From Candidatus Alcyoniella australis (GTDB taxonomy: Bacteria > Lernaellota > Lernaellaia > JAVCCG01 > Alcyoniellaceae): 64,000 nt of DNA. The position numbers were made by a program, and so were the translations under genes. Positions 1-64,000 of the stretch are shown piece by piece. The stretch covers positions 7,939 through 71,938 of the forward strand of contig JAVCCG010000059.1 of NCBI GenBank assembly GCA_030765605.1, in the 5' to 3' direction. Position 1 is the first letter of the stretch. Each line of letters opens with the position of its first letter. The notes below the pieces were generated by a model that had not been told where the DNA came from, did no database searches, and worked only from the letters and a program-made list of their open reading frames with translations.

Positions 1-286
1 CAAAGCTTAGCGGCGCGGCGTCATCGCTGTCGTCGTCAGGCGCCTGGTCGTTGGGATCCTGGTCGATGTCCTCCAGGTCGTCCGGGTCGGCCTCGACGAT
101 CATCGCGTCGTCGTCATCGTCCTCGTCGTCGTCATCGGCCAGCGGGTCGAACTCGAAGCCCTCGGACTCGACGATCAACGCGTCTTCCACGAGCAGAGCC
201 GCTTTCTCGTCGCTCGCGGGAACCCAGGCGGAGGCGAGCAGCAGTGCGAGAAGCGACAGCCCGATCAACAGCTTGATTCTTCGCAT
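1..286 (-). CDS. Acidic exported protein, C-terminus beyond the window
   Basis: The gene starts with ATG at 286, preceded by a GGAG ribosome-binding site, and runs off the left edge after 95 codons. The N-terminus (MRRIKLLIGLSLLALLLASA) is a typical signal peptide, followed by a strongly acidic stretch with runs of Asp and Glu from about residue 52. It is the last visible gene of the minus-strand operon with the ExbB/ExbD-like genes, 31 bp downstream of the ExbD-like stop. No known domain is recognisable in the visible part. The Asp-rich linker resembles the acidic tethers of other envelope proteins in this window, so an exported or periplasmic role is likely. The function is unknown. Confidence 0.7.
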   Translation of the reverse strand, partial: MRRIKLLIGLSLLALLLASAWVPASDEKAALLVEDALIVESEGFEFDPLADDDDEDDDDDAMIVEADPDDLEDIDQDPNDQAPDDDSDDAAPLSF

Positions 287-317
287 CCTCTGCTCCTTGC
301 GTCCCCGCGCCCTTGCG

Positions 318-929
318 CTATTGCTCCTCGGGCGCGGCGGGCTGGGTCAGCTCGTGTTCGGGCAGCTGGTCGTAGATATTCTCGTCCCCGCCGGTCTTGT
401 CCACGTAGACCTTCCACTTGACCGAGGGGTCGATCAGCTCGTCCTTGATCAGCTCCTGCACCGCGATGTTGACCTGGAAGATCGTTCCATAGCGCGCGCG
501 GTGGTCGGCGATCAGCCCCACATGCGGCAATGTAAACCGATGGTCCTGCTTCATCTGGTTGATCTCTTCGATCACCTTCTTATAGGCCTGAGCCTCCTCG
601 GTCGGCAGAAAGAGGTCTTTGTTTTTGGCAGGGTCGCAATACTCCTGGTAAGGGACCTCGAGCTCTTTGGAGTCAAAGCCGCGTAGCACCTCGCGCCTTT
701 CGTGTCCGGCAAGTATCGCCACAGTGGACTTGTCGTCGATGATCAGCGTGATCAGCTCGGGCTCCTGCTCGTTGATCACCAGCTCGGGGTCTTTGTCGAC
801 CTTGGGCGGTACGATCAGGTCCTTCTGGACCTTAAACACGATCAGGGTCTGCGAGATGATGAAAAAGAACAGCAGGATGAAGATCAAGTCCTGTAGATTA
901 AGATCCTCTTCCTCGATCAATCTGCCCAT
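318..929 (-). CDS. ExbD/TolR-like biopolymer transport protein
   Basis: This 203-residue protein has a short cytoplasmic N-terminus, one membrane segment at about residues 12-32 and a periplasmic remainder. The segment NLQDLIFILLFFF matches the ExbD/TolR transmembrane motif, with Asp14 where the family keeps its proton-carrying aspartate. The periplasmic part is longer than in E. coli ExbD (141 aa) and poorly conserved. It follows the ExbB-like gene by 9 bp, as expected for a proton-channel pair. ExbD-type subunits couple proton flow to motion of a periplasmic or TonB-like partner. The partner may be the proline-rich protein encoded at 4255-5247. The family call is fairly sure; the substrate is unknown. 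Confidence 0.8.
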   Translation of the reverse strand: MGRLIEEEDLNLQDLIFILLFFFIISQTLIVFKVQKDLIVPPKVDKDPELVINEQEPELITLIIDDKSTVAILAGHERREVLRGFDSKELEVPYQEYCDPAKNKDLFLPTEEAQAYKKVIEEINQMKQDHRFTLPHVGLIADHRARYGTIFQVNIAVQELIKDELIDPSVKWKVYVDKTGGDENIYDQLPEHELTQPAAPEEQ

Positions 930-938
930 GCCGTCCTC

Positions 939-1724
939 CTAGGCCCCGCTCTCGTACATCACCGCCATGGGAATGCCGTGGATCTCGTCGCTGATGTTGT
1001 TCATCTTGGACAACAAATGATGGCGCATGATCGAGCCCATGATGCGAATAACGATGCCGAAGGCGCTGGTGATGATCGCGATCATCAGTGAGGTCTGAAG
1101 TTGGGCGAAAGTATCGGGGGTCATCTGCCCCTCGCTGAGCATCGCCACCGAGGAGACGTGGAACGCCTGGATCAGACCCAGCAGTGTGCCGAAAAATCCG
1201 ACGATCGGGCCCAGGCCGCTGAGCAGGGTGATCATGTTGATGCCGTCGGCGTGGCGGCCGTTGATGTTCTCGACCTTGACGCGGAAGTACTGCTCGAGCA
1301 TGAACGGCTGCTTGATCGCGCTGGGCAGCACCGCGCTGATGATCTCGGAGAGGTAGTTGCCGTAGTGCGTCACCAGGTCGGCGGTCCGCTTGCGGAACGC
1401 GTCGATGTCGCCCATTACCGAGGGATCGCGCAGCACCTTGATCAGCTCGTCGCGTTGCTCCGGATCGTAGTAGCGCGGCCGGGTGAGCTTAAACAGGCTC
1501 AGGTAGGCCCAGTCGACGATCATGATGATCACCATCACGTACAGCGCGAAGATCGTCAGCAGGCCCAGCTTGTGCACGCCGGGCACGATGTACTCGGCGA
1601 GGAACGTCGAGTCGAGAATCTGCTGTTTGAACAGGCTGACGATAATCAGCACCGCCACCGACACGGCGATCACCCAAACGTTGAGCTGTTTGATCTTTAC
1701 CTTTAACTGTTCACTGCGCCTCAT
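939..1724 (-). CDS. ExbB/TolQ/MotA-family proton channel protein
   Basis: This 261-residue polytopic membrane protein has hydrophobic segments at about 15-32, 52-78, 163-190 and 211-233. The segment GLGPIVGFFGTLLGLIQAF at 170-188 is the conserved ExbB/TolQ helix, and TSLMIAIITSAFGIVIRI corresponds to the last pore helix with its conserved Thr region. The start overlaps the end of the upstream gene by 14 bp, and the ExbD-like gene follows directly. Together the two should form an inner-membrane proton-driven stator. The large cytoplasmic loop (about 80-160) is typical of the family. Membership is clear; the choice among ExbB, TolQ and the gliding-motor AglR type cannot be made from sequence alone. 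Confidence 0.85.
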   Translation of the reverse strand: MRRSEQLKVKIKQLNVWVIAVSVAVLIIVSLFKQQILDSTFLAEYIVPGVHKLGLLTIFALYVMVIIMIVDWAYLSLFKLTRPRYYDPEQRDELIKVLRDPSVMGDIDAFRKRTADLVTHYGNYLSEIISAVLPSAIKQPFMLEQYFRVKVENINGRHADGINMITLLSGLGPIVGFFGTLLGLIQAFHVSSVAMLSEGQMTPDTFAQLQTSLMIAIITSAFGIVIRIMGSIMRHHLLSKMNNISDEIHGIPMAVMYESGA

Positions 1725-2745
1725 TCGTCCCTCCGCCGTCCGGCTGTTGTTGATCGTCGACCGTCCAGAGAGGCTGGTTGGCGATCGCCGGACGCCGCTG
1801 GCCGAGCTCGCGCATATTGGGCACCGGGTAAACCGCGATGCCGCTTTCGAGCGTCTCGACCATAAAGTGGTTGTTGTTGGGGTTGGTGTGGACCTGGATC
1901 GTTGTGCCGTAATCCATCGAGACTCCGCTGGTCAGGCGGTAGGTCCCCGGCGGCAGATAGAGGTAGAAGCGGTTGCTGCGACGGTGAGTCAGCATGTCGT
2001 CGGTGATCACGTAGCGCCGCAGTCCGCGCAACAGGTCGTGCTCGGCCACCAGCAGCTTGTAGTCCAGATCCTTGCGGCCGGGCTGCTCGGAGCTGACGCG
2101 TACGGTGTCGAGGGTTATCGCGTCGATCACGTCCTGGCTCAGCGCCTTGCCGTAGAACGTCAGGCGGATCGAGGAGGTCGCGCCCCAACTCCCCTTGGAG
2201 TCCGAAAGCCACTGCCCCAGCTCGTGGGGCACCCGCGAGCTGTCGTCCTGCACCTTGAGCGAGAGCACGTCGGGGTAGATCGCCTCGGCGCGCTGAATGT
2301 AGTCGTTGGCCGCGGCCTGATAGCCCTCGAAGCCCTTGGCAATGCCCATCAGGGCAAAGGACTCGCCGTAGAGCGGGGCCAGCGGACTGGCTACTCCGCC
2401 GTCGACCACGTCGGAAATGTTGCCGATGTTCGAGGCGTCCAGCGGATCGGCGCTGTCGGCCTGCATGTAGAACAGCGGGAACTCGACTTCCTCATAGAGC
2501 AGCTCCTCGATCTGTTCGACCAGCAGCCGCTTGGAGCGGTTGTCGCGGGCCACGCGCAGCTGCTCGATGCAGCGCACCATGTCCGAGAGCACCCACTGCA
2601 GCTTGAGAAACATCAGGTCGGGCTCGGCCGGCTGCGGCGCCTCGACCGCCGCGGCCTCGTCCTGACCCAGGGCCAGCGCGGGCAGCAGCAGTCCCAGGAC
2701 CAGCAGCAGGCAACACATTTTTTTCAATTTGGACCGGGCGCTCAT
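1711..2745 (-). CDS. Exported protein of the ExbB/ExbD-linked operon
   Basis: The start is ATG at 2745 (MSARSKLKK), giving 344 residues. The same frame is open further upstream, but that part lies inside the previous gene and has no signal sequence. A signal peptide ends near ALALG|Q27. The mature protein opens with a helical region (about 45-100) and has a more beta-like C-terminal half. No Pfam-like domain is recognised. The start overlaps the upstream stop by 4 bp (ATGA), and the stop overlaps the ExbB-like start, so translational coupling is likely. It is presumably a periplasmic component working with the proton-channel pair; its function is not known. Confidence 0.75.
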   Translation of the reverse strand: MSARSKLKKMCCLLLVLGLLLPALALGQDEAAAVEAPQPAEPDLMFLKLQWVLSDMVRCIEQLRVARDNRSKRLLVEQIEELLYEEVEFPLFYMQADSADPLDASNIGNISDVVDGGVASPLAPLYGESFALMGIAKGFEGYQAAANDYIQRAEAIYPDVLSLKVQDDSSRVPHELGQWLSDSKGSWGATSSIRLTFYGKALSQDVIDAITLDTVRVSSEQPGRKDLDYKLLVAEHDLLRGLRRYVITDDMLTHRRSNRFYLYLPPGTYRLTSGVSMDYGTTIQVHTNPNNNHFMVETLESGIAVYPVPNMRELGQRRPAIANQPLWTVDDQQQPDGGGTNEAQ

Positions 2746-4202
2746 TGGCTCACCTCCGCCGCGGCCGGGGCCTCGGAACAGACCGTGCCGTAGCTGCGCT
2801 CGATGCTCACCGCCTCGACCGTTTCGCCAAAGCGCAACAGGAACCCGACGTAGGCCGCCTGAGCCGTGCAGAACGGCTCGTCGTAGCTCGACGGCGGTCG
2901 GCCGTTGAACTTGTTTAGCGTGAACTTGAAGGCCCGCGAGGCTGAGGTCAGGCACATCTCGCGGTACTTGTCGAACATCAGCGGATCGCCCACCGACTGG
3001 CTGGCGAGCTTGGAGGCCGCGTCCGCGATGCGCAGCAGATCGTCGGGCTTGCTCTCCCAATCAAAGCCGATGTCGAACGCGTTTTCGCGCAGGGCGACCA
3101 CCGCTTGGTAGTCCTCGCGCTCCCAGAGGAAGTAGATCAGGCCCGAGAGGTTGCGGCCGTAATGCTTTTGCAACTGGGCGGTCAGGTCGGCGTTGTCCGG
3201 CTCGAAGCGGTAGGTGCGGTCCTCGCGCTCGGGCTTCTTGGCGGCAATGCGATCCATGATCACCAAACCGTCGGCCGCGTTGTGGAACCCCAGCTTGTAG
3301 AACTCGAGTTTCTTGTCCTTGTCCTCGCTTTGGTACAGCGAGCACAAATAGGCGATGCGCTCGTTGAGCACGGACTTGGCCTTGGGCGTGCGCGCGCGGC
3401 TCAGTCCCTCCTTATAGTAGTAGAGGGACTTGTGGAACATCTCCTGGGTCTCATCGTCCTGCATGTACTCGCCCTCGCGCCGATCGCCGAGGTACTTGTA
3501 CATCCCGACCACCGGGTTGCGGTCGAAGTAGGTCGCCACGTACAGGTCGCCCATCCAGCCCGAGATCGTCTCGAGGTTGGCCTGACGCACCTCGTTCTCG
3601 CCCAGCGACGGGTCGATATCGACGAAGCGGTCGGAGAGCATCCGCAGACGCGCCGTGAGCCAATAGACCAGGGCCAGGTCCTCCTGCTCCTTGATCATCA
3701 GCTCGGTCAGCGACTGCTGATACTGCAGGGCCCAGCTCAGCAGGGTGTCGGACATCACCTGCGGCGAGAAGCCCTCCTCGGCGTGGCGATTGATCACCGC
3801 ATCCCACATCTCGTCCGTGCCGCGCCAGATCAAGGCCCGCTTCTCCTCGCGGCTGCTGACCTCCTCAAGCGCCTCGACCCGCGCCTGCCCCAGGGCAAAC
3901 GACGTCGAGGGCATGTAGTACAGGTGCAGCGAGCGTTCGAGATCCTCGATCACGCCGGTGAGGTCTGCGACCGATCCGTTTTCGTCATACAGCTTGGAGC
4001 GCGCCTGTCCGCAGTAATAGAGGATGCGGTCGGGATACTCGGTCTGTAGAATCCGCTCGGATTCAGCCTCGCACAGCGCAACCAGCCCCTGGTAGTCCTC
4101 GGCCATGAACAATGTGCGGCACTGTTCCGCGTCAATCGCCAGGGCCGAGAGCGGCAGTGCGAGCGACAACGCCGCCAGCGCCAACAGCGCCCGCGTCCTC
4201 AT
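2742..4202 (-). CDS. Exported, largely helical (TPR-like) protein
   Basis: This 486-residue protein has a signal peptide (MRTRALLALAALSLALPLSALA, cleavage near residue 22). The mature part is mostly amphipathic helix, with repeated Tyr, Leu and Ala spacing that suggests degenerate TPR or SEL1-like helical hairpins, for example around 25-95 and 260-400. It has about six cysteines, some possibly disulfide-bonded in the periplasm. It sits between the TonB-like gene (52 bp upstream) and the 344-aa exported protein (4-bp overlap). Helical-repeat periplasmic scaffolds commonly accompany TolQ/TolR-type motors, so a scaffold role is inferred. No specific family is recognised. Confidence 0.7.
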   Translation of the reverse strand: MRTRALLALAALSLALPLSALAIDAEQCRTLFMAEDYQGLVALCEAESERILQTEYPDRILYYCGQARSKLYDENGSVADLTGVIEDLERSLHLYYMPSTSFALGQARVEALEEVSSREEKRALIWRGTDEMWDAVINRHAEEGFSPQVMSDTLLSWALQYQQSLTELMIKEQEDLALVYWLTARLRMLSDRFVDIDPSLGENEVRQANLETISGWMGDLYVATYFDRNPVVGMYKYLGDRREGEYMQDDETQEMFHKSLYYYKEGLSRARTPKAKSVLNERIAYLCSLYQSEDKDKKLEFYKLGFHNAADGLVIMDRIAAKKPEREDRTYRFEPDNADLTAQLQKHYGRNLSGLIYFLWEREDYQAVVALRENAFDIGFDWESKPDDLLRIADAASKLASQSVGDPLMFDKYREMCLTSASRAFKFTLNKFNGRPPSSYDEPFCTAQAAYVGFLLRFGETVEAVSIERSYGTVCSEAPAAAEVSQ

Positions 4203-4254
4203 CGCCGACTCCCATCAAGGGCCGTTGTGTCCGTTTTAATTTTCGGTATGTGAC

Positions 4255-5247
4255 TCATTCCTTCTTCCATGCCTCGATAATCTGGTTGTCGGAACATCTG
4301 AGTTTATAGCTGCCGGCTAAGACGATCGAACCGGCGAATTTGCCGTAGCAACGCGCGTTGAGGTGCGCCAGTGGACCGAGGTTACTTACCCGCACCCAGC
4401 GTCCGCTGACCGTCTCGTTGGCGCGCGGCGGCGTCTTCTTGCGCGTACTCACCGGCGCCAGCTCCTCGCCGTCGCCGGTTCCCGAACGTCCGCGGCCCGG
4501 GGTGCCGACCTTCAACGGCCCGCCGCCGGCTCCGTCTCCGGGTCCGGTACGGCGCGTGCCGATGTTGGACAGGCTCAGCGGCCGCGCGTCGTCGTCGTTG
4601 CGATCGGTGTTGCCAAAAGCGCTGGGCAGGTCGGCGACCACGTCGTCGCGCCGCGCCGCGTCGACCTTGACCCCGGCGCGCTGTTCGTCCTCTCGTCGCT
4701 CGATCTCCATCTGCTGACGCAGATCCTCGAGCTGGCGATCCTGCTGATCCTGCAGCCGGTCGAGCTGTTCGTCGGGAATCGGCTCCGGCGTAGACTCGGG
4801 GGTCGGCTCGGGCTCGGGCGGCGGCGGCGTGGGCTCGGGCGGCGGCGGTGGCGGCGGCTTGGGCAGGTCGATCTCGGGCGGAATCATCGCGATCAACCGC
4901 TCGCGGGCATTCTCGGAGAACGGCTCGAAGTTCCAGATCAGCAGCAACAGCAGCGCGGCCAGACCCACGTAGGCCAGGTTGCGCGGCCGCGAGGTCCACT
5001 CACGCAGCATGGCGCTGATCGCCGTGCTGATGAACGCCAGGTCGCTCTGGCTCTCGGGGCGTCGCATCTGAACCGCAGCCAGGGACCCGCGCCCCTCGTC
5101 CTGGCGCTCGAAAATGAACGCCTCGGCGGTGATGTCCAGGCCGAAGAACAGCTCGGCGACTTCGCGATCATCCAGATCGAGGCGCGCGCGGTCGAGCCGC
5201 TCGGGCGCTGCCGTGTCGTTCTGGGTCTGCGGAGTATCGTCGGTCAT
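4255..5247 (-). CDS. TonB/TolA-like proline-rich membrane-anchored protein
   Basis: This 330-residue protein has a cytoplasmic N-terminus of about 90 residues, one membrane helix at about 91-106, a Pro/Glu-rich stretch at 129-158, a charged coiled coil at 159-192 rich in Gln, Arg and Asp, and a Gly-rich linker. A small C-terminal domain contains two cysteines (ARCYGK and KLRCSD). Anchor, Pro-rich rod and terminal domain are the layout of TonB/TolA energy transducers, but the C-terminus does not show a clear TonB fold, and the long cytoplasmic N-terminus is atypical. The start overlaps the upstream lipoprotein stop by 4 bp. It is the likely force-transmitting partner of the ExbB/ExbD-like pair. 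Confidence 0.7.
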   Translation of the reverse strand: MTDDTPQTQNDTAAPERLDRARLDLDDREVAELFFGLDITAEAFIFERQDEGRGSLAAVQMRRPESQSDLAFISTAISAMLREWTSRPRNLAYVGLAALLLLLIWNFEPFSENARERLIAMIPPEIDLPKPPPPPPPEPTPPPPEPEPTPESTPEPIPDEQLDRLQDQQDRQLEDLRQQMEIERREDEQRAGVKVDAARRDDVVADLPSAFGNTDRNDDDARPLSLSNIGTRRTGPGDGAGGGPLKVGTPGRGRSGTGDGEELAPVSTRKKTPPRANETVSGRWVRVSNLGPLAHLNARCYGKFAGSIVLAGSYKLRCSDNQIIEAWKKE

Positions 5248-6104
5248 TCAGGTATTCCTACGAACTGGTCGAGGAACTTCTCTTGGTGCATGCGGTAGCG
5301 GGTCCAGTCAAAGCCAATCACCATCCGGTAGATGCGGTATTCCTCGCCCTCTTGCAGCTTGTGCGAGCGGCCGCCGAAACAGCTGTTGTAGACCAGCAGC
5401 CCGTAGCCCACATAGATCCCCGAGGTGGTCTCCTCGGGATAGGGCGAGAAGAAAATCACGTCGCCGAAGCGCAGGTCCAGCGGATTTTCAACGCGCTGGG
5501 CCACGCGAACGATTGAGCCCTCGACGTCGTCGCCGGCTATCTGCAGCTTGTAGGGCATCTGCAAGACTTCTTCGAGGAAGTGCCGGTCGGAGCACATGCC
5601 GTGGGAGTCCAGCTTGTCGATCAGCCGCGGCGAAATCACCGTGCCCTCCATCGAGCTGACCAGGTCGCTTGCCGCCAAGTCGGTATCAGGATATTGCAGG
5701 TTGCACGGACCCTCGGTGATCTCGAGATCGAGCAGCACCTGACGCCGGCCGTCGAGGTTACGAAAATTGCGCAGCCCGATCACCTGCACGTCGAATAAGC
5801 AGGCCCCCAACCGGTCGCTGATGGTGAAGTTGTCCCACGAGGCGATGGAAAACGGCGTGTAGACACCGTTGTCGTTGCGATAGAAATCGACGTTGAGTTT
5901 ACGCTCGTAATAGCCCAGCGAGCGCGCCAGCAGCTTGTAGCTCGGCGGACTGCTCAGCTTCTTAGTGGCCAGCACGTCCTCTTGGTCGAGGTTCTTGTTG
6001 GCGCAACCCACTGCCAGAGCCAGCGTTGCGATCAAGGTCAACGTCAGGACGATCGAGATCAGCCGTTGCTTTGCCAATGTCGAGTTGTTGTTGTGGCCAG
6101 TCAT
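5244..6104 (-). CDS. Lipoprotein with a degenerate NlpC/P60-like segment
   Basis: This 286-residue protein has a long signal sequence and a lipobox ending at Cys34 (ALAVGC), so it is probably lipid-anchored. The C-terminal half recalls an NlpC/P60 (cysteine peptidase-like) fold. GMCSDRHFLEEVL (Cys171) could match the DCSGFV helix, LRFGDVIFFS (211-220) matches the GDLVFF strand, and GIYVGYGLLVYNS (229-241) matches the HVGIYxGxG strand. The catalytic His of the last motif is absent (TSGIYVG), so the domain, if real, is likely inactive or altered. The gene lies 1 bp after the beta-barrel gene and overlaps the TonB-like gene. The lipoprotein call is firm; the NlpC/P60 relation is tentative. Confidence 0.65.
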   Translation of the reverse strand: MTGHNNNSTLAKQRLISIVLTLTLIATLALAVGCANKNLDQEDVLATKKLSSPPSYKLLARSLGYYERKLNVDFYRNDNGVYTPFSIASWDNFTISDRLGACLFDVQVIGLRNFRNLDGRRQVLLDLEITEGPCNLQYPDTDLAASDLVSSMEGTVISPRLIDKLDSHGMCSDRHFLEEVLQMPYKLQIAGDDVEGSIVRVAQRVENPLDLRFGDVIFFSPYPEETTSGIYVGYGLLVYNSCFGGRSHKLQEGEEYRIYRMVIGFDWTRYRMHQEKFLDQFVGIPE

Positions 6105-6105
6105 C

Positions 6106-7041
6106 TCAGCGTCCCCTCTTGAGCCGGTTCTCGTAGACCGTAACGCCGATGAAGACCCGGGCCAGCGGGCTGCCCGCGCCGTCGATCAATCCGGCAGCTC
6201 CGCCCACGGTCAGCGCCACCGGCGTGAAGTTGCCCAAGAAGTAGCGGTAGGCCACCGCGGCCTCGCCGTAGCTGGTGTTCTCGTTGGTGAACAGCCCGTC
6301 GAGCGGCGAGCGGAAGGCCGTGTCGACCAAGATCGAGCCGTACTGACGCAGGCGGAAGGTCGCGCCCAGGCTCGTGAGCAGCTCGTCGCCGGTCTCCATC
6401 TTGAGCTCGCCGGAGTCCGCGCCGGGGTTGTACACGTAGCCGCTGTTGAGCGCCACGGTCCACCAGGTGCGTCCCAGGTCGGCGATCAGCCGCGCGGTCA
6501 GGCCGAACTCGCCGTCCGTGGCGAAGCTGTTGTCGCGGGCGTCGACCGGCACGGTCCCGGTGAGGTTCAGCGCCAGACCGTAGCAGCGGCGGCGGCGATC
6601 GAAGAGGATCCCCTTGGCCTCGAAGCGAAGATCCTCGACCAGTGTGGTCGGAATGTCCTCGTCGTCGAACTCGCTGTTGATGGTGCGATAGGCCACCACC
6701 GGCACGGCCACTCCCAGGTTGGCGAAGCGCGTCAGGCCGATCGAGTACAGGGCGTTGACCGCGACCTGGTTCTCGACCAGCCGCTCCTCGTCGCCGTTGT
6801 CGAAGTTGACCTGCAGCGGGTCGATCGAGTCGTCGATGTATCCGCCGTAGTGCATGCCCAGCCAGGACAGCGATTCCGAGCCGTGGGTGAACAAAATCCC
6901 GCTGCCGTCGGCCGCAGGCCGAAAGTAGTGAAAGTTCTTGACGGCGAACCCCTCGGCCGCGGCGTCGGGAGCTGCGACCAGACTCAGGGCGAGCACGATC
7001 AAGATCGCCAGCACCCAGGCGCCTATCGTCTTTTTGTGCAT
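6106..7041 (-). CDS. Putative outer-membrane beta-barrel protein
   Basis: This 311-residue protein has a signal peptide (MHKKTIGAWVLAILIVLALS, cleavage near AAA|EG). The rest alternates short amphipathic strands rich in Tyr, Phe, Gly and Asp and ends in a barrel-like strand pattern (ARVFIGVTVYENRL). This fits an outer-membrane porin-like or OmpA-type barrel. An upstream ATG at 7080 would add 13 residues ahead of the signal peptide, with a GGA too close to the codon. The start at 7041 has GGA at a spacing of 6 and was preferred. It is the first gene of the eight-gene envelope operon and its only candidate outer-membrane channel. No exact family is recognised. Confidence 0.65.
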   Translation of the reverse strand: MHKKTIGAWVLAILIVLALSLVAAPDAAAEGFAVKNFHYFRPAADGSGILFTHGSESLSWLGMHYGGYIDDSIDPLQVNFDNGDEERLVENQVAVNALYSIGLTRFANLGVAVPVVAYRTINSEFDDEDIPTTLVEDLRFEAKGILFDRRRRCYGLALNLTGTVPVDARDNSFATDGEFGLTARLIADLGRTWWTVALNSGYVYNPGADSGELKMETGDELLTSLGATFRLRQYGSILVDTAFRSPLDGLFTNENTSYGEAAVAYRYFLGNFTPVALTVGGAAGLIDGAGSPLARVFIGVTVYENRLKRGR

Positions 7042-7146
7042 TTTAATTCCGTGTGACCTGCTTAGCACGGTTGTGTCCATTCCTTTCTCAAGCTGCCCGA
7101 TGGTCCCGCGGCAGCCCGCGGCCGCGCAATCGGCTGAGCAGCCGGC

Positions 7147-8991
7147 TCAACGCCCTTGGCACGAGCCGTTACGCTCGCTTGGCTTTCCTATGCTGTGATA
7201 AATCAATTTGGGCAACGCCTGCTCGACCCACCAGGGATCGTCGTCCCACTGGAGCTGCCACAGCAGTTCGGCCGCGCCAAGCGGCTCGATGCTGAAGGTC
7301 GCCTCGAAGCCGTCGGACTCGATCCAGAGCACGCGACCGATGAACGGACCCTCGCAGAGGCCGAAGATCACGTCGCCTGGGGCCACCTCGTCCAGCCGCG
7401 GCTCGTCGCTGTAAGAATATGTAACGCTTAGGCGACTGCAATCGATCCCGACCTCGGCGTTGTCGCCCAGCTCGTGCAGGCCCTCGTGGTCCAGCCAGCA
7501 CCAGGGGTCCTCGAAGTCGGTCCAACCGTTGCAGTCGTCGTCAATGCCGTTGTAGCAGTTCTCAAAGCGTCCGGGATTGACCTGCGGGTTCTCGTCGTCG
7601 CAGTCGTTCTCGCAGACCATCCAGCCGTCCTCGTCCTCGTCGAGCTCGTCGTCGGGCAGTTCTCCGTCGCAGTCGTTGTCCTCGCCATCGCAGATCTCGG
7701 GCGCACCGGGATATGTATCGGGATTGGTGTCGTCGCAGTCGTCCTCGCACAGCATGTAGTCGTCGCCGTCCTCGTCGAGCTCCCACGGAGCGACTTCGCC
7801 GTCGCAGTCGTTGTCAATGCCGTTGCAGCCCTCGGCCGCGTTGGGATGGATATCGGGGTCCGTGTCGTCGCAGTCGTCTTCGCAGGCGAGGTAACCGTCG
7901 TTGTCCTCGTCGTCCTCGTCGTAGCGCAACTCGCCGTCGCAGTCGTTGTCCTTGCCGTCGCAGACCTCGTCGGCACCCGGATGGGTGTTCGGATCGCGGT
8001 CGTCGCAATCGTCTTCGCAAACCATCCAGCCGTCGATGTCGAAGTCGGCCTCGTCGTCGCCCGGTGCGCCGTCGCAGTTGTCGTCCTTGCCGTTGCAGGT
8101 CTCGGGCGCTCCGGGATAGGCGTCGGGATCGTTGTCGTCGCAGTCGCCCTGGCAGATCATGAACCCGTCGTCGTCAAGGTCTTTCTCGGTGGGGTCGACC
8201 GCGCCGTCGCAGTCGTTGTCGATCCCGTTGCAGCCCTCGGGCGCGTTGGGATGGACCGTGCGGTCGCCGTCGTCGCAGTCGCCGTCGCACTGTAGATAGC
8301 CGTCGCCATCCGAATCCTGCTCGTCGACCGGGATTGCGCCGTCGCAATCGTTATCCAGGCCGTCGCACAGCTCCGGAGCGCCGGGGTAAATCGCGGCGTT
8401 GTTATCGTCGCAATCGTCGCTGCAACCCAGCACGTTATCGCCGTCCGCGTCCTCCTCGCCGGCGAGCAGCGTGCCGTCGCAATCGTTGTCCAATCCGTCG
8501 CAGACCTCGGTGGCGTCGGGGTGGATCGCCGAGTCGTGGTCATCGCAGTCGCCGTCGCACTGGTACACGCCGTCGCCGTCCCAGTCCTGCTCCTCGGGAT
8601 CGACCTCGCCCGAGCAGTTGTTGTCGATTCCGTCGCAGAGCTCGACCGCGCCGGGATAAACAAAGGCGTTGTCGTCGTTGCAGTCGCCCTCGCAGATCAT
8701 CAGGCCGTCTTTATCGAAGTCCAGCTCATCGGGCTCAAGCTCGCCCGTGCAGTCGTTGTCCAGGCCGTCGCAGATCTCATCGGCGCCCGGATGCACCTCG
8801 GGCCGCGTGTCGTCGCAGTCGAACCCGCCGCACTCGATGTCGTAATAACCGTCCCCGTCCAGGTCGCAAGGGTCGGCGCCCCCATCGTCATCGTCGTCCC
8901 CGTCGTTGTTGCATCCGATGCAAAGCAACATCAGGCACAACAACAGCGCAATCGGAAAAACCAGCCTATGTCCGTTGCCGTTCAATTTCAT
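7147..8991 (-). CDS. MopE-like metal-binding-motif repeat lipoprotein
   Basis: This 614-residue lipoprotein has a lipobox (MLLCIGC), an Asp-rich linker, and ten tandem repeats of about 48 residues with the pattern DCDDxxPxxxPGAPExCDGxDNDCDG. That is the putative metal-binding motif family named after methanotroph MopE. Each repeat also carries a DxDGDG-like acidic loop, so calcium or another metal is expected to bind. The last repeat is degenerate (CYNGIDDDCNG). It is followed by a unique C-terminal domain of about 120 residues with no recognised family. The ATG at 8991 was preferred over 8997 because GGAG sits 6 bases upstream of it. Such proteins are usually surface-exposed; the ligand is unknown. 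Confidence 0.85.
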   Translation of the reverse strand: MKLNGNGHRLVFPIALLLCLMLLCIGCNNDGDDDDDGGADPCDLDGDGYYDIECGGFDCDDTRPEVHPGADEICDGLDNDCTGELEPDELDFDKDGLMICEGDCNDDNAFVYPGAVELCDGIDNNCSGEVDPEEQDWDGDGVYQCDGDCDDHDSAIHPDATEVCDGLDNDCDGTLLAGEEDADGDNVLGCSDDCDDNNAAIYPGAPELCDGLDNDCDGAIPVDEQDSDGDGYLQCDGDCDDGDRTVHPNAPEGCNGIDNDCDGAVDPTEKDLDDDGFMICQGDCDDNDPDAYPGAPETCNGKDDNCDGAPGDDEADFDIDGWMVCEDDCDDRDPNTHPGADEVCDGKDNDCDGELRYDEDDEDNDGYLACEDDCDDTDPDIHPNAAEGCNGIDNDCDGEVAPWELDEDGDDYMLCEDDCDDTNPDTYPGAPEICDGEDNDCDGELPDDELDEDEDGWMVCENDCDDENPQVNPGRFENCYNGIDDDCNGWTDFEDPWCWLDHEGLHELGDNAEVGIDCSRLSVTYSYSDEPRLDEVAPGDVIFGLCEGPFIGRVLWIESDGFEATFSIEPLGAAELLWQLQWDDDPWWVEQALPKLIYHSIGKPSERNGSCQGR

Positions 8992-9205
8992 CGGCATCTC
9001 CGGTAATCAGCGATCCTGGTTTTTTGCTCAAGAAAATTGGGCTGCACCAGAATGTTGATTCTTAATTGTGCAAAAAACCCTGTCAAGTGCGAATACATTA
9101 GTTCGCGGGCATTATCCAATCAAATCAGCCTGCTTACCACGGTCCTGCTCCGGCTCTTGAACCGGCGTCCGGGTCGTAGAAACCAAGGCCGGAGGGCCGC
9201 ACAGC

Positions 9206-12200
9206 TCAGAGGCCGGCCCTCAACATGCGGCAGGTAAAGTGGAAAACGCTGCCCTGGCCCGGATTGCTCTCGAGCCAGATGGCGCCGCCCATCAACTGCA
9301 CCAGTTCGCGAGCGATCGTCAGGCCGATCCCCGTGCCCTCGTATTCGCGGGTCATCGAATCGTCGACCTGATAAAAGGATTGGAAAATGTATTCGTGCTG
9401 GTCCTGCGCGATGCCGATCCCCGTATCGCGCACGCTGAAGTGCAGTTCCTGCTTGCCATCGTCGACCCCGCCGAGCCGGACCTCGACATCCACCGAACCC
9501 CTGGAGGTGAATTTGATCGCGTTGTCCACGAGGTTGTTGAGCACCCGTTCGACGAACAACGGATCGCCGTGAACCAGGTGCGGTACGTCCGCGCCGATCG
9601 AGCTGCTGAAGTCCAATCCCTTGATCCGCGCCCGCATCTCGAACCCCTTGAACAGTCGATGGAGCACATTGATCAGTTCGAAGTCGATCGGCTTGGGCTC
9701 GATCCTGCCGGCCTCGAAGCTGGCCATGTCGAGCACCCGTTCGGTCATATCCAGCAGGGTCTCGCCGTTAATTTTGATCTGATCCAGATATTTTTGCCGA
9801 TCCTCGGCCGGCATCGCGGGCATCATCGCCAGCAGCGAGCTGAAGCCGATGATCGCGTTGAGCGGAGTGCGGAACTCGTGGCTCATGTTGCCCAGGAAAC
9901 GCCCCTTGAGCAGTTCGGCCTCCTGCGCTTTGCGCAACGAATTTTGCAGCTCCTGCCCGGCCCGTTTGAGCTTCGTAATGTCGTGGGAGAAAATCGCCAC
10001 CCTGCCGACCGCGCCGTGCGCGTCCATCACCGGATAGAAGGTGTTTTCGAACGTGCCGCAAGGGCCGTTTTCCTCGATGACCTGCGGTTCGCCGCTCGAG
10101 AGCGCCTTGTTCACCATTTTGCGTCTGCCCTTTGCGACCTCGCCGTGCAACAGTTCGTATAGCGATAAACCGGCTAGCTCCTCGCCGGGATGCTCCACGT
10201 GGGCGGCAAAGACCTTGTTGTGGGCGATGATCCGACCGTCGGCGTCGATCAACAGCGCCTGCTCGGAGGTGGCGTTGATCAGCGTCCGAGCGATCTGTTC
10301 ACTCTGCCTAAGTTCATCGGAAACCCGCCTGCGCTCGCTGATGTCGCGGGTCATTCCCAGCACGCCCACCGGCTCGCCCAGAGCGTTGCGCAGGAAAGTA
10401 TTGCGCGACTCGATCCACACGTGGTTGCCGTCGCTCTTGATCGCCTCGGCCTCGATTACCGTCGGCTCGCCGATCCGCCTCTGGCCGCCGCGCTCCCGCT
10501 CCATCTCCGCACGCTGCTTCTCCATTACGAATTCGAAGGATTCGGCGGTCAGCAGATCGGCCATCGAGATCTCTATCGCCTCCTCGGGCGTGTAGCCGAC
10601 CAGCTTGCTGATCGAGGGGCTGACGTAGGTAAATTTAAGGTCCAAATTGGTGGTCCAAATCACGTCGGTCACGTTGTCGGCAAGCAAACGGTAGCGTTTC
10701 TCGCTGGCGCGGATTGATTGCTCGGCGTTTTTAAGTACCGTGACGTCGCGCGCCACAGCCTGGAATCCCTTGATGCGGCCTTCGACCATCGTCAGCTGTA
10801 CGTTCTGGCCGATCCACATCTCGCGTCCGTCCTTGGTCAGGATCGGGAATTCGTAGTAGGTCGTGGAAATGCGCTTGCGTAACTGTCGCCGGTAGAATTG
10901 GTCGGTCTGCTTGCGCGCATCGGACCGCACCAGGTCGAGGTAGTTCTTGCCGATCAGCTCGTCCAGGGCGTAGCCGGTCAGGCGCTCGGAAACCTTGTTG
11001 ACGTAGGTGAAGCGGCCCCACTCGTCGGTCTGGTAGATGATGTCCTGTAGGCTCTCGACCAGTCCGCGGTAGCGGTCCTCGCTCTCGCGCAGGGCCTCCT
11101 CGGTCCGGCGGCGGTCGGTGACGTCGATCAGTTGCGCGATATATCCCCCCTCGAACGCTGAAATGCGCAGGTCGACCAGCTTAGTCGATCCGTCTCGGCA
11201 GGCGATGTTGCATTCGACCCGCTCTTTGCTGCCGCCCTCGAGCAGCTGCTGAACCTTGCCGACCACCCAATTGCGGTAGGCCTCGTCCGGGTAGAGCTTG
11301 GCGTTCCAATCCTCGACGTCGACGAGCTCCTCGCACTTATAGCCAGTGAGCTCGCAATGGGCCGGGTTGCAGGAGATGACTCTGCCGTCCTGGGCCGCCA
11401 CAACCGTGGGGATCGGGCTTTGCGAGACCGCAGCCACCAGCTGCTCCTCTTGCTGCCGCCGCTCGGTGACGTCCTCGGTATGGACCATCACCATATCCGG
11501 CGGCACCTTGGCGTAGATTACCGACAGCCGCCGGGTCAGTCCGGTCGATTTATAGGTATATTCCATCTCGCGCTTGATCGTACGGTTCTGGGCGAGGCAG
11601 GCGTGCATCTCCCGCACCAGCTCGGGCAGATCCTCGTAGAGCTTGTCGGCGGTGATTCCGATGTACTCGGCGATCTTGCCCTGCGTCGCCTCACGGGCGG
11701 CCTCGTTGAAGTCGGTCAGCACGAACTCATCGCCGGCCCAGCGCCAGGTGAAGGTGGGCAGGGGCAGCGAATTGTAGATCCGCCGCATCCGCTGTTCGTT
11801 GAGCCGCAGCTGTTCCCGGGCCTGTTTCTGCTCGGTGATGTCGCGCACCGTGGCCTGCACCACTTTACCGTCGCGTAGCGTCAGCGCGGTCAACCAGACC
11901 TCGGCGTCGAAAATCTCGCCGTTTTTTCGCTGGTGGGTCCACTCGAACTTGGCCTGTCCTTTTTCCCGGGCCTGCTCGATGTACAAGTTGGCCGCGGTCA
12001 ACGAATCACGGCCGTCCGGCTGCCTGGGCGGCGAGATCTGCCAGGGAAGCAGCCCGATGAACTGCTGTTTGTCCTCGAATTCGAACATCGCCAGCGTCGC
12101 CGGATTGGCGTCGATGAACTCGGCCCGGCTCAGCAGCATGATCGCGTCGCTGGAATACTTGAAAAGTGCGCGGTAGCGCTCCTCGCTTTCGCTCAACTCC

Positions 12201-13720
12201 TGCTGTGCCCGCTGTTGTTCGGTGACGTCGCGGGCGTTAATCACCAGCCCGCGCACCTGCGGGTTGTCGAGCATGTTTTGCAGCCGGCCGTCGAGGTGAA
12301 TCGTCGAGCCATCCTTGTGGATGAAGCTCAGCTGCACGGGACTCTGGGCTCCGGGCGTCTCAAGCAACCCCTCAAAAATTTTGATCGCCCGCGGCAGATC
12401 GTCGGGGTGCATGAAATCGAATACCTTGAGCCCGACCAGCTCCGCCGGCTCGTAGCCGGTGATGCGCTTGATCGACGCGCTCTCAAAACGGATTGTGCCG
12501 TCGGCGTCGATGATCGTGATCAGGTCGGAGATATTCTCGATCAGCGTGCGGAAGTAATCCTCGCTGCGACGCATCCCCTCCTCGGCCCGCCTACGTTCGG
12601 TGATGTCGCGCGTTACGCCGAGCAGGCCCACCGGCATGCCCTGATCGTCGAGCAGGAAACTGACCTTGAGCTCGACCCAGACCGTGCCGCCGTTCCGGCA
12701 CAACTGTTCCAGCTCGAGCACCCGCGAGATGAACGGCTCAACCCCTTTTTCCATGACCCTTTCCAGGGCCTCTTCCAACGCGTCGAGCGCGATGCGCTTG
12801 GATCCGGGCGTGAAGCGTTCGTCAAGGGTCTGCTCCAGAGCCTGCTCCACCGGGAACCCGCGCAGCTGCTCCACCGACGGGCTGATGTAGGTTATGTTCA
12901 GATCGAGGTCCGAGGTCCAGATCACGTCCCGCACGTTGAGCGCCAACAACCGATACAGCTCCTCGGTCTCCTTTAAGGTGGCGCGCACGCGCTTATGCTC
13001 GCTGACGTCGGTGACTCCGATCAGCATCGTGGGCCGTTGCTGACCGGGGATGATGCTGCCGGTCAGCTCCACTGGAAAACGCGAGCCGTCGGCATGCACG
13101 GCCACGGTCTCGAACAAGCCCATCTCGCGCTCGCCGGACATGTAGCGCTCGTAAGCCTCGAGCATCCGCGGCGCATCTTCAGTATCGATGTAGTCGTCGA
13201 AGAACGAACCGATCATCTGTTCCTGGGAATGGCCGATCATCTTGGCCAACTCGGTATTGGCGTAGACGATTTTGCGGTCGCGTAAAAAACAGACGCCGTA
13301 TGTCGACGACTCGGCCAAAGTAGTGTAGGCGCTGTCGGCGAATCCCAGTTCGAGTTCGATCCCTTTGCGTTTGCTGATGTCCCGCGCCAGGCTGATTATC
13401 GTGCCGGACTCGTCCCCGTCGTGATCGATGAGGATCAAAGACCAGTCGACCCAGATCTCGACCCCGGCCTTTGACGCGTGCAGAGCATCGCCGCGCCAGC
13501 CGCCCTGAGACTTGACCGTCGCGAGAATCTCCTGCAGGGACGGCGAGCCGTCCTTGAGCGAGATCAGCTCGAACAGCAATTTTCCTCGGGCCCGGTCAGC
13601 GGGTATTTGATAGATGCGATGGGCGGCGGCGTTCCAACCGATTACGCGCAGGTCGGCATCAACTGTTGCAGCCGCATCATCGAGCAGCTCCAATGCCTGG
13701 ATAACCGACGCATCGTTCAC
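9206..13720 (-). CDS. Multi-PAS sensor histidine kinase
   Basis: This 1504-residue soluble sensor kinase has no membrane segment. About ten PAS domains follow one another, each near 125 residues, several ending in a PAC motif (DVTERR, DITERRRAEE). Then comes a HisKA domain with NMSHEFRTPLN (phospho-acceptor His1281) and a HATPase domain with N-box NNLVDNAIKF (near 1395), G1 DTGIGIA (near 1432) and G2 GTGIGLTIA (near 1462). The start codon is GTG at 13720. There is no receiver domain and no adjacent response-regulator gene, so it is an orphan kinase whose partner lies elsewhere. PAS domains may bind heme, flavin or small ligands; none can be assigned here. Confidence 0.93.
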   Translation of the reverse strand: MNDASVIQALELLDDAAATVDADLRVIGWNAAAHRIYQIPADRARGKLLFELISLKDGSPSLQEILATVKSQGGWRGDALHASKAGVEIWVDWSLILIDHDGDESGTIISLARDISKRKGIELELGFADSAYTTLAESSTYGVCFLRDRKIVYANTELAKMIGHSQEQMIGSFFDDYIDTEDAPRMLEAYERYMSGEREMGLFETVAVHADGSRFPVELTGSIIPGQQRPTMLIGVTDVSEHKRVRATLKETEELYRLLALNVRDVIWTSDLDLNITYISPSVEQLRGFPVEQALEQTLDERFTPGSKRIALDALEEALERVMEKGVEPFISRVLELEQLCRNGGTVWVELKVSFLLDDQGMPVGLLGVTRDITERRRAEEGMRRSEDYFRTLIENISDLITIIDADGTIRFESASIKRITGYEPAELVGLKVFDFMHPDDLPRAIKIFEGLLETPGAQSPVQLSFIHKDGSTIHLDGRLQNMLDNPQVRGLVINARDVTEQQRAQQELSESEERYRALFKYSSDAIMLLSRAEFIDANPATLAMFEFEDKQQFIGLLPWQISPPRQPDGRDSLTAANLYIEQAREKGQAKFEWTHQRKNGEIFDAEVWLTALTLRDGKVVQATVRDITEQKQAREQLRLNEQRMRRIYNSLPLPTFTWRWAGDEFVLTDFNEAAREATQGKIAEYIGITADKLYEDLPELVREMHACLAQNRTIKREMEYTYKSTGLTRRLSVIYAKVPPDMVMVHTEDVTERRQQEEQLVAAVSQSPIPTVVAAQDGRVISCNPAHCELTGYKCEELVDVEDWNAKLYPDEAYRNWVVGKVQQLLEGGSKERVECNIACRDGSTKLVDLRISAFEGGYIAQLIDVTDRRRTEEALRESEDRYRGLVESLQDIIYQTDEWGRFTYVNKVSERLTGYALDELIGKNYLDLVRSDARKQTDQFYRRQLRKRISTTYYEFPILTKDGREMWIGQNVQLTMVEGRIKGFQAVARDVTVLKNAEQSIRASEKRYRLLADNVTDVIWTTNLDLKFTYVSPSISKLVGYTPEEAIEISMADLLTAESFEFVMEKQRAEMERERGGQRRIGEPTVIEAEAIKSDGNHVWIESRNTFLRNALGEPVGVLGMTRDISERRRVSDELRQSEQIARTLINATSEQALLIDADGRIIAHNKVFAAHVEHPGEELAGLSLYELLHGEVAKGRRKMVNKALSSGEPQVIEENGPCGTFENTFYPVMDAHGAVGRVAIFSHDITKLKRAGQELQNSLRKAQEAELLKGRFLGNMSHEFRTPLNAIIGFSSLLAMMPAMPAEDRQKYLDQIKINGETLLDMTERVLDMASFEAGRIEPKPIDFELINVLHRLFKGFEMRARIKGLDFSSSIGADVPHLVHGDPLFVERVLNNLVDNAIKFTSRGSVDVEVRLGGVDDGKQELHFSVRDTGIGIAQDQHEYIFQSFYQVDDSMTREYEGTGIGLTIARELVQLMGGAIWLESNPGQGSVFHFTCRMLRAGL

Positions 13721-13740
13721 CCCTGACAGCCCCCCGCAAG

Positions 13741-14072
13741 TAAAGTTTTACTTTTAATATTAACCATTTCTATCAGTATTTATTTTTAATTATCCGCCAG
13801 TTGCGCACGGAAATCAAGATCACGGCGTTTTGCCCGTTTGAAGCTTCCGGGACTGAGTGAGGTAATAAATAATGTTGGATAACATTATTTGGTAAGCTTC
13901 CGCCCGTCCACGCATAGGAGAGCGTGGCAAGGTTTCAGACTCTTGATCTTTACCTTCCCCTTCCCAATCTTCCATCGCGGAAAGCATCGTTGAACTAAGA
14001 GCATGGTACGCTCGCGTGTTTTGTGCCAGCTCCAAGCTACCGCGTGTTTTGCGCTGCAAACACGGCTGTTGA
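13741..14072. other. AT-rich gene-free region with short repeats
   Basis: This stretch between the PAS kinase and the dockerin lipoprotein is clearly AT-richer than its surroundings, especially 13741-13790 and 13860-13890. It contains a perfect 10-bp inverted repeat at 13867-13890, a direct repeat CGCGTGTTTTGYGC at about 14012-14025 and 14041-14054 (the second copy able to fold with GCAAACACGG), and two AAGCTTCC copies. A 93-codon minus-strand open frame (13820-14101, TTG start) has no recognisable similarity, no clear ribosome-binding site and unusual composition, so I do not call it a gene. The AT-rich part next to 13741 probably holds the kinase promoter. The rest may be decayed foreign DNA. 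Confidence 0.5.
13867..13890. repeat. Perfect 10-bp inverted repeat
   Basis: AAATAATGTT and AACATTATTT are separated by GGAT. The palindrome could be a regulator-binding site or a weak hairpin. It lies about 150 bp upstream of the PAS kinase start and is the most symmetric element in the AT-rich region. Confidence 0.5.
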
Positions 14073-14102
14073 TTGACAGTTCTTCGAGCGCTATTGCACA
14101 AT
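14073..14102 (+). promoter_or_regulatory. Sigma-70-like promoter for the dockerin lipoprotein
   Basis: A perfect -35 box TTGACA (14073-14078) is followed after 18 bp by CACAAT (14097-14102), which matches four of six -10 positions. It lies 40 bp upstream of the ATG at 14142. Prediction by eye only. Confidence 0.5.
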
Positions 14103-14141
14103 CAATCGGCTACATCGCAACTTTTCAGTGCAGGGGAAAAA

Positions 14142-16424
14142 ATGCTTGATTGGCGTAGGGCCCGGGTCTTCCTAGCGGCGATGCTCGTCGTATCGCTGCT
14201 GTTCGCCGGATGCGCGTCGGACAACGACGATGACGACGATGATCTGAACGATGACGACGACGCAGATGACGACGATCTGGACGACGACGATTCACACGAC
14301 GGCCCGGCCAACGACCCGGCCTCCACGATCTTCCCCAACCCCCAGGCGCGGGCCGATGCCTTTGGGCTGTTCTACCGCGAGCGCAGCCTGCGCGCGCTGC
14401 TGGCGCTCAACCGCTTCGGCCTGTCCGGCGACGCGGTGTTCGCCGAGGCCAATGGCAAGAACTACTACGCCAAGGACGGCGACGCGTACGAGGTCGTGCC
14501 CGGACCCAACGACAACAACCCGTTCGGCATGATCACCTACACCACCTGGGAGCTTTACCAATCGCTAGGCGGCCGCGAGCTGGAACTGACATTGATCCGG
14601 CTATTCGAGGGGCTGCTGTTCGCCGAGCAGGTCTCGGGCCATTGGGGCCTGACCAACCGCGAGGCGCTGCCGGGCTGGACGCGGGTGATGGACGGCGTCA
14701 ACGACGAGGTGCTGCGCACGCGCAACGGCGAAGATTTCGACACACCGGTCCCCTACCCGGCGGCGCTCGAGCAAGAGGTGCTCGACACGTTCTTCGAGGG
14801 CGTGCACTTCACCTATCGTGAGAATCCCGAGGAGTACTACTTCAACTTCAAGCCGATCAACGAGTTCACGTCGTTCGCCCACAAGTTCGTGTTCCACGAG
14901 CTGCCGATGTTCCTACGCGCCTCCGACTGCTGCTCATCGTTGATGAAGACCCCCGAGGGCTATTTGTGGGAGGGGGCGTTTTGGGGCAACCACAACTCGC
15001 GCGACAACTTCACCGACTACGCCATGGGCTATCTGGCGGCGATGGAGGCGGTGAACACGCCCGGGCTGCCCGACGATCTGGCCCAGGCCGCTCAACACGC
15101 GCTGGACGCAGGCACGCGCACCTGCAATCGGATCGTCGAGGCCGGGATGGTCCAGCTCACCGTGGACGAGCACCACGACTACGACTTCCTGATCCCCGGC
15201 GGATTCAACCGTCCCGACGGCCATCGCGAGATCGAGTGGCAGGACCTGGGCTCGCTGGCCTCGTGCACGATGGTCTTCACCGCCCAGGCGATCAGCGGCA
15301 ACGGCCTGAGCCACCCGGTGCCCCCGCTGCCGATGCCCGGCGACCCGGTCTCCCAGGCGCTGCAGCATCTGTTCAATCTGCTCGGTATTCCGGCCCTGGC
15401 GCCGATTCCCGAGTGCGTGACCGTGGACGACGCGTTCATCGGCTTCACCTGGAAGGGGCTGCTCGAGGCCGAGGTGCTGGGCATGCCCTGGTACGAATTC
15501 GCCGAGCTGATCTCGCTGATCAATCCCGAGCTTTTGACCGACCTGATCGGCTCCACGGCCGACGACTTTCAGGAGCTGATGCTCGGCGCGGTCTGCCTGT
15601 GCTACTTCTCGCAGATCTCGGGCGACGAAAAGCTCTACCTGCAATCGCGCGACACCCTGGCCCACCTGGTCGAGGTGACCTACATCCTCACCGACCTGGT
15701 CTACGGCGTTAAATCCAATGCGGAGCTCGACCAGCGCGTGGTCGCTGCAATGGGTCAAAAGGCGGCGGACGAGAAATACTCGCGCGCCGAGGAGCTGTAC
15801 TACCTGGCCACACTCTGGGGCCGGATGTTCAACATCGACACCGACTTTGAACACCTCGGCGGCTTTGCCATCGCCAATTCGCGCATCGCCTCGGTCGAGG
15901 CGCACCTGAGCTACGGCGACACCGCGCCCAAACCGCTGATGACCGACCAACAGATGTGGGACACGATGCTCGATTCCGAGACCGGCTACCTGTGGAACCG
16001 GGAGCCCTGGATACAGGAGCGCTACCTCGAGCGCTTCGGCTACACCGTGCCCGTGCGCCGCGCTGGCGAGGGCTACGAGGCGATCGGCATCGACGGCCAG
16101 TGGCAGGCCACTGAAAACGACCGTCATCGTTGGTTCGGCCCGGGCAAGCTGTGGTACGAGGCGCCGCTGTGCGCAATGGACGTCAACCACACACTGGACT
16201 GCTACTGGGCGGCCCTGGGCTGTGCACCGGCCGACCTGGACAACAGCGGAACCGCGGACGGAGACGACTTGATTCTGTTCGAGGCGGCCTGGGCCCAGTA
16301 CGGCAACGGCGCGCAGTGCTCGTCATCCAACGACTGGTGCGATCACGCGGACCTCGATCAAAACGGCGTGCTCGACGCCGACGACCAGGGCTATATCCAG
16401 GCCGCCCAGGGCTGCGTCAGGTAG
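14142..16424 (+). CDS. Lipoprotein with poly-Asp tether and C-terminal dockerin-like domain
   Basis: The ATG at 14142 has a GGGGA ribosome-binding site; an in-frame earlier start at 14073 lacks a signal peptide. The 760-residue product has a lipobox (LLFAGC), then about 30 residues that are almost all Asp. A large domain of about 620 residues, rich in Trp, Tyr and helices, could be an alpha-toroid-like or glycosidase-like fold but is not recognised. The C-terminus has two EF-hand-like loops, DLDNSGTADGDD and DLDQNGVLDADD, as in type I dockerins. It is therefore probably a surface-anchored calcium-binding protein. Dockerins outside cellulosomes are common in environmental bacteria, so cellulosome membership is not implied. 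Confidence 0.8.
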   Translation: MLDWRRARVFLAAMLVVSLLFAGCASDNDDDDDDLNDDDDADDDDLDDDDSHDGPANDPASTIFPNPQARADAFGLFYRERSLRALLALNRFGLSGDAVFAEANGKNYYAKDGDAYEVVPGPNDNNPFGMITYTTWELYQSLGGRELELTLIRLFEGLLFAEQVSGHWGLTNREALPGWTRVMDGVNDEVLRTRNGEDFDTPVPYPAALEQEVLDTFFEGVHFTYRENPEEYYFNFKPINEFTSFAHKFVFHELPMFLRASDCCSSLMKTPEGYLWEGAFWGNHNSRDNFTDYAMGYLAAMEAVNTPGLPDDLAQAAQHALDAGTRTCNRIVEAGMVQLTVDEHHDYDFLIPGGFNRPDGHREIEWQDLGSLASCTMVFTAQAISGNGLSHPVPPLPMPGDPVSQALQHLFNLLGIPALAPIPECVTVDDAFIGFTWKGLLEAEVLGMPWYEFAELISLINPELLTDLIGSTADDFQELMLGAVCLCYFSQISGDEKLYLQSRDTLAHLVEVTYILTDLVYGVKSNAELDQRVVAAMGQKAADEKYSRAEELYYLATLWGRMFNIDTDFEHLGGFAIANSRIASVEAHLSYGDTAPKPLMTDQQMWDTMLDSETGYLWNREPWIQERYLERFGYTVPVRRAGEGYEAIGIDGQWQATENDRHRWFGPGKLWYEAPLCAMDVNHTLDCYWAALGCAPADLDNSGTADGDDLILFEAAWAQYGNGAQCSSSNDWCDHADLDQNGVLDADDQGYIQAAQGCVR

Positions 16425-17172
16425 AGCAAAGCGCCTTTTCAACAAGCGTCGTGGCCTTGCGGCGCATTCGCGGACCCTGCGTCGGATCCAAGCGTACATC
16501 CCGCTCCAACCTCTCTTGCGGTTGCAGCATCATCTGCTCGACCCCGACTCTGCGCGGACTGAAACCGTTGACCTTCGCGTCTTGCTTGGGATAGCCAAAC
16601 GAGATGGCGCAGGCCAGCAGCATGTAGTCCGGCACGTCGAAACAGCTACGCACCAAGTCGGGATACGCGGCCAGCGAGGTCTGGGCCACGCTGCCCAGGC
16701 CGTGGCTGTGGGCCGCGAGCATAAAGGTCTGCATCCAAATTCCCAGGTCCAATGCGGCGTAGGCGCCCAGCTCGCGGTCGCTGAACAGGAACAACACTGC
16801 CGGTGCGTCGAACCCGCGGTAGTTGTGCAAAAACTGCCGCTGCCGCGACTCGTGGTCTTCGCGTCCGATTCCCAGGGTTTTGTACAGGCCGAAACCCGCC
16901 TCGCGCTGACGTTGGCTGTAGCGCTCCGGGTAGCGGATCGACCACGGGATCTCGTGGGCGTTGGGCTCGCTTTGCGCCGAGCGCACCAGCTGCACGCGCA
17001 GAGCGTCCCAGGTCTCGCCCGTGGCCAGCGCCAGGCGGTAGGGCTGGATGTTGCAGGCGCTGGGGGCTTGCAGCGAAATCTCGATGATCCGCTCGATCAG
17101 TTCAGGCTGGACTTGGCGTGGATCAAAGGCGCGCACACTGCTGCGGCTGCGGATCGCATCGAGTGTTTTCAT
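16417..17172 (-). CDS. Nitroreductase family protein
   Basis: This 251-residue protein has the nitroreductase fold signature. The N-terminal RSRSSVRAFDPRQV carries the FMN-phosphate-binding RxSxRxF motif, followed by QAPSACNIQPYRLALAT and a late ALDLGIWMQTFMLAAHSHGLGS segment with FGYPKQ. Members use FMN and NAD(P)H to reduce nitro compounds, quinones, flavins or other substrates; the physiological substrate is unknown. The start has a GGGAG site. The stop overlaps the convergent lipoprotein gene by 8 bp. The 5' region is unusual: promoter, 29-codon Thr/Ile-rich leader and intrinsic terminator precede the gene, suggesting control by transcription attenuation. Confidence 0.88.
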   Translation of the reverse strand: MKTLDAIRSRSSVRAFDPRQVQPELIERIIEISLQAPSACNIQPYRLALATGETWDALRVQLVRSAQSEPNAHEIPWSIRYPERYSQRQREAGFGLYKTLGIGREDHESRQRQFLHNYRGFDAPAVLFLFSDRELGAYAALDLGIWMQTFMLAAHSHGLGSVAQTSLAAYPDLVRSCFDVPDYMLLACAISFGYPKQDAKVNGFSPRRVGVEQMMLQPQERLERDVRLDPTQGPRMRRKATTLVEKALCST

Positions 17173-17207
17173 TTTGAATCTCCCTTATCTCTATCCTGCG
17201 ATCGGAC

Positions 17208-17240
17208 AAAAAAAAGCCCGCCGGCTGTCTGCCGGCGGGC
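17208..17240 (-). terminator. Intrinsic terminator (attenuator 3:4 hairpin)
   Basis: On the minus strand GCCCGCCGGC (17240-17231), loop AGACA and GCCGGCGGGC (17225-17216) form a perfect 10-bp stem followed by eight U residues (17215-17208). It lies between a leader peptide and the nitroreductase start, so it can end the transcript early. It is one of the strongest intrinsic terminators in the window. Confidence 0.9.
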
Positions 17241-17294
17241 TGTACGTGCAATTGCTTTATCAGTGCGAACTACACGGACCCGCCTCCCGAGGCG
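17231..17294 (-). promoter_or_regulatory. Attenuator pairing regions 1, 2 and 3
   Basis: Region 1 (CGCCTC, 17294-17289) begins at the last base of the fourth consecutive Ile codon and can pair with region 2 (GAGGCG, 17286-17281) around a small loop. Region 2, extended to GGCGGG (17284-17279), can instead pair with CCCGCC (17239-17234) in the 5' arm of the terminator. A ribosome stalled on the Ile codons would cover region 1, free region 2 to pair with region 3, and prevent termination. This is the classical amino-acid attenuation geometry, deduced from the sequence. Confidence 0.7.
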
Positions 17295-17359
17295 ATAATA
17301 ATGATCGCGCTTGGGGGGCCGAACTTATCGGCCGAGGTGGTGATCCGGGTTGTTCTCAT
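17270..17359 (-). CDS. Thr/Ile-rich attenuator leader peptide (29 aa)
   Basis: ATG at 17359 is preceded by AAGGA at a spacing of 5, and the frame ends at TAG (17272-17270). The peptide starts MRTTRITTSADKFG, continues PPSA and then four consecutive Ile codons (ATC ATT ATT ATC), and ends with ASGGGSV. Clusters of regulatory amino-acid codons just before a hairpin and intrinsic terminator are the mark of leader peptides such as ThrL and IlvL. Four Thr codons lie near the start and five Ile codons occur in total. The stop lies 30 bases before the terminator stem. It is expected to sense charged tRNA-Ile, and perhaps tRNA-Thr, and is probably not functional as a protein. Confidence 0.75.
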   Translation of the reverse strand: MRTTRITTSADKFGPPSAIIIIASGGGSV

Positions 17360-17404
17360 TGATTTCCTTCAAATCACGAACGGTTTTTCCGTCCTTTTGA
17401 TATT

Positions 17405-17433
17405 CGTTAACACGCTGCGTCATAAACTGTCAA
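17405..17433 (-). promoter_or_regulatory. Sigma-70 promoter of the attenuated nitroreductase transcript
   Basis: On the minus strand TTGACA (17433-17428) is followed after exactly 17 bp by TTAACG (17410-17405). Transcription would start near 17398, about 40 bases before the leader-peptide ATG. The -35 box is perfect; the -10 box is moderate. Confidence 0.7.
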
Positions 17434-17551
17434 GCGGCTTGTCGGACATTCACGGCCCCGCTCCGATCAAGTTCCCTATGAGTCAGCTCATACCGTCGCT
17501 TGGCCGCGAAATTGATAATGGCGATCGAAAACAACCCGGCGCGAGGCGCAG

Positions 17552-18406
17552 ATGACAAAGTTAATATCGCAACACTACCTGCTGTTGACCGGCTTGGTGC
17601 TGATCGTTGCGCTTGTAGCGGCGGCCTTTGCCGGAATCGAGGATCAACGGCCGCAAGGGCTGAACCTGGAACACGAGGCAACTATGGACTCACAGGCCAA
17701 TTCGCGGGGCTCGGCGGAACTTCCGCCCATCGACCAATCGCGACCGCAGAACACTCAGATCGCCACCTTCGCCCTCGGCTGATTTTGGGGACCCGACTCC
17801 CGGTTCGGGAGTGAGGCAGGCGTAATCAGCACGCGGGTGGGCTATGCCGGCGGCTCCAAGGCCGATCCGACGTATCGCAGCCTGGGCGATCATACCGAGT
17901 CGATCCAGATCGAGTTCGACCCACAGCGCATCAGCTTTGACGAGCTGTTGCAGATCTTCTGGTCGATGCACAATCCAACCAGCCGCTCGTGGTTTACTCA
18001 GTACAAGACGATTCTGTTCGTACAAAACGACGAGCAGTTCGCCGCGGCCCAACGTTCCAAGGCCGCGCTGGAGGAGGCTCTGGGCCACAAGGTACGCACC
18101 GAAATTCGCCAGCTCGATCGCTTTTATCAGGCCGAGGATTATCACCAGAAATACAAGCTGCAACAGGACAGCGCGTTGATGGGTCAGATCAGCGACAAGT
18201 ACCAGACCGTTCAGCAGTTCGTCGACTCGACCTTGGCTGCGCGACTCAACGGCTACGTGGGCGGCAACGGTTCGACCGTAACCGCGCAGCGCGAGATCGA
18301 GCTCTACGACCTATCTCCGGCAGCCCGTGCGCGGCTCGAGTCGATCTTGGGAATGCAGATCGCGCCGCAGCCCAACGTCTGTCCGGTAAGCGGCGTGGGC
18401 CACTAA
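17552..18406 (+). CDS. msrA: Exported peptide-methionine (S)-S-oxide reductase A with predicted selenocysteine at UGA (codon 77)
   Basis: The frame opens at ATG 17552 with a hydrophobic signal or anchor segment (about residues 9-27), meets TGA at 17780-17782, and stays open to 18406 (284 residues with readthrough). Around the TGA the translation is TFALG-U-FWGPDSRF, so the TGA replaces the catalytic Cys of the MsrA motif GCFWG. The downstream part is unmistakably MsrA: TRVGYAGG, HNPTS, QYKTILF, and FYQAEDYHQKY with its conserved residues. A 7-bp hairpin with a GGU-type loop starts 14 bases after the TGA, as in bacterial SECIS elements. Conventional gene calling would split this into a 76-aa fragment and a truncated MsrA. 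It would repair oxidised methionine outside the cytoplasm. Selenocysteine is inferred; a nonsense mutation is the alternative. Confidence 0.85.
17780..17812 (+). promoter_or_regulatory. Predicted bacterial SECIS element with its UGA codon
   Basis: Downstream of the UGA (17780-17782), ACTCCCG (17796-17802) and CGGGAGT (17806-17812) form a perfect 7-bp stem. The apical loop is GTT, or GGTTC if the closing pair opens. Bacterial SECIS hairpins that bind SelB carry a G and U in a short apical loop roughly 16-37 bases after the UGA, and this one fits. The hairpin lies within the coding sequence, as is usual in bacteria. Confidence 0.75.
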
Positions 18407-18409
18407 CGC

Positions 18410-19600
18410 CTAACCCTGGGCGTCGAGCTCGCGGCAGACCGCGCAGCCCAGGTTCGCGGTCTTGGCTACCAGCGCGTAGTCGACTCCGTCGGGCGTATCG
18501 GCCATCTCGTGGTAGTTCGGCGGCATGCCCTGCTCGTCCAATGCGATCAGGCACAGCGCCTGATGGCCGTGCTGCACGGGCACTGCCGAGTCGGTGCCGG
18601 CCATCAGCGAGACCAGCTCCAACTCGCCGTACCCCTCGCGCCTGGCCACGTGGCGCGCCAGACCGTTAAGCTCCGATCGGTAGTACAGCGTGCCGAGCAA
18701 GCCCTCGCTGGTTACGGCCCGCAGCTCGCCGCCGCCCACTGACTCGAGGTTGATAAAGTAGGTCGGTCGCGCTGCGATCATCTCGCGCTGTTGGCGCATG
18801 AACGCCCGCATGCCCAGCAACCCGGCCTCCTCCGCGCCCGTGGCCGCCACGTAGACGTTGCAGTTTTTGGGCATCGCGCTGCCCAACTCGCGGGCCGCCA
18901 GCAGCATCGCGGCCACTCCCGAGGCGTTGTCGATGGCGCCGGGCACGTAGGGCGATAGCGACCACTGCACGCAGACCAACATCGTCAGTCCGCAGGCCGC
19001 GGCAGCCGCGCCCTGGATCGCGTCGGGCAGCCAGCCCGAGGCGTTGAACAGCCGCATCAGCACCATTGCCAATCCAGCGCCGAGCATGATCGTCGGGATG
19101 TACAGCGGTCCGTGCGGACGACTGTTTTGGGCGTTGAGCTTGGCGAACAACCGCTTGACCCGTGGGTGAAACATCAACCCGGATTGTGCCGCGTCGATGT
19201 GCGCGCTGAGCACCAGGTTGATCGTGGGGTTCTCGACCTCGCGCGCGCCGACCACGTTGCGCGAGCTCCCCGAACTCAGCAGTCGCGTCAACAGATCCGA
19301 GCGGTAGTCGTTGAGCTTGAGCACCAGCAGCAGCGCCGCGCCGCCGATCAACAGCCCGATCAGCGGATATTCAAACCCCAGCAGCAGGCCGACCAAACCC
19401 AGGGCGAACACACCGATCGCCAAGGACCCGAAACGCGCCGGCGCGCGAAACTCGTGTTCGCTGACCTCGTAGCCCAGGGCGTCCAGTTCATCCGCAACCA
19501 GCTTGGCCGCTTCGCGCTCGCCGCGCAGGGTCGCGCCGCGCCGCGGAATCCTCGCCAGCGACTCGACGATCCGGCGGACGTATTGCTCGGGCTTGATCAT
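18410..19600 (-). CDS. M28-family zinc aminopeptidase-like membrane protein
   Basis: This 396-residue protein has an N-terminal capping region and two hydrophobic hairpins inside the peptidase sequence (about 58-95 and 168-212), so it is membrane-associated. M28 metal-ligand motifs are visible in order: LSAHIDAA (His, Asp), PGAIDNASG (bridging Asp), ATGAEEAGLLG (catalytic Glu and ligand Glu), INLESVG (Glu where Asp is usual) and PNYHEMADT (last His). The fold is therefore probably active on peptides or amino-acid conjugates. The insertion of membrane helices between the first His and the bridging Asp is unusual. The stop is 4 bp from the convergent msrA stop. Confidence 0.8.
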   Translation of the reverse strand: MIKPEQYVRRIVESLARIPRRGATLRGEREAAKLVADELDALGYEVSEHEFRAPARFGSLAIGVFALGLVGLLLGFEYPLIGLLIGGAALLLVLKLNDYRSDLLTRLLSSGSSRNVVGAREVENPTINLVLSAHIDAAQSGLMFHPRVKRLFAKLNAQNSRPHGPLYIPTIMLGAGLAMVLMRLFNASGWLPDAIQGAAAAACGLTMLVCVQWSLSPYVPGAIDNASGVAAMLLAARELGSAMPKNCNVYVAATGAEEAGLLGMRAFMRQQREMIAARPTYFINLESVGGGELRAVTSEGLLGTLYYRSELNGLARHVARREGYGELELVSLMAGTDSAVPVQHGHQALCLIALDEQGMPPNYHEMADTPDGVDYALVAKTANLGCAVCRELDAQG

Positions 19601-19616
19601 CTTTGACCTCGGTCTA

Positions 19617-20369
19617 TCAATCGAATAGCTCGTCGGACAAACCCAAGTCCAGGCGATAGTCGCTAAACACGTTGCGCGTAAAAGTCTTGCGCTTCATCAG
19701 CACCATTTTAACCACGCCCTCGATGGTCATCTGCGAGGGCAGCCAGACGTCGGGCCGCACCTGGCTGAAGTCCATCGAGAACTTCATCCGATTGGTCTGC
19801 ACCAGACGGTTGATCACCTCGCCCTCGATCCTGCGCAGCATGCAAGTATCCGGGTCGAGGAACAGCCGTCCCTGTTGCAGCTCGGTCTTTTTAGGTTGCA
19901 GACTGCGAAACTTCAAGACTTCGAATTGCTCGCCCGCGCGCGTCTTGATCCCCGGCGCCTCGTAGGCGAACTGCTGCTCGGCCCCAATCCGGAACAGCTC
20001 CAGATCGCCCACCGACAGGCTGTTGTCCAGACCGAGGCGCTCGAAAATGAAGTCCTTCTTCTGCGCTGGTTCGTCGTTCATCGTGCCCGAGATAAAGACC
20101 TCGCGCCGCATATTCGGCGGCTTGAAGTAGACGCGCTTGACCAACACGTTGTGCCGCTCCAGCTCGCCGTTAAGGTGCCAGACCTTACGATCGGAGGTCA
20201 TGGTGCACTGGTAGTCGGAGTACGCGGCCTGATTGCGCTGCCACTGCTGCCGCGCGCATTGGAACAACGTCGAGGCGTCGGCCGCCTGCAGCGGTTCGGC
20301 CATCGACCATAAGATAATGGCCGCTGCCAGGCACAGTACGCTCAGGGCTAATATCGACCTGCTGCTCAT
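19617..20369 (-). CDS. Exported LolA/LolB-like outer-membrane lipoprotein-sorting-type protein
   Basis: The ATG at 20369 (MSSRSILALSVLCLAAAI) has an ideal GGAGG site at a spacing of 6; the longer frame from 20399 lacks this. The 250-residue product has a signal peptide. Its body has alternating strands and patterns such as YFKPPNMRREVFISG, GRLFLDPDTCMLRRIEGEV and WLPSQMTIEGVVKMVLMKRK, typical of the half-barrel LolA-like or DUF4292-like superfamily in which a beta-sheet binds a lipid or lipoprotein. A role in envelope lipid or lipoprotein handling is inferred. It lies 16 bp upstream of the M28 gene and is probably co-transcribed with it. Confidence 0.6.
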   Translation of the reverse strand: MSSRSILALSVLCLAAAIILWSMAEPLQAADASTLFQCARQQWQRNQAAYSDYQCTMTSDRKVWHLNGELERHNVLVKRVYFKPPNMRREVFISGTMNDEPAQKKDFIFERLGLDNSLSVGDLELFRIGAEQQFAYEAPGIKTRAGEQFEVLKFRSLQPKKTELQQGRLFLDPDTCMLRRIEGEVINRLVQTNRMKFSMDFSQVRPDVWLPSQMTIEGVVKMVLMKRKTFTRNVFSDYRLDLGLSDELFD

Positions 20370-20561
20370 CCATTTCCTCCGAACGTCGATGAATGCCACA
20401 GGCTACCCTTCGGCCGCCGACCGGGGCAAGTTTGAAACCCGCTGTGCAAAACCGTACCAATCGGTTATCATCTATTCGATCTTCAGGGTCACCCGCCCTT
20501 GAGCCCATTCATCCGCATTCCACCGGCAATCGTCGCGCTGTTTTCAGTAGGAGGTGCGAGG

Positions 20562-22268
20562 ATGAACCTGTTTGATAAGGCAAAAATTCTGGTGCACATC
20601 GCCAGGTGGCGCGCCACCTGGAGCAGACGCGATCTGAACTACGTGCCCAAGAAGCTTAAGCAGCAGAATCCCAAGTTCGTCAACGCCTGGGAAGCGGTAA
20701 AGATGATCCCGGACGACGCCTGCTGCTTCTCCTCGGGCATGGCGGGCAACACCCGCTGCTCGGTCTTTTTCTACGGCATTCGCGAGCTCAATGAGCTGAC
20801 CGGCCATCCGCGGAATTTGACCTGGATTACCGTCGGCGCCCAGGGCAGCCGCGGCCGCGTACCCGGAACCCTCGAGGAGCTGGACAAACCGGGACTGGTC
20901 ACACAGTTCATCGGCGGCCACGTCGAGACTGTTAAGACCCTCCTGCGGCTGGCCGACAAAGGGCAGATCGAGATCCACACCATGCCCCAGGGCGTGCAGT
21001 CCTATCTGGTGGAGAACCAAGGTAAGGGCGTGTACCACGTGGACAGCGACACCGGCGTGGGCACGTTCATCGATCCGCGCGTGGGCACCGGCACCGCGAT
21101 TTTGCCCGGCACCACCGATCGTTGCTACGTCGAACCGCACGGCGACAAGCTGCGCTACACCATGCCCAAGATCGACGTGGCGATGTTTACCGCGACCTAC
21201 GCCGATTCCGAGGGCAACCTTTACAACAAGTACGCGCCGATGGTCACCGAGTCGTACGACTCGGCCCTGGCCGCCCGCCGCAACGGCGGACTGGTGCTGG
21301 CCGCCGTGTCGGACATCATCGAAAAAGACGAGCAGAATATTTTTTTACGCGCCGATCAGGTCGACGCGATCATCGTCAATCCCTACAACGAGCAGACCGG
21401 CTCGGTCCCCCAGCGCCGCTATTGGCCGATGTTCACCGTCGAACACAAGGTCGACTTCCAGGAGGCGGTGGAGACGCTCAAGTTCGCCAACGGCGTGCTG
21501 AAGATCACGCCGGTGCGCAACGATGTGGACAACGCCTTGGCCCGGGTCGGCGCCACGATGTTCACCGGGCTGACCAAGCCCGGCGAATACGTCAACCTCG
21601 GAGTCGGACTGCCCGAGGAGGTCTGCCGCTACGTGTACGAGGGCGGGCTGGTGCAGCAAATCCACCTGATTGTCGAGACCGGCGTGGTCGGCGGACTATC
21701 GGCCCCGGGGATCTTCTTCGGCGCGGCGATCAACCCCGAGCAAATTATGAACTCGTCCAAGGTCTTCCACCTCTGCGACGACAAGCTCGACCTGACGATC
21801 CTCGGCCTGCTCGAGGCGGATTCCGATGGGAACGTCAACGTCTCGCGCCGCGGCGAAGGCGCAATCAACTACGTAGGCCCGGGCGGGTTCCCCGACCTGA
21901 CCCGCGCGGCCAATAAAGTGCTGTTCGTCGGAACCTGGATGGCCCACGCCCAAATGGAAATCAGCGAGGGCAAGCTCAAGATCGTCAAACCCGGCGAGCA
22001 CAAGTTCAAACAGCACGTCAGCGAAGTCACGTTCAACGGCAAACAGATGCTGGCCAAGGGCAAACAGATTTTCTACGTCACCAACGTCGGCGTGTTCCAG
22101 CTCACGCAGCAGGGCATGACCCTGATACAGCTGATGCCCGGCGTGGACGTCCAGCGCGACATCCTCGATTCCTGCACGATGAAGGTGATCATCCCGCCGG
22201 GCGAGATCCCGCTGATCAGCAACGAGATCGTCACCGGCCAAGGGTTCAAGCTCGCCTGGCAGGATTGA
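20562..22268 (+). CDS. Family I CoA transferase, acetate/propionate type
   Basis: This 568-residue single-chain CoA transferase carries fused alpha and beta halves. The first half contains GMAGNTR and ITVGAQGSRGRV; the second contains NLGVGLPEEV and LIVETGVVGG, where Glu372 is the expected catalytic glutamate that forms the glutamyl-CoA thioester, followed by GSGG-like and GGFPDLTRAANKV segments. These enzymes exchange CoA between acyl-CoA and a free carboxylate such as acetate, propionate or butyrate. The start ATG has AGGAGG at a spacing of about 7. The substrate is not determined by the sequence. A palindrome (22286-22300) follows the stop. Confidence 0.85.
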   Translation: MNLFDKAKILVHIARWRATWSRRDLNYVPKKLKQQNPKFVNAWEAVKMIPDDACCFSSGMAGNTRCSVFFYGIRELNELTGHPRNLTWITVGAQGSRGRVPGTLEELDKPGLVTQFIGGHVETVKTLLRLADKGQIEIHTMPQGVQSYLVENQGKGVYHVDSDTGVGTFIDPRVGTGTAILPGTTDRCYVEPHGDKLRYTMPKIDVAMFTATYADSEGNLYNKYAPMVTESYDSALAARRNGGLVLAAVSDIIEKDEQNIFLRADQVDAIIVNPYNEQTGSVPQRRYWPMFTVEHKVDFQEAVETLKFANGVLKITPVRNDVDNALARVGATMFTGLTKPGEYVNLGVGLPEEVCRYVYEGGLVQQIHLIVETGVVGGLSAPGIFFGAAINPEQIMNSSKVFHLCDDKLDLTILGLLEADSDGNVNVSRRGEGAINYVGPGGFPDLTRAANKVLFVGTWMAHAQMEISEGKLKIVKPGEHKFKQHVSEVTFNGKQMLAKGKQIFYVTNVGVFQLTQQGMTLIQLMPGVDVQRDILDSCTMKVIIPPGEIPLISNEIVTGQGFKLAWQD

Positions 22269-22441
22269 TAACAGAGATTCGATTCCGGCACGTCGTGCCG
22301 CAGCCGACACAAACGTCGTTCGCACCGGCTTGGCCCGGTGCGGCGTGCCGCTCCAAAACACCACACCACCTCCCTACCTTTCTCTGGCAACCATCGGCGC
22401 GACAGGCTAACATTTGGCATTATCATCCGGAGGGTTTTGTG

Positions 22442-23965
22442 ATGGATCGCAGAAGCTTCATCGTTAAGGGCGCAGCGGCCACGGCCGCGCTGGGTTCGCT
22501 TTCGCTCGTGGGCTGCGCCAAGCCCGCGCCGGTGCACGTGTTCCGGCCGCAATCGAACGAGCTGCTGGCGTTGGTCAACTGCCGGGTGATCGACGTCGAG
22601 GCCGGAGCGATCGTGCCCGATCGAGTGCTGCTGGTGCGCAACGGTCTGATCGAAGCGCTGGTCGATCCCTACGATGAACGCATTGCCACGGCGCGTCCGC
22701 TTGACTGCGGCGGATGCTACGCGATCCCCGGCCTGATCAACGCCCATTGCCACATCACCCAGCCGGGCATCGCCCACTTCAGCGTCTGGCAGACCTCCAA
22801 GGTGATGGAGCAGATCGAGCGTAATTACACCGACAGCCTGGCCTGGGGCGTGACCACGGTGCGCGACATGGGTTCGCTGCCCAAGGTGATGGCGCGCGAC
22901 AAAATCAAGATCGACACCGACGAGCTGGCCGGCCCGCGAATTCTGACACCGATCGGGTTCCTCGCCGTGCCCGGCGGGTACCCCGACTTTGCCGAGAAGC
23001 TGCCGTGGATGGTGCGTGCGATGGTCGGACGGCCCTCGTTGTTGGCCAGCGATGCTGCCCAGGCGCGAGACCTGGTCAAGCGTTACCACGACCTGGGCGC
23101 GGACCTGATCAAAATCGCATTGGACCATCGTTCGCTGATGTGGGGGCACGGCGACCTCAACGTGTTCAGCGATGCGCAACTCGAGGCGATCCGCGACGAG
23201 TCGCTAAAACTCGGCCTGCCGCTGGCCGCGCATCACCTCTACGCCCAGGGCATGGAACGCGGCGTGCAATTCAGCGTCGATTCGCTGGAGCACGTGGCGG
23301 GCGACGTGGAGCTCAGCGACAAGCAGGTGGCACTGCTTGCCGAGTCGAAAGTTCCGTTCGTACCCACAGCCAGCGCCGGGATCAACAACGCCTACCGTTC
23401 GCAGGGCGATCCGTTCTCGGACGAGGAGGAGCTGCTCGACTTGCTGGCATGGCGCGACGAGCGCGTGCTGCCCGAGATCCCGCGCCACTGTGTGCCCAAG
23501 GTCGCGCAGCTGGTGGGCGATACGGTGGAGTACTATTCCAGCGAGGGCTACCGCGATCCCAAGCGCGAACTGCCCAGCTCGTTCAACCCACAAATTTACA
23601 CGCGCCTGGTGGTCAACGGTGCGCGCAACCTGCGTCGGCTGTTCCGCGCGGGCGCGACCATCGGCGTGGGCAACGACTCGGGGATTCCGCTGACCTTCCC
23701 CGGCGCACTGCACCACGAGGTCGAGCTGCTTTGTAAAAACGGCATGCCGCCCTCCATCGCCCTGCGTGCGGCCACGGCGGTCAACGCCCGCATCTGCGGG
23801 ATTGATAATCGTTGCGGCACCCTCGAGCCGGGCAAGTACGCCGACGTGGTGCTGCTCAAGCACGACCCGCTGGAAAACGCGGACGCGCTTAGCTCGGTCC
23901 AGGCGGTTTTCAAGGGCGGCAACCTGACCCACCTCGCCCCGGGCCTCGACCTGCAGCTGGGGTAA
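22442..23965 (+). CDS. Exported metal-dependent amidohydrolase (imidazolonepropionase/prolidase-like)
   Basis: This 507-residue protein has an N-terminus with a Tat-like motif (DRRSFIVKG) and a lipobox (LSLVGC), so it appears to be a folded-state exported lipoprotein. The amidohydrolase barrel begins after a beta-sandwich (LVNCRVIDVEAG). The metal motif INAHCHIT contains His102 and His104. Later motifs are AHHLYAQGMERGVQFSVDSLEH (barrel His residues), VGNDSG (catalytic Asp) and LEPGKYADVVLL of the closing sandwich. The family hydrolyses amide or peptide bonds in cyclic or dipeptide substrates; the substrate here is unknown. It has a GGAGG site and its own intergenic region. Confidence 0.85.
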   Translation: MDRRSFIVKGAAATAALGSLSLVGCAKPAPVHVFRPQSNELLALVNCRVIDVEAGAIVPDRVLLVRNGLIEALVDPYDERIATARPLDCGGCYAIPGLINAHCHITQPGIAHFSVWQTSKVMEQIERNYTDSLAWGVTTVRDMGSLPKVMARDKIKIDTDELAGPRILTPIGFLAVPGGYPDFAEKLPWMVRAMVGRPSLLASDAAQARDLVKRYHDLGADLIKIALDHRSLMWGHGDLNVFSDAQLEAIRDESLKLGLPLAAHHLYAQGMERGVQFSVDSLEHVAGDVELSDKQVALLAESKVPFVPTASAGINNAYRSQGDPFSDEEELLDLLAWRDERVLPEIPRHCVPKVAQLVGDTVEYYSSEGYRDPKRELPSSFNPQIYTRLVVNGARNLRRLFRAGATIGVGNDSGIPLTFPGALHHEVELLCKNGMPPSIALRAATAVNARICGIDNRCGTLEPGKYADVVLLKHDPLENADALSSVQAVFKGGNLTHLAPGLDLQLG

Positions 23966-24015
23966 TCCGGGTTGGGATGGGAAAGATTGTGAAGACAATA
24001 TTTGAGTAAACGCGG

Positions 24016-24258
24016 GGGCACCTTTGAGGTGCCCGCATGGCACGCGAGCGGACCCTGGTTGTTATGCAACGCGCCACGCCGCGACCGCTGATTGATGATC
24101 GTAGTAAACAGATTGTCTCGATGCACAAAGGGTCTTTGAGACCGCGCTGAGCGAGCTGTCGCCCGGCTTCGAGCCGGGGGCGGGGTGGCACATTGGATTA
24201 CGACCAGCGTACTACGCGAGTTTTGCTGCACCTCTAAGGTGCCCGGCTCAAAGCCGGG
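24016..24258. repeat. Palindromic intergenic repeat cluster (copy A)
   Basis: The gap between the amidohydrolase and the glycosyltransferase holds four hairpins: GGGCACC/GGTGCCC at 24016-24034, CCCGGCTTCGAGCCGGG at 24162-24178, GCACCTCTAAGGTGC at 24228-24242 and CCCGGCTCAAAGCCGGG at 24242-24258. Read on the minus strand, the last two are followed by AAAACTCGCGTAGTACGCTG and then GTCGTA, which aligns with the copies at 39162 and 57751. The start of the plus strand also aligns with copy 57751 (CCTGGTTGTTATGC, then CCGCGACCG). This is a mosaic of a dispersed REP/MITE-like element. Confidence 0.7.
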
Positions 24259-24296
24259 CGTTGACGAAGGATCGGGAATCTTTCAGGCTAGGCTCA

Positions 24297-25967
24297 ATGC
24301 GTTTACTTGGTCGCTCCCTCGGACGCCGCAGTGTGGCGTTGCTCGGCGTGCTGCTGTTGCTGACATGCTGCGGGCTCTGGTCCTGGCTCAACTGGCAGTG
24401 GTCCAAGCTCGACCAGTTCCCCCTGCCGCCGGAGGAGGACTGCGCCAAGTACGTATTCAACGCCCACGACATTGCGGCCGAGCTGCTGCTGAACCAGCGA
24501 CCGCTGGAGTTCCGGCAGCTGATCCACGCCTGGCGCAAATACCCGGTGCTCTCCTGGAACGTCTACGCCCTGCTGCCTGCGGCGCTGGTCACGGCCAAGG
24601 GGCCGGATCGACCCTCCGAGGTGCTGGCGATGGCGCCGTTTCTGGTGCTGCTGGTGTTGGGGGCCGCGGCCCTGGGCTGGGTCACGTTCGGCCCGGCCGA
24701 GGGGGTGCTCGCCGGGCTGATTGCGTTGTGCATCCCCGGGGTAATCGGGTTTTCGCGCGTTACGCATCTCGAGGTTCCGGCAATGGCGATCGCCGCCTGG
24801 ATCCCCGCCGTGGCCTGGGCCGCGCGACGTCCGGGCAACTGGATGGGGGCCGCACTGCTTGGCCTATTGGCCGCCGCCGGGCTGTTCGTGCGCTACGAGT
24901 TCCCGATCTACGCCGTGCCCGCGCTTTTCGGCCCGGCGTTGTATTGGTTGTTGGCGCTGCGGCCCGGACGCGTCGAGGACACTCGCGGTCCGCTGCTGCG
25001 CGGCATGCTGCTCTCGCTGATGGCGGCCGGAATCGCGTTCGCCGTTGTAGCTCGGCTGTGGCTCGACGAGCTGCCGCGCGGCGCGTTGGAGATGATCAAG
25101 TACGGCTGGCGTTACGGCCCGGTGTTCTCGGAGTACAGCATTCGTCCCGAGTTCATCGGCCGCAAGCTGCTGATCGTGCCCAGCGAGCTGTACAACGTGT
25201 TTCTCGAGCCGACCCTGAGCAAGCTGGCGCTGCTGGGATTGGCGATTGCCTGGTTCAGACCCGGGGGCGACCGTCGAGCTGTGGCTCACGTGGCGCTGAC
25301 CGCCCTGTCCGGCTTTGCGATGTTCAGCTACCTGGAGAATAAGGAGGCCCGTCGGCTGCTGCTGCTGGTCCCCGCGCTCTCGGTGCTGATCGCCGTGGGG
25401 CTCAACACACTGCGCCTGCGGCTGGGGTCGCTAAAGCCGCTGGCCACCCTGGCGATCTGCCTGCTGCTGGCCAACGTCGGCTGGCGCTGTTTTGAGCTGA
25501 GCTTCATCCCTCAGGCGGGCGAAGGTCGGCGGTTCCAGCTGGAAAAGGACGTGCCCAGTGTTCCGCGATCCGACCGGCCGGAGGTCACGAACGCGGCGGC
25601 GGCGCTGCTGAAATACGGCGACTGGCCCGCCCACTCGCGGGTCGGCGTGTTTGAGAGCGTGAACGTGCCGTTTTTACAGATACGAATGCGCACGCTCTAC
25701 CGCGGGATGGACGTGTTCAGCGTGTTCCTCGACGAGCAGGCCGAGCAACCCGACGGCCAGCTGGCCGACCTGGTCGACCAGCGCCCCGAGCTGATGCTCG
25801 GGCCGGAGCGCGAGGTCTGCGGGCCGCAGACCAGGCGGACGATCTTTAGCAATATCGAGCCCGGCCGGCTCGACGAGCTGTGCGCGGCCCTGCCCCAATA
25901 CCGCGCGGTCAACACCACCCACGACCGCGACGGCAAGCTGCTTTACGTGCTGCGGCGCGTGGATTGA
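24297..25967 (+). CDS. Polytopic membrane glycosyltransferase-like protein (GT39/ArnT-type)
   Basis: This 556-residue integral membrane protein has about ten to eleven hydrophobic helices in the first 400 residues and a soluble C-terminal domain of about 150 residues. The first periplasmic loop holds acidic residues (PPEEDCAKYVFNAHDIA) at the place where dolichyl-phosphomannose-type and ArnT-type GT-C enzymes carry their catalytic acidic pair. RVTHLEVPAMAIAAW is typical of the next helix pair. Such enzymes move a sugar from a polyprenyl-phosphate donor to lipid or protein acceptors on the periplasmic face. The ATG at 24297 is preferred over TTG at 24261. Acceptor and sugar are unknown. Confidence 0.65.
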   Translation: MRLLGRSLGRRSVALLGVLLLLTCCGLWSWLNWQWSKLDQFPLPPEEDCAKYVFNAHDIAAELLLNQRPLEFRQLIHAWRKYPVLSWNVYALLPAALVTAKGPDRPSEVLAMAPFLVLLVLGAAALGWVTFGPAEGVLAGLIALCIPGVIGFSRVTHLEVPAMAIAAWIPAVAWAARRPGNWMGAALLGLLAAAGLFVRYEFPIYAVPALFGPALYWLLALRPGRVEDTRGPLLRGMLLSLMAAGIAFAVVARLWLDELPRGALEMIKYGWRYGPVFSEYSIRPEFIGRKLLIVPSELYNVFLEPTLSKLALLGLAIAWFRPGGDRRAVAHVALTALSGFAMFSYLENKEARRLLLLVPALSVLIAVGLNTLRLRLGSLKPLATLAICLLLANVGWRCFELSFIPQAGEGRRFQLEKDVPSVPRSDRPEVTNAAAALLKYGDWPAHSRVGVFESVNVPFLQIRMRTLYRGMDVFSVFLDEQAEQPDGQLADLVDQRPELMLGPEREVCGPQTRRTIFSNIEPGRLDELCAALPQYRAVNTTHDRDGKLLYVLRRVD

Positions 25968-25972
25968 CGCCC

Positions 25973-26001
25973 TGGACGATCCGTAAAGCTTCTGCTAATC
26001 T
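25973..26001 (+). promoter_or_regulatory. Possible promoter with extended -10
   Basis: TGGACG (25973-25978), 17 bp, then TAATCT (25996-26001) preceded by TGC, as in an extended -10. Transcription would begin near 26008, about 20 bases before the acyl-CoA synthetase ATG with its GAGAGGA site. The same TGCTAATCT string occurs before 60430. Confidence 0.5.
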
Positions 26002-26028
26002 TCGCGCGCATTTGAGAGGAATCAAACC

Positions 26029-27510
26029 ATGAGCGCCCAGACTAAACAACACGTGAATCAACTCGACTATTTTTTCAAGCCCCGTTCGGTGGCGGTGGTC
26101 GGAGCCTCCTCACAGATCATCAAGTGGGGCTCGTTCCTGATGGTCAACATGGTCCATGGCGGATATCAGGGCGAGATCTACCCGGTCAATCCCAAAGAGA
26201 GCGAGATCATCGGGCGCCGCTGCTACGCCAGCCTGCTCGATATCGAGGGGCCGGTCGACCTGGTGCTGATCACGGTGCCGGCCAAGGCGGTCGGCGCGGT
26301 AATCGAGGACTGCATCGCCAAGGGCGTTCCGGCGGTGGTGATGATCACCTCGGGGTTCTCCGAGACCGGCGACGAAGGGACCGGCCTGGAGCAGCGGCTG
26401 ATGCAACGCGCGCGCGAGGGCGGAATCCGGGTCATCGGGCCGAACACCATGGGCATCCTCTCGACCGAGGTCAAGCTTTACACCAGCGGCGCGCCGGTCT
26501 TCCCCAAGAACGGCGGAATCAGCATGATCAGCCAGAGCGGCAACCTGGGCACCCAGATGATGGCGTTCGCCGAGGAGCAGGGTCTGGGGATCAACAAGTT
26601 CATCGGCACGGGCAACGAGGGCGACGTCGATACCTGCGAGCTGCTGGACTACCTGGCCGACGATCCGAGCACCAGCGTGATCATCATGTATATGGAGGGG
26701 ATCGACGAGGGCCGGCGCTTCCTGGCTTCGGCCAAACGCGCGGCGTCGATCAAACCGGTGATCGTGCTCAAGGCCGGACGCACCCGCGCGGGCCAGACCG
26801 CGGCATCGAGCCATACCGGCGCGATGAGCGGCTCCAGCGAGGTGTTCCGGGCGGTGGTGCGCCAGGCGGGCCTGGTCGAGGCGCGCAGCCCCAGCGAGAT
26901 GATCGACCTGGCCTGCGCCTTTGCCTACCTGCCGCTTCCCAGCGGCGACGGCGTGGGCGTAATCACCCTCGGCGGCGGCTGGGGCGTGGTCACCGCCGAC
27001 GAGTGTGTGGAAACCGGCCTGCGCCTGCCAGAGCTTCCCGACGAACTGATCGCCCAGATGGACGCGCTGCTCCCGCCGTACTGGAGCCGCTCCAACCCGA
27101 TCGACCTGGTGGGCAAGCTCGACCTCGAGGTGTTCACCACCGCGATGCGCGGCATGGCAAAGTCCGGCGGCTTCTCCTCGATGATCGTGCTCGGCGTGGT
27201 CGGCACCGACCTGATCGTCGACCGCTCGGTCAAGCTCGGTGCAAAATACAGCCCGCAGATCGACGAGCAAATGGCCGAGTTCATCAGCCAGGACATGGCC
27301 AATCGCGAGTTCGTGTTTCTCAACGACGCCTACAAACTGACCAAGCGCACCGGGATTCCGATCATTCCGGTCAGCCTTTCCGGCGGCGCGACCAAGGCCT
27401 ACACCATCGAAAACGGCGGCAAGGTAGTGGTCTTCACCACCCCGGAAAAGGCCGTGCTGGCCATTGCCAAACTTTACGAGTATGCACGTTTCAGGGCCCG
27501 CAGACAGTAG
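26029..27510 (+). CDS. ADP-forming acyl-CoA synthetase, alpha-type subunit (CoA-binding and CoA-ligase domains)
   Basis: This 493-residue protein has an N-terminal CoA-binding Rossmann domain (FFKPRSVAVVGASSQIIKWG), a succinyl-CoA-ligase-like middle with SQSGNLGTQ, and ASSHTGAMSGSSE, where His262 is the expected phosphohistidine. A third domain is also similar to the ligase fold. The ATP-grasp (beta) part of NDP-forming acetyl-CoA synthetases is absent, so a separate beta subunit is expected elsewhere or the protein has a different role. These enzymes interconvert acyl-CoA and acid with ATP formation in anaerobic metabolism. The stop overlaps the next gene by 29 bp. Confidence 0.87.
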   Translation: MSAQTKQHVNQLDYFFKPRSVAVVGASSQIIKWGSFLMVNMVHGGYQGEIYPVNPKESEIIGRRCYASLLDIEGPVDLVLITVPAKAVGAVIEDCIAKGVPAVVMITSGFSETGDEGTGLEQRLMQRAREGGIRVIGPNTMGILSTEVKLYTSGAPVFPKNGGISMISQSGNLGTQMMAFAEEQGLGINKFIGTGNEGDVDTCELLDYLADDPSTSVIIMYMEGIDEGRRFLASAKRAASIKPVIVLKAGRTRAGQTAASSHTGAMSGSSEVFRAVVRQAGLVEARSPSEMIDLACAFAYLPLPSGDGVGVITLGGGWGVVTADECVETGLRLPELPDELIAQMDALLPPYWSRSNPIDLVGKLDLEVFTTAMRGMAKSGGFSSMIVLGVVGTDLIVDRSVKLGAKYSPQIDEQMAEFISQDMANREFVFLNDAYKLTKRTGIPIIPVSLSGGATKAYTIENGGKVVVFTTPEKAVLAIAKLYEYARFRARRQ

Positions 27511-28204
27511 ATTAATCCTGGTCGGCCTGGTCCACCTCGATCCCGAGGGCTTTCGCAGGCTCGGCGATCTGCTGGCGCGAATCCAGCCCGACGCGGTGAC
27601 GGTCGAGGCCAGCCGCCACGGCCTGGACTTTCGCGTCAGCAACGGCCAGGGAATGCTCAACGAGGTCGGCCGCACCATCAACAAGCTGGCCGTGGTCCCG
27701 GACGCCGTAGCGGGCAGCGACGAGCAGGCCGCGACAATCACGCGAATGCTCGGCCACGGCGCCATCGAGTCGATCCGCCGTCAAATGCGCATCCCCTTTG
27801 AGGTGCGCGCGGTGCGCGACTACTGCCGTCGCATCGGCGCGAACTGGGAGCCGATCGACAGCGACGAGCACAGCCGGCGCGAGACCGCGAACTGGAGCGA
27901 GCTGACCTGCCCCGCGAACATCGCGCGCCTGCTCCAGACCGAACATTACAACCTGGCCGACGCCGTGCGGCAGCAGACCAAGCTGGCACTGTCAGCCCTT
28001 AACGGCGAGAGCACTGCGGGCGAACCCCCGCCGGACCTGTTCCAGCGCGACCGACTGATGGCCGCGCGTATCGGCGAGCTGCTGGCCTCGGGTCCGGGTC
28101 GCATAACGCATATCGGCGGCTGGCGCCACATCATCCCCGGTGAGCCGGACAACCTGCTGGGGCTGCTCGCGGTACTCAATCCGCGGATAATTATGCTCGC
28201 GTAA
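27482..28204 (+). CDS. TraB/GumN-superfamily-like protein
   Basis: This 240-residue protein starts at ATG 27482, inside the end of the upstream gene. A TTG at 27464 could add six residues. The opening LILVGLVHLDPEGFRRLGDL and IQPDAVTVEASRHG recall the TraB/PrgY/GumN superfamily, in which a histidine in a GTxHx motif and a VExD/E-type strand form part of a putative metal-dependent fold. The late segment RITHIGGWRHIIPG also keeps histidines. Neighbouring glutamates seen in active TraB proteins are less clear. Whether it acts with the upstream acyl-CoA synthetase subunit, as the overlap suggests, is unknown. Confidence 0.5.
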   Translation: MHVSGPADSRLILVGLVHLDPEGFRRLGDLLARIQPDAVTVEASRHGLDFRVSNGQGMLNEVGRTINKLAVVPDAVAGSDEQAATITRMLGHGAIESIRRQMRIPFEVRAVRDYCRRIGANWEPIDSDEHSRRETANWSELTCPANIARLLQTEHYNLADAVRQQTKLALSALNGESTAGEPPPDLFQRDRLMAARIGELLASGPGRITHIGGWRHIIPGEPDNLLGLLAVLNPRIIMLA

Positions 28205-28411
28205 TATTTGGGGTTGTATTTTATTCTTTAAATGTGGTACATAACGCGCCTTCCCTGCATGCCACACCTTGGAGTATCCATCAAGCTGTCTGTACGTTAG
28301 GGAATCGAGGCCGACCATAGTGGGCGGCGTATGTGAAGGCGGGCACTGGACCCCGCCACTTATGACGTGCCTTTCAAAGAAGAAGGCACAAGAGGAAAGT
28401 GAGACAAGAGA
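28205..28411 (+). other. Long structured 5' region of the RRM gene
   Basis: This 207-bp region starts AT-rich (28205-28250) and could hold a promoter there (TTGTAT, then TACATA 18 bp on). It ends with two hairpins, GGCGGG/CCCGCC at 28338-28357 and GTGCCTT/AAGGCAC at 28367-28389, close to the ribosome-binding region. A structured leader before a small RNA-binding protein is compatible with temperature-dependent or autogenous control, as in cold-shock genes, but nothing proves it. Confidence 0.4.
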
Positions 28412-28720
28412 ATGGCGAAGAAACTGTATGCTGGTGGACTAAGCTGGAATACGACCGACGAGTCGTTGCGCGACGCGTTCGCATCGCACGGCGAAGTAAC
28501 CGACGCCGTGGTCATCAAGGACCGCGACTCGGGACGCTCCCGTGGATTCGGCTTTGTAACGATGGCCGACGACGACAGCGCAAAGTCGGCTGTCTCCGCA
28601 CTCAACGGCACCTCCCTGGACGGTCGCACGATTCAGGTGAGCGAAGCGCGTGAGAAGAGCCCGCGTAACGACCGCGATGGCGGCGGCGGCGGCGGCGGCG
28701 GCGGACGCAACCGCTGGTAG
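28412..28720 (+). CDS. Small glycine-rich RRM RNA-binding protein
   Basis: This 102-residue protein has one RNA-recognition motif: RNP2 is KLYAGGLSW (residues 4-12) and RNP1 is RGFGFVTM (about 44-51), both with the aromatic residues that stack on RNA bases. The C-terminal tail is basic and Gly-rich (a run of nine Gly, then RNRW). Cyanobacterial Rbp and proteobacterial relatives of this size are often cold-induced RNA chaperones. It is monocistronic, with a long structured leader and a strong terminator at 28782-28812. Confidence 0.92.
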   Translation: MAKKLYAGGLSWNTTDESLRDAFASHGEVTDAVVIKDRDSGRSRGFGFVTMADDDSAKSAVSALNGTSLDGRTIQVSEAREKSPRNDRDGGGGGGGGGRNRW

Positions 28721-28781
28721 TATGATCTACCACCGCATCCGCAGACTTTGCGGAGCGGTATGAATAGAGATCGAAAATGAC

Positions 28782-28812
28782 CCGGGGACGGACCTTCCGT
28801 TCCCGGTTTTTT
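28782..28812 (+). terminator. Intrinsic terminator after the RRM gene
   Basis: CCGGGGACGGA (28782-28792) and TCCGTTCCCGG (28796-28806) pair over 11 positions with one G-U pair and a 3-base loop, followed by TTTTTT (28807-28812). It lies 60 bp after the RRM stop. Confidence 0.88.
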
Positions 28813-28925
28813 ATTTGGCTCCGTTCGGCCGCGGCGAGAACACCCTTTGAAACCTGCGCTATGCGGATATAATGCCTCGACGTCACCAGCGTCTTCCGAC
28901 CGAATCAATAGACGAGGAACAGCCG

Positions 28926-30986
28926 ATGTATCGCTTGCCGTCGATGATGACCATCATTTGCATTGCCCTGGCGCTGATCACAGCCAACGCTGCGCCCGCT
29001 TTTGCCAAGCAGCCGCCGACCGCGCTGGACGAGTACGTGGTCACGGCCGAACGCAGCCCCGCGGACCTGTCGCGCACCGCACGCGCAATGTCGATCGTCA
29101 GCTCGAAGATGATCGACGACCGCGTATCGCGCAGCGTGCCCGAGGCTCTGCGTTCCCAGGCCGGAATCCTGGTGCAGCGCACCAACCAGGGCGGCGGCGC
29201 GCCGTTCATCCGCGGCCTGGCGGGCAACCAGGTGTTGCTGCTGGTCGACGGCGTGCGCGTCAACAACTCGACATTCCGCGGCGGGCCCAACCAATATCTG
29301 AACACCATCGACCCGCTGTTCATCGAGCGCATCGAGGTCGTGCGCGGTCCGGGCTCGGTGCTCTACGGCACCGACGCGCTGGGCGGCACGATCAACGTGA
29401 TCACCAAGCGCCGCCACGACTTCAGTAAGCGCCTGGGTCTCAATTCCCGCGCCATGGTGCGCGCCACTTCGGCCGAGCGCGAGCAGACCGCCAACCTCAA
29501 CCTCTCGGGCAACGTACGCACAGTGCTGGGCATCACCGCCTCGGGCTCGTTCCGCCAGTTCGACGACGTCGATCCCGGCGGCACCCAGCCGCTGCAGGCG
29601 CCCGCGGCCTACGAGGAACAGGACTTCGCGGGCAACGTCGATTTGCACTTTGGCGAGCACTTCTCCTGGCAGCTCTCGGCGCAGAACGCCAACCTCGACG
29701 AGGTGCCCAACTACGACCCGGACAACATCAAAAACGTGTTCGAGCCCCAGCGCCGCAGCCTGTTTTATACCAAGCTGATCAGCCACGGTGCGCTGACCTT
29801 CCTGGACCACGCCGAGCTGTTCGCCTCGTACCAAACCCAGCTCGAGGGACGGCAGAAGATCAAGGCCGACACGCCCGATCTCGAGACGCGCGATCTGGAC
29901 CAGGTCGATACCCTGGGCGGCGGATTGCAACTCGAGACGCCCATCGGTCGCTGGGTGCGATTGATATACGGCGGCGAGGTCTACAACGACGAGATCTCGT
30001 CGCAGCGCAAGATCCATCAGGGCGCGACCCAGGCCGAGGCCGCGCCGCAGTTCCCCGATGGCTCCTCGTTTCTAAACGCCGCCGGATACCTCGAACTGCG
30101 GGTGACACCGGTCGACTGGCTCAAGCTCGTGCCCGGCATGCGCTACAGCTATTTCCAACCCGCTTGCGAGATCGACGACCCGGAACTGGGCAAGGTGGCG
30201 ATCGACGATCCGATCGACGATCTAACCTGGTCGGCGCACGCAATGTTCATTCCGGCACAGGGGCACGGGATCATCCTCGGCGCGTCGCGCGGCTTCCGCG
30301 TGCCCAGCATCGACGACCTGACCAAGCTGGGCAGCGAAGACGGGCGCTACGACGTGCCCAATCCCGACTTGGAACCCGAGACCATGATCCAGTATGAGCT
30401 GGGCTACCGGCTGAGCGGCGCGCGCGGCAGGCTCTCGCTGTTCGGTTTCTACTCGCAGATCGAGGATCTGATCGCGCGTAAGCCCGCGACCTATCAGGGT
30501 CAGGAGTACATCGGCGATGACCGCGTCAACCGCAACGAGAACGTCGGCGAGTCGTACATCTACGGCGGCGAGTTCGCGGCCAACGCCGAAATGATGCGCG
30601 ACTTCCTCTTCGGCGGCGCAAGCGTCTCCTATACCTACGGCCAGAACGATACCGACGATGAACCGATGCGTCGCATTCCGCCGCTGATGGGCTCGGGATA
30701 TTTACGGCTGAACTTCAGCGAACAGCACGCCTGGTTTGAGACCGCGATCGATTGGTCGGCCAAGCAGGACCGGCTGAGCGCGGGCGACGAATCCGACTCG
30801 CGCATCGGTCCGAAGGGCACCGAGGGGTTCAGCGTGTTCCACCTGCGCTCGGGCTATAACCCGAGCAAGCACATCGAGCTGCGGGCCGCCATTGAGAACG
30901 TGTTCGACGAGCCGTACAAATATCACGGCTCGGGCCTGCTCGAGCCCGGACGCAACTTCAAAGGGTCGGTGGCTTTCAAGTTTTAG
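28926..30986 (+). CDS. TonB-dependent outer-membrane receptor
   Basis: This 686-residue protein starts at ATG 28926 (GAGGA site). It has a signal peptide ending near AFA|KQ, a TonB box DEYVVTA just after it, and a plug domain with RTARAMSIVSSK, GGGAPFIRGLAGNQVLLLVDGVRVNN and IERIEVVRGPGSVLYGTDALGGTINVITK. A 22-strand barrel follows, ending ENVFDEPYKYHGSG and GRNFKGSVAFKF with the terminal Phe. The C-terminal PYKYHGSG...PGRNF segment is like vitamin B12/siderophore or heme-type receptors, but the ligand cannot be assigned. No Fur box, cobalamin riboswitch or partner transporter is visible nearby. The energy could come from a TonB system elsewhere or the operon at 1-7041. Confidence 0.92.
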   Translation: MYRLPSMMTIICIALALITANAAPAFAKQPPTALDEYVVTAERSPADLSRTARAMSIVSSKMIDDRVSRSVPEALRSQAGILVQRTNQGGGAPFIRGLAGNQVLLLVDGVRVNNSTFRGGPNQYLNTIDPLFIERIEVVRGPGSVLYGTDALGGTINVITKRRHDFSKRLGLNSRAMVRATSAEREQTANLNLSGNVRTVLGITASGSFRQFDDVDPGGTQPLQAPAAYEEQDFAGNVDLHFGEHFSWQLSAQNANLDEVPNYDPDNIKNVFEPQRRSLFYTKLISHGALTFLDHAELFASYQTQLEGRQKIKADTPDLETRDLDQVDTLGGGLQLETPIGRWVRLIYGGEVYNDEISSQRKIHQGATQAEAAPQFPDGSSFLNAAGYLELRVTPVDWLKLVPGMRYSYFQPACEIDDPELGKVAIDDPIDDLTWSAHAMFIPAQGHGIILGASRGFRVPSIDDLTKLGSEDGRYDVPNPDLEPETMIQYELGYRLSGARGRLSLFGFYSQIEDLIARKPATYQGQEYIGDDRVNRNENVGESYIYGGEFAANAEMMRDFLFGGASVSYTYGQNDTDDEPMRRIPPLMGSGYLRLNFSEQHAWFETAIDWSAKQDRLSAGDESDSRIGPKGTEGFSVFHLRSGYNPSKHIELRAAIENVFDEPYKYHGSGLLEPGRNFKGSVAFKF

Positions 30987-31003
30987 GCACCTTTGCGGTG
31001 CCC
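30987..31003. repeat. Palindromic repeat hairpin (GGCACC/GGTGCC)
   Basis: GGCACC-TTTGC-GGTGCC begins directly after the receptor stop. It is a close relative of the GGGCACCTTTGAGGTGCCC hairpin at 24016 and probably a minimal member of the same intergenic palindrome family. It may also help end transcription. Confidence 0.55.
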
Positions 31004-31021
31004 CAGGCGAGCCCTACACAC

Positions 31022-31043
31022 AAAGATCGATTTATCGATCTTT
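31022..31043. terminator. Possible bidirectional terminator hairpin
   Basis: AAAGATCGAT-TT-ATCGATCTTT is a perfect 10-bp inverted repeat between the convergent receptor and ferredoxin genes. The outer A-T pairs give a short U stretch on either strand. It is suitable as a weak bidirectional terminator. Confidence 0.5.
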
Positions 31044-31060
31044 ACCCCCGCCCCACCCCG

Positions 31061-31501
31061 TCAGGCGTTGACGGCGAACTCGACATAGTTGTTGGCCACG
31101 CTCATTGCCCGCGGCCCACAGCCGGTAAGGCACAGCTCGCATCCCACACAATCCTCGGGATGGTAGACGATCTTCATCGTCTTGCGGTCGTCGATGCGCA
31201 GGGCCGCCGAGGGGCAGAATGTGACGCAGGCGCCGCACTGCGTACACTTGTGCTCGTCGTAGGCGATCTCCTGTTCGATCCCCTCCACGCGCACGCCCTG
31301 GGACGTGAGGAACTCCATCGCCTCCTCGTACTTGTGCTGCTCGCCCCAGAACTCGAGGATAATCAATCCCACCTGGCGCGGCAGAATCTTGGCCTTGAGG
31401 ATCGAAAACGTCAGGTCGAACTTGCGGCTGAGCTCGCAGACCACAGGCCGCTGCAGGTTAGCCTTGTTGACCTTGAGCACTTTGATCTTGTGAATCTCCA
31501 T
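31061..31501 (-). CDS. NIL-domain 4Fe-4S ferredoxin of the homocysteine pathway
   Basis: This 146-residue protein has an N-terminal NIL domain (residues 1-78), the ligand-binding module also found at the end of MetN-type ATPases. A two-cluster ferredoxin follows, with CxxCxxCxxxC motifs at Cys86/89/92/96 and Cys118/121/124/128; the second cluster lacks the usual Pro after its last Cys. It lies 3 bp after the UPF0280 gene in a three-gene operon. In methanogens and other anaerobes the NIL-ferredoxin and the DUF39 protein are needed together for sulfide-dependent homocysteine synthesis. Electron delivery for that reaction is the likely role. Confidence 0.88.
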   Translation of the reverse strand: MEIHKIKVLKVNKANLQRPVVCELSRKFDLTFSILKAKILPRQVGLIILEFWGEQHKYEEAMEFLTSQGVRVEGIEQEIAYDEHKCTQCGACVTFCPSAALRIDDRKTMKIVYHPEDCVGCELCLTGCGPRAMSVANNYVEFAVNA

Positions 31502-31504
31502 CGA

Positions 31505-32242
31505 TCACTCCCCTTGAAGATGCGTCAGCTCGATTTCGCCCAACGCACCGATCTTGTCGTTGATAATCACCAGCGCACCGCGCACGCCCTCGAGCCCCAC
31601 GATCTTGTGTAGCGCCGCGTCAACCTCGCCTGCGTCGCCCACCATGTTGCCCAGTGCCGTGGCGCAGGCGTCGGCCAGGGCCGCGTCGTCGGCCACTACG
31701 CAGGCCGCGTCGGTCGCTCCTTGCGACAGGCTGTGCCCCACGCTGGCCGAAGATGTGGCTACGCCCGCGGGCAGGCGCGAGGCCTCAATCTTCAGTCCGA
31801 TTTTGCCCGACAGCGTAGAGCCGCCGGCGAACACGCCGACGCTGAGTTCGCAATCGGCCGCAAGGTACAGATCGCCGCCGTTCTCCACGATCACCACAGC
31901 GCAGTCCTGCGCCAAACGCTCGCCCACGGACTGGGCGATCGACCCGGCCACTGCTGCCATCGGCCCGGTGCCGGACTGCTCCGCGGCGTGGATCATCCGA
32001 CGAACCGTGGGCGGCGCAAAGGGAACCGGCGGCAACGGCGCCAGCGATTGGGCGAACTTCGAATCGCGCTCGATGGCCGACTGCACCTCGTCACGCGCCT
32101 TGAGCAACGCCTCCAGCGCCTCGCGCTCCATGGGCCGCGAGGCGATCACCAGCAGGTCGGACTCGCCCGCGTGCAACTCAAAGCGTTGCAGCGCACCCAG
32201 GTCGGCCTCGAGCTCGTGGCGATAGACGCGCGGCTGGTACAT
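31505..32242 (-). CDS. UPF0280 family protein
   Basis: This 245-residue protein matches UPF0280, a family distantly related to the ApbE flavin transferase fold. Family traits visible are MYQPRVYRH at the start, GTGPMAAVAGSIAQSVGE, VVIVENGGDLYL, LPAGVATSSASVGHSLSQG and GATDAACVVADDAALADACATALGN. The start overlaps the upstream HcyBio stop by one base (TGATG), and the ferredoxin gene follows at 3 bp. UPF0280 is repeatedly found beside HcyBio and the NIL-ferredoxin, so it is probably an accessory of homocysteine synthesis. Its biochemical activity is not established. Confidence 0.88.
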   Translation of the reverse strand: MYQPRVYRHELEADLGALQRFELHAGESDLLVIASRPMEREALEALLKARDEVQSAIERDSKFAQSLAPLPPVPFAPPTVRRMIHAAEQSGTGPMAAVAGSIAQSVGERLAQDCAVVIVENGGDLYLAADCELSVGVFAGGSTLSGKIGLKIEASRLPAGVATSSASVGHSLSQGATDAACVVADDAALADACATALGNMVGDAGEVDAALHKIVGLEGVRGALVIINDKIGALGEIELTHLQGE

Positions 32243-33402
32243 CAGCGCGGCAGAAGCTGTTGAGCCTCGCCCAGGGTGAAGTTACCCGTGGCGATCCAGT
32301 CCTTGAGCAGCGCCGCGATCTCGCGCGCCTTGGGACGCGAGGACATGCTTGCCGTGGGGACCGTCTTTTCGCGGAACTCGACCTGGCCCGAGTACAGCTC
32401 GGCGTAGCTGACCTCGGCCAGGTCTTTGGCCTGACCGTTGGGATAGTCCTCGGAGTAGTCGACGATCTGCGTCAGCAGCTCGCTGTCCGTGGCCGCAGCC
32501 TGGCCGCAGATCGCCTGGTCGATGATCGGGATCGGAATTCCCACGCCCATGGTCATCGACACGCCGTAGCCCAACAGGCTGGTCGGCCGCAGCCAATCGG
32601 CGCTCATCCCCTTGAGGTCGCCTTGCAGCGCCAATGTTCCGGCGCCGTTCTTGGGCGCCCCTCCGGCCGTGCGCTCGACCTGCGGGTTGTGCTGGGTGCC
32701 GTGGCCCACGACCCAGCCCACGCCGCCGCCGAGGAAGATCTTGGTTCCCAGGCCGATGGTGCGGTATTCCGGATCCTTGAGCATCGGGCTCAGTGCTCCG
32801 GCGCTGGAGAAGTTGATATTGCCCGCGTCGGGCTTGAGGATCCCCATGTAGGTGTAGATCGTTTTGGCGCTGAGGTTCACTGCCGCCGGGTAGTTCTGGT
32901 AGCAGTTGCGCGGGTTGTACAGCCAGGCGTTGGGCAGCTGATCGAGGGTCAACTCCTTGATCAGGCTGCGGCCGGGGTAGCAATCGGTGCCGTACGATAC
33001 GGCCCGCAACGTGACCTTTTTGCCGGTTAGCAGGTCGTGGATCACGTGGGCGCCGCCGTACTCGAAACGTCCGGGGAAGACCTTGTTGGTCGGGTCGTCC
33101 TCGGCCAGCTCGGTGGCGCCGATGAATACGTCGACCGCAGCGATTCCGGCGTAGGCCGGCACGTCGTTGAGCCAGGCCTTGGAGGCGCGCAGCCGCGGAG
33201 TGGCGTGGCCGAAGTTGATGAACGCGCCGCTGGAACACATCGGTCCGAAGGTGCCGGTGGTCACTACGTCCACCCGGCGCGCGGTCTTCTCCAGCCCGTC
33301 CTCTTCGACTGCCGCGGCCAGCTCCTCGGCTGTGAGCACCACCACGTCGCCCGTTGCGATGCGCTCGTTGATCTGCTTGATCGTTCGCAGTTGTTCGCTC
33401 AT
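32242..33402 (-). CDS. Homocysteine biosynthesis protein (HcyBio/DUF39)
   Basis: This 386-residue protein belongs to the DUF39/HcyBio family, which makes homocysteine from aspartate semialdehyde with a sulfide source in methanogens and sulfate-reducing bacteria. Visible family marks are TTGTFGPMCSSGAFINFGH with Cys56, AVSYGTDCYPG with Cys141, GTKIFLGGGVGWVVGHGTQHNP and a Pro/Gly-rich LGYGVSMTMGVGIPIPI. It is full length, with no CBS domains, unlike some archaeal versions. It is the first gene of the operon, 50 bp downstream of a SAM-I riboswitch with its terminator, so it is repressed when S-adenosylmethionine is abundant. Confidence 0.92.
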   Translation of the reverse strand: MSEQLRTIKQINERIATGDVVVLTAEELAAAVEEDGLEKTARRVDVVTTGTFGPMCSSGAFINFGHATPRLRASKAWLNDVPAYAGIAAVDVFIGATELAEDDPTNKVFPGRFEYGGAHVIHDLLTGKKVTLRAVSYGTDCYPGRSLIKELTLDQLPNAWLYNPRNCYQNYPAAVNLSAKTIYTYMGILKPDAGNINFSSAGALSPMLKDPEYRTIGLGTKIFLGGGVGWVVGHGTQHNPQVERTAGGAPKNGAGTLALQGDLKGMSADWLRPTSLLGYGVSMTMGVGIPIPIIDQAICGQAAATDSELLTQIVDYSEDYPNGQAKDLAEVSYAELYSGQVEFREKTVPTASMSSRPKAREIAALLKDWIATGNFTLGEAQQLLPR

Positions 33403-33452
33403 CTGCCGACCACCTCCCTAGCCCGCGTCATCGATCAATGTTCCGGGCCACG

Positions 33453-33483
33453 AAAAATCCCCTTCCCAAAAGCAGGAAGGGGA
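33453..33483 (-). terminator. Rho-independent terminator of the SAM riboswitch
   Basis: On the minus strand TCCCCTTCC (33483-33475) and GGAAGGGGA (33466-33458) form a 9-bp stem with an 8-base loop, followed by TTTTT (33457-33453). It lies between the aptamer and the HcyBio ribosome-binding site and is the expression platform. Confidence 0.85.
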
Positions 33484-33506
33484 CGCGTCTGATCGCTTGC
33501 CCCAAC

Positions 33507-33614
33507 CTTATCTCCCGGGATAAACCCCGTTGGAATTAGCACCAGCGCGGAACGCGGTCGCCCCGCCGGTTGCTGCGGCTTCGAAGGGCCAATCCCTCCA
33601 CCGCTCTTGATAAG
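33507..33614 (-). promoter_or_regulatory. SAM-I (S-box) riboswitch aptamer
   Basis: Read on the minus strand, the element has the classical S-box landmarks in order: CTTATCAAGAG, GGTGGAGGGA, TGGCCCTTCGAAGCC, GCAGCAACCGGC, a variable P3 hairpin, GGTGCTAATTCCAAC, a P4 hairpin (CGGGGTTTATCCCGG) and GAGATAAG closing P1 with the first segment. Binding of S-adenosylmethionine should stabilise P1 and favour the terminator just downstream, shutting off the HcyBio, UPF0280 and ferredoxin genes. This regulatory link fits homocysteine synthesis. Confidence 0.95.
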
Positions 33615-33629
33615 ACCAGATACCGGCAC

Positions 33630-33659
33630 ACCCTAAAGCCGGGTCGGGAGGATTGTCAA
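33630..33659 (-). promoter_or_regulatory. Promoter of the SAM-riboswitch operon
   Basis: On the minus strand TTGACA (33659-33654) is followed after 18 bp by TAGGGT (33635-33630). The transcript would start about 8 bases before the riboswitch P1 stem. Confidence 0.65.
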
Positions 33660-33728
33660 GGACTGCACTCACGGTTTGCCGCACCATCGCACGCGTGATA
33701 AACAGACCGAAACGAAAGAGGAAAGCAA

Positions 33729-35126
33729 TTGGAACCGCCCGCAACGCCCGCGCTCGGAACGCGCCGCAGGCTGCTGTATTCCAGCGGCGAGCTGGGCCTG
33801 ACCCTCACGCCCGCGGTGGTCGGCGGGTGGCTGATCTACTTCTATACCGGCGGCGAAAATCCCTCGCGGGCTCTGGTCACCACCGCGGCGCTGGGGCTGA
33901 TCGTTTTCCTGTCGCGCATCGGCGAGGTCGTCTCCAATCCGCTGATCGGTTTTTATTCAGACCGAATTCGCACTCCCTGGGGCCGCCGCGTGCCGTTCAT
34001 CGCACTGGGCGCTCCGCTGCTAAGCCTGTTCTTCGTACTGCTGTGGTTCCCGCCGCACGACCATCCGAGTTGGACCAACTCGATCTTCCTGGGCCTGGTG
34101 CTAAGCTGCTACTGGGTGGCGCATGTAGCGGTGACCGCGCCCTACTTAAGCCTGATGCCCGAGATCGTGCGCAACGCGGACGAGCGCGTAAAGACCTCGA
34201 TCTGGATGGGCTACTTCGACATCCTGGGCATGGTGCTCGCCGGGGTAGGCGCCGGCCTGCTGATTCAGCACGGCTCGGCCGGGATCGAGCTGGGGCCGCT
34301 GCGTTTGGCCGACGGCTACAAGCTCACCGGTTTGGTCGCCGGGCTGATCAGCCTCGCGGCGCTGATCGTCGCGGTGCGCTCGGTGCGCGAGAGTCCGCAC
34401 GGCCCGAGCAAGGAAGTGGGCTACAGCCTGTGGCGCTCCATGGCCCAATGCTTCCGCAATCGCGGATTTACGCCGTACATCCTCGCGGCCTCGTTCTTCC
34501 GCATCGGCGTTGACACCACCGTGGCGGTGATCCCGTTTCTGGTAGTGCGCGTGGCGGGCTACAGCGCGGGGACCGCGGGCGCGTTGCAGGCGATGATCAT
34601 TCTGGGCGCGGCCGCGCAGTTTCCGCTGGTGCGCAGACTGGCCTCGCGCTTTGGTAAAAAGGCGTTGTACTGCACGGGCCTGCTAGGGTTCGGATTGCTG
34701 CTGCCGCTGATCTACTTCAGCGGCAGCAACCCGTTCCTCGGACGCGCCGTGGCCGGACTGCTCGCGGCCCTGGGCTCCGGGCCGCTGTCCCGCGGCGAGA
34801 TAACGCTGATCCACTTTACGCTGGTCTTCGCCTGTTGCACGTTCTTCATTTCGACGTTCTTCGTGCTGCCGCGTGCGATCTTCGCCGAGGTGATCGACCA
34901 CGACGAGAGCCTCACCGGCCTGCGACGCGAGGCGATCTACTACGGCATCGAGGGCATGAGCCATCGGCTGGCCGCGGCGCTGACTCCGTTGATCTACACC
35001 CAGCTGATGGCCGGACTGGGTCAGACCAGCGCAAACCCGACGGGGATATTGCTCTCATTCCCCGTGGCAGGGCTGGCGCTGTTCGTCGGATTTGTTATCT
35101 TCTTGTTCTATCCGTTTCGCAGTTGA
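33729..35126 (+). CDS. MFS_2 (GPH-type) sugar/cation symporter family transporter
   Basis: This 465-residue protein has about twelve membrane helices. The motif NPLIGFYSDRIRTPWGRRVPFIALGA after helix 2 is the glycoside-pentoside-hexuronide (GPH) family signature (D-x2-R-x-R-x-G-x-R-P), and an Asn/Asp-rich helix 4 region follows. The start is TTG at 33729 with GAGG at a spacing of 7. Substrates in the family are sugars, glycosides or, in sphingolipid-related relatives, lysolipids, so the neighbour encoding a ceramidase-like protein is worth noting. It is divergent from the SAM-riboswitch operon and followed at 14 bp by the ceramidase-like gene. Confidence 0.85.
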   Translation: MEPPATPALGTRRRLLYSSGELGLTLTPAVVGGWLIYFYTGGENPSRALVTTAALGLIVFLSRIGEVVSNPLIGFYSDRIRTPWGRRVPFIALGAPLLSLFFVLLWFPPHDHPSWTNSIFLGLVLSCYWVAHVAVTAPYLSLMPEIVRNADERVKTSIWMGYFDILGMVLAGVGAGLLIQHGSAGIELGPLRLADGYKLTGLVAGLISLAALIVAVRSVRESPHGPSKEVGYSLWRSMAQCFRNRGFTPYILAASFFRIGVDTTVAVIPFLVVRVAGYSAGTAGALQAMIILGAAAQFPLVRRLASRFGKKALYCTGLLGFGLLLPLIYFSGSNPFLGRAVAGLLAALGSGPLSRGEITLIHFTLVFACCTFFISTFFVLPRAIFAEVIDHDESLTGLRREAIYYGIEGMSHRLAAALTPLIYTQLMAGLGQTSANPTGILLSFPVAGLALFVGFVIFLFYPFRS

Positions 35127-35140
35127 GGACTGGTAGGAAT

Positions 35141-36346
35141 ATGGCAAAGCGCAAAGATGAATTCAGGGCCGGCGCGGCTGCGGTCAGGATTACGCCCACC
35201 GATCTGGGGAAATGCTACCTGGCGGGGTTCGCGCCCAACCGCATCTGCCGCGGGGTGCTCGATCCGCTCTGGGCGCGGGCGCTTTACATCAGCGACGGCA
35301 GCACCGAGCTGGCGCTGGTGGCCTGCGACCTGATCGGCCTGAGCTGGCAGTTCGTGCAACAGATCCGCTCGCGGATCAGCGGCATCGACCAGCACAACGT
35401 GTTGATCCACTGCACACACACGCACTCCGGGCCGGACACCATGGGATTGTGGGGCAAGGCCCTGGGCGAGCTGCCGCTGGTCTCGGGCATCGACCCGCAG
35501 TACATGGATTCGCTGTTCGACGAGATCGCCTTTGCCGTAAACAAAGCGCGGATCAACGCCCGACCGGCAGTCGCCTACACTGCGGTCGATCGCACGGATC
35601 GCGCCGGATGGGTCGAGAACATCCGCGAACCGAATCTGATCGACGAGCAGATGACGTTGCTGCGGCTCGACGACCTCGCCGGCCGGACGATCGCCACGCT
35701 GGTCAACTTCGGCTGTCATCCCGAGACGCTGTGGGATCGCAACCACCTGCTCTCGCCGGACTACCCCGCGCAACTGCTGACGACCGTCGAGTCGGCCCTG
35801 GGCGGAGTGGGGCTGTTCGTCTCCGGCGCCCTGGGCGGAATGGTCACCCCGGCGCTGACCGAAGACACGTCCCAGGCGCGCAGACGCGAGTTCACGGTCG
35901 AGCTGGGCACACACCTGGGACAGTGCGCGGTGGACGCGCTGCAAAAGGCGCGCAAGGTCGACGCGCCGTCGATCGACTACCGCCGCGCGGAGCTGCTGCT
36001 GCCGTTTGAGAACAAGCTGCTGGCCTTCATGAGCAACATGGGCGTGCTCGGCGAGCGCAGGCCCGAGGGGGGACGGCTGCGTACCGAGGTCGCCGCGATC
36101 CGCCTGGGACCGCTGGGCGCAATCACCATGCCCGGCGAAACCCTGCCCGCGGTGGGGCTCGCGGCCAAGGAGCTGCTCGACTGTAAGCACAAGATGCTGT
36201 TCTCGCTTTGCAACGACGAGCTGGGCTACATCCTTCCCGAGTCGGACTTCGGCAACGGGCTCTACGAATACGAGAGCAAGATGAGCGTGGGGCCGCACAC
36301 TGCGCCCGAGCTGCTTGGCGCACTGGCCAGTCTGATCGCAGACTAA
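35141..36346 (+). CDS. Neutral/alkaline ceramidase-like protein (N-terminal domain)
   Basis: This 401-residue protein resembles the N-terminal domain of neutral/alkaline ceramidases. It begins with FRAGAAAVRITPT; ceramidases open with a similar GxGxxDITPP. CTHTHSGPD (His93, His95) matches the zinc-binding HTHSGP motif, NFGCHPETLWDRN supplies a further His, and SGALGGMVTP matches the strand that carries the nucleophile in ceramidases, but without the catalytic GDVSPN. There is no signal peptide and the C-terminal domain is missing. Many such shortened homologues exist in bacteria with unknown substrates. The gene lies between the transporter and a phosphatase-fold gene. Confidence 0.8.
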   Translation: MAKRKDEFRAGAAAVRITPTDLGKCYLAGFAPNRICRGVLDPLWARALYISDGSTELALVACDLIGLSWQFVQQIRSRISGIDQHNVLIHCTHTHSGPDTMGLWGKALGELPLVSGIDPQYMDSLFDEIAFAVNKARINARPAVAYTAVDRTDRAGWVENIREPNLIDEQMTLLRLDDLAGRTIATLVNFGCHPETLWDRNHLLSPDYPAQLLTTVESALGGVGLFVSGALGGMVTPALTEDTSQARRREFTVELGTHLGQCAVDALQKARKVDAPSIDYRRAELLLPFENKLLAFMSNMGVLGERRPEGGRLRTEVAAIRLGPLGAITMPGETLPAVGLAAKELLDCKHKMLFSLCNDELGYILPESDFGNGLYEYESKMSVGPHTAPELLGALASLIAD

Positions 36347-36355
36347 ACCCCGCCC

Positions 36356-37966
36356 ATGGTCGAATCGCAGAATCAGCCTTCCGAGTCAAAGAAACTCAAG
36401 GTAATAAACCGCAAGCGTCTGCTGCTCTACCTGTGCGCGGCCGTGCTCCTGGGACTGCTCGCCTATACCCTGTTGGGCCCTGGGCGCTGGTGGCCGCCCG
36501 AGGATCACCCGGTGCGTATCGACATGGCGGGCCACTTCCTCTCTCCCGATCAGCTCGCAGGGCTCGACGCGTACTTCACGCGCGAGATCCCCAACCCGCC
36601 GCTACGGCCGATCGAGTTCGGCCCCGACCAGCAGCGCGTGCTGATGCTCGGCCTCAAAGGCAGCGACTGGCGGCTGCTCGCGCCCCAGGTGCGCGAGGGC
36701 AAGCTGCCGAACATGGAACGCATGCTGGCGGCGGGTGCCGCGGGCAACCTGCGATCAACGCTCAACGTGGTCGACCTCTCGGTCTGGGTTTCGGCAATGA
36801 GCGGACTGCCGCGGCCCGACGGGCATTACGTGGACTGGCCCGGCCCGCACATCTGGCAGATGGCCGCGCAGGGCGGCAAGCGCGTGGCGCCGCTGGCGCA
36901 CCTCTCGTTCGGCGGCACGCCCTTTGAGCCCGACCGGCTGATCGAACGCCGCATCGAAGTGCCGCTGAGCGGTCCGCCGGAGTTCATGCAAGCCTATCAG
37001 CGTTGCTACGATGAACTGATCGACGTGCAACCCAAGGACTACCCGATCTTGGCCTGTCTCAGCCGCGTGCTGCCCTACGACTTGATGGCCGTGGTCTTCC
37101 GCTCGGTGCACAACGCGGCGGACGAGGCGCTCTACGACTGGGTCGATTTCCGCGCACCGCGCGAGCTACGGCCGTTCGGCGCGAACATCGTCTGGGAGAT
37201 GGACGACGAGCCGCTGACCCAAGCGCAAGTCGCCTTTGACCTCCGACTGGGCGAGATAATCGACAATCTCGATCCGGGGACCAACCTGTTGATCTGCTCC
37301 AGCCGCGGATTCCGCTTCGACGGCCAACACTGGGTCGAGGTGCGCTTCTCCCGCATAGTGCCCGACGCCCTGGGGATCGATGCGGCCCAGCTGCAGGAAG
37401 ACGAGCTGACCGTACGCGCGGGACTGGGCCGCGTCTCCGCACGGATACGCTGGACCTGGATGCCGCTGACCTGGACCGACGTCGACGGCCGACAGCGGCG
37501 GGTACTGGTGCGCACCAAGTACATCGCGCTGAGCGGAACCCGCATGGCGTCCAAGGTCTGGTTCAACTCGATCGAGGATCGCCTGGCTCAGGAGCTCGGC
37601 CCGCTCTCGCAGCAAGTCGAGGTCATGCGCTGGGGTCCGCGTACGGCCTGGATCATGCCGCGCGAAGAGCGGCTGCTCGAGATCATCGCCGACTCGCGCA
37701 GCGCCGAGCGGATGGAAAACCCGTTCATGGTGACGATCAACGCCGGCGGTCAGCAGCCCGGCGCCCATGGCGTATTCCTGGCCATGGGCCCGGCGATCGA
37801 ACCCGGAGCGCGGCTGCGCGACGACGCCAAGGTCGAGGATATCGCACCGACGATCCTCTACCTGCTGGGCCTACCCATCCCCCGGCAAATCAGCGGCCGC
37901 GTGCTGACCGAGGTAATCCGGCCCGAGACGTTGGCAGCGCGGCCGCCGCTGAGGGTCGGCGATTAA
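36356..37966 (+). CDS. Membrane-anchored alkaline-phosphatase-superfamily protein, probably catalytically altered
   Basis: This 536-residue protein has one N-terminal membrane anchor (about 22-42). The fold of type I phosphodiesterase/nucleotide pyrophosphatases is seen in VLMLGLKGSDWRLLAP and LPNMERMLAAGAAGNLRST, in the nucleophile region LSVWVSAMSGLPRPDGHY, and in the C-terminal GAHGVFLAMGPAIEPG with VEDIAPTILYLLGLPIP. Two catalytic features are gone: the nucleophile Thr of the WTS motif is Val (VWVSAMSG), and the metal-binding SDHGF is CSSRGF. It is therefore probably a pseudoenzyme or has a rewired metal site. It lies 9 bp after the ceramidase-like gene. Confidence 0.75.
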   Translation: MVESQNQPSESKKLKVINRKRLLLYLCAAVLLGLLAYTLLGPGRWWPPEDHPVRIDMAGHFLSPDQLAGLDAYFTREIPNPPLRPIEFGPDQQRVLMLGLKGSDWRLLAPQVREGKLPNMERMLAAGAAGNLRSTLNVVDLSVWVSAMSGLPRPDGHYVDWPGPHIWQMAAQGGKRVAPLAHLSFGGTPFEPDRLIERRIEVPLSGPPEFMQAYQRCYDELIDVQPKDYPILACLSRVLPYDLMAVVFRSVHNAADEALYDWVDFRAPRELRPFGANIVWEMDDEPLTQAQVAFDLRLGEIIDNLDPGTNLLICSSRGFRFDGQHWVEVRFSRIVPDALGIDAAQLQEDELTVRAGLGRVSARIRWTWMPLTWTDVDGRQRRVLVRTKYIALSGTRMASKVWFNSIEDRLAQELGPLSQQVEVMRWGPRTAWIMPREERLLEIIADSRSAERMENPFMVTINAGGQQPGAHGVFLAMGPAIEPGARLRDDAKVEDIAPTILYLLGLPIPRQISGRVLTEVIRPETLAARPPLRVGD

Positions 37967-38088
37967 TCCGCAGATCGAGCCTTGCCAAGAGTGCTGGAAC
38001 GAATAAGCTATTTACAGCTAAGCAATTCTGATAAAGATAAAAAAGATCTCACGTCCCGGGCGACTCTCGCCGGACAGGAGGGTCCACG

Positions 38089-39159
38089 ATGAACAGAAGC
38101 ATTATTTACGTGCTGTTGACGCTGGTCGCGTTGGCCACGGCTCAGATCGTCTCGGCTGCAGAACTGGGGCCCGAGGAGATCTACTTCCTCGAAGGCGATA
38201 AGTTCCTCGATCAAGGGCAATACGACCAAGCGATCGACAGTCTCGATAAGGCGATCGCGCTCAACCCGCATTACTTCATCGCGTTCCAGGCTCGCGGCAG
38301 CGCCTACTATGCCAAGGGACAGTATCAGCTTGCGGCCGCCGACTTCAGCAGAGCGATCGAGATCGTGCCCTCCGACGCTGCCAACTACGCCTTTCGCGGC
38401 TACGCCTATTACGACCTGCAGCAGTACGACAAAGCGATCGCCGACTTTAACAAGGCGCAGCAACTGGGCGAGACCGACGCCGCGCTGCTCGTGGCACGCG
38501 GCGGCGCGCACTACACCCAAGGCGCGCACGAGGTCGCGGTGAACGATTACAGCGACGCGCTGAGCATCGATCCGAACAACGTCCAGGCAATCAACGCCCG
38601 CGCACAAACCTACCTCGAGATGGGAAGCTTCGAGCCGGCCGCCGCCGACTTCGGCAAACAGATCGCCATGCGACCGGTGGATCCGACCGGATACGTCGGC
38701 CGGGGAACGGCCTGGTTCGAGCTGGGACGCTTTGAGCAGTCCGCAGCAGACTTCTCCAAGGCGATCGAGCTGGCACCGAACGATCGTTCGAACTACGTCT
38801 TACGCGCCGCAGCCTATTTGGCGCAAGAGAAGTTCGCCTTGGCCGAGGCCGACCTGGACCATGCTCTGTCGCTTGAGGCCGACGACGCCGAGGTATGCAA
38901 CATGCGCGGCACGGCACGCTACTACCAAGAGAAAAAGGAGCAGGCCCTGGCCGATTTCGAGCGGGCGCTGACCCTCGACCCGGACAATGCCGACGCCCTT
39001 TGGAACAAGGCCCAGATTTGCGACGAGCTGGAGCGCGGCGACGAGGCGCTTCAGGCTTATCGCGATTTCATCAAGTCCGCGCCTCAGGATTCGGCGTACC
39101 TGGCCTCCATTGATCAGGCCAAGACGCGCGTCGCCGAGCTGGAGCAAGGCAAGGAGTAA
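38089..39159 (+). CDS. Exported TPR-repeat protein
   Basis: This 356-residue protein has a signal peptide (MNRSIIYVLLTLVALATAQ, cleavage near VSA|AE) and about nine consecutive tetratricopeptide repeats of 34 residues with the consensus A-Y-x2-G-x2-Y-x2-A-x2-D-F-x-K-A-I-x-L-x-P. The repeats span about residues 29-330. It would form a periplasmic superhelical scaffold for protein-protein contacts. The upstream 120 bp is AT-rich and probably holds its promoter; the ATG has a CAGGAGGG site. No partner can be named. A palindromic repeat follows the stop. Confidence 0.88.
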   Translation: MNRSIIYVLLTLVALATAQIVSAAELGPEEIYFLEGDKFLDQGQYDQAIDSLDKAIALNPHYFIAFQARGSAYYAKGQYQLAAADFSRAIEIVPSDAANYAFRGYAYYDLQQYDKAIADFNKAQQLGETDAALLVARGGAHYTQGAHEVAVNDYSDALSIDPNNVQAINARAQTYLEMGSFEPAAADFGKQIAMRPVDPTGYVGRGTAWFELGRFEQSAADFSKAIELAPNDRSNYVLRAAAYLAQEKFALAEADLDHALSLEADDAEVCNMRGTARYYQEKKEQALADFERALTLDPDNADALWNKAQICDELERGDEALQAYRDFIKSAPQDSAYLASIDQAKTRVAELEQGKE

Positions 39160-39161
39160 AA

Positions 39162-39289
39162 CCGGCTTTGAGCCGGCACAATACTCGCGCAGTATGCCTG
39201 TCTTAATGTAACGACCCTCTCCGCAACGCGAAGAACATCGTAGGGCAGCGTGCAAGGTTCGCTAGCGTGTCATGCTGCGGCTCGAAGCC
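39162..39289. repeat. Palindromic intergenic repeat (copy C)
   Basis: The element starts with CCGGCTTTGAGCCGG (39162-39176), followed by CACAATACTCGCGCAGTATGCCTG, and ends in GGCTCGAAGCC (39279-39289) in the opposite orientation. It fills the convergent gap between the TPR and phosphohexomutase genes. It shares its left end and the following 25 bases with copies at 24016-24258 (reversed) and 57751-57889. Confidence 0.7.
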
Positions 39290-39295
39290 ACACCA

Positions 39296-41104
39296 CTACT
39301 CCGTGCCGCTGATGGCCGCCTCCAGGTCGAGCAGGGCCTGCATCGCCTGTTCGGCGCGCTCAGTCGCGTTGCTCCGCAACTGTTCGATGCCCGCCGCCTT
39401 ATCAAAGGGCAATGAGAACTGGGCGTAGTGTTTGATCTTGGGCTCGGTGCCCGAGGGGCGCACGGTGATGCGGTCGGACAGATCCTCGCTCAGGTGGAAG
39501 GTCAGCACGTCGCCGCTGTCCCAATCCGGGTGGGACTCGACCCTGCCGCCGCTGAACTTGCGCAGCAGCGTCTGGCGGTCGGTCACTGCATGGACCGGCA
39601 TCGCGCCGAGCTGTGTGGGCGGATCGTTGCGCAACGCGTCCATGATGCGTCGCATCTTCAGCGAGCCCTGGGCGCCCTCAAGGAAAATCGAGCGTTGCAG
39701 CTCGACAAACACGCCGTGCTGTCGCATCAGCTCGTCGAGTTGATCGACCAGCCCCCGACCACGGGCTTGCAGGTGCGCGGCGCACTGGGCCAGCAGCAGT
39801 GCTGCGATCACCGCGTCCTTGTCGCGTACGAAGTCGCCCATCAGGTAGCCCAGGCTCTCCTCAAAGCCGAAGATAAAACGCGAACTGTCGTCCAGGCTGC
39901 CGATGGTCCGACCGATCCACTTGAAACCGACCAGCAAATGGTCGATCACCTCCAGGCCGTAACCCTGGGCAATGCGCTTGACCAGATCGGTGGAAACCAG
40001 AGTCTCGATCACCACTCCGTCGGGCCTTAACGCGCCTTGCTCGCTGAGGCGGTCGAGCACGAACCAGCACAGCAGCGCGCCGACCTGGTTGCCTTTGAGA
40101 AATACCCATTGGCCGTGATGTTTGACCGCTACGCCCAGCCGGTCGGCGTCAGGGTCCGAAGCCATGACCAGCGCCGCGCCGATGCGATCGGCCTGTTCCA
40201 CCGCCAAGCCCATCGACGCGGTCTCCTCGGGATTGGGCTTGCCGCCGGGCACGCTGCTGAACATCGGATCGGGCACTGCCTGACGTTCGACCAAATGCAG
40301 GCCACCAAAGCCCAGTCGCTCGAGGGCCGGGACCACGGCCACCGCGCCCGCGCCGTGCAGCGGCGTATACACGAAATCGAGATCGCGCTCGTCGCACAGG
40401 TTCAGGCCGCAGACGCGATCGAGGTAGGCCTGGTCGATCTGGCTGCCCACGATCCGCACTAATCCGGCCGTGATCGCCTGCTGCAACGGCATGCGTTCGA
40501 TCTGCCGCACTGCACTGACGCACTGGATGATCCCATTATCGTCCGGCGGCACAACCTGGCCGCCGTCCGCGCCGTAGGCCTTGAAACCGTTGTCGCTCGG
40601 CGGATTGTGGCTGGCGGTGATCACCACTCCGGCCGCGGCCCGCAGCTCGCGCACGGCGAAGCTCAGCTCGGGCGTGGGCCGAAAAGAATCGAACAGGTAG
40701 GTTCTAATTTTGTGGGCCGCGAGCACCTCGGCGGTCAGCTCGGAATAGAGTCGGCTGTTGCGGCGAGTGTCGCAGGCCACGACCACCCCCTGCTCCCGCA
40801 CCTGCTCGCCCTTGCTCAGCAGGTAGTCGGCCAGCCCGGCCGCGGACTCGCCGATGGTGCGCTCGTTGATCCGGTTGGGCCCCACGCCCTCAGTGCCGCG
40901 GCGGCCGCCGGTGCCGAACGGAATCTGTATGTAGAAGCAGTCATCGAGCTCGGTCCACTCGCCGCTCTGGATCAACTGTTCGATCTGCGGCCTGTACTGC
41001 TCGTACTCGGGCTGCTCGAGCCATAGTTTCAAATTTTCCAGCGTGCTCGCCAGCAACTCACCGCGCTCCTGCGCCCCAGTCGCCTGTTGCAGAAAATCGC
41101 TCAT
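39296..41104 (-). CDS. Phosphoglucomutase/phosphomannomutase
   Basis: This 602-residue alpha-D-phosphohexomutase has all four domains. The phosphoserine loop is VVITASHNPPSDNGFKAYG with Ser165, the Mg-binding loop is MASDPDADRLGVAV, the sugar-specificity loop is FGFEESLGYLMGDF, and the C-terminal phosphate-binding loop is TVRPSGTEPKIKHY. The N-terminal FGTGGRRG is also conserved. The GFEES motif and length fit the bacterial PgcA type that interconverts glucose 1- and 6-phosphate, possibly also mannose phosphates. It is the last gene of the long minus-strand run and follows the HAD gene by 8 bp. Confidence 0.92.
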   Translation of the reverse strand: MSDFLQQATGAQERGELLASTLENLKLWLEQPEYEQYRPQIEQLIQSGEWTELDDCFYIQIPFGTGGRRGTEGVGPNRINERTIGESAAGLADYLLSKGEQVREQGVVVACDTRRNSRLYSELTAEVLAAHKIRTYLFDSFRPTPELSFAVRELRAAAGVVITASHNPPSDNGFKAYGADGGQVVPPDDNGIIQCVSAVRQIERMPLQQAITAGLVRIVGSQIDQAYLDRVCGLNLCDERDLDFVYTPLHGAGAVAVVPALERLGFGGLHLVERQAVPDPMFSSVPGGKPNPEETASMGLAVEQADRIGAALVMASDPDADRLGVAVKHHGQWVFLKGNQVGALLCWFVLDRLSEQGALRPDGVVIETLVSTDLVKRIAQGYGLEVIDHLLVGFKWIGRTIGSLDDSSRFIFGFEESLGYLMGDFVRDKDAVIAALLLAQCAAHLQARGRGLVDQLDELMRQHGVFVELQRSIFLEGAQGSLKMRRIMDALRNDPPTQLGAMPVHAVTDRQTLLRKFSGGRVESHPDWDSGDVLTFHLSEDLSDRITVRPSGTEPKIKHYAQFSLPFDKAAGIEQLRSNATERAEQAMQALLDLEAAISGTE

Positions 41105-41112
41105 GAGTATTC

Positions 41113-41817
41113 CTAACCGATGATCGTGGCAATCGCGCGTTGCACGTCGCCAAAATCATCCAGCGCCGCGTCGGCCCCTGCCGCGATCAGCTGCGCCGCG
41201 CTGTAGCTGCCCGTGGCCACTCCCACCACGCGCATGCCGTGGGCCTTGCCGCAGTCCACATCGCGCGGCGTGTCGCCGACGATCACCACACGGGGTCCCA
41301 GGCCGATGCTGCGCCCCAGCGCTCGCTCGGCGCGCTGCACCGCCAGCGGCGGCAGGTTCTCGCGCACCTCGTGGTCCGAGCCGAAGGCGCCGAAATCGAA
41401 GTAACGGTTGAGCTCGAAACGCGCGAGCTTGATCCGCGCCGTGCGCTCGTAGTTACCCGTAACCAGCCCCAGCGCCACCGCGGGCAACGCTGCGAGCTCG
41501 TCGAGCAACGCGGGCAAGCCGGGCATCAGCAACGCCTGTTCGCTGCGCGGCATCTCATACGCCAGGTGCTCGTAATAGCGATCGCGCAGCCGGCAAAGCG
41601 TCGCGGCCTCGTCCGGCCCGAGTTCCACATTGTGCAACGCGGCCATCTCGCGGAACAGCATCGGGTCGACCTTGCCGTCGGGATGGATTCCCTCGAAGGC
41701 GTTCTCCACGCCGTAGACATCGTGAAACGCCTGGGCCATGCCGCGCATCCCGGCCCCGCCGGAGAGCATCAGCGTGGCGTCGAGGTCGAACAGCAGCAGC
41801 CGAAAATTGTCACTCAT
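41113..41817 (-). CDS. HAD-family hydrolase (phosphoglycolate phosphatase-like)
   Basis: This 234-residue protein has the HAD motifs: FDLDATL (nucleophile Asp11, acid Asp13; Ala replaces the usual Gly), GLVTGN (motif II), and VVIVGDTPRDVDCGKAHGMRVVGVATG (motif IV with the PTTN-like acidic pair). A helical cap lies between motifs I and II, as in class I phosphatases such as Gph. It probably dephosphorylates a small metabolite such as phosphoglycolate or a sugar phosphate. It overlaps trkH by 4 bp and is followed by the phosphohexomutase. Confidence 0.85.
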   Translation of the reverse strand: MSDNFRLLLFDLDATLMLSGGAGMRGMAQAFHDVYGVENAFEGIHPDGKVDPMLFREMAALHNVELGPDEAATLCRLRDRYYEHLAYEMPRSEQALLMPGLPALLDELAALPAVALGLVTGNYERTARIKLARFELNRYFDFGAFGSDHEVRENLPPLAVQRAERALGRSIGLGPRVVIVGDTPRDVDCGKAHGMRVVGVATGSYSAAQLIAAGADAALDDFGDVQRAIATIIG

Positions 41818-43289
41818 ACGTAGCGTCTCCAGGTCGCGGGGACCAGCAGGATCAGGATCGTGTAGATCTCAAGGCGGCCCAGCAACATCAACGCGATCAG
41901 CAGCCACTTGGCAGCGGAGGGCATCCAGGCGTAGTTCTGCCCCGGACCCACCAGGCCCAAACCCGGGCCGATGTTGCCGATGCTCGCCACCGCGGCCGAG
42001 ATCGTGGTCATCGCGGCGGACGTCTCGCCCTGCAGATGCGGCTCGAGCATTATCCCCAGCAGCACGGTGGAGACCACGAACAGCGCGACGTAGAGGAAGA
42101 AGAAATTCCACACTCCGCGCATCGTCTCGCGGGGCACTGCGCGCCGGCCGAACTTGACCGGGTTGACCGCCCGCGGGTGCAGCAGTTGAAACAGCTCCTG
42201 GTAGGCGTGCTTGGTCAGCAGGATGAACCGCGCGACCTTCATGCCGCCGGCGGTGCTGCCCGCGCTGCCGCCGACGAACATCAGGAACAGCAGGAACACC
42301 TGCAGGAAGCTCGGCCAGGTGCCGAAGTCTGCGGTGGAAAATCCGGTGGTGGAGAGGATCGTCGGCACCTGGAACACGGCCAGGCGAAAGCTCTGGGCCA
42401 CCGAGATCGTAGTGGTCAACCACAGTCCGGCCCAGATGAAAATCACGGCCAGCGCAAAGATCGCCAAATAGACCCGCAGCTCGGTATCGCGCAACACGCG
42501 GCGAAACTTGCCCTTGAGCATCAGGTAGTGCAGCGCGAAGTTGATCCCGGCAAGAACCATGAACACGCTGACCACGTACTGGATGAACGGCCCGTAGTCA
42601 CCGATGCTGCCGTTGCGCGTGGAGAAGCCGCCGGTGGCCATGGTGGCAAAGGCGTGACAGATCGCCTCGAACAGGTTCATGCCGCCGAGCATCAGCAGTC
42701 CGGCCTCGAGCACCGTCAGCAGCGCGTAGACGCCCCACAACGCCTTGGCGGTCTGGGCGATGCGCGGAGTGAGTTTATCGGCGCTGGGTCCGGGAACCTC
42801 GGCGCGATAGAGCTGCATCCCGCCGATGCCCAGCAGCGGCAGGATCGTGATCGAGAGCACGATGATCCCCATCCCGCCCAGCCAGTGGGTCAGCGCGCGC
42901 CAGAAGAGAATCGCATGATCGACGGTCTCGACGTCGGTGAGGATGCTCGCCCCGGTGGTGGTGAACCCCGAGGCGCACTCGAACACCGCGTCGGTCCAGC
43001 TGGTCATCGCACCGCTGAGGTAAAACGGCAGCGCGCCGAGCAGGCAGGCCAGCACCCAGGCGAAGGCCACCAGCGCGATGCCGTCGCGCTGAGCGATCTC
43101 CTTGGGCGCGGAGCGCAGCGGCAAAATCAACACCGCGCCGAGCACCACGGCGATCCCCGCGCTGAGCGCAAAGCTCAGGGCGCTGTCCAGCTCGCCGTAG
43201 ATCAGCCCGACAACCATCGGCGCGAGCATGCAGCAGCCGAGGATCACGGCGAATGCTCCGAGCGTCCGCAGTACGACCCTGATGTGCAT
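41814..43289 (-). CDS. trkH: Potassium uptake protein TrkH
   Basis: This 491-residue membrane protein has four pore-loop (MPM) repeats and about ten helices. The pore motifs are visible as [11 protein letters not shown] (first loop), [13 protein letters not shown] (second), [11 protein letters not shown] (third) and [14 protein letters not shown] (fourth). The central [15 protein letters not shown] is the regulatory intramembrane loop region. It translocates potassium under control of a TrkA ring. trkA lies 2 bp upstream, and the HAD gene overlaps its end. Confidence 0.95.
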
Positions 43290-43291
43290 GA

Positions 43292-44656
43292 TTAGAAGTA
43301 ATCTAGTTTAACGGTGAACAGCTTCTCGATGCGCGGGATCATCCGCTTGCGGGCGAAGATCACCACCCGGTCGCCGGCCTCGATCACGGTGCCGCCCTGG
43401 GGGATGATCGCCTGATTGCCGCGCACCAGTCCGCCGACGATCGAGCCTGCGGGAAAGTTCATTTTGGACAGCGGCCGACCGACGATGTCGCTGGTCTCCA
43501 GCGCCTTGAACTCGAGCACCTCGGTGTTCTCGGTCAGCGGCGTGTCGCTGATCACGCTGCCGCGGCGGATGAACTGCAGGATGCGGTTGACCGCCAGCAG
43601 CCGCTTGCTGATCACGTTGTCGATGCCGATCACCGGCACCACGTTGATGTAGGCCGAGCGTTCGAGCATCGCGATCACCTTGGGCACGCCGATGCGTTTG
43701 GCCAGCAACCCGGCGATCACGTTCTCCTCGTCGTCCTCGCCCAGGGCGACGAAGGCGTCGACATCGTCGATGTTCTCGTCGTAGAGCAGGTCCGGATCGA
43801 GCACGTCACCTTGCAAAATCACCGATTGGTTGAGCTGTTGAGCCAGCCAGGTGCAGCGCTCGTAGTTGCGCTCGAGCAGCTTGACCTTCATCCCCGTGGC
43901 CTCGCACAGCTGGGCGAGCAAGAAACCCTCCTGTCCGCCGCCGCTGATGAACACCCGGCGGCAGGGCTGCGCGGGCTTGCCGAACAGGCTGAGGATCTCC
44001 TGCACCCGGTCGGGGGTGGTCGAGATCCAAACGAAGTCTCCGGACTCCAGCGTGGTGTCGCCGCGGGGGATTAAAAGCTCGTCGCCGCGCTCGACCGCCG
44101 CCACCAGCGCGCCGTTGCTCGGCTGCAGCGAGGACAGGTGCTGCAGCTCCTGCCCGGTGAGCTTGCAGCCCGAGGGGACGTTGAACCCCACCAGCCGCAG
44201 CTTGCCCTCGGCGAAGTCGTAGATCGCCTTGGCCGCGGGGATCAGCAACAGCTTGTGCAGGTATTCGGCACTCTCGCGCTCGGGGTTGATCGCCAGATCG
44301 ATCCCCAGGTGATCGCGGTCGAGCACCGAGGTCAGGTTGTAGTATTCCAGGTTGCGCACGCGGGCGATCTTGACCGAGGACGGGCTGTCGGCCTGGGCGA
44401 TCAGGCAGGCGATCATGTTGGTCTCGTCCGAGGCGGTGACCGCGATGACCATCTCGGCCTCGGCGATGCCGGCCTCTTTGAGCAGCGCCGGCGACGAGCC
44501 CGAGCCGCACAGCACCTGGACGTCGAAGCTCTCCTGGGCGCGCCGCACCCGTTCGGGATCGACGTCGATCAGCACCACATCTTTTTTCTCGTGTTCGACC
44601 AGCTGCTCGGCGATGTGGAATCCGACCTCGCCGCCGCCGATGATGATCACTCTCAT
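43292..44656 (-). CDS. trkA: Trk system potassium transporter TrkA
   Basis: This 454-residue protein has two tandem RCK units. The first has the dinucleotide motif IIIGGGEVGFHIAEQL with acidic ligand DVDP. The second has FISGGGQEGFLLAQLC, lacking the last canonical acidic residue but with a Rossmann pattern. Each is followed by an RCK-C domain (about 140-215 and 370-454). TrkA binds NAD(H) or ATP and gates TrkH. It overlaps the upstream M17 N-domain gene by 4 bp. Confidence 0.94.
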   Translation of the reverse strand: MRVIIIGGGEVGFHIAEQLVEHEKKDVVLIDVDPERVRRAQESFDVQVLCGSGSSPALLKEAGIAEAEMVIAVTASDETNMIACLIAQADSPSSVKIARVRNLEYYNLTSVLDRDHLGIDLAINPERESAEYLHKLLLIPAAKAIYDFAEGKLRLVGFNVPSGCKLTGQELQHLSSLQPSNGALVAAVERGDELLIPRGDTTLESGDFVWISTTPDRVQEILSLFGKPAQPCRRVFISGGGQEGFLLAQLCEATGMKVKLLERNYERCTWLAQQLNQSVILQGDVLDPDLLYDENIDDVDAFVALGEDDEENVIAGLLAKRIGVPKVIAMLERSAYINVVPVIGIDNVISKRLLAVNRILQFIRRGSVISDTPLTENTEVLEFKALETSDIVGRPLSKMNFPAGSIVGGLVRGNQAIIPQGGTVIEAGDRVVIFARKRMIPRIEKLFTVKLDYF

Positions 44657-45186
44657 GGAGCATCCCTCATCGCCCGGCTGTGCTTATTGAGCACCGCCCC
44701 GACCTCGCGCAGCCGGTGTCTGCCGGCGACGATCGTCACGCTGACGTCTTCCAGACGTGTCTTGCGCTGGCGGTACTTGAACATCACTTCCTCGATCAGC
44801 CGCTCGGTGGCCATGGTGTACTCCAGGCCGGCCAACCCGACGCCGGGCAGCGGTAGGGCGAATTCGTAGATGTTCATCTTGACCAGCGACTGCATCATGT
44901 AGCCCAGCACCTTGCAGTAGACCTCGAAGTCGTACTCCTTGAGCGGGCCCAGGCCGACTATTATCACCTTGCTTGGACCGATCCGGCCCTCGGAGGGGAA
45001 AAGCAGCGTCTCAAAACGCTCGGCCGAGAAACGTTTTGCCATTACCAAGCGGCTTAAACGGCCGCAGATCCGCCAGTCGATCAGGCCCGAGCTGCCCTTG
45101 AGCGGGCGCTCCTCGCTAAACGCGCTGAGCACTACCGTTTCGACGTCCAGAGCGTCGATCGGATCCGCGGTCACCCGGAAATCCAT
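44653..45186 (-). CDS. Stand-alone M17 leucyl-aminopeptidase N-terminal (macro-like) domain protein
   Basis: This 177-residue protein matches only the N-terminal, non-catalytic domain of M17 aminopeptidases. Visible traits are DVETVVLSAFSEERPLKGSSGLIDW, KVIIVGLG and an alternating beta/alpha pattern. The metal-binding catalytic domain is entirely absent and cannot be found nearby. The domain has a macro-like fold and in other proteins may bind nucleotides or ADP-ribose. It is translationally coupled to trkA (4-bp overlap), which suggests a connection with potassium transport or its nucleotide sensing. That link is an inference. Confidence 0.7.
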   Translation of the reverse strand: MDFRVTADPIDALDVETVVLSAFSEERPLKGSSGLIDWRICGRLSRLVMAKRFSAERFETLLFPSEGRIGPSKVIIVGLGPLKEYDFEVYCKVLGYMMQSLVKMNIYEFALPLPGVGLAGLEYTMATERLIEEVMFKYRQRKTRLEDVSVTIVAGRHRLREVGAVLNKHSRAMRDAP

Positions 45187-45190
45187 CGGC

Positions 45191-45616
45191 CTACCTGTTC
45201 CCCTTGTCCGGCCGCACGTGCTCTTTGGCGATGCGGTCCAGAATGCCGTTGACGAACGCGCCGGAGTCCTCGGTGCCGAACTTTTTGCCCAGTTCCACGG
45301 CCTCGTTCAGTGTGACGTTGCGCGGCACGTCGGGCACGTGCAGCAGCTCGAACACCGCCAGCCGCAGGATGTTGCGGTCCACCGTCGACATCCGCTCCAG
45401 GGTCCAGTTCTCGGAGGTCCCGGCGATCAGCAGGTCGAGCTCGCTACGGCGTTGCACGACTCCGCGCACCACGGAGCTGGCAAAGGTCATCAGCTCGGTG
45501 GGCACGCTGTGCGAGCGCCAGAACAGCTCGATCTGCTCCTCTGAATCGGAGTTGTTGTAGTCCAGCTGGTAAAGCAGCTGTAAGGCGCATTCGCGTGCCC
45601 GATGGCGGTTACCCAT
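45191..45616 (-). CDS. nusB: Transcription antitermination factor NusB
   Basis: This 141-residue protein has the full NusB fold, all helical: RHRARECALQLLYQLDYNN at the N-terminus (RNA-binding arginine-rich end), VRGVVQRRSELDLLI, and the C-terminal RMSTVDRNILRLAVFELLHVPDVP with VTLNEAVELGKKFGTEDSGAFVNGILDRIA. It works with NusE (S10) on boxA RNA during rRNA transcription. ribH lies 15 bp upstream, the usual rib-nusB arrangement in proteobacteria. Confidence 0.94.
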   Translation of the reverse strand: MGNRHRARECALQLLYQLDYNNSDSEEQIELFWRSHSVPTELMTFASSVVRGVVQRRSELDLLIAGTSENWTLERMSTVDRNILRLAVFELLHVPDVPRNVTLNEAVELGKKFGTEDSGAFVNGILDRIAKEHVRPDKGNR

Positions 45617-45631
45617 GGTTGTCGGTCCAAG

Positions 45632-46096
45632 CTATAGCGAGCGTATCAGGTTGGCAGTCTCAACCGCCGACAACGCGGCGTCGTAACCCTTGTTGCCGGC
45701 CTTGGAGCCGGCGCGTTCAATGGCCTGCTCGATCGTGTCGCAGGTCAGAATGCCGAAGGCCACCGGCACCTCGTGGTTGAGCGTGAGCTGGCCCAAGCCC
45801 TTGCTGACCTCGGCCGCCACGTAGTCGAAGTGCGGCGTGCCGCCGCGAATCACCGCGCCCAGACAGATCACCGCGTTGAAACGCCCGGTGTCGGCCAGCC
45901 GTCGGGCCATTCCCGGGATCTCGAACGAGCCGGGCACCTTGACCACGGTAACATCGTCGTCGGCCGCGCCGTGGCGCAGCAGGGCGTCGAGGGCCCCCTC
46001 GAGCAGCCGCTCGGTGATGAACGAGTTGAAGCGGCTGACAATGATGCCGAACTTCAGCCCCTTGGCGTCGATCTTTCCCTCTATCGTCCTGGGCAT
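45632..46096 (-). CDS. ribH: 6,7-dimethyl-8-ribityllumazine synthase
   Basis: This 154-residue protein starts at ATG 46096 with GGAGGGG; a longer frame from 46120 is unlikely. Lumazine synthase landmarks are [29 protein letters not shown] (substrate-binding), [19 protein letters not shown] with the catalytic His, and [24 protein letters not shown]. It condenses 3,4-dihydroxybutanone phosphate with the ribityl pyrimidine and is the penultimate step of riboflavin synthesis. It sits between ribBA and nusB. Confidence 0.95.
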
Positions 46097-46130
46097 GGTC
46101 CCCTCCAATGCCCGGCCCACACGGCCGGCC

Positions 46131-47336
46131 TCAGACTTTCTTTAGAATGTGCCCCATTTTATCACGCTTGGTGCGCAGGTAGTCCACGTTGCTCTCCGTG
46201 GGCGTGATCTCGATCGAAACACGCTCGACCACTTCCAGGCCGTAGCCGTGGACGCCGACGATCTTGCGCGGGTTGTTGGTCAGCAGCCGCACCTTGCGCA
46301 GCCCCAGCTCGACCATGATCTGCGCGCCGATGCCGTAGTCGCGCAAATCGGGCTTGAACCCGAGCTCGACGTTGGCCTCCACCGTGTCCAGCCCCTCGTC
46401 CTGCAGGTGGTAGGCAGCGATCTTGTTGGCCAGTCCGATGCCGCGCCCCTCCTGGAACATGTAGAGCAACACTCCGCTGCCCTCGGCGTCGATCTGGCGC
46501 ATGGCCGCGTGCAGCTGGTTGCCGCAGTCGCAACGGCTGGAGCCCAATACGTCGCCGGTGAGGCACATCGAGTGTACCCGCACCAGCATCGAGCGCTCCG
46601 GATCGATCTCGCCCTTGACCAACGCCACGTGCTCGGCGCCGTCGATCTGCGAACGGTAGGCTATGACTTCCCAGGCCCCGGCAAAGCTCGTGGGCAGGTG
46701 CGCCTGGGCTACCCGCTCCACGTGCCGCTCGTTGCGCATCCGGTACTCGATCAGGTCGGCGATCGAGACGATCGGCAGATCGTGCTCCTCGGCCACCAGC
46801 TCCAGATCGGCCATGCGGGCCATGGTGCCGTCGTCCTTCATCACCTCGCAGATCACCCCCGCCGGGGTCAATCCGGCCAGGCGCGCCAAGTCGACCGAAC
46901 CCTCGGTCTGGCCGGTGCGCACCAGCACACCGCCGGGCTTGGCCACGATCGGGAAAACGTGCCCCGGGCTGACCAGGTCGTCGGGCGTGGCCTCCGCGGC
47001 CATCGCGGCCTCGATCGTGCGCGAGCGGTCGTAGGCCGAGATGCCGGTGGTCACGCCGGTGCGGGCCTCGACGCTCACCGTGAAGTTGGTGGTGAAACGG
47101 CTGCGGTTGTCCTGGACCATCGCCCGCAGGTTGAGCTGCTCGGCCCGTTGCTCGTCGATGGTCAGGCAGATCAGTCCGCGGCCGTGTTTGGCCATGAAGT
47201 TGATCGCCTCGGGGGTGACCTTGTCGGCGGCCATGGTCAAGTCGCCCTCGTTCTCGCGGTCCTCGTCGTCGACGAGGATCACCATCCGACCCTCGCGGAT
47301 GCGCTCGATGGCGATTTCAATGCTGGCAAACGGCAT
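46131..47336 (-). CDS. ribBA: Bifunctional 3,4-dihydroxy-2-butanone-4-phosphate synthase / GTP cyclohydrolase II
   Basis: This 401-residue fusion has an N-terminal RibB domain (about 1-200) with [18 protein letters not shown] (Mg-binding acidic residues), [12 protein letters not shown] and GHVFPI. The C-terminal RibA domain has [21 protein letters not shown] (zinc cysteines), [12 protein letters not shown] and [10 protein letters not shown], with LTNNPRKI near the end. It makes two early riboflavin precursors from ribulose 5-phosphate and GTP. It lies 12 bp downstream of ribE. Confidence 0.95.
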
Positions 47337-47348
47337 GCGTGCCCTTCT

Positions 47349-47999
47349 TTATTTGAGGAACCCGGCCTCGGCCAGGCTCGTCATAGTGATCTTGCCCGGC
47401 TCCCCGCCTTGGCGCAGGGCCAGGAAGCGCTCGATATATTTGGCTATCAGGTCCGTTTCCACGTTCACATCGTCGCCCGGTTCCAGATTTACAAGGCAAG
47501 TGGACTGGGCTGTATGCGGAATCAGCCCCACACTGAAACCCTGCTCGTCCACTGCGTTGACGGTCAGGCTCACCCCGTCAACCGCCACCGAGCCCTTTTC
47601 CACCAGATATGGCGCAAGCTCGGCTGAAACTTGCACGGAGACTACAATAAATGCGCTGGACTTGTCCACGCGCCGCACCACTCCCCGGCCGTCCACGTGC
47701 CCCTGGACAAAGTGGCCGCCGAGGCGGTCCGTGGCGAGCAGCGCCCGCTCGAGGTTGACCTCCCGGCCAATATTGAATTTGCCCAGGGTCGTGCGCTCCA
47801 GAGTCTCGGGCGAGACCTCGACGAAAAACACGTCGTTCTCGGTGCGGACCACGGTCTGGCAAACGCCGTTGATGCTGATCGATTCGCCGATCTCGAAGCT
47901 GTGCACGGGCAGCGAGCTGCGCACTCCCAGCAGCAGCATCTTGCCGCTGCGCTGGGCCCTGACCACCGCTCCGCGATCCTGAATCAAGCCGGTGAACAT
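47349..47999 (-). CDS. ribE: Riboflavin synthase, alpha subunit
   Basis: This 216-residue protein begins [10 protein letters not shown] and has the two tandem lumazine-binding domains typical of the family, each with a serine or threonine-rich substrate loop: [12 protein letters not shown] in the first and [28 protein letters not shown] in the second. The first domain also keeps [10 protein letters not shown] and the Gly-His-Val of [10 protein letters not shown]. It dismutates lumazine to riboflavin. It lies 4 bp after ribD. Confidence 0.95.
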
Positions 48000-48003
48000 C
48001 GCG

Positions 48004-49128
48004 CTACTCCCTTTGCGAACGGTCGGCGATCAGCCCGCTGAGGTGCAGGTTGTCGCCCAGCCGACGCTGTTTGACATCGCGCAGCCTGAAGGCCTGCGAC
48101 AGCTCGGCCACGCCTTGGCCGCCCACGGCCGTGGGAGCCCCCTGGCCGCCGATAATCAGCGGTGCGATCACAAAATGCACCCTGTCGATCAGGCCGGACT
48201 CGAGGCAAGAATAGTGGATCGTCGATCCGCCCTCAACCAGTACCGAGCAGATCCCGTCCGAGCCCAGGGCGCGGAACAAGTAGCGCAGATCGACCCGGCC
48301 TCGGCCGTCGTCCGGGCAGCGCAACACGCGCGCGCCGCGCTCGCCCAGGCGCGCGGCCTTATCTTCGTCAGCCGCGTCCAGACAGGCCACCAGCGTATGG
48401 GACGGCAGCTTGGGGTCCAGCAGCTTTGCGTCCAGGGGAATGCGCAGCCGCGAATCGACCACCACCCGCAACGGCGAGACCGCTCCGCGCAGGCGGCAGG
48501 TCAGCTCCGGGTCGTCGGCCAACAGCGTACCGATGCCCACCAGCACCGCGTCGCAACGCCGTCGCAGGCCGTGGGCCATGCGCCGCGCGCGCTCGTTGCT
48601 GATCCAGCGACTGCTGCCGGTGCGCGTGGCGATCTTGCCGTCGAGGCTCGTCGCGGCCTTGAGCACGCCAAAGGGCATGCCGCTGACAACGTGTTTTGAA
48701 AATGCCTCGTTGAGCTCCAGGCATTGAGCCTCGAGCACGTTGCGCGCTACCTCGATGCCGGCGGCCTCCAGCGCGTCGAATCCGCAGCCGCCGACCAGCG
48801 GGTTGGGATCGCGCATCCCGGCCACCACCCGTCGTATTCCGCTCTGGATGATCAGCTCAGTACACGGCGGGGTGCGGCCCTGATGGCAGCACGGCTCGAG
48901 GTTGACCACGACGGTTGCGCCGCGCGCCAGTTCCCCGGCGCGCTCCAATGCCATGCGCTCGGCGTGGGGCTCGCCGGCTCGGCGGTGATAGCCCTGGGCC
49001 ACGATCTTGCCATCGCGCACGACAAGCGCGCCGACCAACGGGTTGGGTGAGACCGTGCCCTCGCCCCGGCGCGCCAGGCTCAGGGCCCGGCGCATCCAGC
49101 GGCAATCGGCTTCGTCAATTCGGGACAT
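48004..49128 (-). CDS. ribD: Bifunctional riboflavin deaminase/reductase RibD
   Basis: This 374-residue protein has a zinc-dependent deaminase domain (HAERMALERA, PCCHQGRTPPC) followed by a reductase domain (VLKAATSLDGKIATRTGSSRWISNERARRMAHGLR, VLVEGGSTIHYSCLESGLIDRV). It deaminates and reduces the pyrimidine intermediate of riboflavin synthesis. It is preceded at 10 bp by nrdR, a common order in proteobacteria. Confidence 0.95.
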   Translation of the reverse strand: MSRIDEADCRWMRRALSLARRGEGTVSPNPLVGALVVRDGKIVAQGYHRRAGEPHAERMALERAGELARGATVVVNLEPCCHQGRTPPCTELIIQSGIRRVVAGMRDPNPLVGGCGFDALEAAGIEVARNVLEAQCLELNEAFSKHVVSGMPFGVLKAATSLDGKIATRTGSSRWISNERARRMAHGLRRRCDAVLVGIGTLLADDPELTCRLRGAVSPLRVVVDSRLRIPLDAKLLDPKLPSHTLVACLDAADEDKAARLGERGARVLRCPDDGRGRVDLRYLFRALGSDGICSVLVEGGSTIHYSCLESGLIDRVHFVIAPLIIGGQGAPTAVGGQGVAELSQAFRLRDVKQRRLGDNLHLSGLIADRSQRE

Positions 49129-49138
49129 TTGCGCAGCC

Positions 49139-49621
49139 TCAGGACCCGGCCTTGTCCGAGCCGCGGCCGCCCTCGCCCAACAGTCCGCGGATCTCCTCCA
49201 TGAACTCGTTGACGTCCTGGAAGTCGCGGTAGACCGAGGCGAAGCGCACGTAGGCCACCTTGTCCAGCTCGGCCAGGCGCTGCATCACCAGTTCGCCGAT
49301 GGCCTGCGAGTCGATCTCGCGCTCGCCCAGATCCTGGAAGTGCTGCTCCACTCTGTCGGCCAGTCCTTCCATCTCTTCGATGCTCACCGGCCGTTTCTCA
49401 CAGGCCCGGCGCACGCCGGAGAGCAGCTTCTTGCGGTCAAAGGCCTGGCGCGTGCCGTCCTTTTTAATTACCAGCGGCAGCACCTCTTCGACCCGCTCGT
49501 AGGTGGTAAAGCGCCGCAGGCACTTGTCGCACTCGCGGCGGCGACGCACCACGTTGCCGTCCCGGCGGTAGCGAGAGTCGAGCACCTTGTTGTCCATGCT
49601 TCCGCAGTAAGGGCACCTCAT
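49139..49621 (-). CDS. nrdR: Transcriptional repressor NrdR
   Basis: This 160-residue protein has an N-terminal zinc ribbon ([20 protein letters not shown], then [17 protein letters not shown]) and a C-terminal ATP-cone ([22 protein letters not shown]). It represses ribonucleotide-reductase genes by sensing ATP/dATP. No NrdR box is evident here, so its targets lie elsewhere. The start overlaps the dCMP deaminase stop by 4 bp. Confidence 0.94.
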
Positions 49622-50097
49622 GCGTCCTCCTTTTGGGCCACGGCCGACGGCTGGTAGCGCAGTAGCTCGATCCCGCTTTGCTGCAACATCTGCGCGGACA
49701 GCTCGTCAGCGTACTGCGCCTCGTAAACAATGCGCTGGATCCCGGCGTTGATAATCATCTTGGCGCAAATCACGCAGGGGAAGGTGTTGCAGTACAGCGT
49801 GGCACCTTTGATGCTCGTGCCGTGGTACGCGGCCTGGATGATCGCATTTTGCTCGGCGTGCAACCCACGGCACAGCTCGTGGCGCTGGCCCGAGGGGACG
49901 TTCTGCCGCTGGCGTTCGCACCCGGTCTCCGCGCAGTGCGGCAGCCCTTTGGGCGCGCCGTTGTAGCCTGTGGCCAGAATGTTGCGATCCTTGACGATCA
50001 CCGCTCCGACCTTGCGCCGCAGGCAGGTCGAGCGTTTGGACGCCAAGTGCGAGAACTCGATGAAGTAGGTATCCCAGTCGGGTCTGGATTCGCTCAC
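49618..50097 (-). CDS. dCMP deaminase-like cytidine/deoxycytidylate deaminase
   Basis: This 159-residue protein of the dCMP deaminase/ComE family has [24 protein letters not shown] and the zinc motifs LHAEQNAI (His and catalytic Glu) and [13 protein letters not shown] (two cysteines). An extra Cys-rich segment ([22 protein letters not shown]) is typical of the bacterial dCMP subset. It supplies dUMP for thymidylate synthesis. It lies between rpiB and nrdR with 4-bp overlaps on both sides. Confidence 0.9.
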
Positions 50098-50543
50098 TCG
50101 CGGTCCTCCCGGTCCAGGGCCATGATTTTTTCGACCCGGCGCGCGTGGCGTCCGCCCTCAAAGGGCTGCTCTAAAAAAGCCTCGACGATCGCCCGGGCCA
50201 ATCCCGGGCCGACCACCCGTTCGCCCATGCACAGCACGTTGGCGTCGTTGTGCGCGCGGCTCATCCGCGCCATGTACGGGTCGGTGCACAACGCGGCGCG
50301 CACGCCGGCGACGCGGTTGGCCGTAATGCTCATGCCGATGCCGGTGCCGCAGACCAAAATCCCGTGCTCGCATTCGCCGTTGGCCACGACCTGCGCCAGC
50401 CGCACCGCGAAATCGGGATAGTCAACAGACTCCGGCGAGTCGGTTCCCAGGTCCAGCGCCTCGTGCCCGGCCGCTGAGAGCCATTGCAGCACCTGCTTTT
50501 TAAGGCCGTATCCGCCGTGATCAACAGCAACCGCGATCTTCAT
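50094..50543 (-). CDS. rpiB: Ribose-5-phosphate isomerase B
   Basis: This 149-residue RpiB/LacAB protein has [36 protein letters not shown] and [18 protein letters not shown] with the catalytic Cys. It interconverts ribose 5-phosphate and ribulose 5-phosphate, the latter feeding RibBA. ATG at 50543 has GAGGAG at a spacing of 8; a TTG one codon earlier is also possible. In many proteobacteria glyA follows rpiB, but here the dCMP deaminase does. Confidence 0.93.
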
Positions 50544-50567
50544 CAACTCGTCTCCTCATAGCCCGAA

Positions 50568-52421
50568 TTACTGCCGAAGCTTCCAACGGCGATGGGTCCA
50601 CAGCCACTGCTCGGGATAGCGCCGCACCAGATCCTCGATCAGCGCGTTGATCGCCCGCGTATTGCGCCGCACGTCGCGCTGCGCATCGTCACTGCGCTCC
50701 AGTTCGAGCGGATCGAGCAACACCACCCGGTGTTGATCCTCGTCGTGCCACACGCCGTAGCCCGGAATGATCAGCGCGTTTTGCTGCGCGGCCAGGCGCG
50801 CCGGAAAATCAAGCGTGCTCACCGCGCGACCGAAGAGGTCGACGAAGATCCCCTGTCCGCTTGGCATGTTCTGGTCGACCACCGCCACTGCCATCTCGCC
50901 CTCGTGCAGCCGTTGGACCACTTGGGTCTCCGAATCACGACCAGGGATCCAGGCCACCGCGTTGTCGCGACGGATCTGCACCATTCGCTCGTTGAGCAAC
51001 GGCTGGCCGATGCTCCGGGCGACCAGGCTGATTTTATACCCGCGCTGGGCCAGCGCATACAGCGCCAGCTCCCAATCGCCCAAGTGCAGACCGACCAGGA
51101 TCACCGGACGGCCCGAATCGCGGGCCGCGTCCAAATGCTCGAGCCCCTCGAAAATCACCCGCTGCTCGAAGAATGTCGCGTCGAGCATTGGCGCGCGAAG
51201 GTAGAGCATGATGTTGCGCGCGCTGATCTGCATGCTGCGCTTGAGGATCGCCGCGCACTGCGCGCGCGTCAGCTCGTCGCCTCGGGCCCACAGCAGGTTG
51301 CTCATCCCGATCCGCCGCTGTTCGCGCAGCAGGCAATGGCCCAGCAATCCCAGGCGGTCGGCGCTGTGCGTCGCGCCCTGCCAGGTTTTGGACCAGGCCC
51401 AGGCCTCGGCCAACCGCAGACCCGGCCGCAACGCCAGTCGCTCCAAGGCCCACTGCCCGGCACTGCGCTTGCGGCTTTGCGCCGCCGTCTTGTACAGCCG
51501 CGGCCGTTCGTCCGAAGGACGGGTTTTCCAGCGGCGGTGCATCCAGACCCACTCGGTGGGGTGTTCGACGATGTTGCGCTCGATCGCCGCGGTGTGCAGC
51601 GCGGTGTTGGCGCGCACGTCGGCCTCGGCCACGCCGCTGCGGATCAGCCTAAACGGCTCGCCGATGGTCACGCACACGTCGCCGCGCTCGTCGCGGGTGG
51701 CAAAGGCGGGCAGCACCGGAGTCTTGAACTTGAGCGCCAGTTTGGCCGCTGCGCTGGGCGTCCAGGCGCTACGGCCGAAGAACGGGACGAAGGTCCCCGG
51801 GACTTTGGTGTCCTGATCGATCAGCAGCCCAAGCACCTCGTTGTTCCTGAGCACGCGCAGCAGCTGCTTGGTGCCTGAGATGTCGCCGCGCTGCAGTACG
51901 CGCAGACCGCGGCTCTCGCGCCACTGGTTTAGCCGCTGGTTGATCCGCTCATCGTACAGCCCGCGCGCCACCACGTGCAGCGGATAGCCGTGCTCGGCAG
52001 CGCCCGCGGCGGTCGCCTCCCAGTTGCAGCTGTGCGAGGTGATGATGATCGCACCGCACCCGAGGTCCAGGGCGCGGTCGAGATTCTCCAGACCTTTAAA
52101 ATGTACGTGATCCAGCAGCTGGACGCCCGGCGCGTCGAACGCCAACAGCTCGAACATCGAGCGCCCGAGCTCGGCGAACGATTCGCGGCCAATGGCAACG
52201 CGCTCAGCCTCGGTGGTCGAGCTGCCGAAGGCGATCCGCAGGTGTTTGAGCGCCAGACGCCGATCGCCGCGCACCACGCCGAACGCCAAGCGGCCCAGAA
52301 TCGCTCCCAAGCGTCTGGCGCCGGGCACGCTGAGGCGTCGGCCCAGGCCGGTGAGCAGCCCGAACCCGAGAAACAGCGCGTTGTTCTTGATCCGTTTGAC
52401 GTAACGGCGGGACGCCGCCAT
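50568..52421 (-). CDS. Fused tandem LpxL/HtrB-type lipid A acyltransferase
   Basis: This 617-residue protein contains two complete acyltransferase domains of the LpxL/LpxM family in one chain. Each keeps the H-x4-E catalytic motif: His130-Glu135 in HSCNWE and His446-Glu451 in HLGDWE. Each also has an IDQD/VDQN motif followed by FFGR or LFGR, and ends in W-x-W-x-HRRWK (WVWMHRRWKTRP, WLWTHRRWKLRQ). The ATG at 52421 overlaps the upstream ACP-like stop (TGATG). Members move acyl groups from ACP to lipid A. The fusion could add two secondary chains in one enzyme. A link with the preceding serine-less ACP homologue is likely from the operon structure. Confidence 0.85.
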   Translation of the reverse strand: MAASRRYVKRIKNNALFLGFGLLTGLGRRLSVPGARRLGAILGRLAFGVVRGDRRLALKHLRIAFGSSTTEAERVAIGRESFAELGRSMFELLAFDAPGVQLLDHVHFKGLENLDRALDLGCGAIIITSHSCNWEATAAGAAEHGYPLHVVARGLYDERINQRLNQWRESRGLRVLQRGDISGTKQLLRVLRNNEVLGLLIDQDTKVPGTFVPFFGRSAWTPSAAAKLALKFKTPVLPAFATRDERGDVCVTIGEPFRLIRSGVAEADVRANTALHTAAIERNIVEHPTEWVWMHRRWKTRPSDERPRLYKTAAQSRKRSAGQWALERLALRPGLRLAEAWAWSKTWQGATHSADRLGLLGHCLLREQRRIGMSNLLWARGDELTRAQCAAILKRSMQISARNIMLYLRAPMLDATFFEQRVIFEGLEHLDAARDSGRPVILVGLHLGDWELALYALAQRGYKISLVARSIGQPLLNERMVQIRRDNAVAWIPGRDSETQVVQRLHEGEMAVAVVDQNMPSGQGIFVDLFGRAVSTLDFPARLAAQQNALIIPGYGVWHDEDQHRVVLLDPLELERSDDAQRDVRRNTRAINALIEDLVRRYPEQWLWTHRRWKLRQ

Positions 52422-52660
52422 CAATCCTCTTCGATCCGCTCGTTCACGGTCTGAATTACGTCGGCGAGCGTCTCCCAACCCTCGACTTCGTCCTCGGCAA
52501 TTTCGACTTCGAATTCCTCGGACAGCAGCTCGGCGAGCACTTCCAGGTCGTAGGGGTCGGCACCAAAATCATCGGCCAAAAAAGCGCCGTCCACTACTTC
52601 GTCGTCGTCCAATTCGAGGTGCTCGGCAACCAGTTCCCGAATGCGAACCTCGATGCTCAT
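52421..52660 (-). CDS. Acyl-carrier-protein homologue lacking the phosphopantetheine serine
   Basis: This 79-residue protein has an acidic, four-helix ACP profile (EVRIRELVAEHLELDDDEV, LADDFGAD, LAELLSEEFEVEI). At the prosthetic-group site the usual DSL is DPY: Pro36 (codon CCC, 52555-52553) replaces the Ser that carries 4'-phosphopantetheine, in FGADPYDLEVL. It therefore cannot be a conventional carrier. It is adjacent to a canonical acpP (9 bp upstream) and overlaps the acyltransferase start by one base. It may have a protein-binding role. This reading is clear from the sequence; the function is unknown. Confidence 0.85.
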   Translation of the reverse strand: MSIEVRIRELVAEHLELDDDEVVDGAFLADDFGADPYDLEVLAELLSEEFEVEIAEDEVEGWETLADVIQTVNERIEED

Positions 52661-52669
52661 GGGCGGCTC

Positions 52670-52921
52670 CTAATTACTTTTGAATTTATCGATGAGGTAG
52701 TCGATCACGTCCTGAACCACGCTGACCTTCTCGGCGGCCTCATCGGGGATCTCACCGATGTCGAACTCGTCCTCGATGGCCATGATCAGCTCGACCACGT
52801 CCAGGGAGTCCGCACCGAGGTCCTTGATGAACTCGGCATCGTTGCGAATCTGGTCTGCGTCTATCTCAAGTTGCTTGGCAATCAGCTTCTTAACCTGTAG
52901 CTCGATCTCGACTGTATTCAT
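52670..52921 (-). CDS. acpP: Acyl carrier protein
   Basis: This 83-residue canonical ACP has the phosphopantetheine motif [11 protein letters not shown] with Ser39, an acidic helix II ([23 protein letters not shown]) and a C-terminal [15 protein letters not shown] at 52921 has GGAGG at a spacing of 4. An upstream in-frame extension inside the fabG end is not credible. It carries the growing fatty-acid chain in the cytoplasm and follows fabG by 23 bp. Confidence 0.95.
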
Positions 52922-52944
52922 GGCTCCTCCCCTTGCCTCCTGAT

Positions 52945-53688
52945 TCAGAATCGCATGGACATTCCGCCGTCCACGCGCAGTACCTGACCCGTGATGTACG
53001 CGGCCTGCTCCGAGGCCAAAAACTCGACTGCCGCGGCCACATCTTCGGGTCGCCCCGGCCGCCCCAACGGGACCTGCTTCAACGCGGCGAGCCTGGTCGT
53101 CTCGTCCAGATCCGCGGTCATCGCGGTCTGGATCCAACCCGGCGCCACGGCGTTGACCGTGATCCCACGACCGGCCAGTTCCCTGGCCAGCGACAGCGTC
53201 AGCCCGATCAGCCCCGCCTTGCTCGCGGCGTAGGCGCTCTGACCGGCGTTGCCCGCCAGTCCGACCACGCTGCTGACGTTAACGATCCGGCCGCCGTGCT
53301 GTCTGATCATCAGCCGCGCCGCCTGTTGGGAGCACAAGTAGGCGCCCCGCAGGTTGACCGCCAACACCCGGTCGAAATCATCGACCTTCTGCAATGCGAT
53401 CATCTGGTCGCGGCTGATCCCCGCGTTGTTCACCAGAACGTCGAGCCCCTTGGACTCGCTCTTGATCCTGGTAAACGCTTTCTTTACTCCATCGGGGTCC
53501 GAAACGTCAAACTTAATCAACTCGGCTCGCGCGCCGCGCTGTTTGACACGTTGCGCCGTGTCCGACGCCCCGACCTCGTCGCTGTGATAATTGATCCAGA
53601 CCGTACCCTCAGGCTCGGCCAGGCGTGCGGCGCAGGCCGCCCCGATCCCCTTGGATGCGCCGGTGACCAGTACGGAGCGACCGGCCAT
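52945..53688 (-). CDS. fabG: 3-oxoacyl-[ACP] reductase FabG
   Basis: This 247-residue short-chain dehydrogenase has the cofactor motif [26 protein letters not shown], and the catalytic set in [27 protein letters not shown] (Ser, Tyr, Lys). It also has [13 protein letters not shown] and the C-terminal [14 protein letters not shown], all diagnostic for FabG. It reduces 3-oxoacyl-ACP with NADPH. Its start overlaps the fabD stop (TGATG). Confidence 0.94.
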
Positions 53689-54632
53689 CAGGCCAGCGCC
53701 TCGATCACCGCCGGCAGGTCTTCGGGCCGCTCGAAGCTCAACACCGGCAGTTCGTCGCTGATGCGCCTAAGCAGCTTGGTCAACACGCTGCCCGCGCCCA
53801 GCTCGATCGCCAGGTCCGCGCCGTGGTCGATCATCTGCCGCACCGAGTCCTCCCACAACACCGGGGAGACGATCTGCGCCACCAACAGCTCGGCCATCCG
53901 CTCGGGCGATTGGTGCGGCGCGGCCTCGACGTTGCTGTATACAGGAAACTGAGGATCGGTAAATGCCACCCGCTGGAAAAACGGCCGCAGGCCGTCGGCC
54001 GCGGGCTGCATCAGCGGGCAGTGGAACGGCGCGGAAACCGGCAGCTTGACCGCACGGCGTGCGCCCGCCGCCCGAAGCTCGGGCAGCGCCTCTTGCAGAT
54101 CGCGTTCCAGACCGGAGATCACCACCTGGCCGCCGCCGTTGAAGTTCGCCGGCCAGACCCGGCCGCCGCGGCGGCGGATGTCGCGCAATACCTGATCGAT
54201 CACCTTGGCGTCGAGACCGATCAGCGCGTACATCGAGCCCAGGCCCTCGGGAACCGCGTTTTGCATCAGACGCCCGCGCTCGCGCACGATCCGCGCCGCG
54301 TCCTCAAGCTCGAGCGCTCCGGCGACCACCAGCGCCGCGTACTCGCCCACCGAGTGACCGGCGGAGCAGCACGGCTGGATCGGTACGCGCTGTTTAAGGT
54401 AGGTCCAGGCGGCGACGCCCATTGCCAGCAGGCACGGCTGCAAGTTCGGCGTACTGCGCAGTTCGTCCTCGGGTCCATCGAAGCACAGCCGATGCAGCTC
54501 GACTCCCGAGGCCCATTCGACGCGTTCGAAGATCGAGCGGACCTGCTCGTCTTCCTCGCACAGAGCTCGGCCCATGCCGATCCACTGCGACCCCTGACCG
54601 GGGAACAGCAGCGCGACTCGGGCCACGGCCAA
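53688..54632 (-). CDS. fabD: Malonyl-CoA:ACP transacylase FabD
   Basis: This 314-residue protein has LLFPGQGSQWIGMG at the N-terminus, the active-site AGHSVGEYAAL with Ser, QNAVPEGLGSMYALIG with the substrate Gln/Arg region, and LPVSAPFHCPLM with the catalytic His. It charges ACP with malonyl groups. The start is TTG at 54632, 8 bases after AGGAGG; a GTG two codons later is possible. It follows rpmF by 3 bp. plsX and fabH, which usually lie between, are absent. Confidence 0.93.
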   Translation of the reverse strand: MAVARVALLFPGQGSQWIGMGRALCEEDEQVRSIFERVEWASGVELHRLCFDGPEDELRSTPNLQPCLLAMGVAAWTYLKQRVPIQPCCSAGHSVGEYAALVVAGALELEDAARIVRERGRLMQNAVPEGLGSMYALIGLDAKVIDQVLRDIRRRGGRVWPANFNGGGQVVISGLERDLQEALPELRAAGARRAVKLPVSAPFHCPLMQPAADGLRPFFQRVAFTDPQFPVYSNVEAAPHQSPERMAELLVAQIVSPVLWEDSVRQMIDHGADLAIELGAGSVLTKLLRRISDELPVLSFERPEDLPAVIEALA

Positions 54633-54635
54633 GGA

Positions 54636-54818
54636 CTATTCCTCCTCGGCCTCGATTACCTGGCGTCCCTTGTACATGCCGCAATGAGGACAGGCATGGT
54701 GCGGCTGTGCGGGCTCGCCGCATTCGGGGCAGAGCATCGTGGTCGGCTCGGCGATCTTCTGATGCGTGCGGCGTTTGTCCCGGCGCGCCTTGGAAACTTT
54801 GCGCTTGGGAACTGGCAT
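54636..54818 (-). CDS. rpmF: Ribosomal protein L32
   Basis: This 60-residue L32 has the N-terminal MPVPKRKVSKARRDKRRTH and a zinc ribbon with CPEC and CPHC. It is a structural component of the 50S subunit. It sits between yceD and fabD, its conserved place at the head of fatty-acid gene clusters. Confidence 0.96.
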   Translation of the reverse strand: MPVPKRKVSKARRDKRRTHQKIAEPTTMLCPECGEPAQPHHACPHCGMYKGRQVIEAEEE

Positions 54819-54820
54819 GA

Positions 54821-55312
54821 TTACTCCTGACGGGCCTTAGGGCCTATTGAGCAGCCGCATGGGCCGCGATTAAGGTCGGCGCCGCACCTCGCGCAGAGGC
54901 CGCGGCAATCATTGCTACACAACAGCACCGAAGGCAAATTGAGATCAATCGCCTCGGCCATCGGCGCTGCCAAATCGACCTGTCCGCTGCCGTCCACCGG
55001 CAGCGTCTCAAGGTCGTCCGCTATCAACTCACGGACGTCCGAGGCGATCCATCTGCAGGGCACCTGCGCTCGAACGTCGATCGGTCCCAGACACCTGGAA
55101 CACACGGCGGTGAACTCCAGCTCGATCCGGCCCTGGATCACCGCTCCCTGGCTGGTCAAATAGCCGCGCCCCTGGAAACAGCCGTCGCGCACCTGTTCGA
55201 CATCGGGGTGGCCGCGCCTGATACACGCGGCCAGCCAGTCGGCGCACAGCTCGATCCGCAGGGGTCGCGGGGTTTGGGCAAGTTGACGCAGTGAAATCTT
55301 CTTAGGTTGCAT
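54821..55312 (-). CDS. YceD/DUF177 family protein
   Basis: This 163-residue protein has the family marks: an N-terminal beta-rich half with a CSRCLGPI motif and a C-terminal half with LCSNDCRGLCARCGADLN, where paired cysteines resemble a zinc site. DUF177 proteins precede rpmF in most bacteria and help 23S rRNA maturation or L32 function in some. It is the first gene of a long operon, about 25 bases after the predicted transcription start. Confidence 0.88.
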   Translation of the reverse strand: MQPKKISLRQLAQTPRPLRIELCADWLAACIRRGHPDVEQVRDGCFQGRGYLTSQGAVIQGRIELEFTAVCSRCLGPIDVRAQVPCRWIASDVRELIADDLETLPVDGSGQVDLAAPMAEAIDLNLPSVLLCSNDCRGLCARCGADLNRGPCGCSIGPKARQE

Positions 55313-55342
55313 GCCCTTGCCGCCTCGACCAGTGCAGGCGTT

Positions 55343-55370
55343 AATATAGTTTTTTCAAAGGTCAAGTCAA
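55343..55370 (-). promoter_or_regulatory. Strong promoter of the yceD-rpmF-fab operon
   Basis: On the minus strand TTGACT (55370-55365), 16 bp, then TATATT (55348-55343); five of six positions match at each box. Transcription should start near 55336, 24 bases before the yceD ATG. The minus-strand genes from here to 39296 lie close together and may be partly read from it. Confidence 0.75.
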
Positions 55371-55415
55371 GAGTCAGCCCAGATTATTCATCAGCGGGCA
55401 ACCGCCACGCTGCGC

Positions 55416-55448
55416 TTGACAGAGTATACACGGCACGCTAGCGTGCCG
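55416..55448 (+). promoter_or_regulatory. Promoter with overlapping 18-bp palindrome
   Basis: TTGACA (55416-55421), 17 bp, then TAGCGT (55439-55444). A perfect palindrome CGGCACGCTAGCGTGCCG (55431-55448) covers the -10 and the predicted start, where a repressor could bind. The ATG at 55453 lies about where transcription should begin, and there is no Shine-Dalgarno sequence, so a leaderless mRNA is possible. Confidence 0.45.
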
Positions 55449-55452
55449 CCCG

Positions 55453-56253
55453 ATGCTGCCCGAGCCGATTTTCATAGGATTGCTACTGCTCACCAGCGCC
55501 TTTGCCGGATTCGCCGGCGGCCTGCTCGGCGTGGGCGGCGGACTAATCAATGTCCCCGTTATCACATATGTTTTAATGCAATTCGGTCTGGACGTGAACA
55601 GTGCGGTCCAGGTTGCGATCGGCACCAGTCTGACCGTAATAATCTTTACCGGCAGCTCCTCGTCCATCACCTATGCGCTCAAGGGGCACACCGACCTACG
55701 CGTTGTGGCCGCATTGGCCCCGGCCGGAGCCGCGGCCGCCCTGGCGGTCTCGCTGTTGGCAATCAACCTGCACGGCGGACTGATCGCGCGGCTGTTCGGC
55801 GTATTCGGCCTGCTGGTCGCCTGGCGAATGTTCAGCGGCGAGCCGCGTTGGATCAAGGCGCGCAACTGGAACAGAGGCGGATTCGCGTTCATCGGAGCCC
55901 TGTCCGGCGCAATCTCCGCGTTGTTCGGTGTAGGCGGCGGCGTGGTCGCAGTGCCGATGCAGGAGCTCGTGATGAGGATCGACGCCCATCGCGCTCATGC
56001 CAATTCCTGCGTGCTGGTGACGATGCTGGCCCTGATCGGAGCCCTGGTGCGGCTTTGCAGCGGCCACCACGCCTCCCTGCCCCCGGGGAGCGTGGGCCTG
56101 GTCTATCTGCCGGCCGTGGCGCTGATGGCCCCGCCCTCGATCGCCTTTGCCTGGGCCGGAGCGCGGCTGGCCACGCGCACCGACCAAGCCAAGCTGCGGC
56201 GAATCTTTGCGCTGCTGATGCTGGCAGTGGGCGTAAGAATGATTATCCTGTAA
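55453..56253 (+). CDS. TauE/SafE family sulfite/sulfur-compound exporter
   Basis: This 266-residue membrane protein has eight predicted helices in two halves, each with the TauE motif: LLGVGGGLINVPVIT near residue 30 and LFGVGGGVVAVPMQ near 158. Members export sulfite, sulfonates or other organic anions, but the family is broad and the substrate is uncertain. The start lacks a ribosome-binding site and lies immediately after a predicted promoter. It is followed at 26 bp by gltX, so co-transcription is plausible. Confidence 0.85.
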   Translation: MLPEPIFIGLLLLTSAFAGFAGGLLGVGGGLINVPVITYVLMQFGLDVNSAVQVAIGTSLTVIIFTGSSSSITYALKGHTDLRVVAALAPAGAAAALAVSLLAINLHGGLIARLFGVFGLLVAWRMFSGEPRWIKARNWNRGGFAFIGALSGAISALFGVGGGVVAVPMQELVMRIDAHRAHANSCVLVTMLALIGALVRLCSGHHASLPPGSVGLVYLPAVALMAPPSIAFAWAGARLATRTDQAKLRRIFALLMLAVGVRMIIL

Positions 56254-56279
56254 CCTGCGCCGAATTGAGGAGCGTAGTA

Positions 56280-57704
56280 ATGAGCATCAAGACACGTTTT
56301 GCCCCCAGTCCCTCGGGATATTTGCACATCGGTGGGGCGCGCACCGCCCTGCTCAACTGGGCCCTGGCGCGCAAATCAGGCGGTAAGTTCCTGCTGCGGG
56401 TCGAGGACACCAACGAGCAGACCACCACCGACCAGAGCATCGCGGGGATCCTCGAGGCCATGCAGTGGCTCGGCCTGAGCTGGGATGAGGGACCGCTGTT
56501 CCAATCCAAGCGGCGCGATTTGCACCTGGAACACGCGGCGCGGCTGGTCGAGCAGGGCCGGGCCTATCGCTGTACGTGCAGCGCCGAACAGGTCGAGCAG
56601 ATGCGCCAGAGCGCCCGCGAGCGCGGCGACAAGCCGATGTACGACGGCACCTGCCGCGAACTCGGGCTCGGGCCGGACGTGGGGCCGCACGTGATCCGTT
56701 TCAAGATGCCGCAAGAGGGGGTCACCGCGTTCCACGATCACGTCAAGGGCGACATCGAGTACCCCAACAACGAGTTGGACGACTTCATCATCGTGCGTTC
56801 CGACGGCTCGCCGACCTACAACTTCGTGGTGGTGATCGACGACGCGCTGATGGGCGTGAACTTTGTGCTGCGCGGCGAGGACCATCTGAACAACACGCCC
56901 AAGCAGGTCCAGCTCTACAACGCCTTGGGGTTCGACCTGCCGCAGTTCGCTCACATGCCGCTGACCTTGGGCAAGGACGGCAAGAAGCTCTCCAAGCGTC
57001 ACGGCGCGGTGAGCATTCAGTACTACCGCGACGAGGGCTACCTGCCCCAGGCTGTGGTCAACTTCCTCGCGCGCCTGGGCTGGGCCTCGGGCGATCTGGA
57101 GACGTTCACCCCCGAGCAGTTCGTCGAGGCGTTCGACGTGCGCGGCATCGGCCGCTCGCCCGGAGTGTTCGACGTGGACAAACTCACCTGGCTCAACGGC
57201 TGGCACATCCGCCAGCTTAGTGACGAGCAGTTCGCCGCAGTGGCGCGGCCGTTTTGCGAGCGCCGCGGATTCGCCATCCCCTCGGACGAATGGTTCCTGG
57301 AGCTGGTGAAGCCGCTCAAGGAGCGCACCACGACCCTGGTGCAGATGACCCAGCTCGCCGAGTATTTCTTCGCGCCGCCCGCGACTTTCGAGCCCAAGGC
57401 CGTGCGCAAAAATCTCGCGCCCGAGTCGGCCGACGTGCTCGAGGCGTTGGCCCAGACCCTGGAGAGCGTGGAGCCGTTTGAAGACGAGCCGATCGAGCAG
57501 GCGCTACGCGAGCTGTCCGAGCGGCTCGGGCTCAAGCTGGGAAAGGTGGCTCAGCCGTGCCGGGTGATCATCTCGGGCCGCGCCGCCACCCCGCCGATCA
57601 CCACCGTGCTGCGGCTGATCGGCCGCGAGCAAAGCATCGAGCGCATCCGCTCGCGCATCGACAATGTGCGCGACGGCTCCCTGCCCCTGACCGAGGCCGA
57701 ATAG
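56280..57704 (+). CDS. gltX: Glutamyl-tRNA synthetase
   Basis: This 474-residue class I synthetase has the HIGH motif in APSPSGYLHIGGARTALLNW and the KMSKS motif as KLSKRHG. A tRNA-binding domain has RCTCSAEQVEQMR and FDVDKLTWLNGWHIRQL, and a C-terminal helical anticodon domain follows. The ATG at 56280 has GAGGAG at a spacing of about 8; the longer frame is not used. It charges tRNA-Glu (and possibly tRNA-Gln, requiring GatCAB). A palindromic repeat follows. Confidence 0.93.
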   Translation: MSIKTRFAPSPSGYLHIGGARTALLNWALARKSGGKFLLRVEDTNEQTTTDQSIAGILEAMQWLGLSWDEGPLFQSKRRDLHLEHAARLVEQGRAYRCTCSAEQVEQMRQSARERGDKPMYDGTCRELGLGPDVGPHVIRFKMPQEGVTAFHDHVKGDIEYPNNELDDFIIVRSDGSPTYNFVVVIDDALMGVNFVLRGEDHLNNTPKQVQLYNALGFDLPQFAHMPLTLGKDGKKLSKRHGAVSIQYYRDEGYLPQAVVNFLARLGWASGDLETFTPEQFVEAFDVRGIGRSPGVFDVDKLTWLNGWHIRQLSDEQFAAVARPFCERRGFAIPSDEWFLELVKPLKERTTTLVQMTQLAEYFFAPPATFEPKAVRKNLAPESADVLEALAQTLESVEPFEDEPIEQALRELSERLGLKLGKVAQPCRVIISGRAATPPITTVLRLIGREQSIERIRSRIDNVRDGSLPLTEAE

Positions 57705-57750
57705 AGCGCGAATATTTTGGGTTCAACAATATTGGTAGGCGCTCGCGGGG

Positions 57751-57889
57751 GCGGCTTCGAGCCGCTGCAATACTCGCATATTTTCCTGGTCGTCTAGCGT
57801 CGACCCATGCCGCGACGCGGGATTGGTCGTTGTTAAAAACCAATCGCAATGCGCGAGGTTTTCTCCGGCTCTAAGCCGGGCGCGACAGC
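57751..57889. repeat. Palindromic intergenic repeat (copy B)
   Basis: The left end is GCGGCTTCGAGCCGC (57751-57765) followed by TGCAATACTCGCATATTTTC and then CTGGTCG; the right end is CCGGCTCTAAGCCGG (57865-57879) followed by GCGCGACAGCTC. The right end on the minus strand (GAGCTGTCGC, then CCGGCTTAGAGCCGG) aligns with 24154-24178 of copy A. It is the most complete copy, about 140 bp with imperfect inverted ends, and fills the convergent gltX-lon gap. Confidence 0.75.
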
Positions 57890-57926
57890 TCACTCCGCGC
57901 GTTCGTAAAAAACCCTCGCCTCCGCC

Positions 57927-60284
<2,358 letters not shown>

Positions 60285-60394
60285 TGGTAATCTACCTCCA
60301 CGGGACGACCGGTTCATTCTATGAACAATAACCACGATACTCGCCAAAGCAACCGTAATCCCTGACAATCGTCATGTATCGGGGAAAATATCTT

Positions 60395-60423
60395 TTCAGC
60401 GCTCGCGCAACGCGTGCTAATCT
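60395..60423 (+). promoter_or_regulatory. Possible leaderless promoter for the MBL-fold gene
   Basis: TTCAGC (60395-60400), 17 bp, then TAATCT (60418-60423) preceded by TGC. The start would fall at 60430, the first base of the ATG, and no Shine-Dalgarno sequence is present. The -10 string TGCTAATCT also occurs at 25993-26001 before another gene. Confidence 0.4.
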
Positions 60424-60429
60424 GCCGCC

Positions 60430-61104
60430 ATGGTTGAGAAAGTCACCGAAAGGATCTTCGTGGTCGGTGGTCCGGACCTGACCGATCCGGCAGACGCGCT
60501 GGTCTACCTGATTATGGACGGCAATACCGGCGTTTTAATTGACAGCGGCTGCGGATCGAGCGCAACCGAGATCGCCGAGGCCGTGACCGAGTGCGGCCTG
60601 CATCCCAACGAGCTGGATACAATCATCCTCACCCACGGGCACATCGACCACATCGGCGGAGCCAACGCGCTGAGCAGCATCAGCGGCGCGCAGCTTGTGG
60701 CTCACGAGCTCGACGCACCGGCAATGGAGACAGCGGACTTAAGGCGTACTGCCGCCTCAATGTACGGCCTGCTGCTCGAGCCGATCTGCCTTGATCAGAT
60801 ATTGCGCGGTGCCGGTGGCACCATCGAGGTCGGTCCGATCTCCATCGAATGGGCCCACACGCCGGGCCATACTCCCGGTTCGATTGTGCTCTATTTACAA
60901 GAGGATCAAGGATTGGTCATCTTTGGCCAGGACATCCACGGTCCGTTCTCGCCCGCCTTTGACTCCGACCTGAGCCTCTGGCGCGACTCAATGCAGCAGA
61001 TCATGCAACGCCGTCCCGAGATCCTATGCGAAGGCCATGCCGGGGTGATTCGCGGCGCGGACCGCGTGCAGCGCTTCATCCGCCAGCATTTGGCATTACA
61101 TTAA
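60430..61104 (+). CDS. MBL-fold metallo-hydrolase
   Basis: This 224-residue metallo-beta-lactamase-fold protein has the zinc motif LTHGHIDHIGG (H-x-H-x-D-H), then AHTPGHTPGSIVLY with the third His, FGQDIHGPF (bridging Asp) and LCEGHAGVI (last His). This is the glyoxalase II/beta-lactamase-like general hydrolase group; thioesters and phosphodiesters are among known substrates. There is no ribosome-binding site. It is followed at 12 bp by a flavodoxin-fold gene, probably co-transcribed. Confidence 0.88.
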   Translation: MVEKVTERIFVVGGPDLTDPADALVYLIMDGNTGVLIDSGCGSSATEIAEAVTECGLHPNELDTIILTHGHIDHIGGANALSSISGAQLVAHELDAPAMETADLRRTAASMYGLLLEPICLDQILRGAGGTIEVGPISIEWAHTPGHTPGSIVLYLQEDQGLVIFGQDIHGPFSPAFDSDLSLWRDSMQQIMQRRPEILCEGHAGVIRGADRVQRFIRQHLALH

Positions 61105-61116
61105 CCTGGATTACTG

Positions 61117-61758
61117 ATGAACAGACTGAAAATTGTGGCCCTCTGCGGCTCGCCGATCAAGAACGGCAATACCTGCCACTTTATCCAACGCGCGCTGGAA
61201 CCGCTGCCAAGCTCTGAAGTTGATTGCGAGATTATCGAGCTTGCCAAATTGCGCATCGACGACTGCAACCACTGCAACTGGTGCCTGAAGAACAAAGACG
61301 AGGGCCGGATCTGCAAGATCGACGACCAGGCCGAGCCGATCCTGCACACGATCAAATCCGCGGACGTGCTGGTCGTGGCCTCGCCCGCGTACTACGGCCG
61401 CATGTCCGGACGCCTAGCCTGCCTGCTGGACCGCACGCGGCCGTTTATCTTCAGCCCTGCGCACCGCGGCTGCATGGCCGACAAACCCGGCGTGGCCCTG
61501 GCCGTGGGTTGGGGCCGCAACGCGGGGCTGGAGACCACATTGCAATCGATCGTCTGGAGCTTTTTGGTGCTTGAAATGCTGCCCGTGAGCCACCATAACA
61601 GCGGCGCACTGCTCGGCGCAGCCGGAATCTCCAACCCGCTTCTGGTCAACGCCGCGCCCGACGATAAACACGCCGTCGACTCGGACGTGGTCGGAATTTT
61701 AGCTGCCCAAGGCGTGGTCAAACGCGCTATCGACTTGGCGGGGCGGATAAACGGCTAA
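61117..61758 (+). CDS. Flavodoxin-fold NADPH-dependent FMN reductase family protein
   Basis: This 213-residue protein begins IVALCGSPIKNGNT, the FMN phosphate-binding loop, and continues with CNHCNWCLKNKDEGRICKIDD, a cysteine-rich motif typical of the iron-sulfur-flavoprotein-like group that may bind a 4Fe-4S cluster, then VLVVASPAYYGRMSGRLACLLDR. It could be a two-electron flavin reductase or an Isf-type flavoprotein in anaerobic electron transfer. The Cys pattern C-x2-C-x2-C-x7-C is compatible with one cluster. The immediate upstream MBL gene suggests a common transcript. Confidence 0.85.
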   Translation: MNRLKIVALCGSPIKNGNTCHFIQRALEPLPSSEVDCEIIELAKLRIDDCNHCNWCLKNKDEGRICKIDDQAEPILHTIKSADVLVVASPAYYGRMSGRLACLLDRTRPFIFSPAHRGCMADKPGVALAVGWGRNAGLETTLQSIVWSFLVLEMLPVSHHNSGALLGAAGISNPLLVNAAPDDKHAVDSDVVGILAAQGVVKRAIDLAGRING

Positions 61759-61788
61759 AGAAACCTTCTCAACCCATAAGCGCAGTGA

Positions 61789-61941
61789 ATTTTATTAAAT
61801 ATCAGCAACGCGCTGGTGCCGTATCACGAGCTGCTCAACGATATGAGCACCGCGCCGATATCCGTGCTGCAAGTTCCCTACGGCTATGAGCAGAAGATGG
61901 ACGACATCCTCGATTTCTTCGACGAGTATTTAAGAAACTGA
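61789..61941 (+). pseudogene. Possible gene remnant (C-terminal fragment)
   Basis: An open frame from 61789 to TGA 61941 reads ILLNISNALVPYHELLNDMS, then TAPISVLQVPYGYEQKMDDI and LDFFDEYLRN. It looks like a natural protein C-terminus (helical, hydrophobic spacing) but has no good start codon; the first ATG is at codon 20. It lies in the same direction after the reductase gene, and its end overlaps the convergent LarA gene by 12 bp. It could be a fragment of a partly deleted gene. No family is recognised. Confidence 0.35.
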
Positions 61942-63234
61942 GTTTACTCCATCCGCGAGCTCATACTTGGGAATCAGGTACGGGCCCTCGGGGATTACGG
62001 CCAGGCGCGAATCGCCGGACTGCTCGACGCTGCGCCACAGCGCGCGTTCCAGCGAGTCCACAACCTGCACGCCGGTCAGGCTGCGCTGTAAGGCGCTGAG
62101 CCCTTGGCTGAACAGATGTACGCCAAAGCGCCGTGTGGCGCGCAGTTGCATCTGGGTTTGCCACTCGTCAACCGCCGCGTTCCGTTTATCCAGCAGCCGC
62201 GCCAAAAACTCGTCGGGCCCCAAATCGATCAGACGTTGTTGGGCTTGGCAATACTCGGGCGACCCCAGGCCCTCGGAACAGGCCGCAGCCACAAACAGTG
62301 CGCCGCCGGGCTGCACCGCATCGGACGCACCGACCATCGCCTTGACCGCCTGGTAATAGGTGGCGTCCAGCGGATGTCCCGCGGCCGTGGTGACCACATT
62401 GGCAAAGCGCTCGTGAATCAACAGCTCGGCGTGGGCCCGGACGAACTCCACGGCCCGCGCATGGCTGCGTTCGACCTCGCCGAAATTGAGCAGGCAAACC
62501 CGGCGTTCCTCATCGAGCACCGTGTTGATGGCGTAGAGCGGCGCGAGCTTGCGCACGATCTGGAGCTGCTCGCCATGCAGCGGATTGTCGTTGATGTTGC
62601 AGTTGGTCACGCGCGGATCTTCAAGCAGCTGCGCGCTGTGCAGGCGTGTGATGGTGCGCTCGTGGGCCACGCCGGGCGCCACGAGTTTTCGGCCGCCGCT
62701 GTAGCCGGCCATGAAGTGCGGCTCGACCAGGCCCACGGCGATGCGCAGGTCGGCCTCGACCAAACGCTTGTCGAGCATAATCGGCGTACCCGCGTCGGTC
62801 GCGCCCAGGTCCGTGTGCTGCTCGTGGTCGCGCGCGTCGTGGTTGACGATGCGCACGTGTTCGAGCACCCACGGATCGTTTATCAGCTCGGCCAGCTCCG
62901 CGCCGAGGTTCGGGCGGTGCAGGCCCGTGGCGATCAGGATCGTGATCCGTTCCAGGGCCATGCCGTAATCGAGCAATCGGCGAATCAGCAGCGGCAGAAT
63001 CAGCCCGTTGGGCACGGGCCGCGTGATGTCACAGACCAAAATGCAGGCGCTGCTGCATCCGCGCGCCGCCGCACTCAGCGGCTCGCCGCCGTCGGGTTGC
63101 TCCAGGGATTGCTCCAGCGCATGCAGCGGATCGTCGAGCACGGGCAGCGGCGGTTTGCGCAGCACGCGCACGTCCCACTCGTCGGGCAGGTGCAGCTCGT
63201 AGCCGTCGCGGCCGTAGCGCAGGTCGATTTTCAC
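61930..63234 (-). CDS. LarA-like lactate racemase family protein
   Basis: This 434-residue protein of the nickel-pincer LarA family has VCDITRPVPNGLILP near residue 70, TGLHRPN with a candidate His, GLVEPHFMAGYSGGRKLVAPGV (the Lys of GGRK corresponds to the cofactor-attaching lysine) and a later AACSEGLGSPEY. LarA enzymes racemise or epimerise 2-hydroxy acids with a nickel pincer cofactor made by LarB, LarC and LarE, none of which is in this window. The specificity is unknown. It lies 19 bp after the DUF2804 gene on the same strand. Confidence 0.85.
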   Translation of the reverse strand: MKIDLRYGRDGYELHLPDEWDVRVLRKPPLPVLDDPLHALEQSLEQPDGGEPLSAAARGCSSACILVCDITRPVPNGLILPLLIRRLLDYGMALERITILIATGLHRPNLGAELAELINDPWVLEHVRIVNHDARDHEQHTDLGATDAGTPIMLDKRLVEADLRIAVGLVEPHFMAGYSGGRKLVAPGVAHERTITRLHSAQLLEDPRVTNCNINDNPLHGEQLQIVRKLAPLYAINTVLDEERRVCLLNFGEVERSHARAVEFVRAHAELLIHERFANVVTTAAGHPLDATYYQAVKAMVGASDAVQPGGALFVAAACSEGLGSPEYCQAQQRLIDLGPDEFLARLLDKRNAAVDEWQTQMQLRATRRFGVHLFSQGLSALQRSLTGVQVVDSLERALWRSVEQSGDSRLAVIPEGPYLIPKYELADGVNSVS

Positions 63235-63253
63235 TGATGCGCCTGATTCATGC

Positions 63254-64000
63254 CTACCACTTGGCGTAGTGCTCCTCGCAGAAGCCGAACAGGCTGACCT
63301 CTGTTTTTTTACCGCCGACCTTGATCGTGCCCTCGAACTTGCCGAACGGCTGGTGCAGCGAGCTGGCCACCATCCCGAGGTTGACGTCCTCGAAGCGTTC
63401 GAGGTCGGGATGGAAGGTCAAATCAACAACGTGGTCCACTGAGTACACGTGCCAGGGTTTGCCCAGTACGTCGCGTTGATCGTAATCAAAGTTGACGCCG
63501 ACCAGCATCTGCGGATGGCCACTAATCCAAACCGCGTTTTGCGTGTAGCCCGCTGCGATCAGCCCGGTGCTGAAGTTGATGCCGATCGGATTGCCCTCGT
63601 CGTCGTGGCCCACACCCGCGGCCCAGTTCCACGCGGTCTGACGCGGCGGGGTCGAGGCGGTCCAGTCCAGCAGCGCCAGGGCGTTTTTCGAAAACACGTA
63701 CTCCTCGCCGTTGACCGTCACCTTGCCCTCGATCGGCAGTCCGGCGGATTTGTAGGTGTAGTGAAAGCCGAACATCGACTGGCGGCTGGCGGTCGAAACG
63801 CCGCTGCCCGGCTCGCGATAGACGATCTCGCCGCGCAACGCGTCGCCGAAATCAACGCTCAGCGCGCGACTGCCATCGACGATCGTGTTGCGGGCGCAGA
63901 TCCGCGATTTGCCCTTGCCGATGCTGCTCTCGCCGTCGGTGGGCGATGCGGAGAACTGCGTGTTTTAGCCAGCGGCTTCTTGAGGTTGAACTCGGTGATC
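63254..64000 (-). CDS. DUF2804 family protein, apparently frameshifted, N-terminus beyond the window
   Basis: The frame ending at 63254 shows DUF2804 marks: FSKNALALLDWTASTPPRQT, WNWAAGVG, GHPQMLVGVNFDYDQRD, DHVVDLTFHPDLERFEDVNL and the end LFGFCEEHYAKW. Going upstream it stays open to a TAA at 63967-63965, and the coding-like sequence resumes in another frame (ITEFNLKKPLAKT). Both halves would join if the A4 run at 63966-63963 had one more A, giving KPLAKNTQFSASPTDGESS. So there is a -1 frameshift, real or a sequencing error. The first part of the protein lies beyond 64000. Function of the family is unknown; it is a carotenoid- or lipocalin-like beta-fold in some views. Confidence 0.7.

Follow-up and report, generated by a model that had tools for sequence, protein, structure and literature searches.

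Gene content of the msrA locus

The window, that is, the whole 64,000-nucleotide stretch of Candidatus Alcyoniella australis DNA analysed here, carries a predicted selenoprotein gene of the methionine sulfoxide reductase A (MsrA) family with the following features.

17552-18406, plus strand: predicted msrA selenoprotein gene, 284 residues with selenocysteine (Sec) 77 and a TAA stop (PF01625, PF20939, best PDB match)
17552-17632, plus strand: predicted N-terminal hydrophobic signal/anchor, residues 1-27 (hydropathy, predicted helix 2-27)
17684-17686, plus strand: alternative internal ATG with GAGG upstream, a start that would yield a cytosolic form (sequence)
17762-18163, plus strand: MsrA catalytic domain, residues 71-204 (profile match, predicted structure)
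17780-17782, plus strand: TGA codon, predicted Sec77 in the GUFWG catalytic motif (MsrA alignment, TGA in other loci)
17796-17812, plus strand: apical hairpin of a predicted bacterial SECIS, ACUCCCG GUU CGGGAGU (folding, covariation, absence in Cys genes)
18164-18355, plus strand: C-terminal helical domain of the Clostridium oremlandii type, about residues 205-268 (profile match, predicted structure)
18380-18382, plus strand: tail cysteine C277 (VCPVSGVGH), the sole Cys in the protein and proposed resolving Cys (sequence)

The msrA gene is flanked by two minus-strand genes, one for a nitroreductase and, on the opposite side, one for an M28 peptidase; no operon partner or reductant was found among these neighbours. 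Divergent from msrA is an ORF of 29 amino acids (17270-17359, minus strand; MRTTRITTSADKFGPPSAIIIIASGGGSV), for which 21 genomes yielded no convincing relatives; a strong terminator-like hairpin follows it (17215-17241, minus strand). The window also holds a SAM riboswitch (RF00162, 33505-33616, minus strand, 86.3 bits) and a histidine kinase of 1504 amino acids with about eight PAS domains (9206-13720, minus strand).

An in-frame TGA at the catalytic codon

Translation of the frame from 17552 to 18406 gave a single internal stop, the TGA at 17780-17782 (codon 77). A first, sequence-only reading had placed this codon at the catalytic Cys of MsrA, and the profile searches bear this out: the PF01625 match spans the TGA, running from residue 71 to residue 206 (E 3.8e-41, 141 bits; curated cut-off 23.7 bits), and the frame continues as MsrA to 18406. 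TIGR00401 was matched at 125 bits against a cut-off of 108. MsrA activity on methionine-S-sulfoxide is predicted for the product, whose gene is the sole msrA found in the source genome. The product also matched NF041383 weakly (VPGUxxT thioredoxin-like selenoprotein type 2; profile positions 140-253, window 17552-18403), which suggests an MsrA-like part within that family.

Absence of SelB or tRNA-Sec had been named as one finding that would speak against Sec. The source genome, with a completeness of 98%, encodes both SelB (356 bits) and a tRNA-Sec with anticodon TCA (76 bits), together with SelA (580 bits) and SelD (386 bits), so that the complete set sought is present. The SelD gene (L049, G000:C133:56714-57634, minus strand) likewise contains an in-frame TGA, within SHGAG-U-ACK, an independent sign that the organism decodes UGA as Sec.

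A conserved SECIS-like hairpin downstream of the TGA

The sequence-only reading had further described a 7-bp hairpin at 17796-17812 with a GGU-type loop at bacterial SECIS distance, and each of these elements was recovered. The arms (17796-17802 and 17806-17812) form 7 bp around the loop GUU with a GGUUC apex (-9.8 kcal/mol), and the loop starts 20 nt from the TGA; stem, loop and spacing fall within the published bSECIS limits (PMC13188914). Taken alone the hairpin is modest, since one of equal quality is found at 5% of the codon positions in genes of this kind, and its fold z-score is -1.8. Its significance comes from conservation in TGA genes and not in Cys genes. A SECIS-like hairpin at an MFE of -7.5 kcal/mol or lower was present in 13 of 15 TGA genes as against 1 of 18 Cys genes; helix pairing in the TGA genes reached 87.6%, with compensatory changes in three of the seven pairs, and was 25% in the Cys genes of this subfamily. 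The codons for the residues that follow Sec are also the ones that encode the hairpin; protein sequence at this point is therefore probably under constraint from the RNA element. These residues are mostly DSRFGS in Sec proteins and often DAQFGA in Cys proteins.

Distribution of TGA and Cys codons among relatives

A search for relatives with either Cys or Sec at codon 77 had been suggested as a check, and both were found. This codon is TGA in a further 18 loci, all from diverse bacteria, namely L053, L054 and L077 (Desulfobacterales/Desulfobulbaceae), L012, L060, L081-L085, L087, L098-L100 and L106-L109. A Cys codon, TGC or TGT, was found instead in Halorubrum, Haloplanus, a Thermoplasmata archaeon and two bacterial genomes, G002 and G265, of which G002 belongs to the same class as the source organism. 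No residue other than Sec or Cys was seen at the catalytic position in this subfamily. MsrA of the Clostridium oremlandii type was present in 10 of 386 sampled genomes (eight with TGA, two with Cys). tRNA-Sec was detected in 12 of the 13 TGA genomes tested versus one of five Cys genomes (G002); the TGA-bearing MAG in which it was not found, L054, is perhaps incomplete. The subfamily tree is too poorly resolved for Sec/Cys exchanges to be counted. No relatives were found in the viral contigs searched; on plasmids, most of the matches were MsrAs of archaea or cyanobacteria, with a query coverage no higher than 71%.

A degenerate frame downstream of the TGA in close relatives had been named as the other finding that would speak against Sec. 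Most relatives have intact frames, while L077 and L087 lose theirs further downstream and are probably decayed copies or assembly errors. One Desulfobacterales MAG carries two Sec-MsrA copies, L053 and L077, the latter with its frame lost after the active site. Another genome, G308, also has two Sec-MsrA genes, one lipoprotein-like (L085) and one without an anchor (L098).

The Cys relatives lie one base away at codon 77, and the TGA might accordingly be a TGC or TGT codon that was mutated in a dead gene or read wrongly. Such an origin is next to impossible to reconcile with the recurrence of TGA at 18 further loci in distant lineages, with downstream frames that are mostly intact, with hairpin covariation confined to TGA genes and with the full Sec machinery of the genome. 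TGA codon reassignment does occur in some bacteria, so that a suppressor or variant code could insert Cys or Trp instead; this is very improbable in a genome that encodes tRNA-Sec, SelA, SelB and SelD, the last with a Sec-type TGA of its own. Conservation and the Sec machinery led us to reject a pseudogene, a sequencing error and codon reassignment. Decoding of codon 77 as Sec, as originally proposed, agrees with the machinery, the conserved TGA and the hairpin alike, and those of the originally proposed checks that were run all favoured it.

Predicted fold and assignment to the Clostridium oremlandii type

The best PDB sequence match was the selenoprotein MsrA of Clostridium (Alkaliphilus) oremlandii (CoMsrA; E 6e-55), and the closest solved structures were all of this protein (PDB entries 4LWJ, 4LWK, 4LWL, 4LWM and 4U66). 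The predicted structure, in which pLDDT exceeds 90 across almost the whole of both the catalytic and the helical domain, superimposed on 4LWJ with a TM score of 0.90 by target. The PF20939 match to the helical domain (22.9 bits) is just under the cut-off of 23.7, and both sequence and predicted fold align to CoMsrA across this domain. The Gly-rich loop before QYR is indeed shortened, as the first reading had it; its description as an unusual subtype did not hold, since the loop is shared with CoMsrA and is thus not unusual within this selenoprotein type. We assign the product of 17552-18406 to the Sec-MsrAs of the Clostridium oremlandii type with a probability of about 95%. Sequence comparison establishes the family, the Sec codon, the Sec machinery and the conservation of the SECIS.

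Putative N-terminal anchor and tail cysteine

The proposed signal or anchor segment was recovered as a hydrophobic stretch (KD 2.87 over 17 residues) and includes a possible signal peptidase site, AFA|G. Hydrophobic N-termini occur in 15 of 22 subfamily members, including the Cys-MsrA from the class of the source organism, and those of L060 and L085 are lipoprotein-like. The MsrA thus seems to be exported from the cytoplasm, a part of the first reading that is favoured by the segment and its recurrence and qualified by the internal start. Translation from ATG 17684, which has GAGG upstream, would give a cytosolic Sec-MsrA recycled by glutaredoxin with no resolving Cys, in the manner of CoMsrA, a Cys-free enzyme whose reductant is glutaredoxin (PMC4333827). 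We regard this form as unlikely, though well ahead of the readings rejected above, because the start at 17552 has a GAGG-like site of its own and encodes a classic signal/anchor, and because hydrophobic N-termini recur in the subfamily, same-class Cys-MsrA included.

Of the anchored proteins, 13 of 15 have an extra Cys that is not part of the membrane segment, versus one of seven unanchored ones (L098), these being raw counts uncorrected for shared ancestry. The extra Cys lies in the C-terminal tail in the window protein, L012, L084, L099 and L100, in the linker that follows the anchor in L082 and L106-L109, and in the core in L060, L085 and L011; the anchored L081 and L083 have none. Nine of the ten tail or linker Cys share the setting C-[PAD]-[VIL]-[PS]. 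C277 may be a resolving cysteine. Its tail is disordered in the predicted structure (pLDDT about 40), so the model does not support C277 being within reach of Sec77.

In the mechanism we propose, UGA codon 77 would be read as Sec via SelB, tRNA-Sec and the downstream SECIS hairpin, and the N-terminal segment would export or anchor the enzyme at the outer face of the inner membrane. Sec77 would attack methionine-S-sulfoxide, releasing methionine and becoming a selenenic acid; C277 would then form a selenenylsulfide with Sec77 outside the cytoplasm, which an external thiol reductant would open. As a whole, this exported, tail-Cys mechanism is tentative, with chances somewhat short of even. We hold equally cautiously that the exported, membrane-anchored Sec-MsrAs are a variant of their own, whose one tail or linker Cys, mostly in a C-P/A-V/I/L-P setting, resolves the catalytic Sec via a selenenylsulfide and was gained at differing positions in separate lineages.

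These loci are a well-supported addition to the Sec-MsrAs and come from little-studied bacterial lineages; standard gene callers may cut such genes short or assign them a wrong start. The loci also suggest selenium-based repair of oxidised methionine beyond the cytoplasm, where glutaredoxin with glutathione, the known reductant of this type, may be unavailable; the recurring extra Cys offers a testable answer to how an exported Sec-MsrA would be recycled.

Comparison with known MsrA enzymes

Reviews (PMC13188914) and the Global Ocean Sampling selenoproteome (PMC2398784) list Sec-MsrA as a known family; the bacterial selenoprotein MsrAs they describe share the catalytic Sec in GUFWG, and the passages found mention neither localisation nor a tail Cys. 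The Cys relatives from Halorubrum, the Thermoplasmata archaeon and G002 share the subfamily and the catalytic position but have a TGC/TGT codon and no SECIS hairpin. MsrAs of the 2-Cys and 3-Cys types (E. coli, M. tuberculosis), whose resolving cysteines are C-terminal, likewise combine a catalytic residue with Cys in the C-terminal part; however, they lack the helical domain, after which the tail of the window protein comes.

The closest characterised enzyme is CoMsrA, a native selenoprotein with 20-fold the activity of its own Cys form, which has zero Cys and is recycled via glutaredoxin (PMC4333827; PMC4479559). The two proteins are 46% identical in structural alignment and have in common the GUFWGPD active site, the shortened loop before QY and the C-terminal helical domain. 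CoMsrA has 209 residues with neither an N-terminal extension nor Cys (PMC4333827), whereas the window protein has a hydrophobic N-terminus and a tail Cys. The 1-Cys type is defined by Sec with no further Cys, and the window protein departs from it at C277; because of this residue we regard it as a variant of the Clostridium oremlandii type rather than the identical enzyme. It is thus a predicted member of a known selenoprotein family, in which the novelty relative to the characterised enzyme is the N-terminal hydrophobic segment, a putative export signal or anchor, together with C277.
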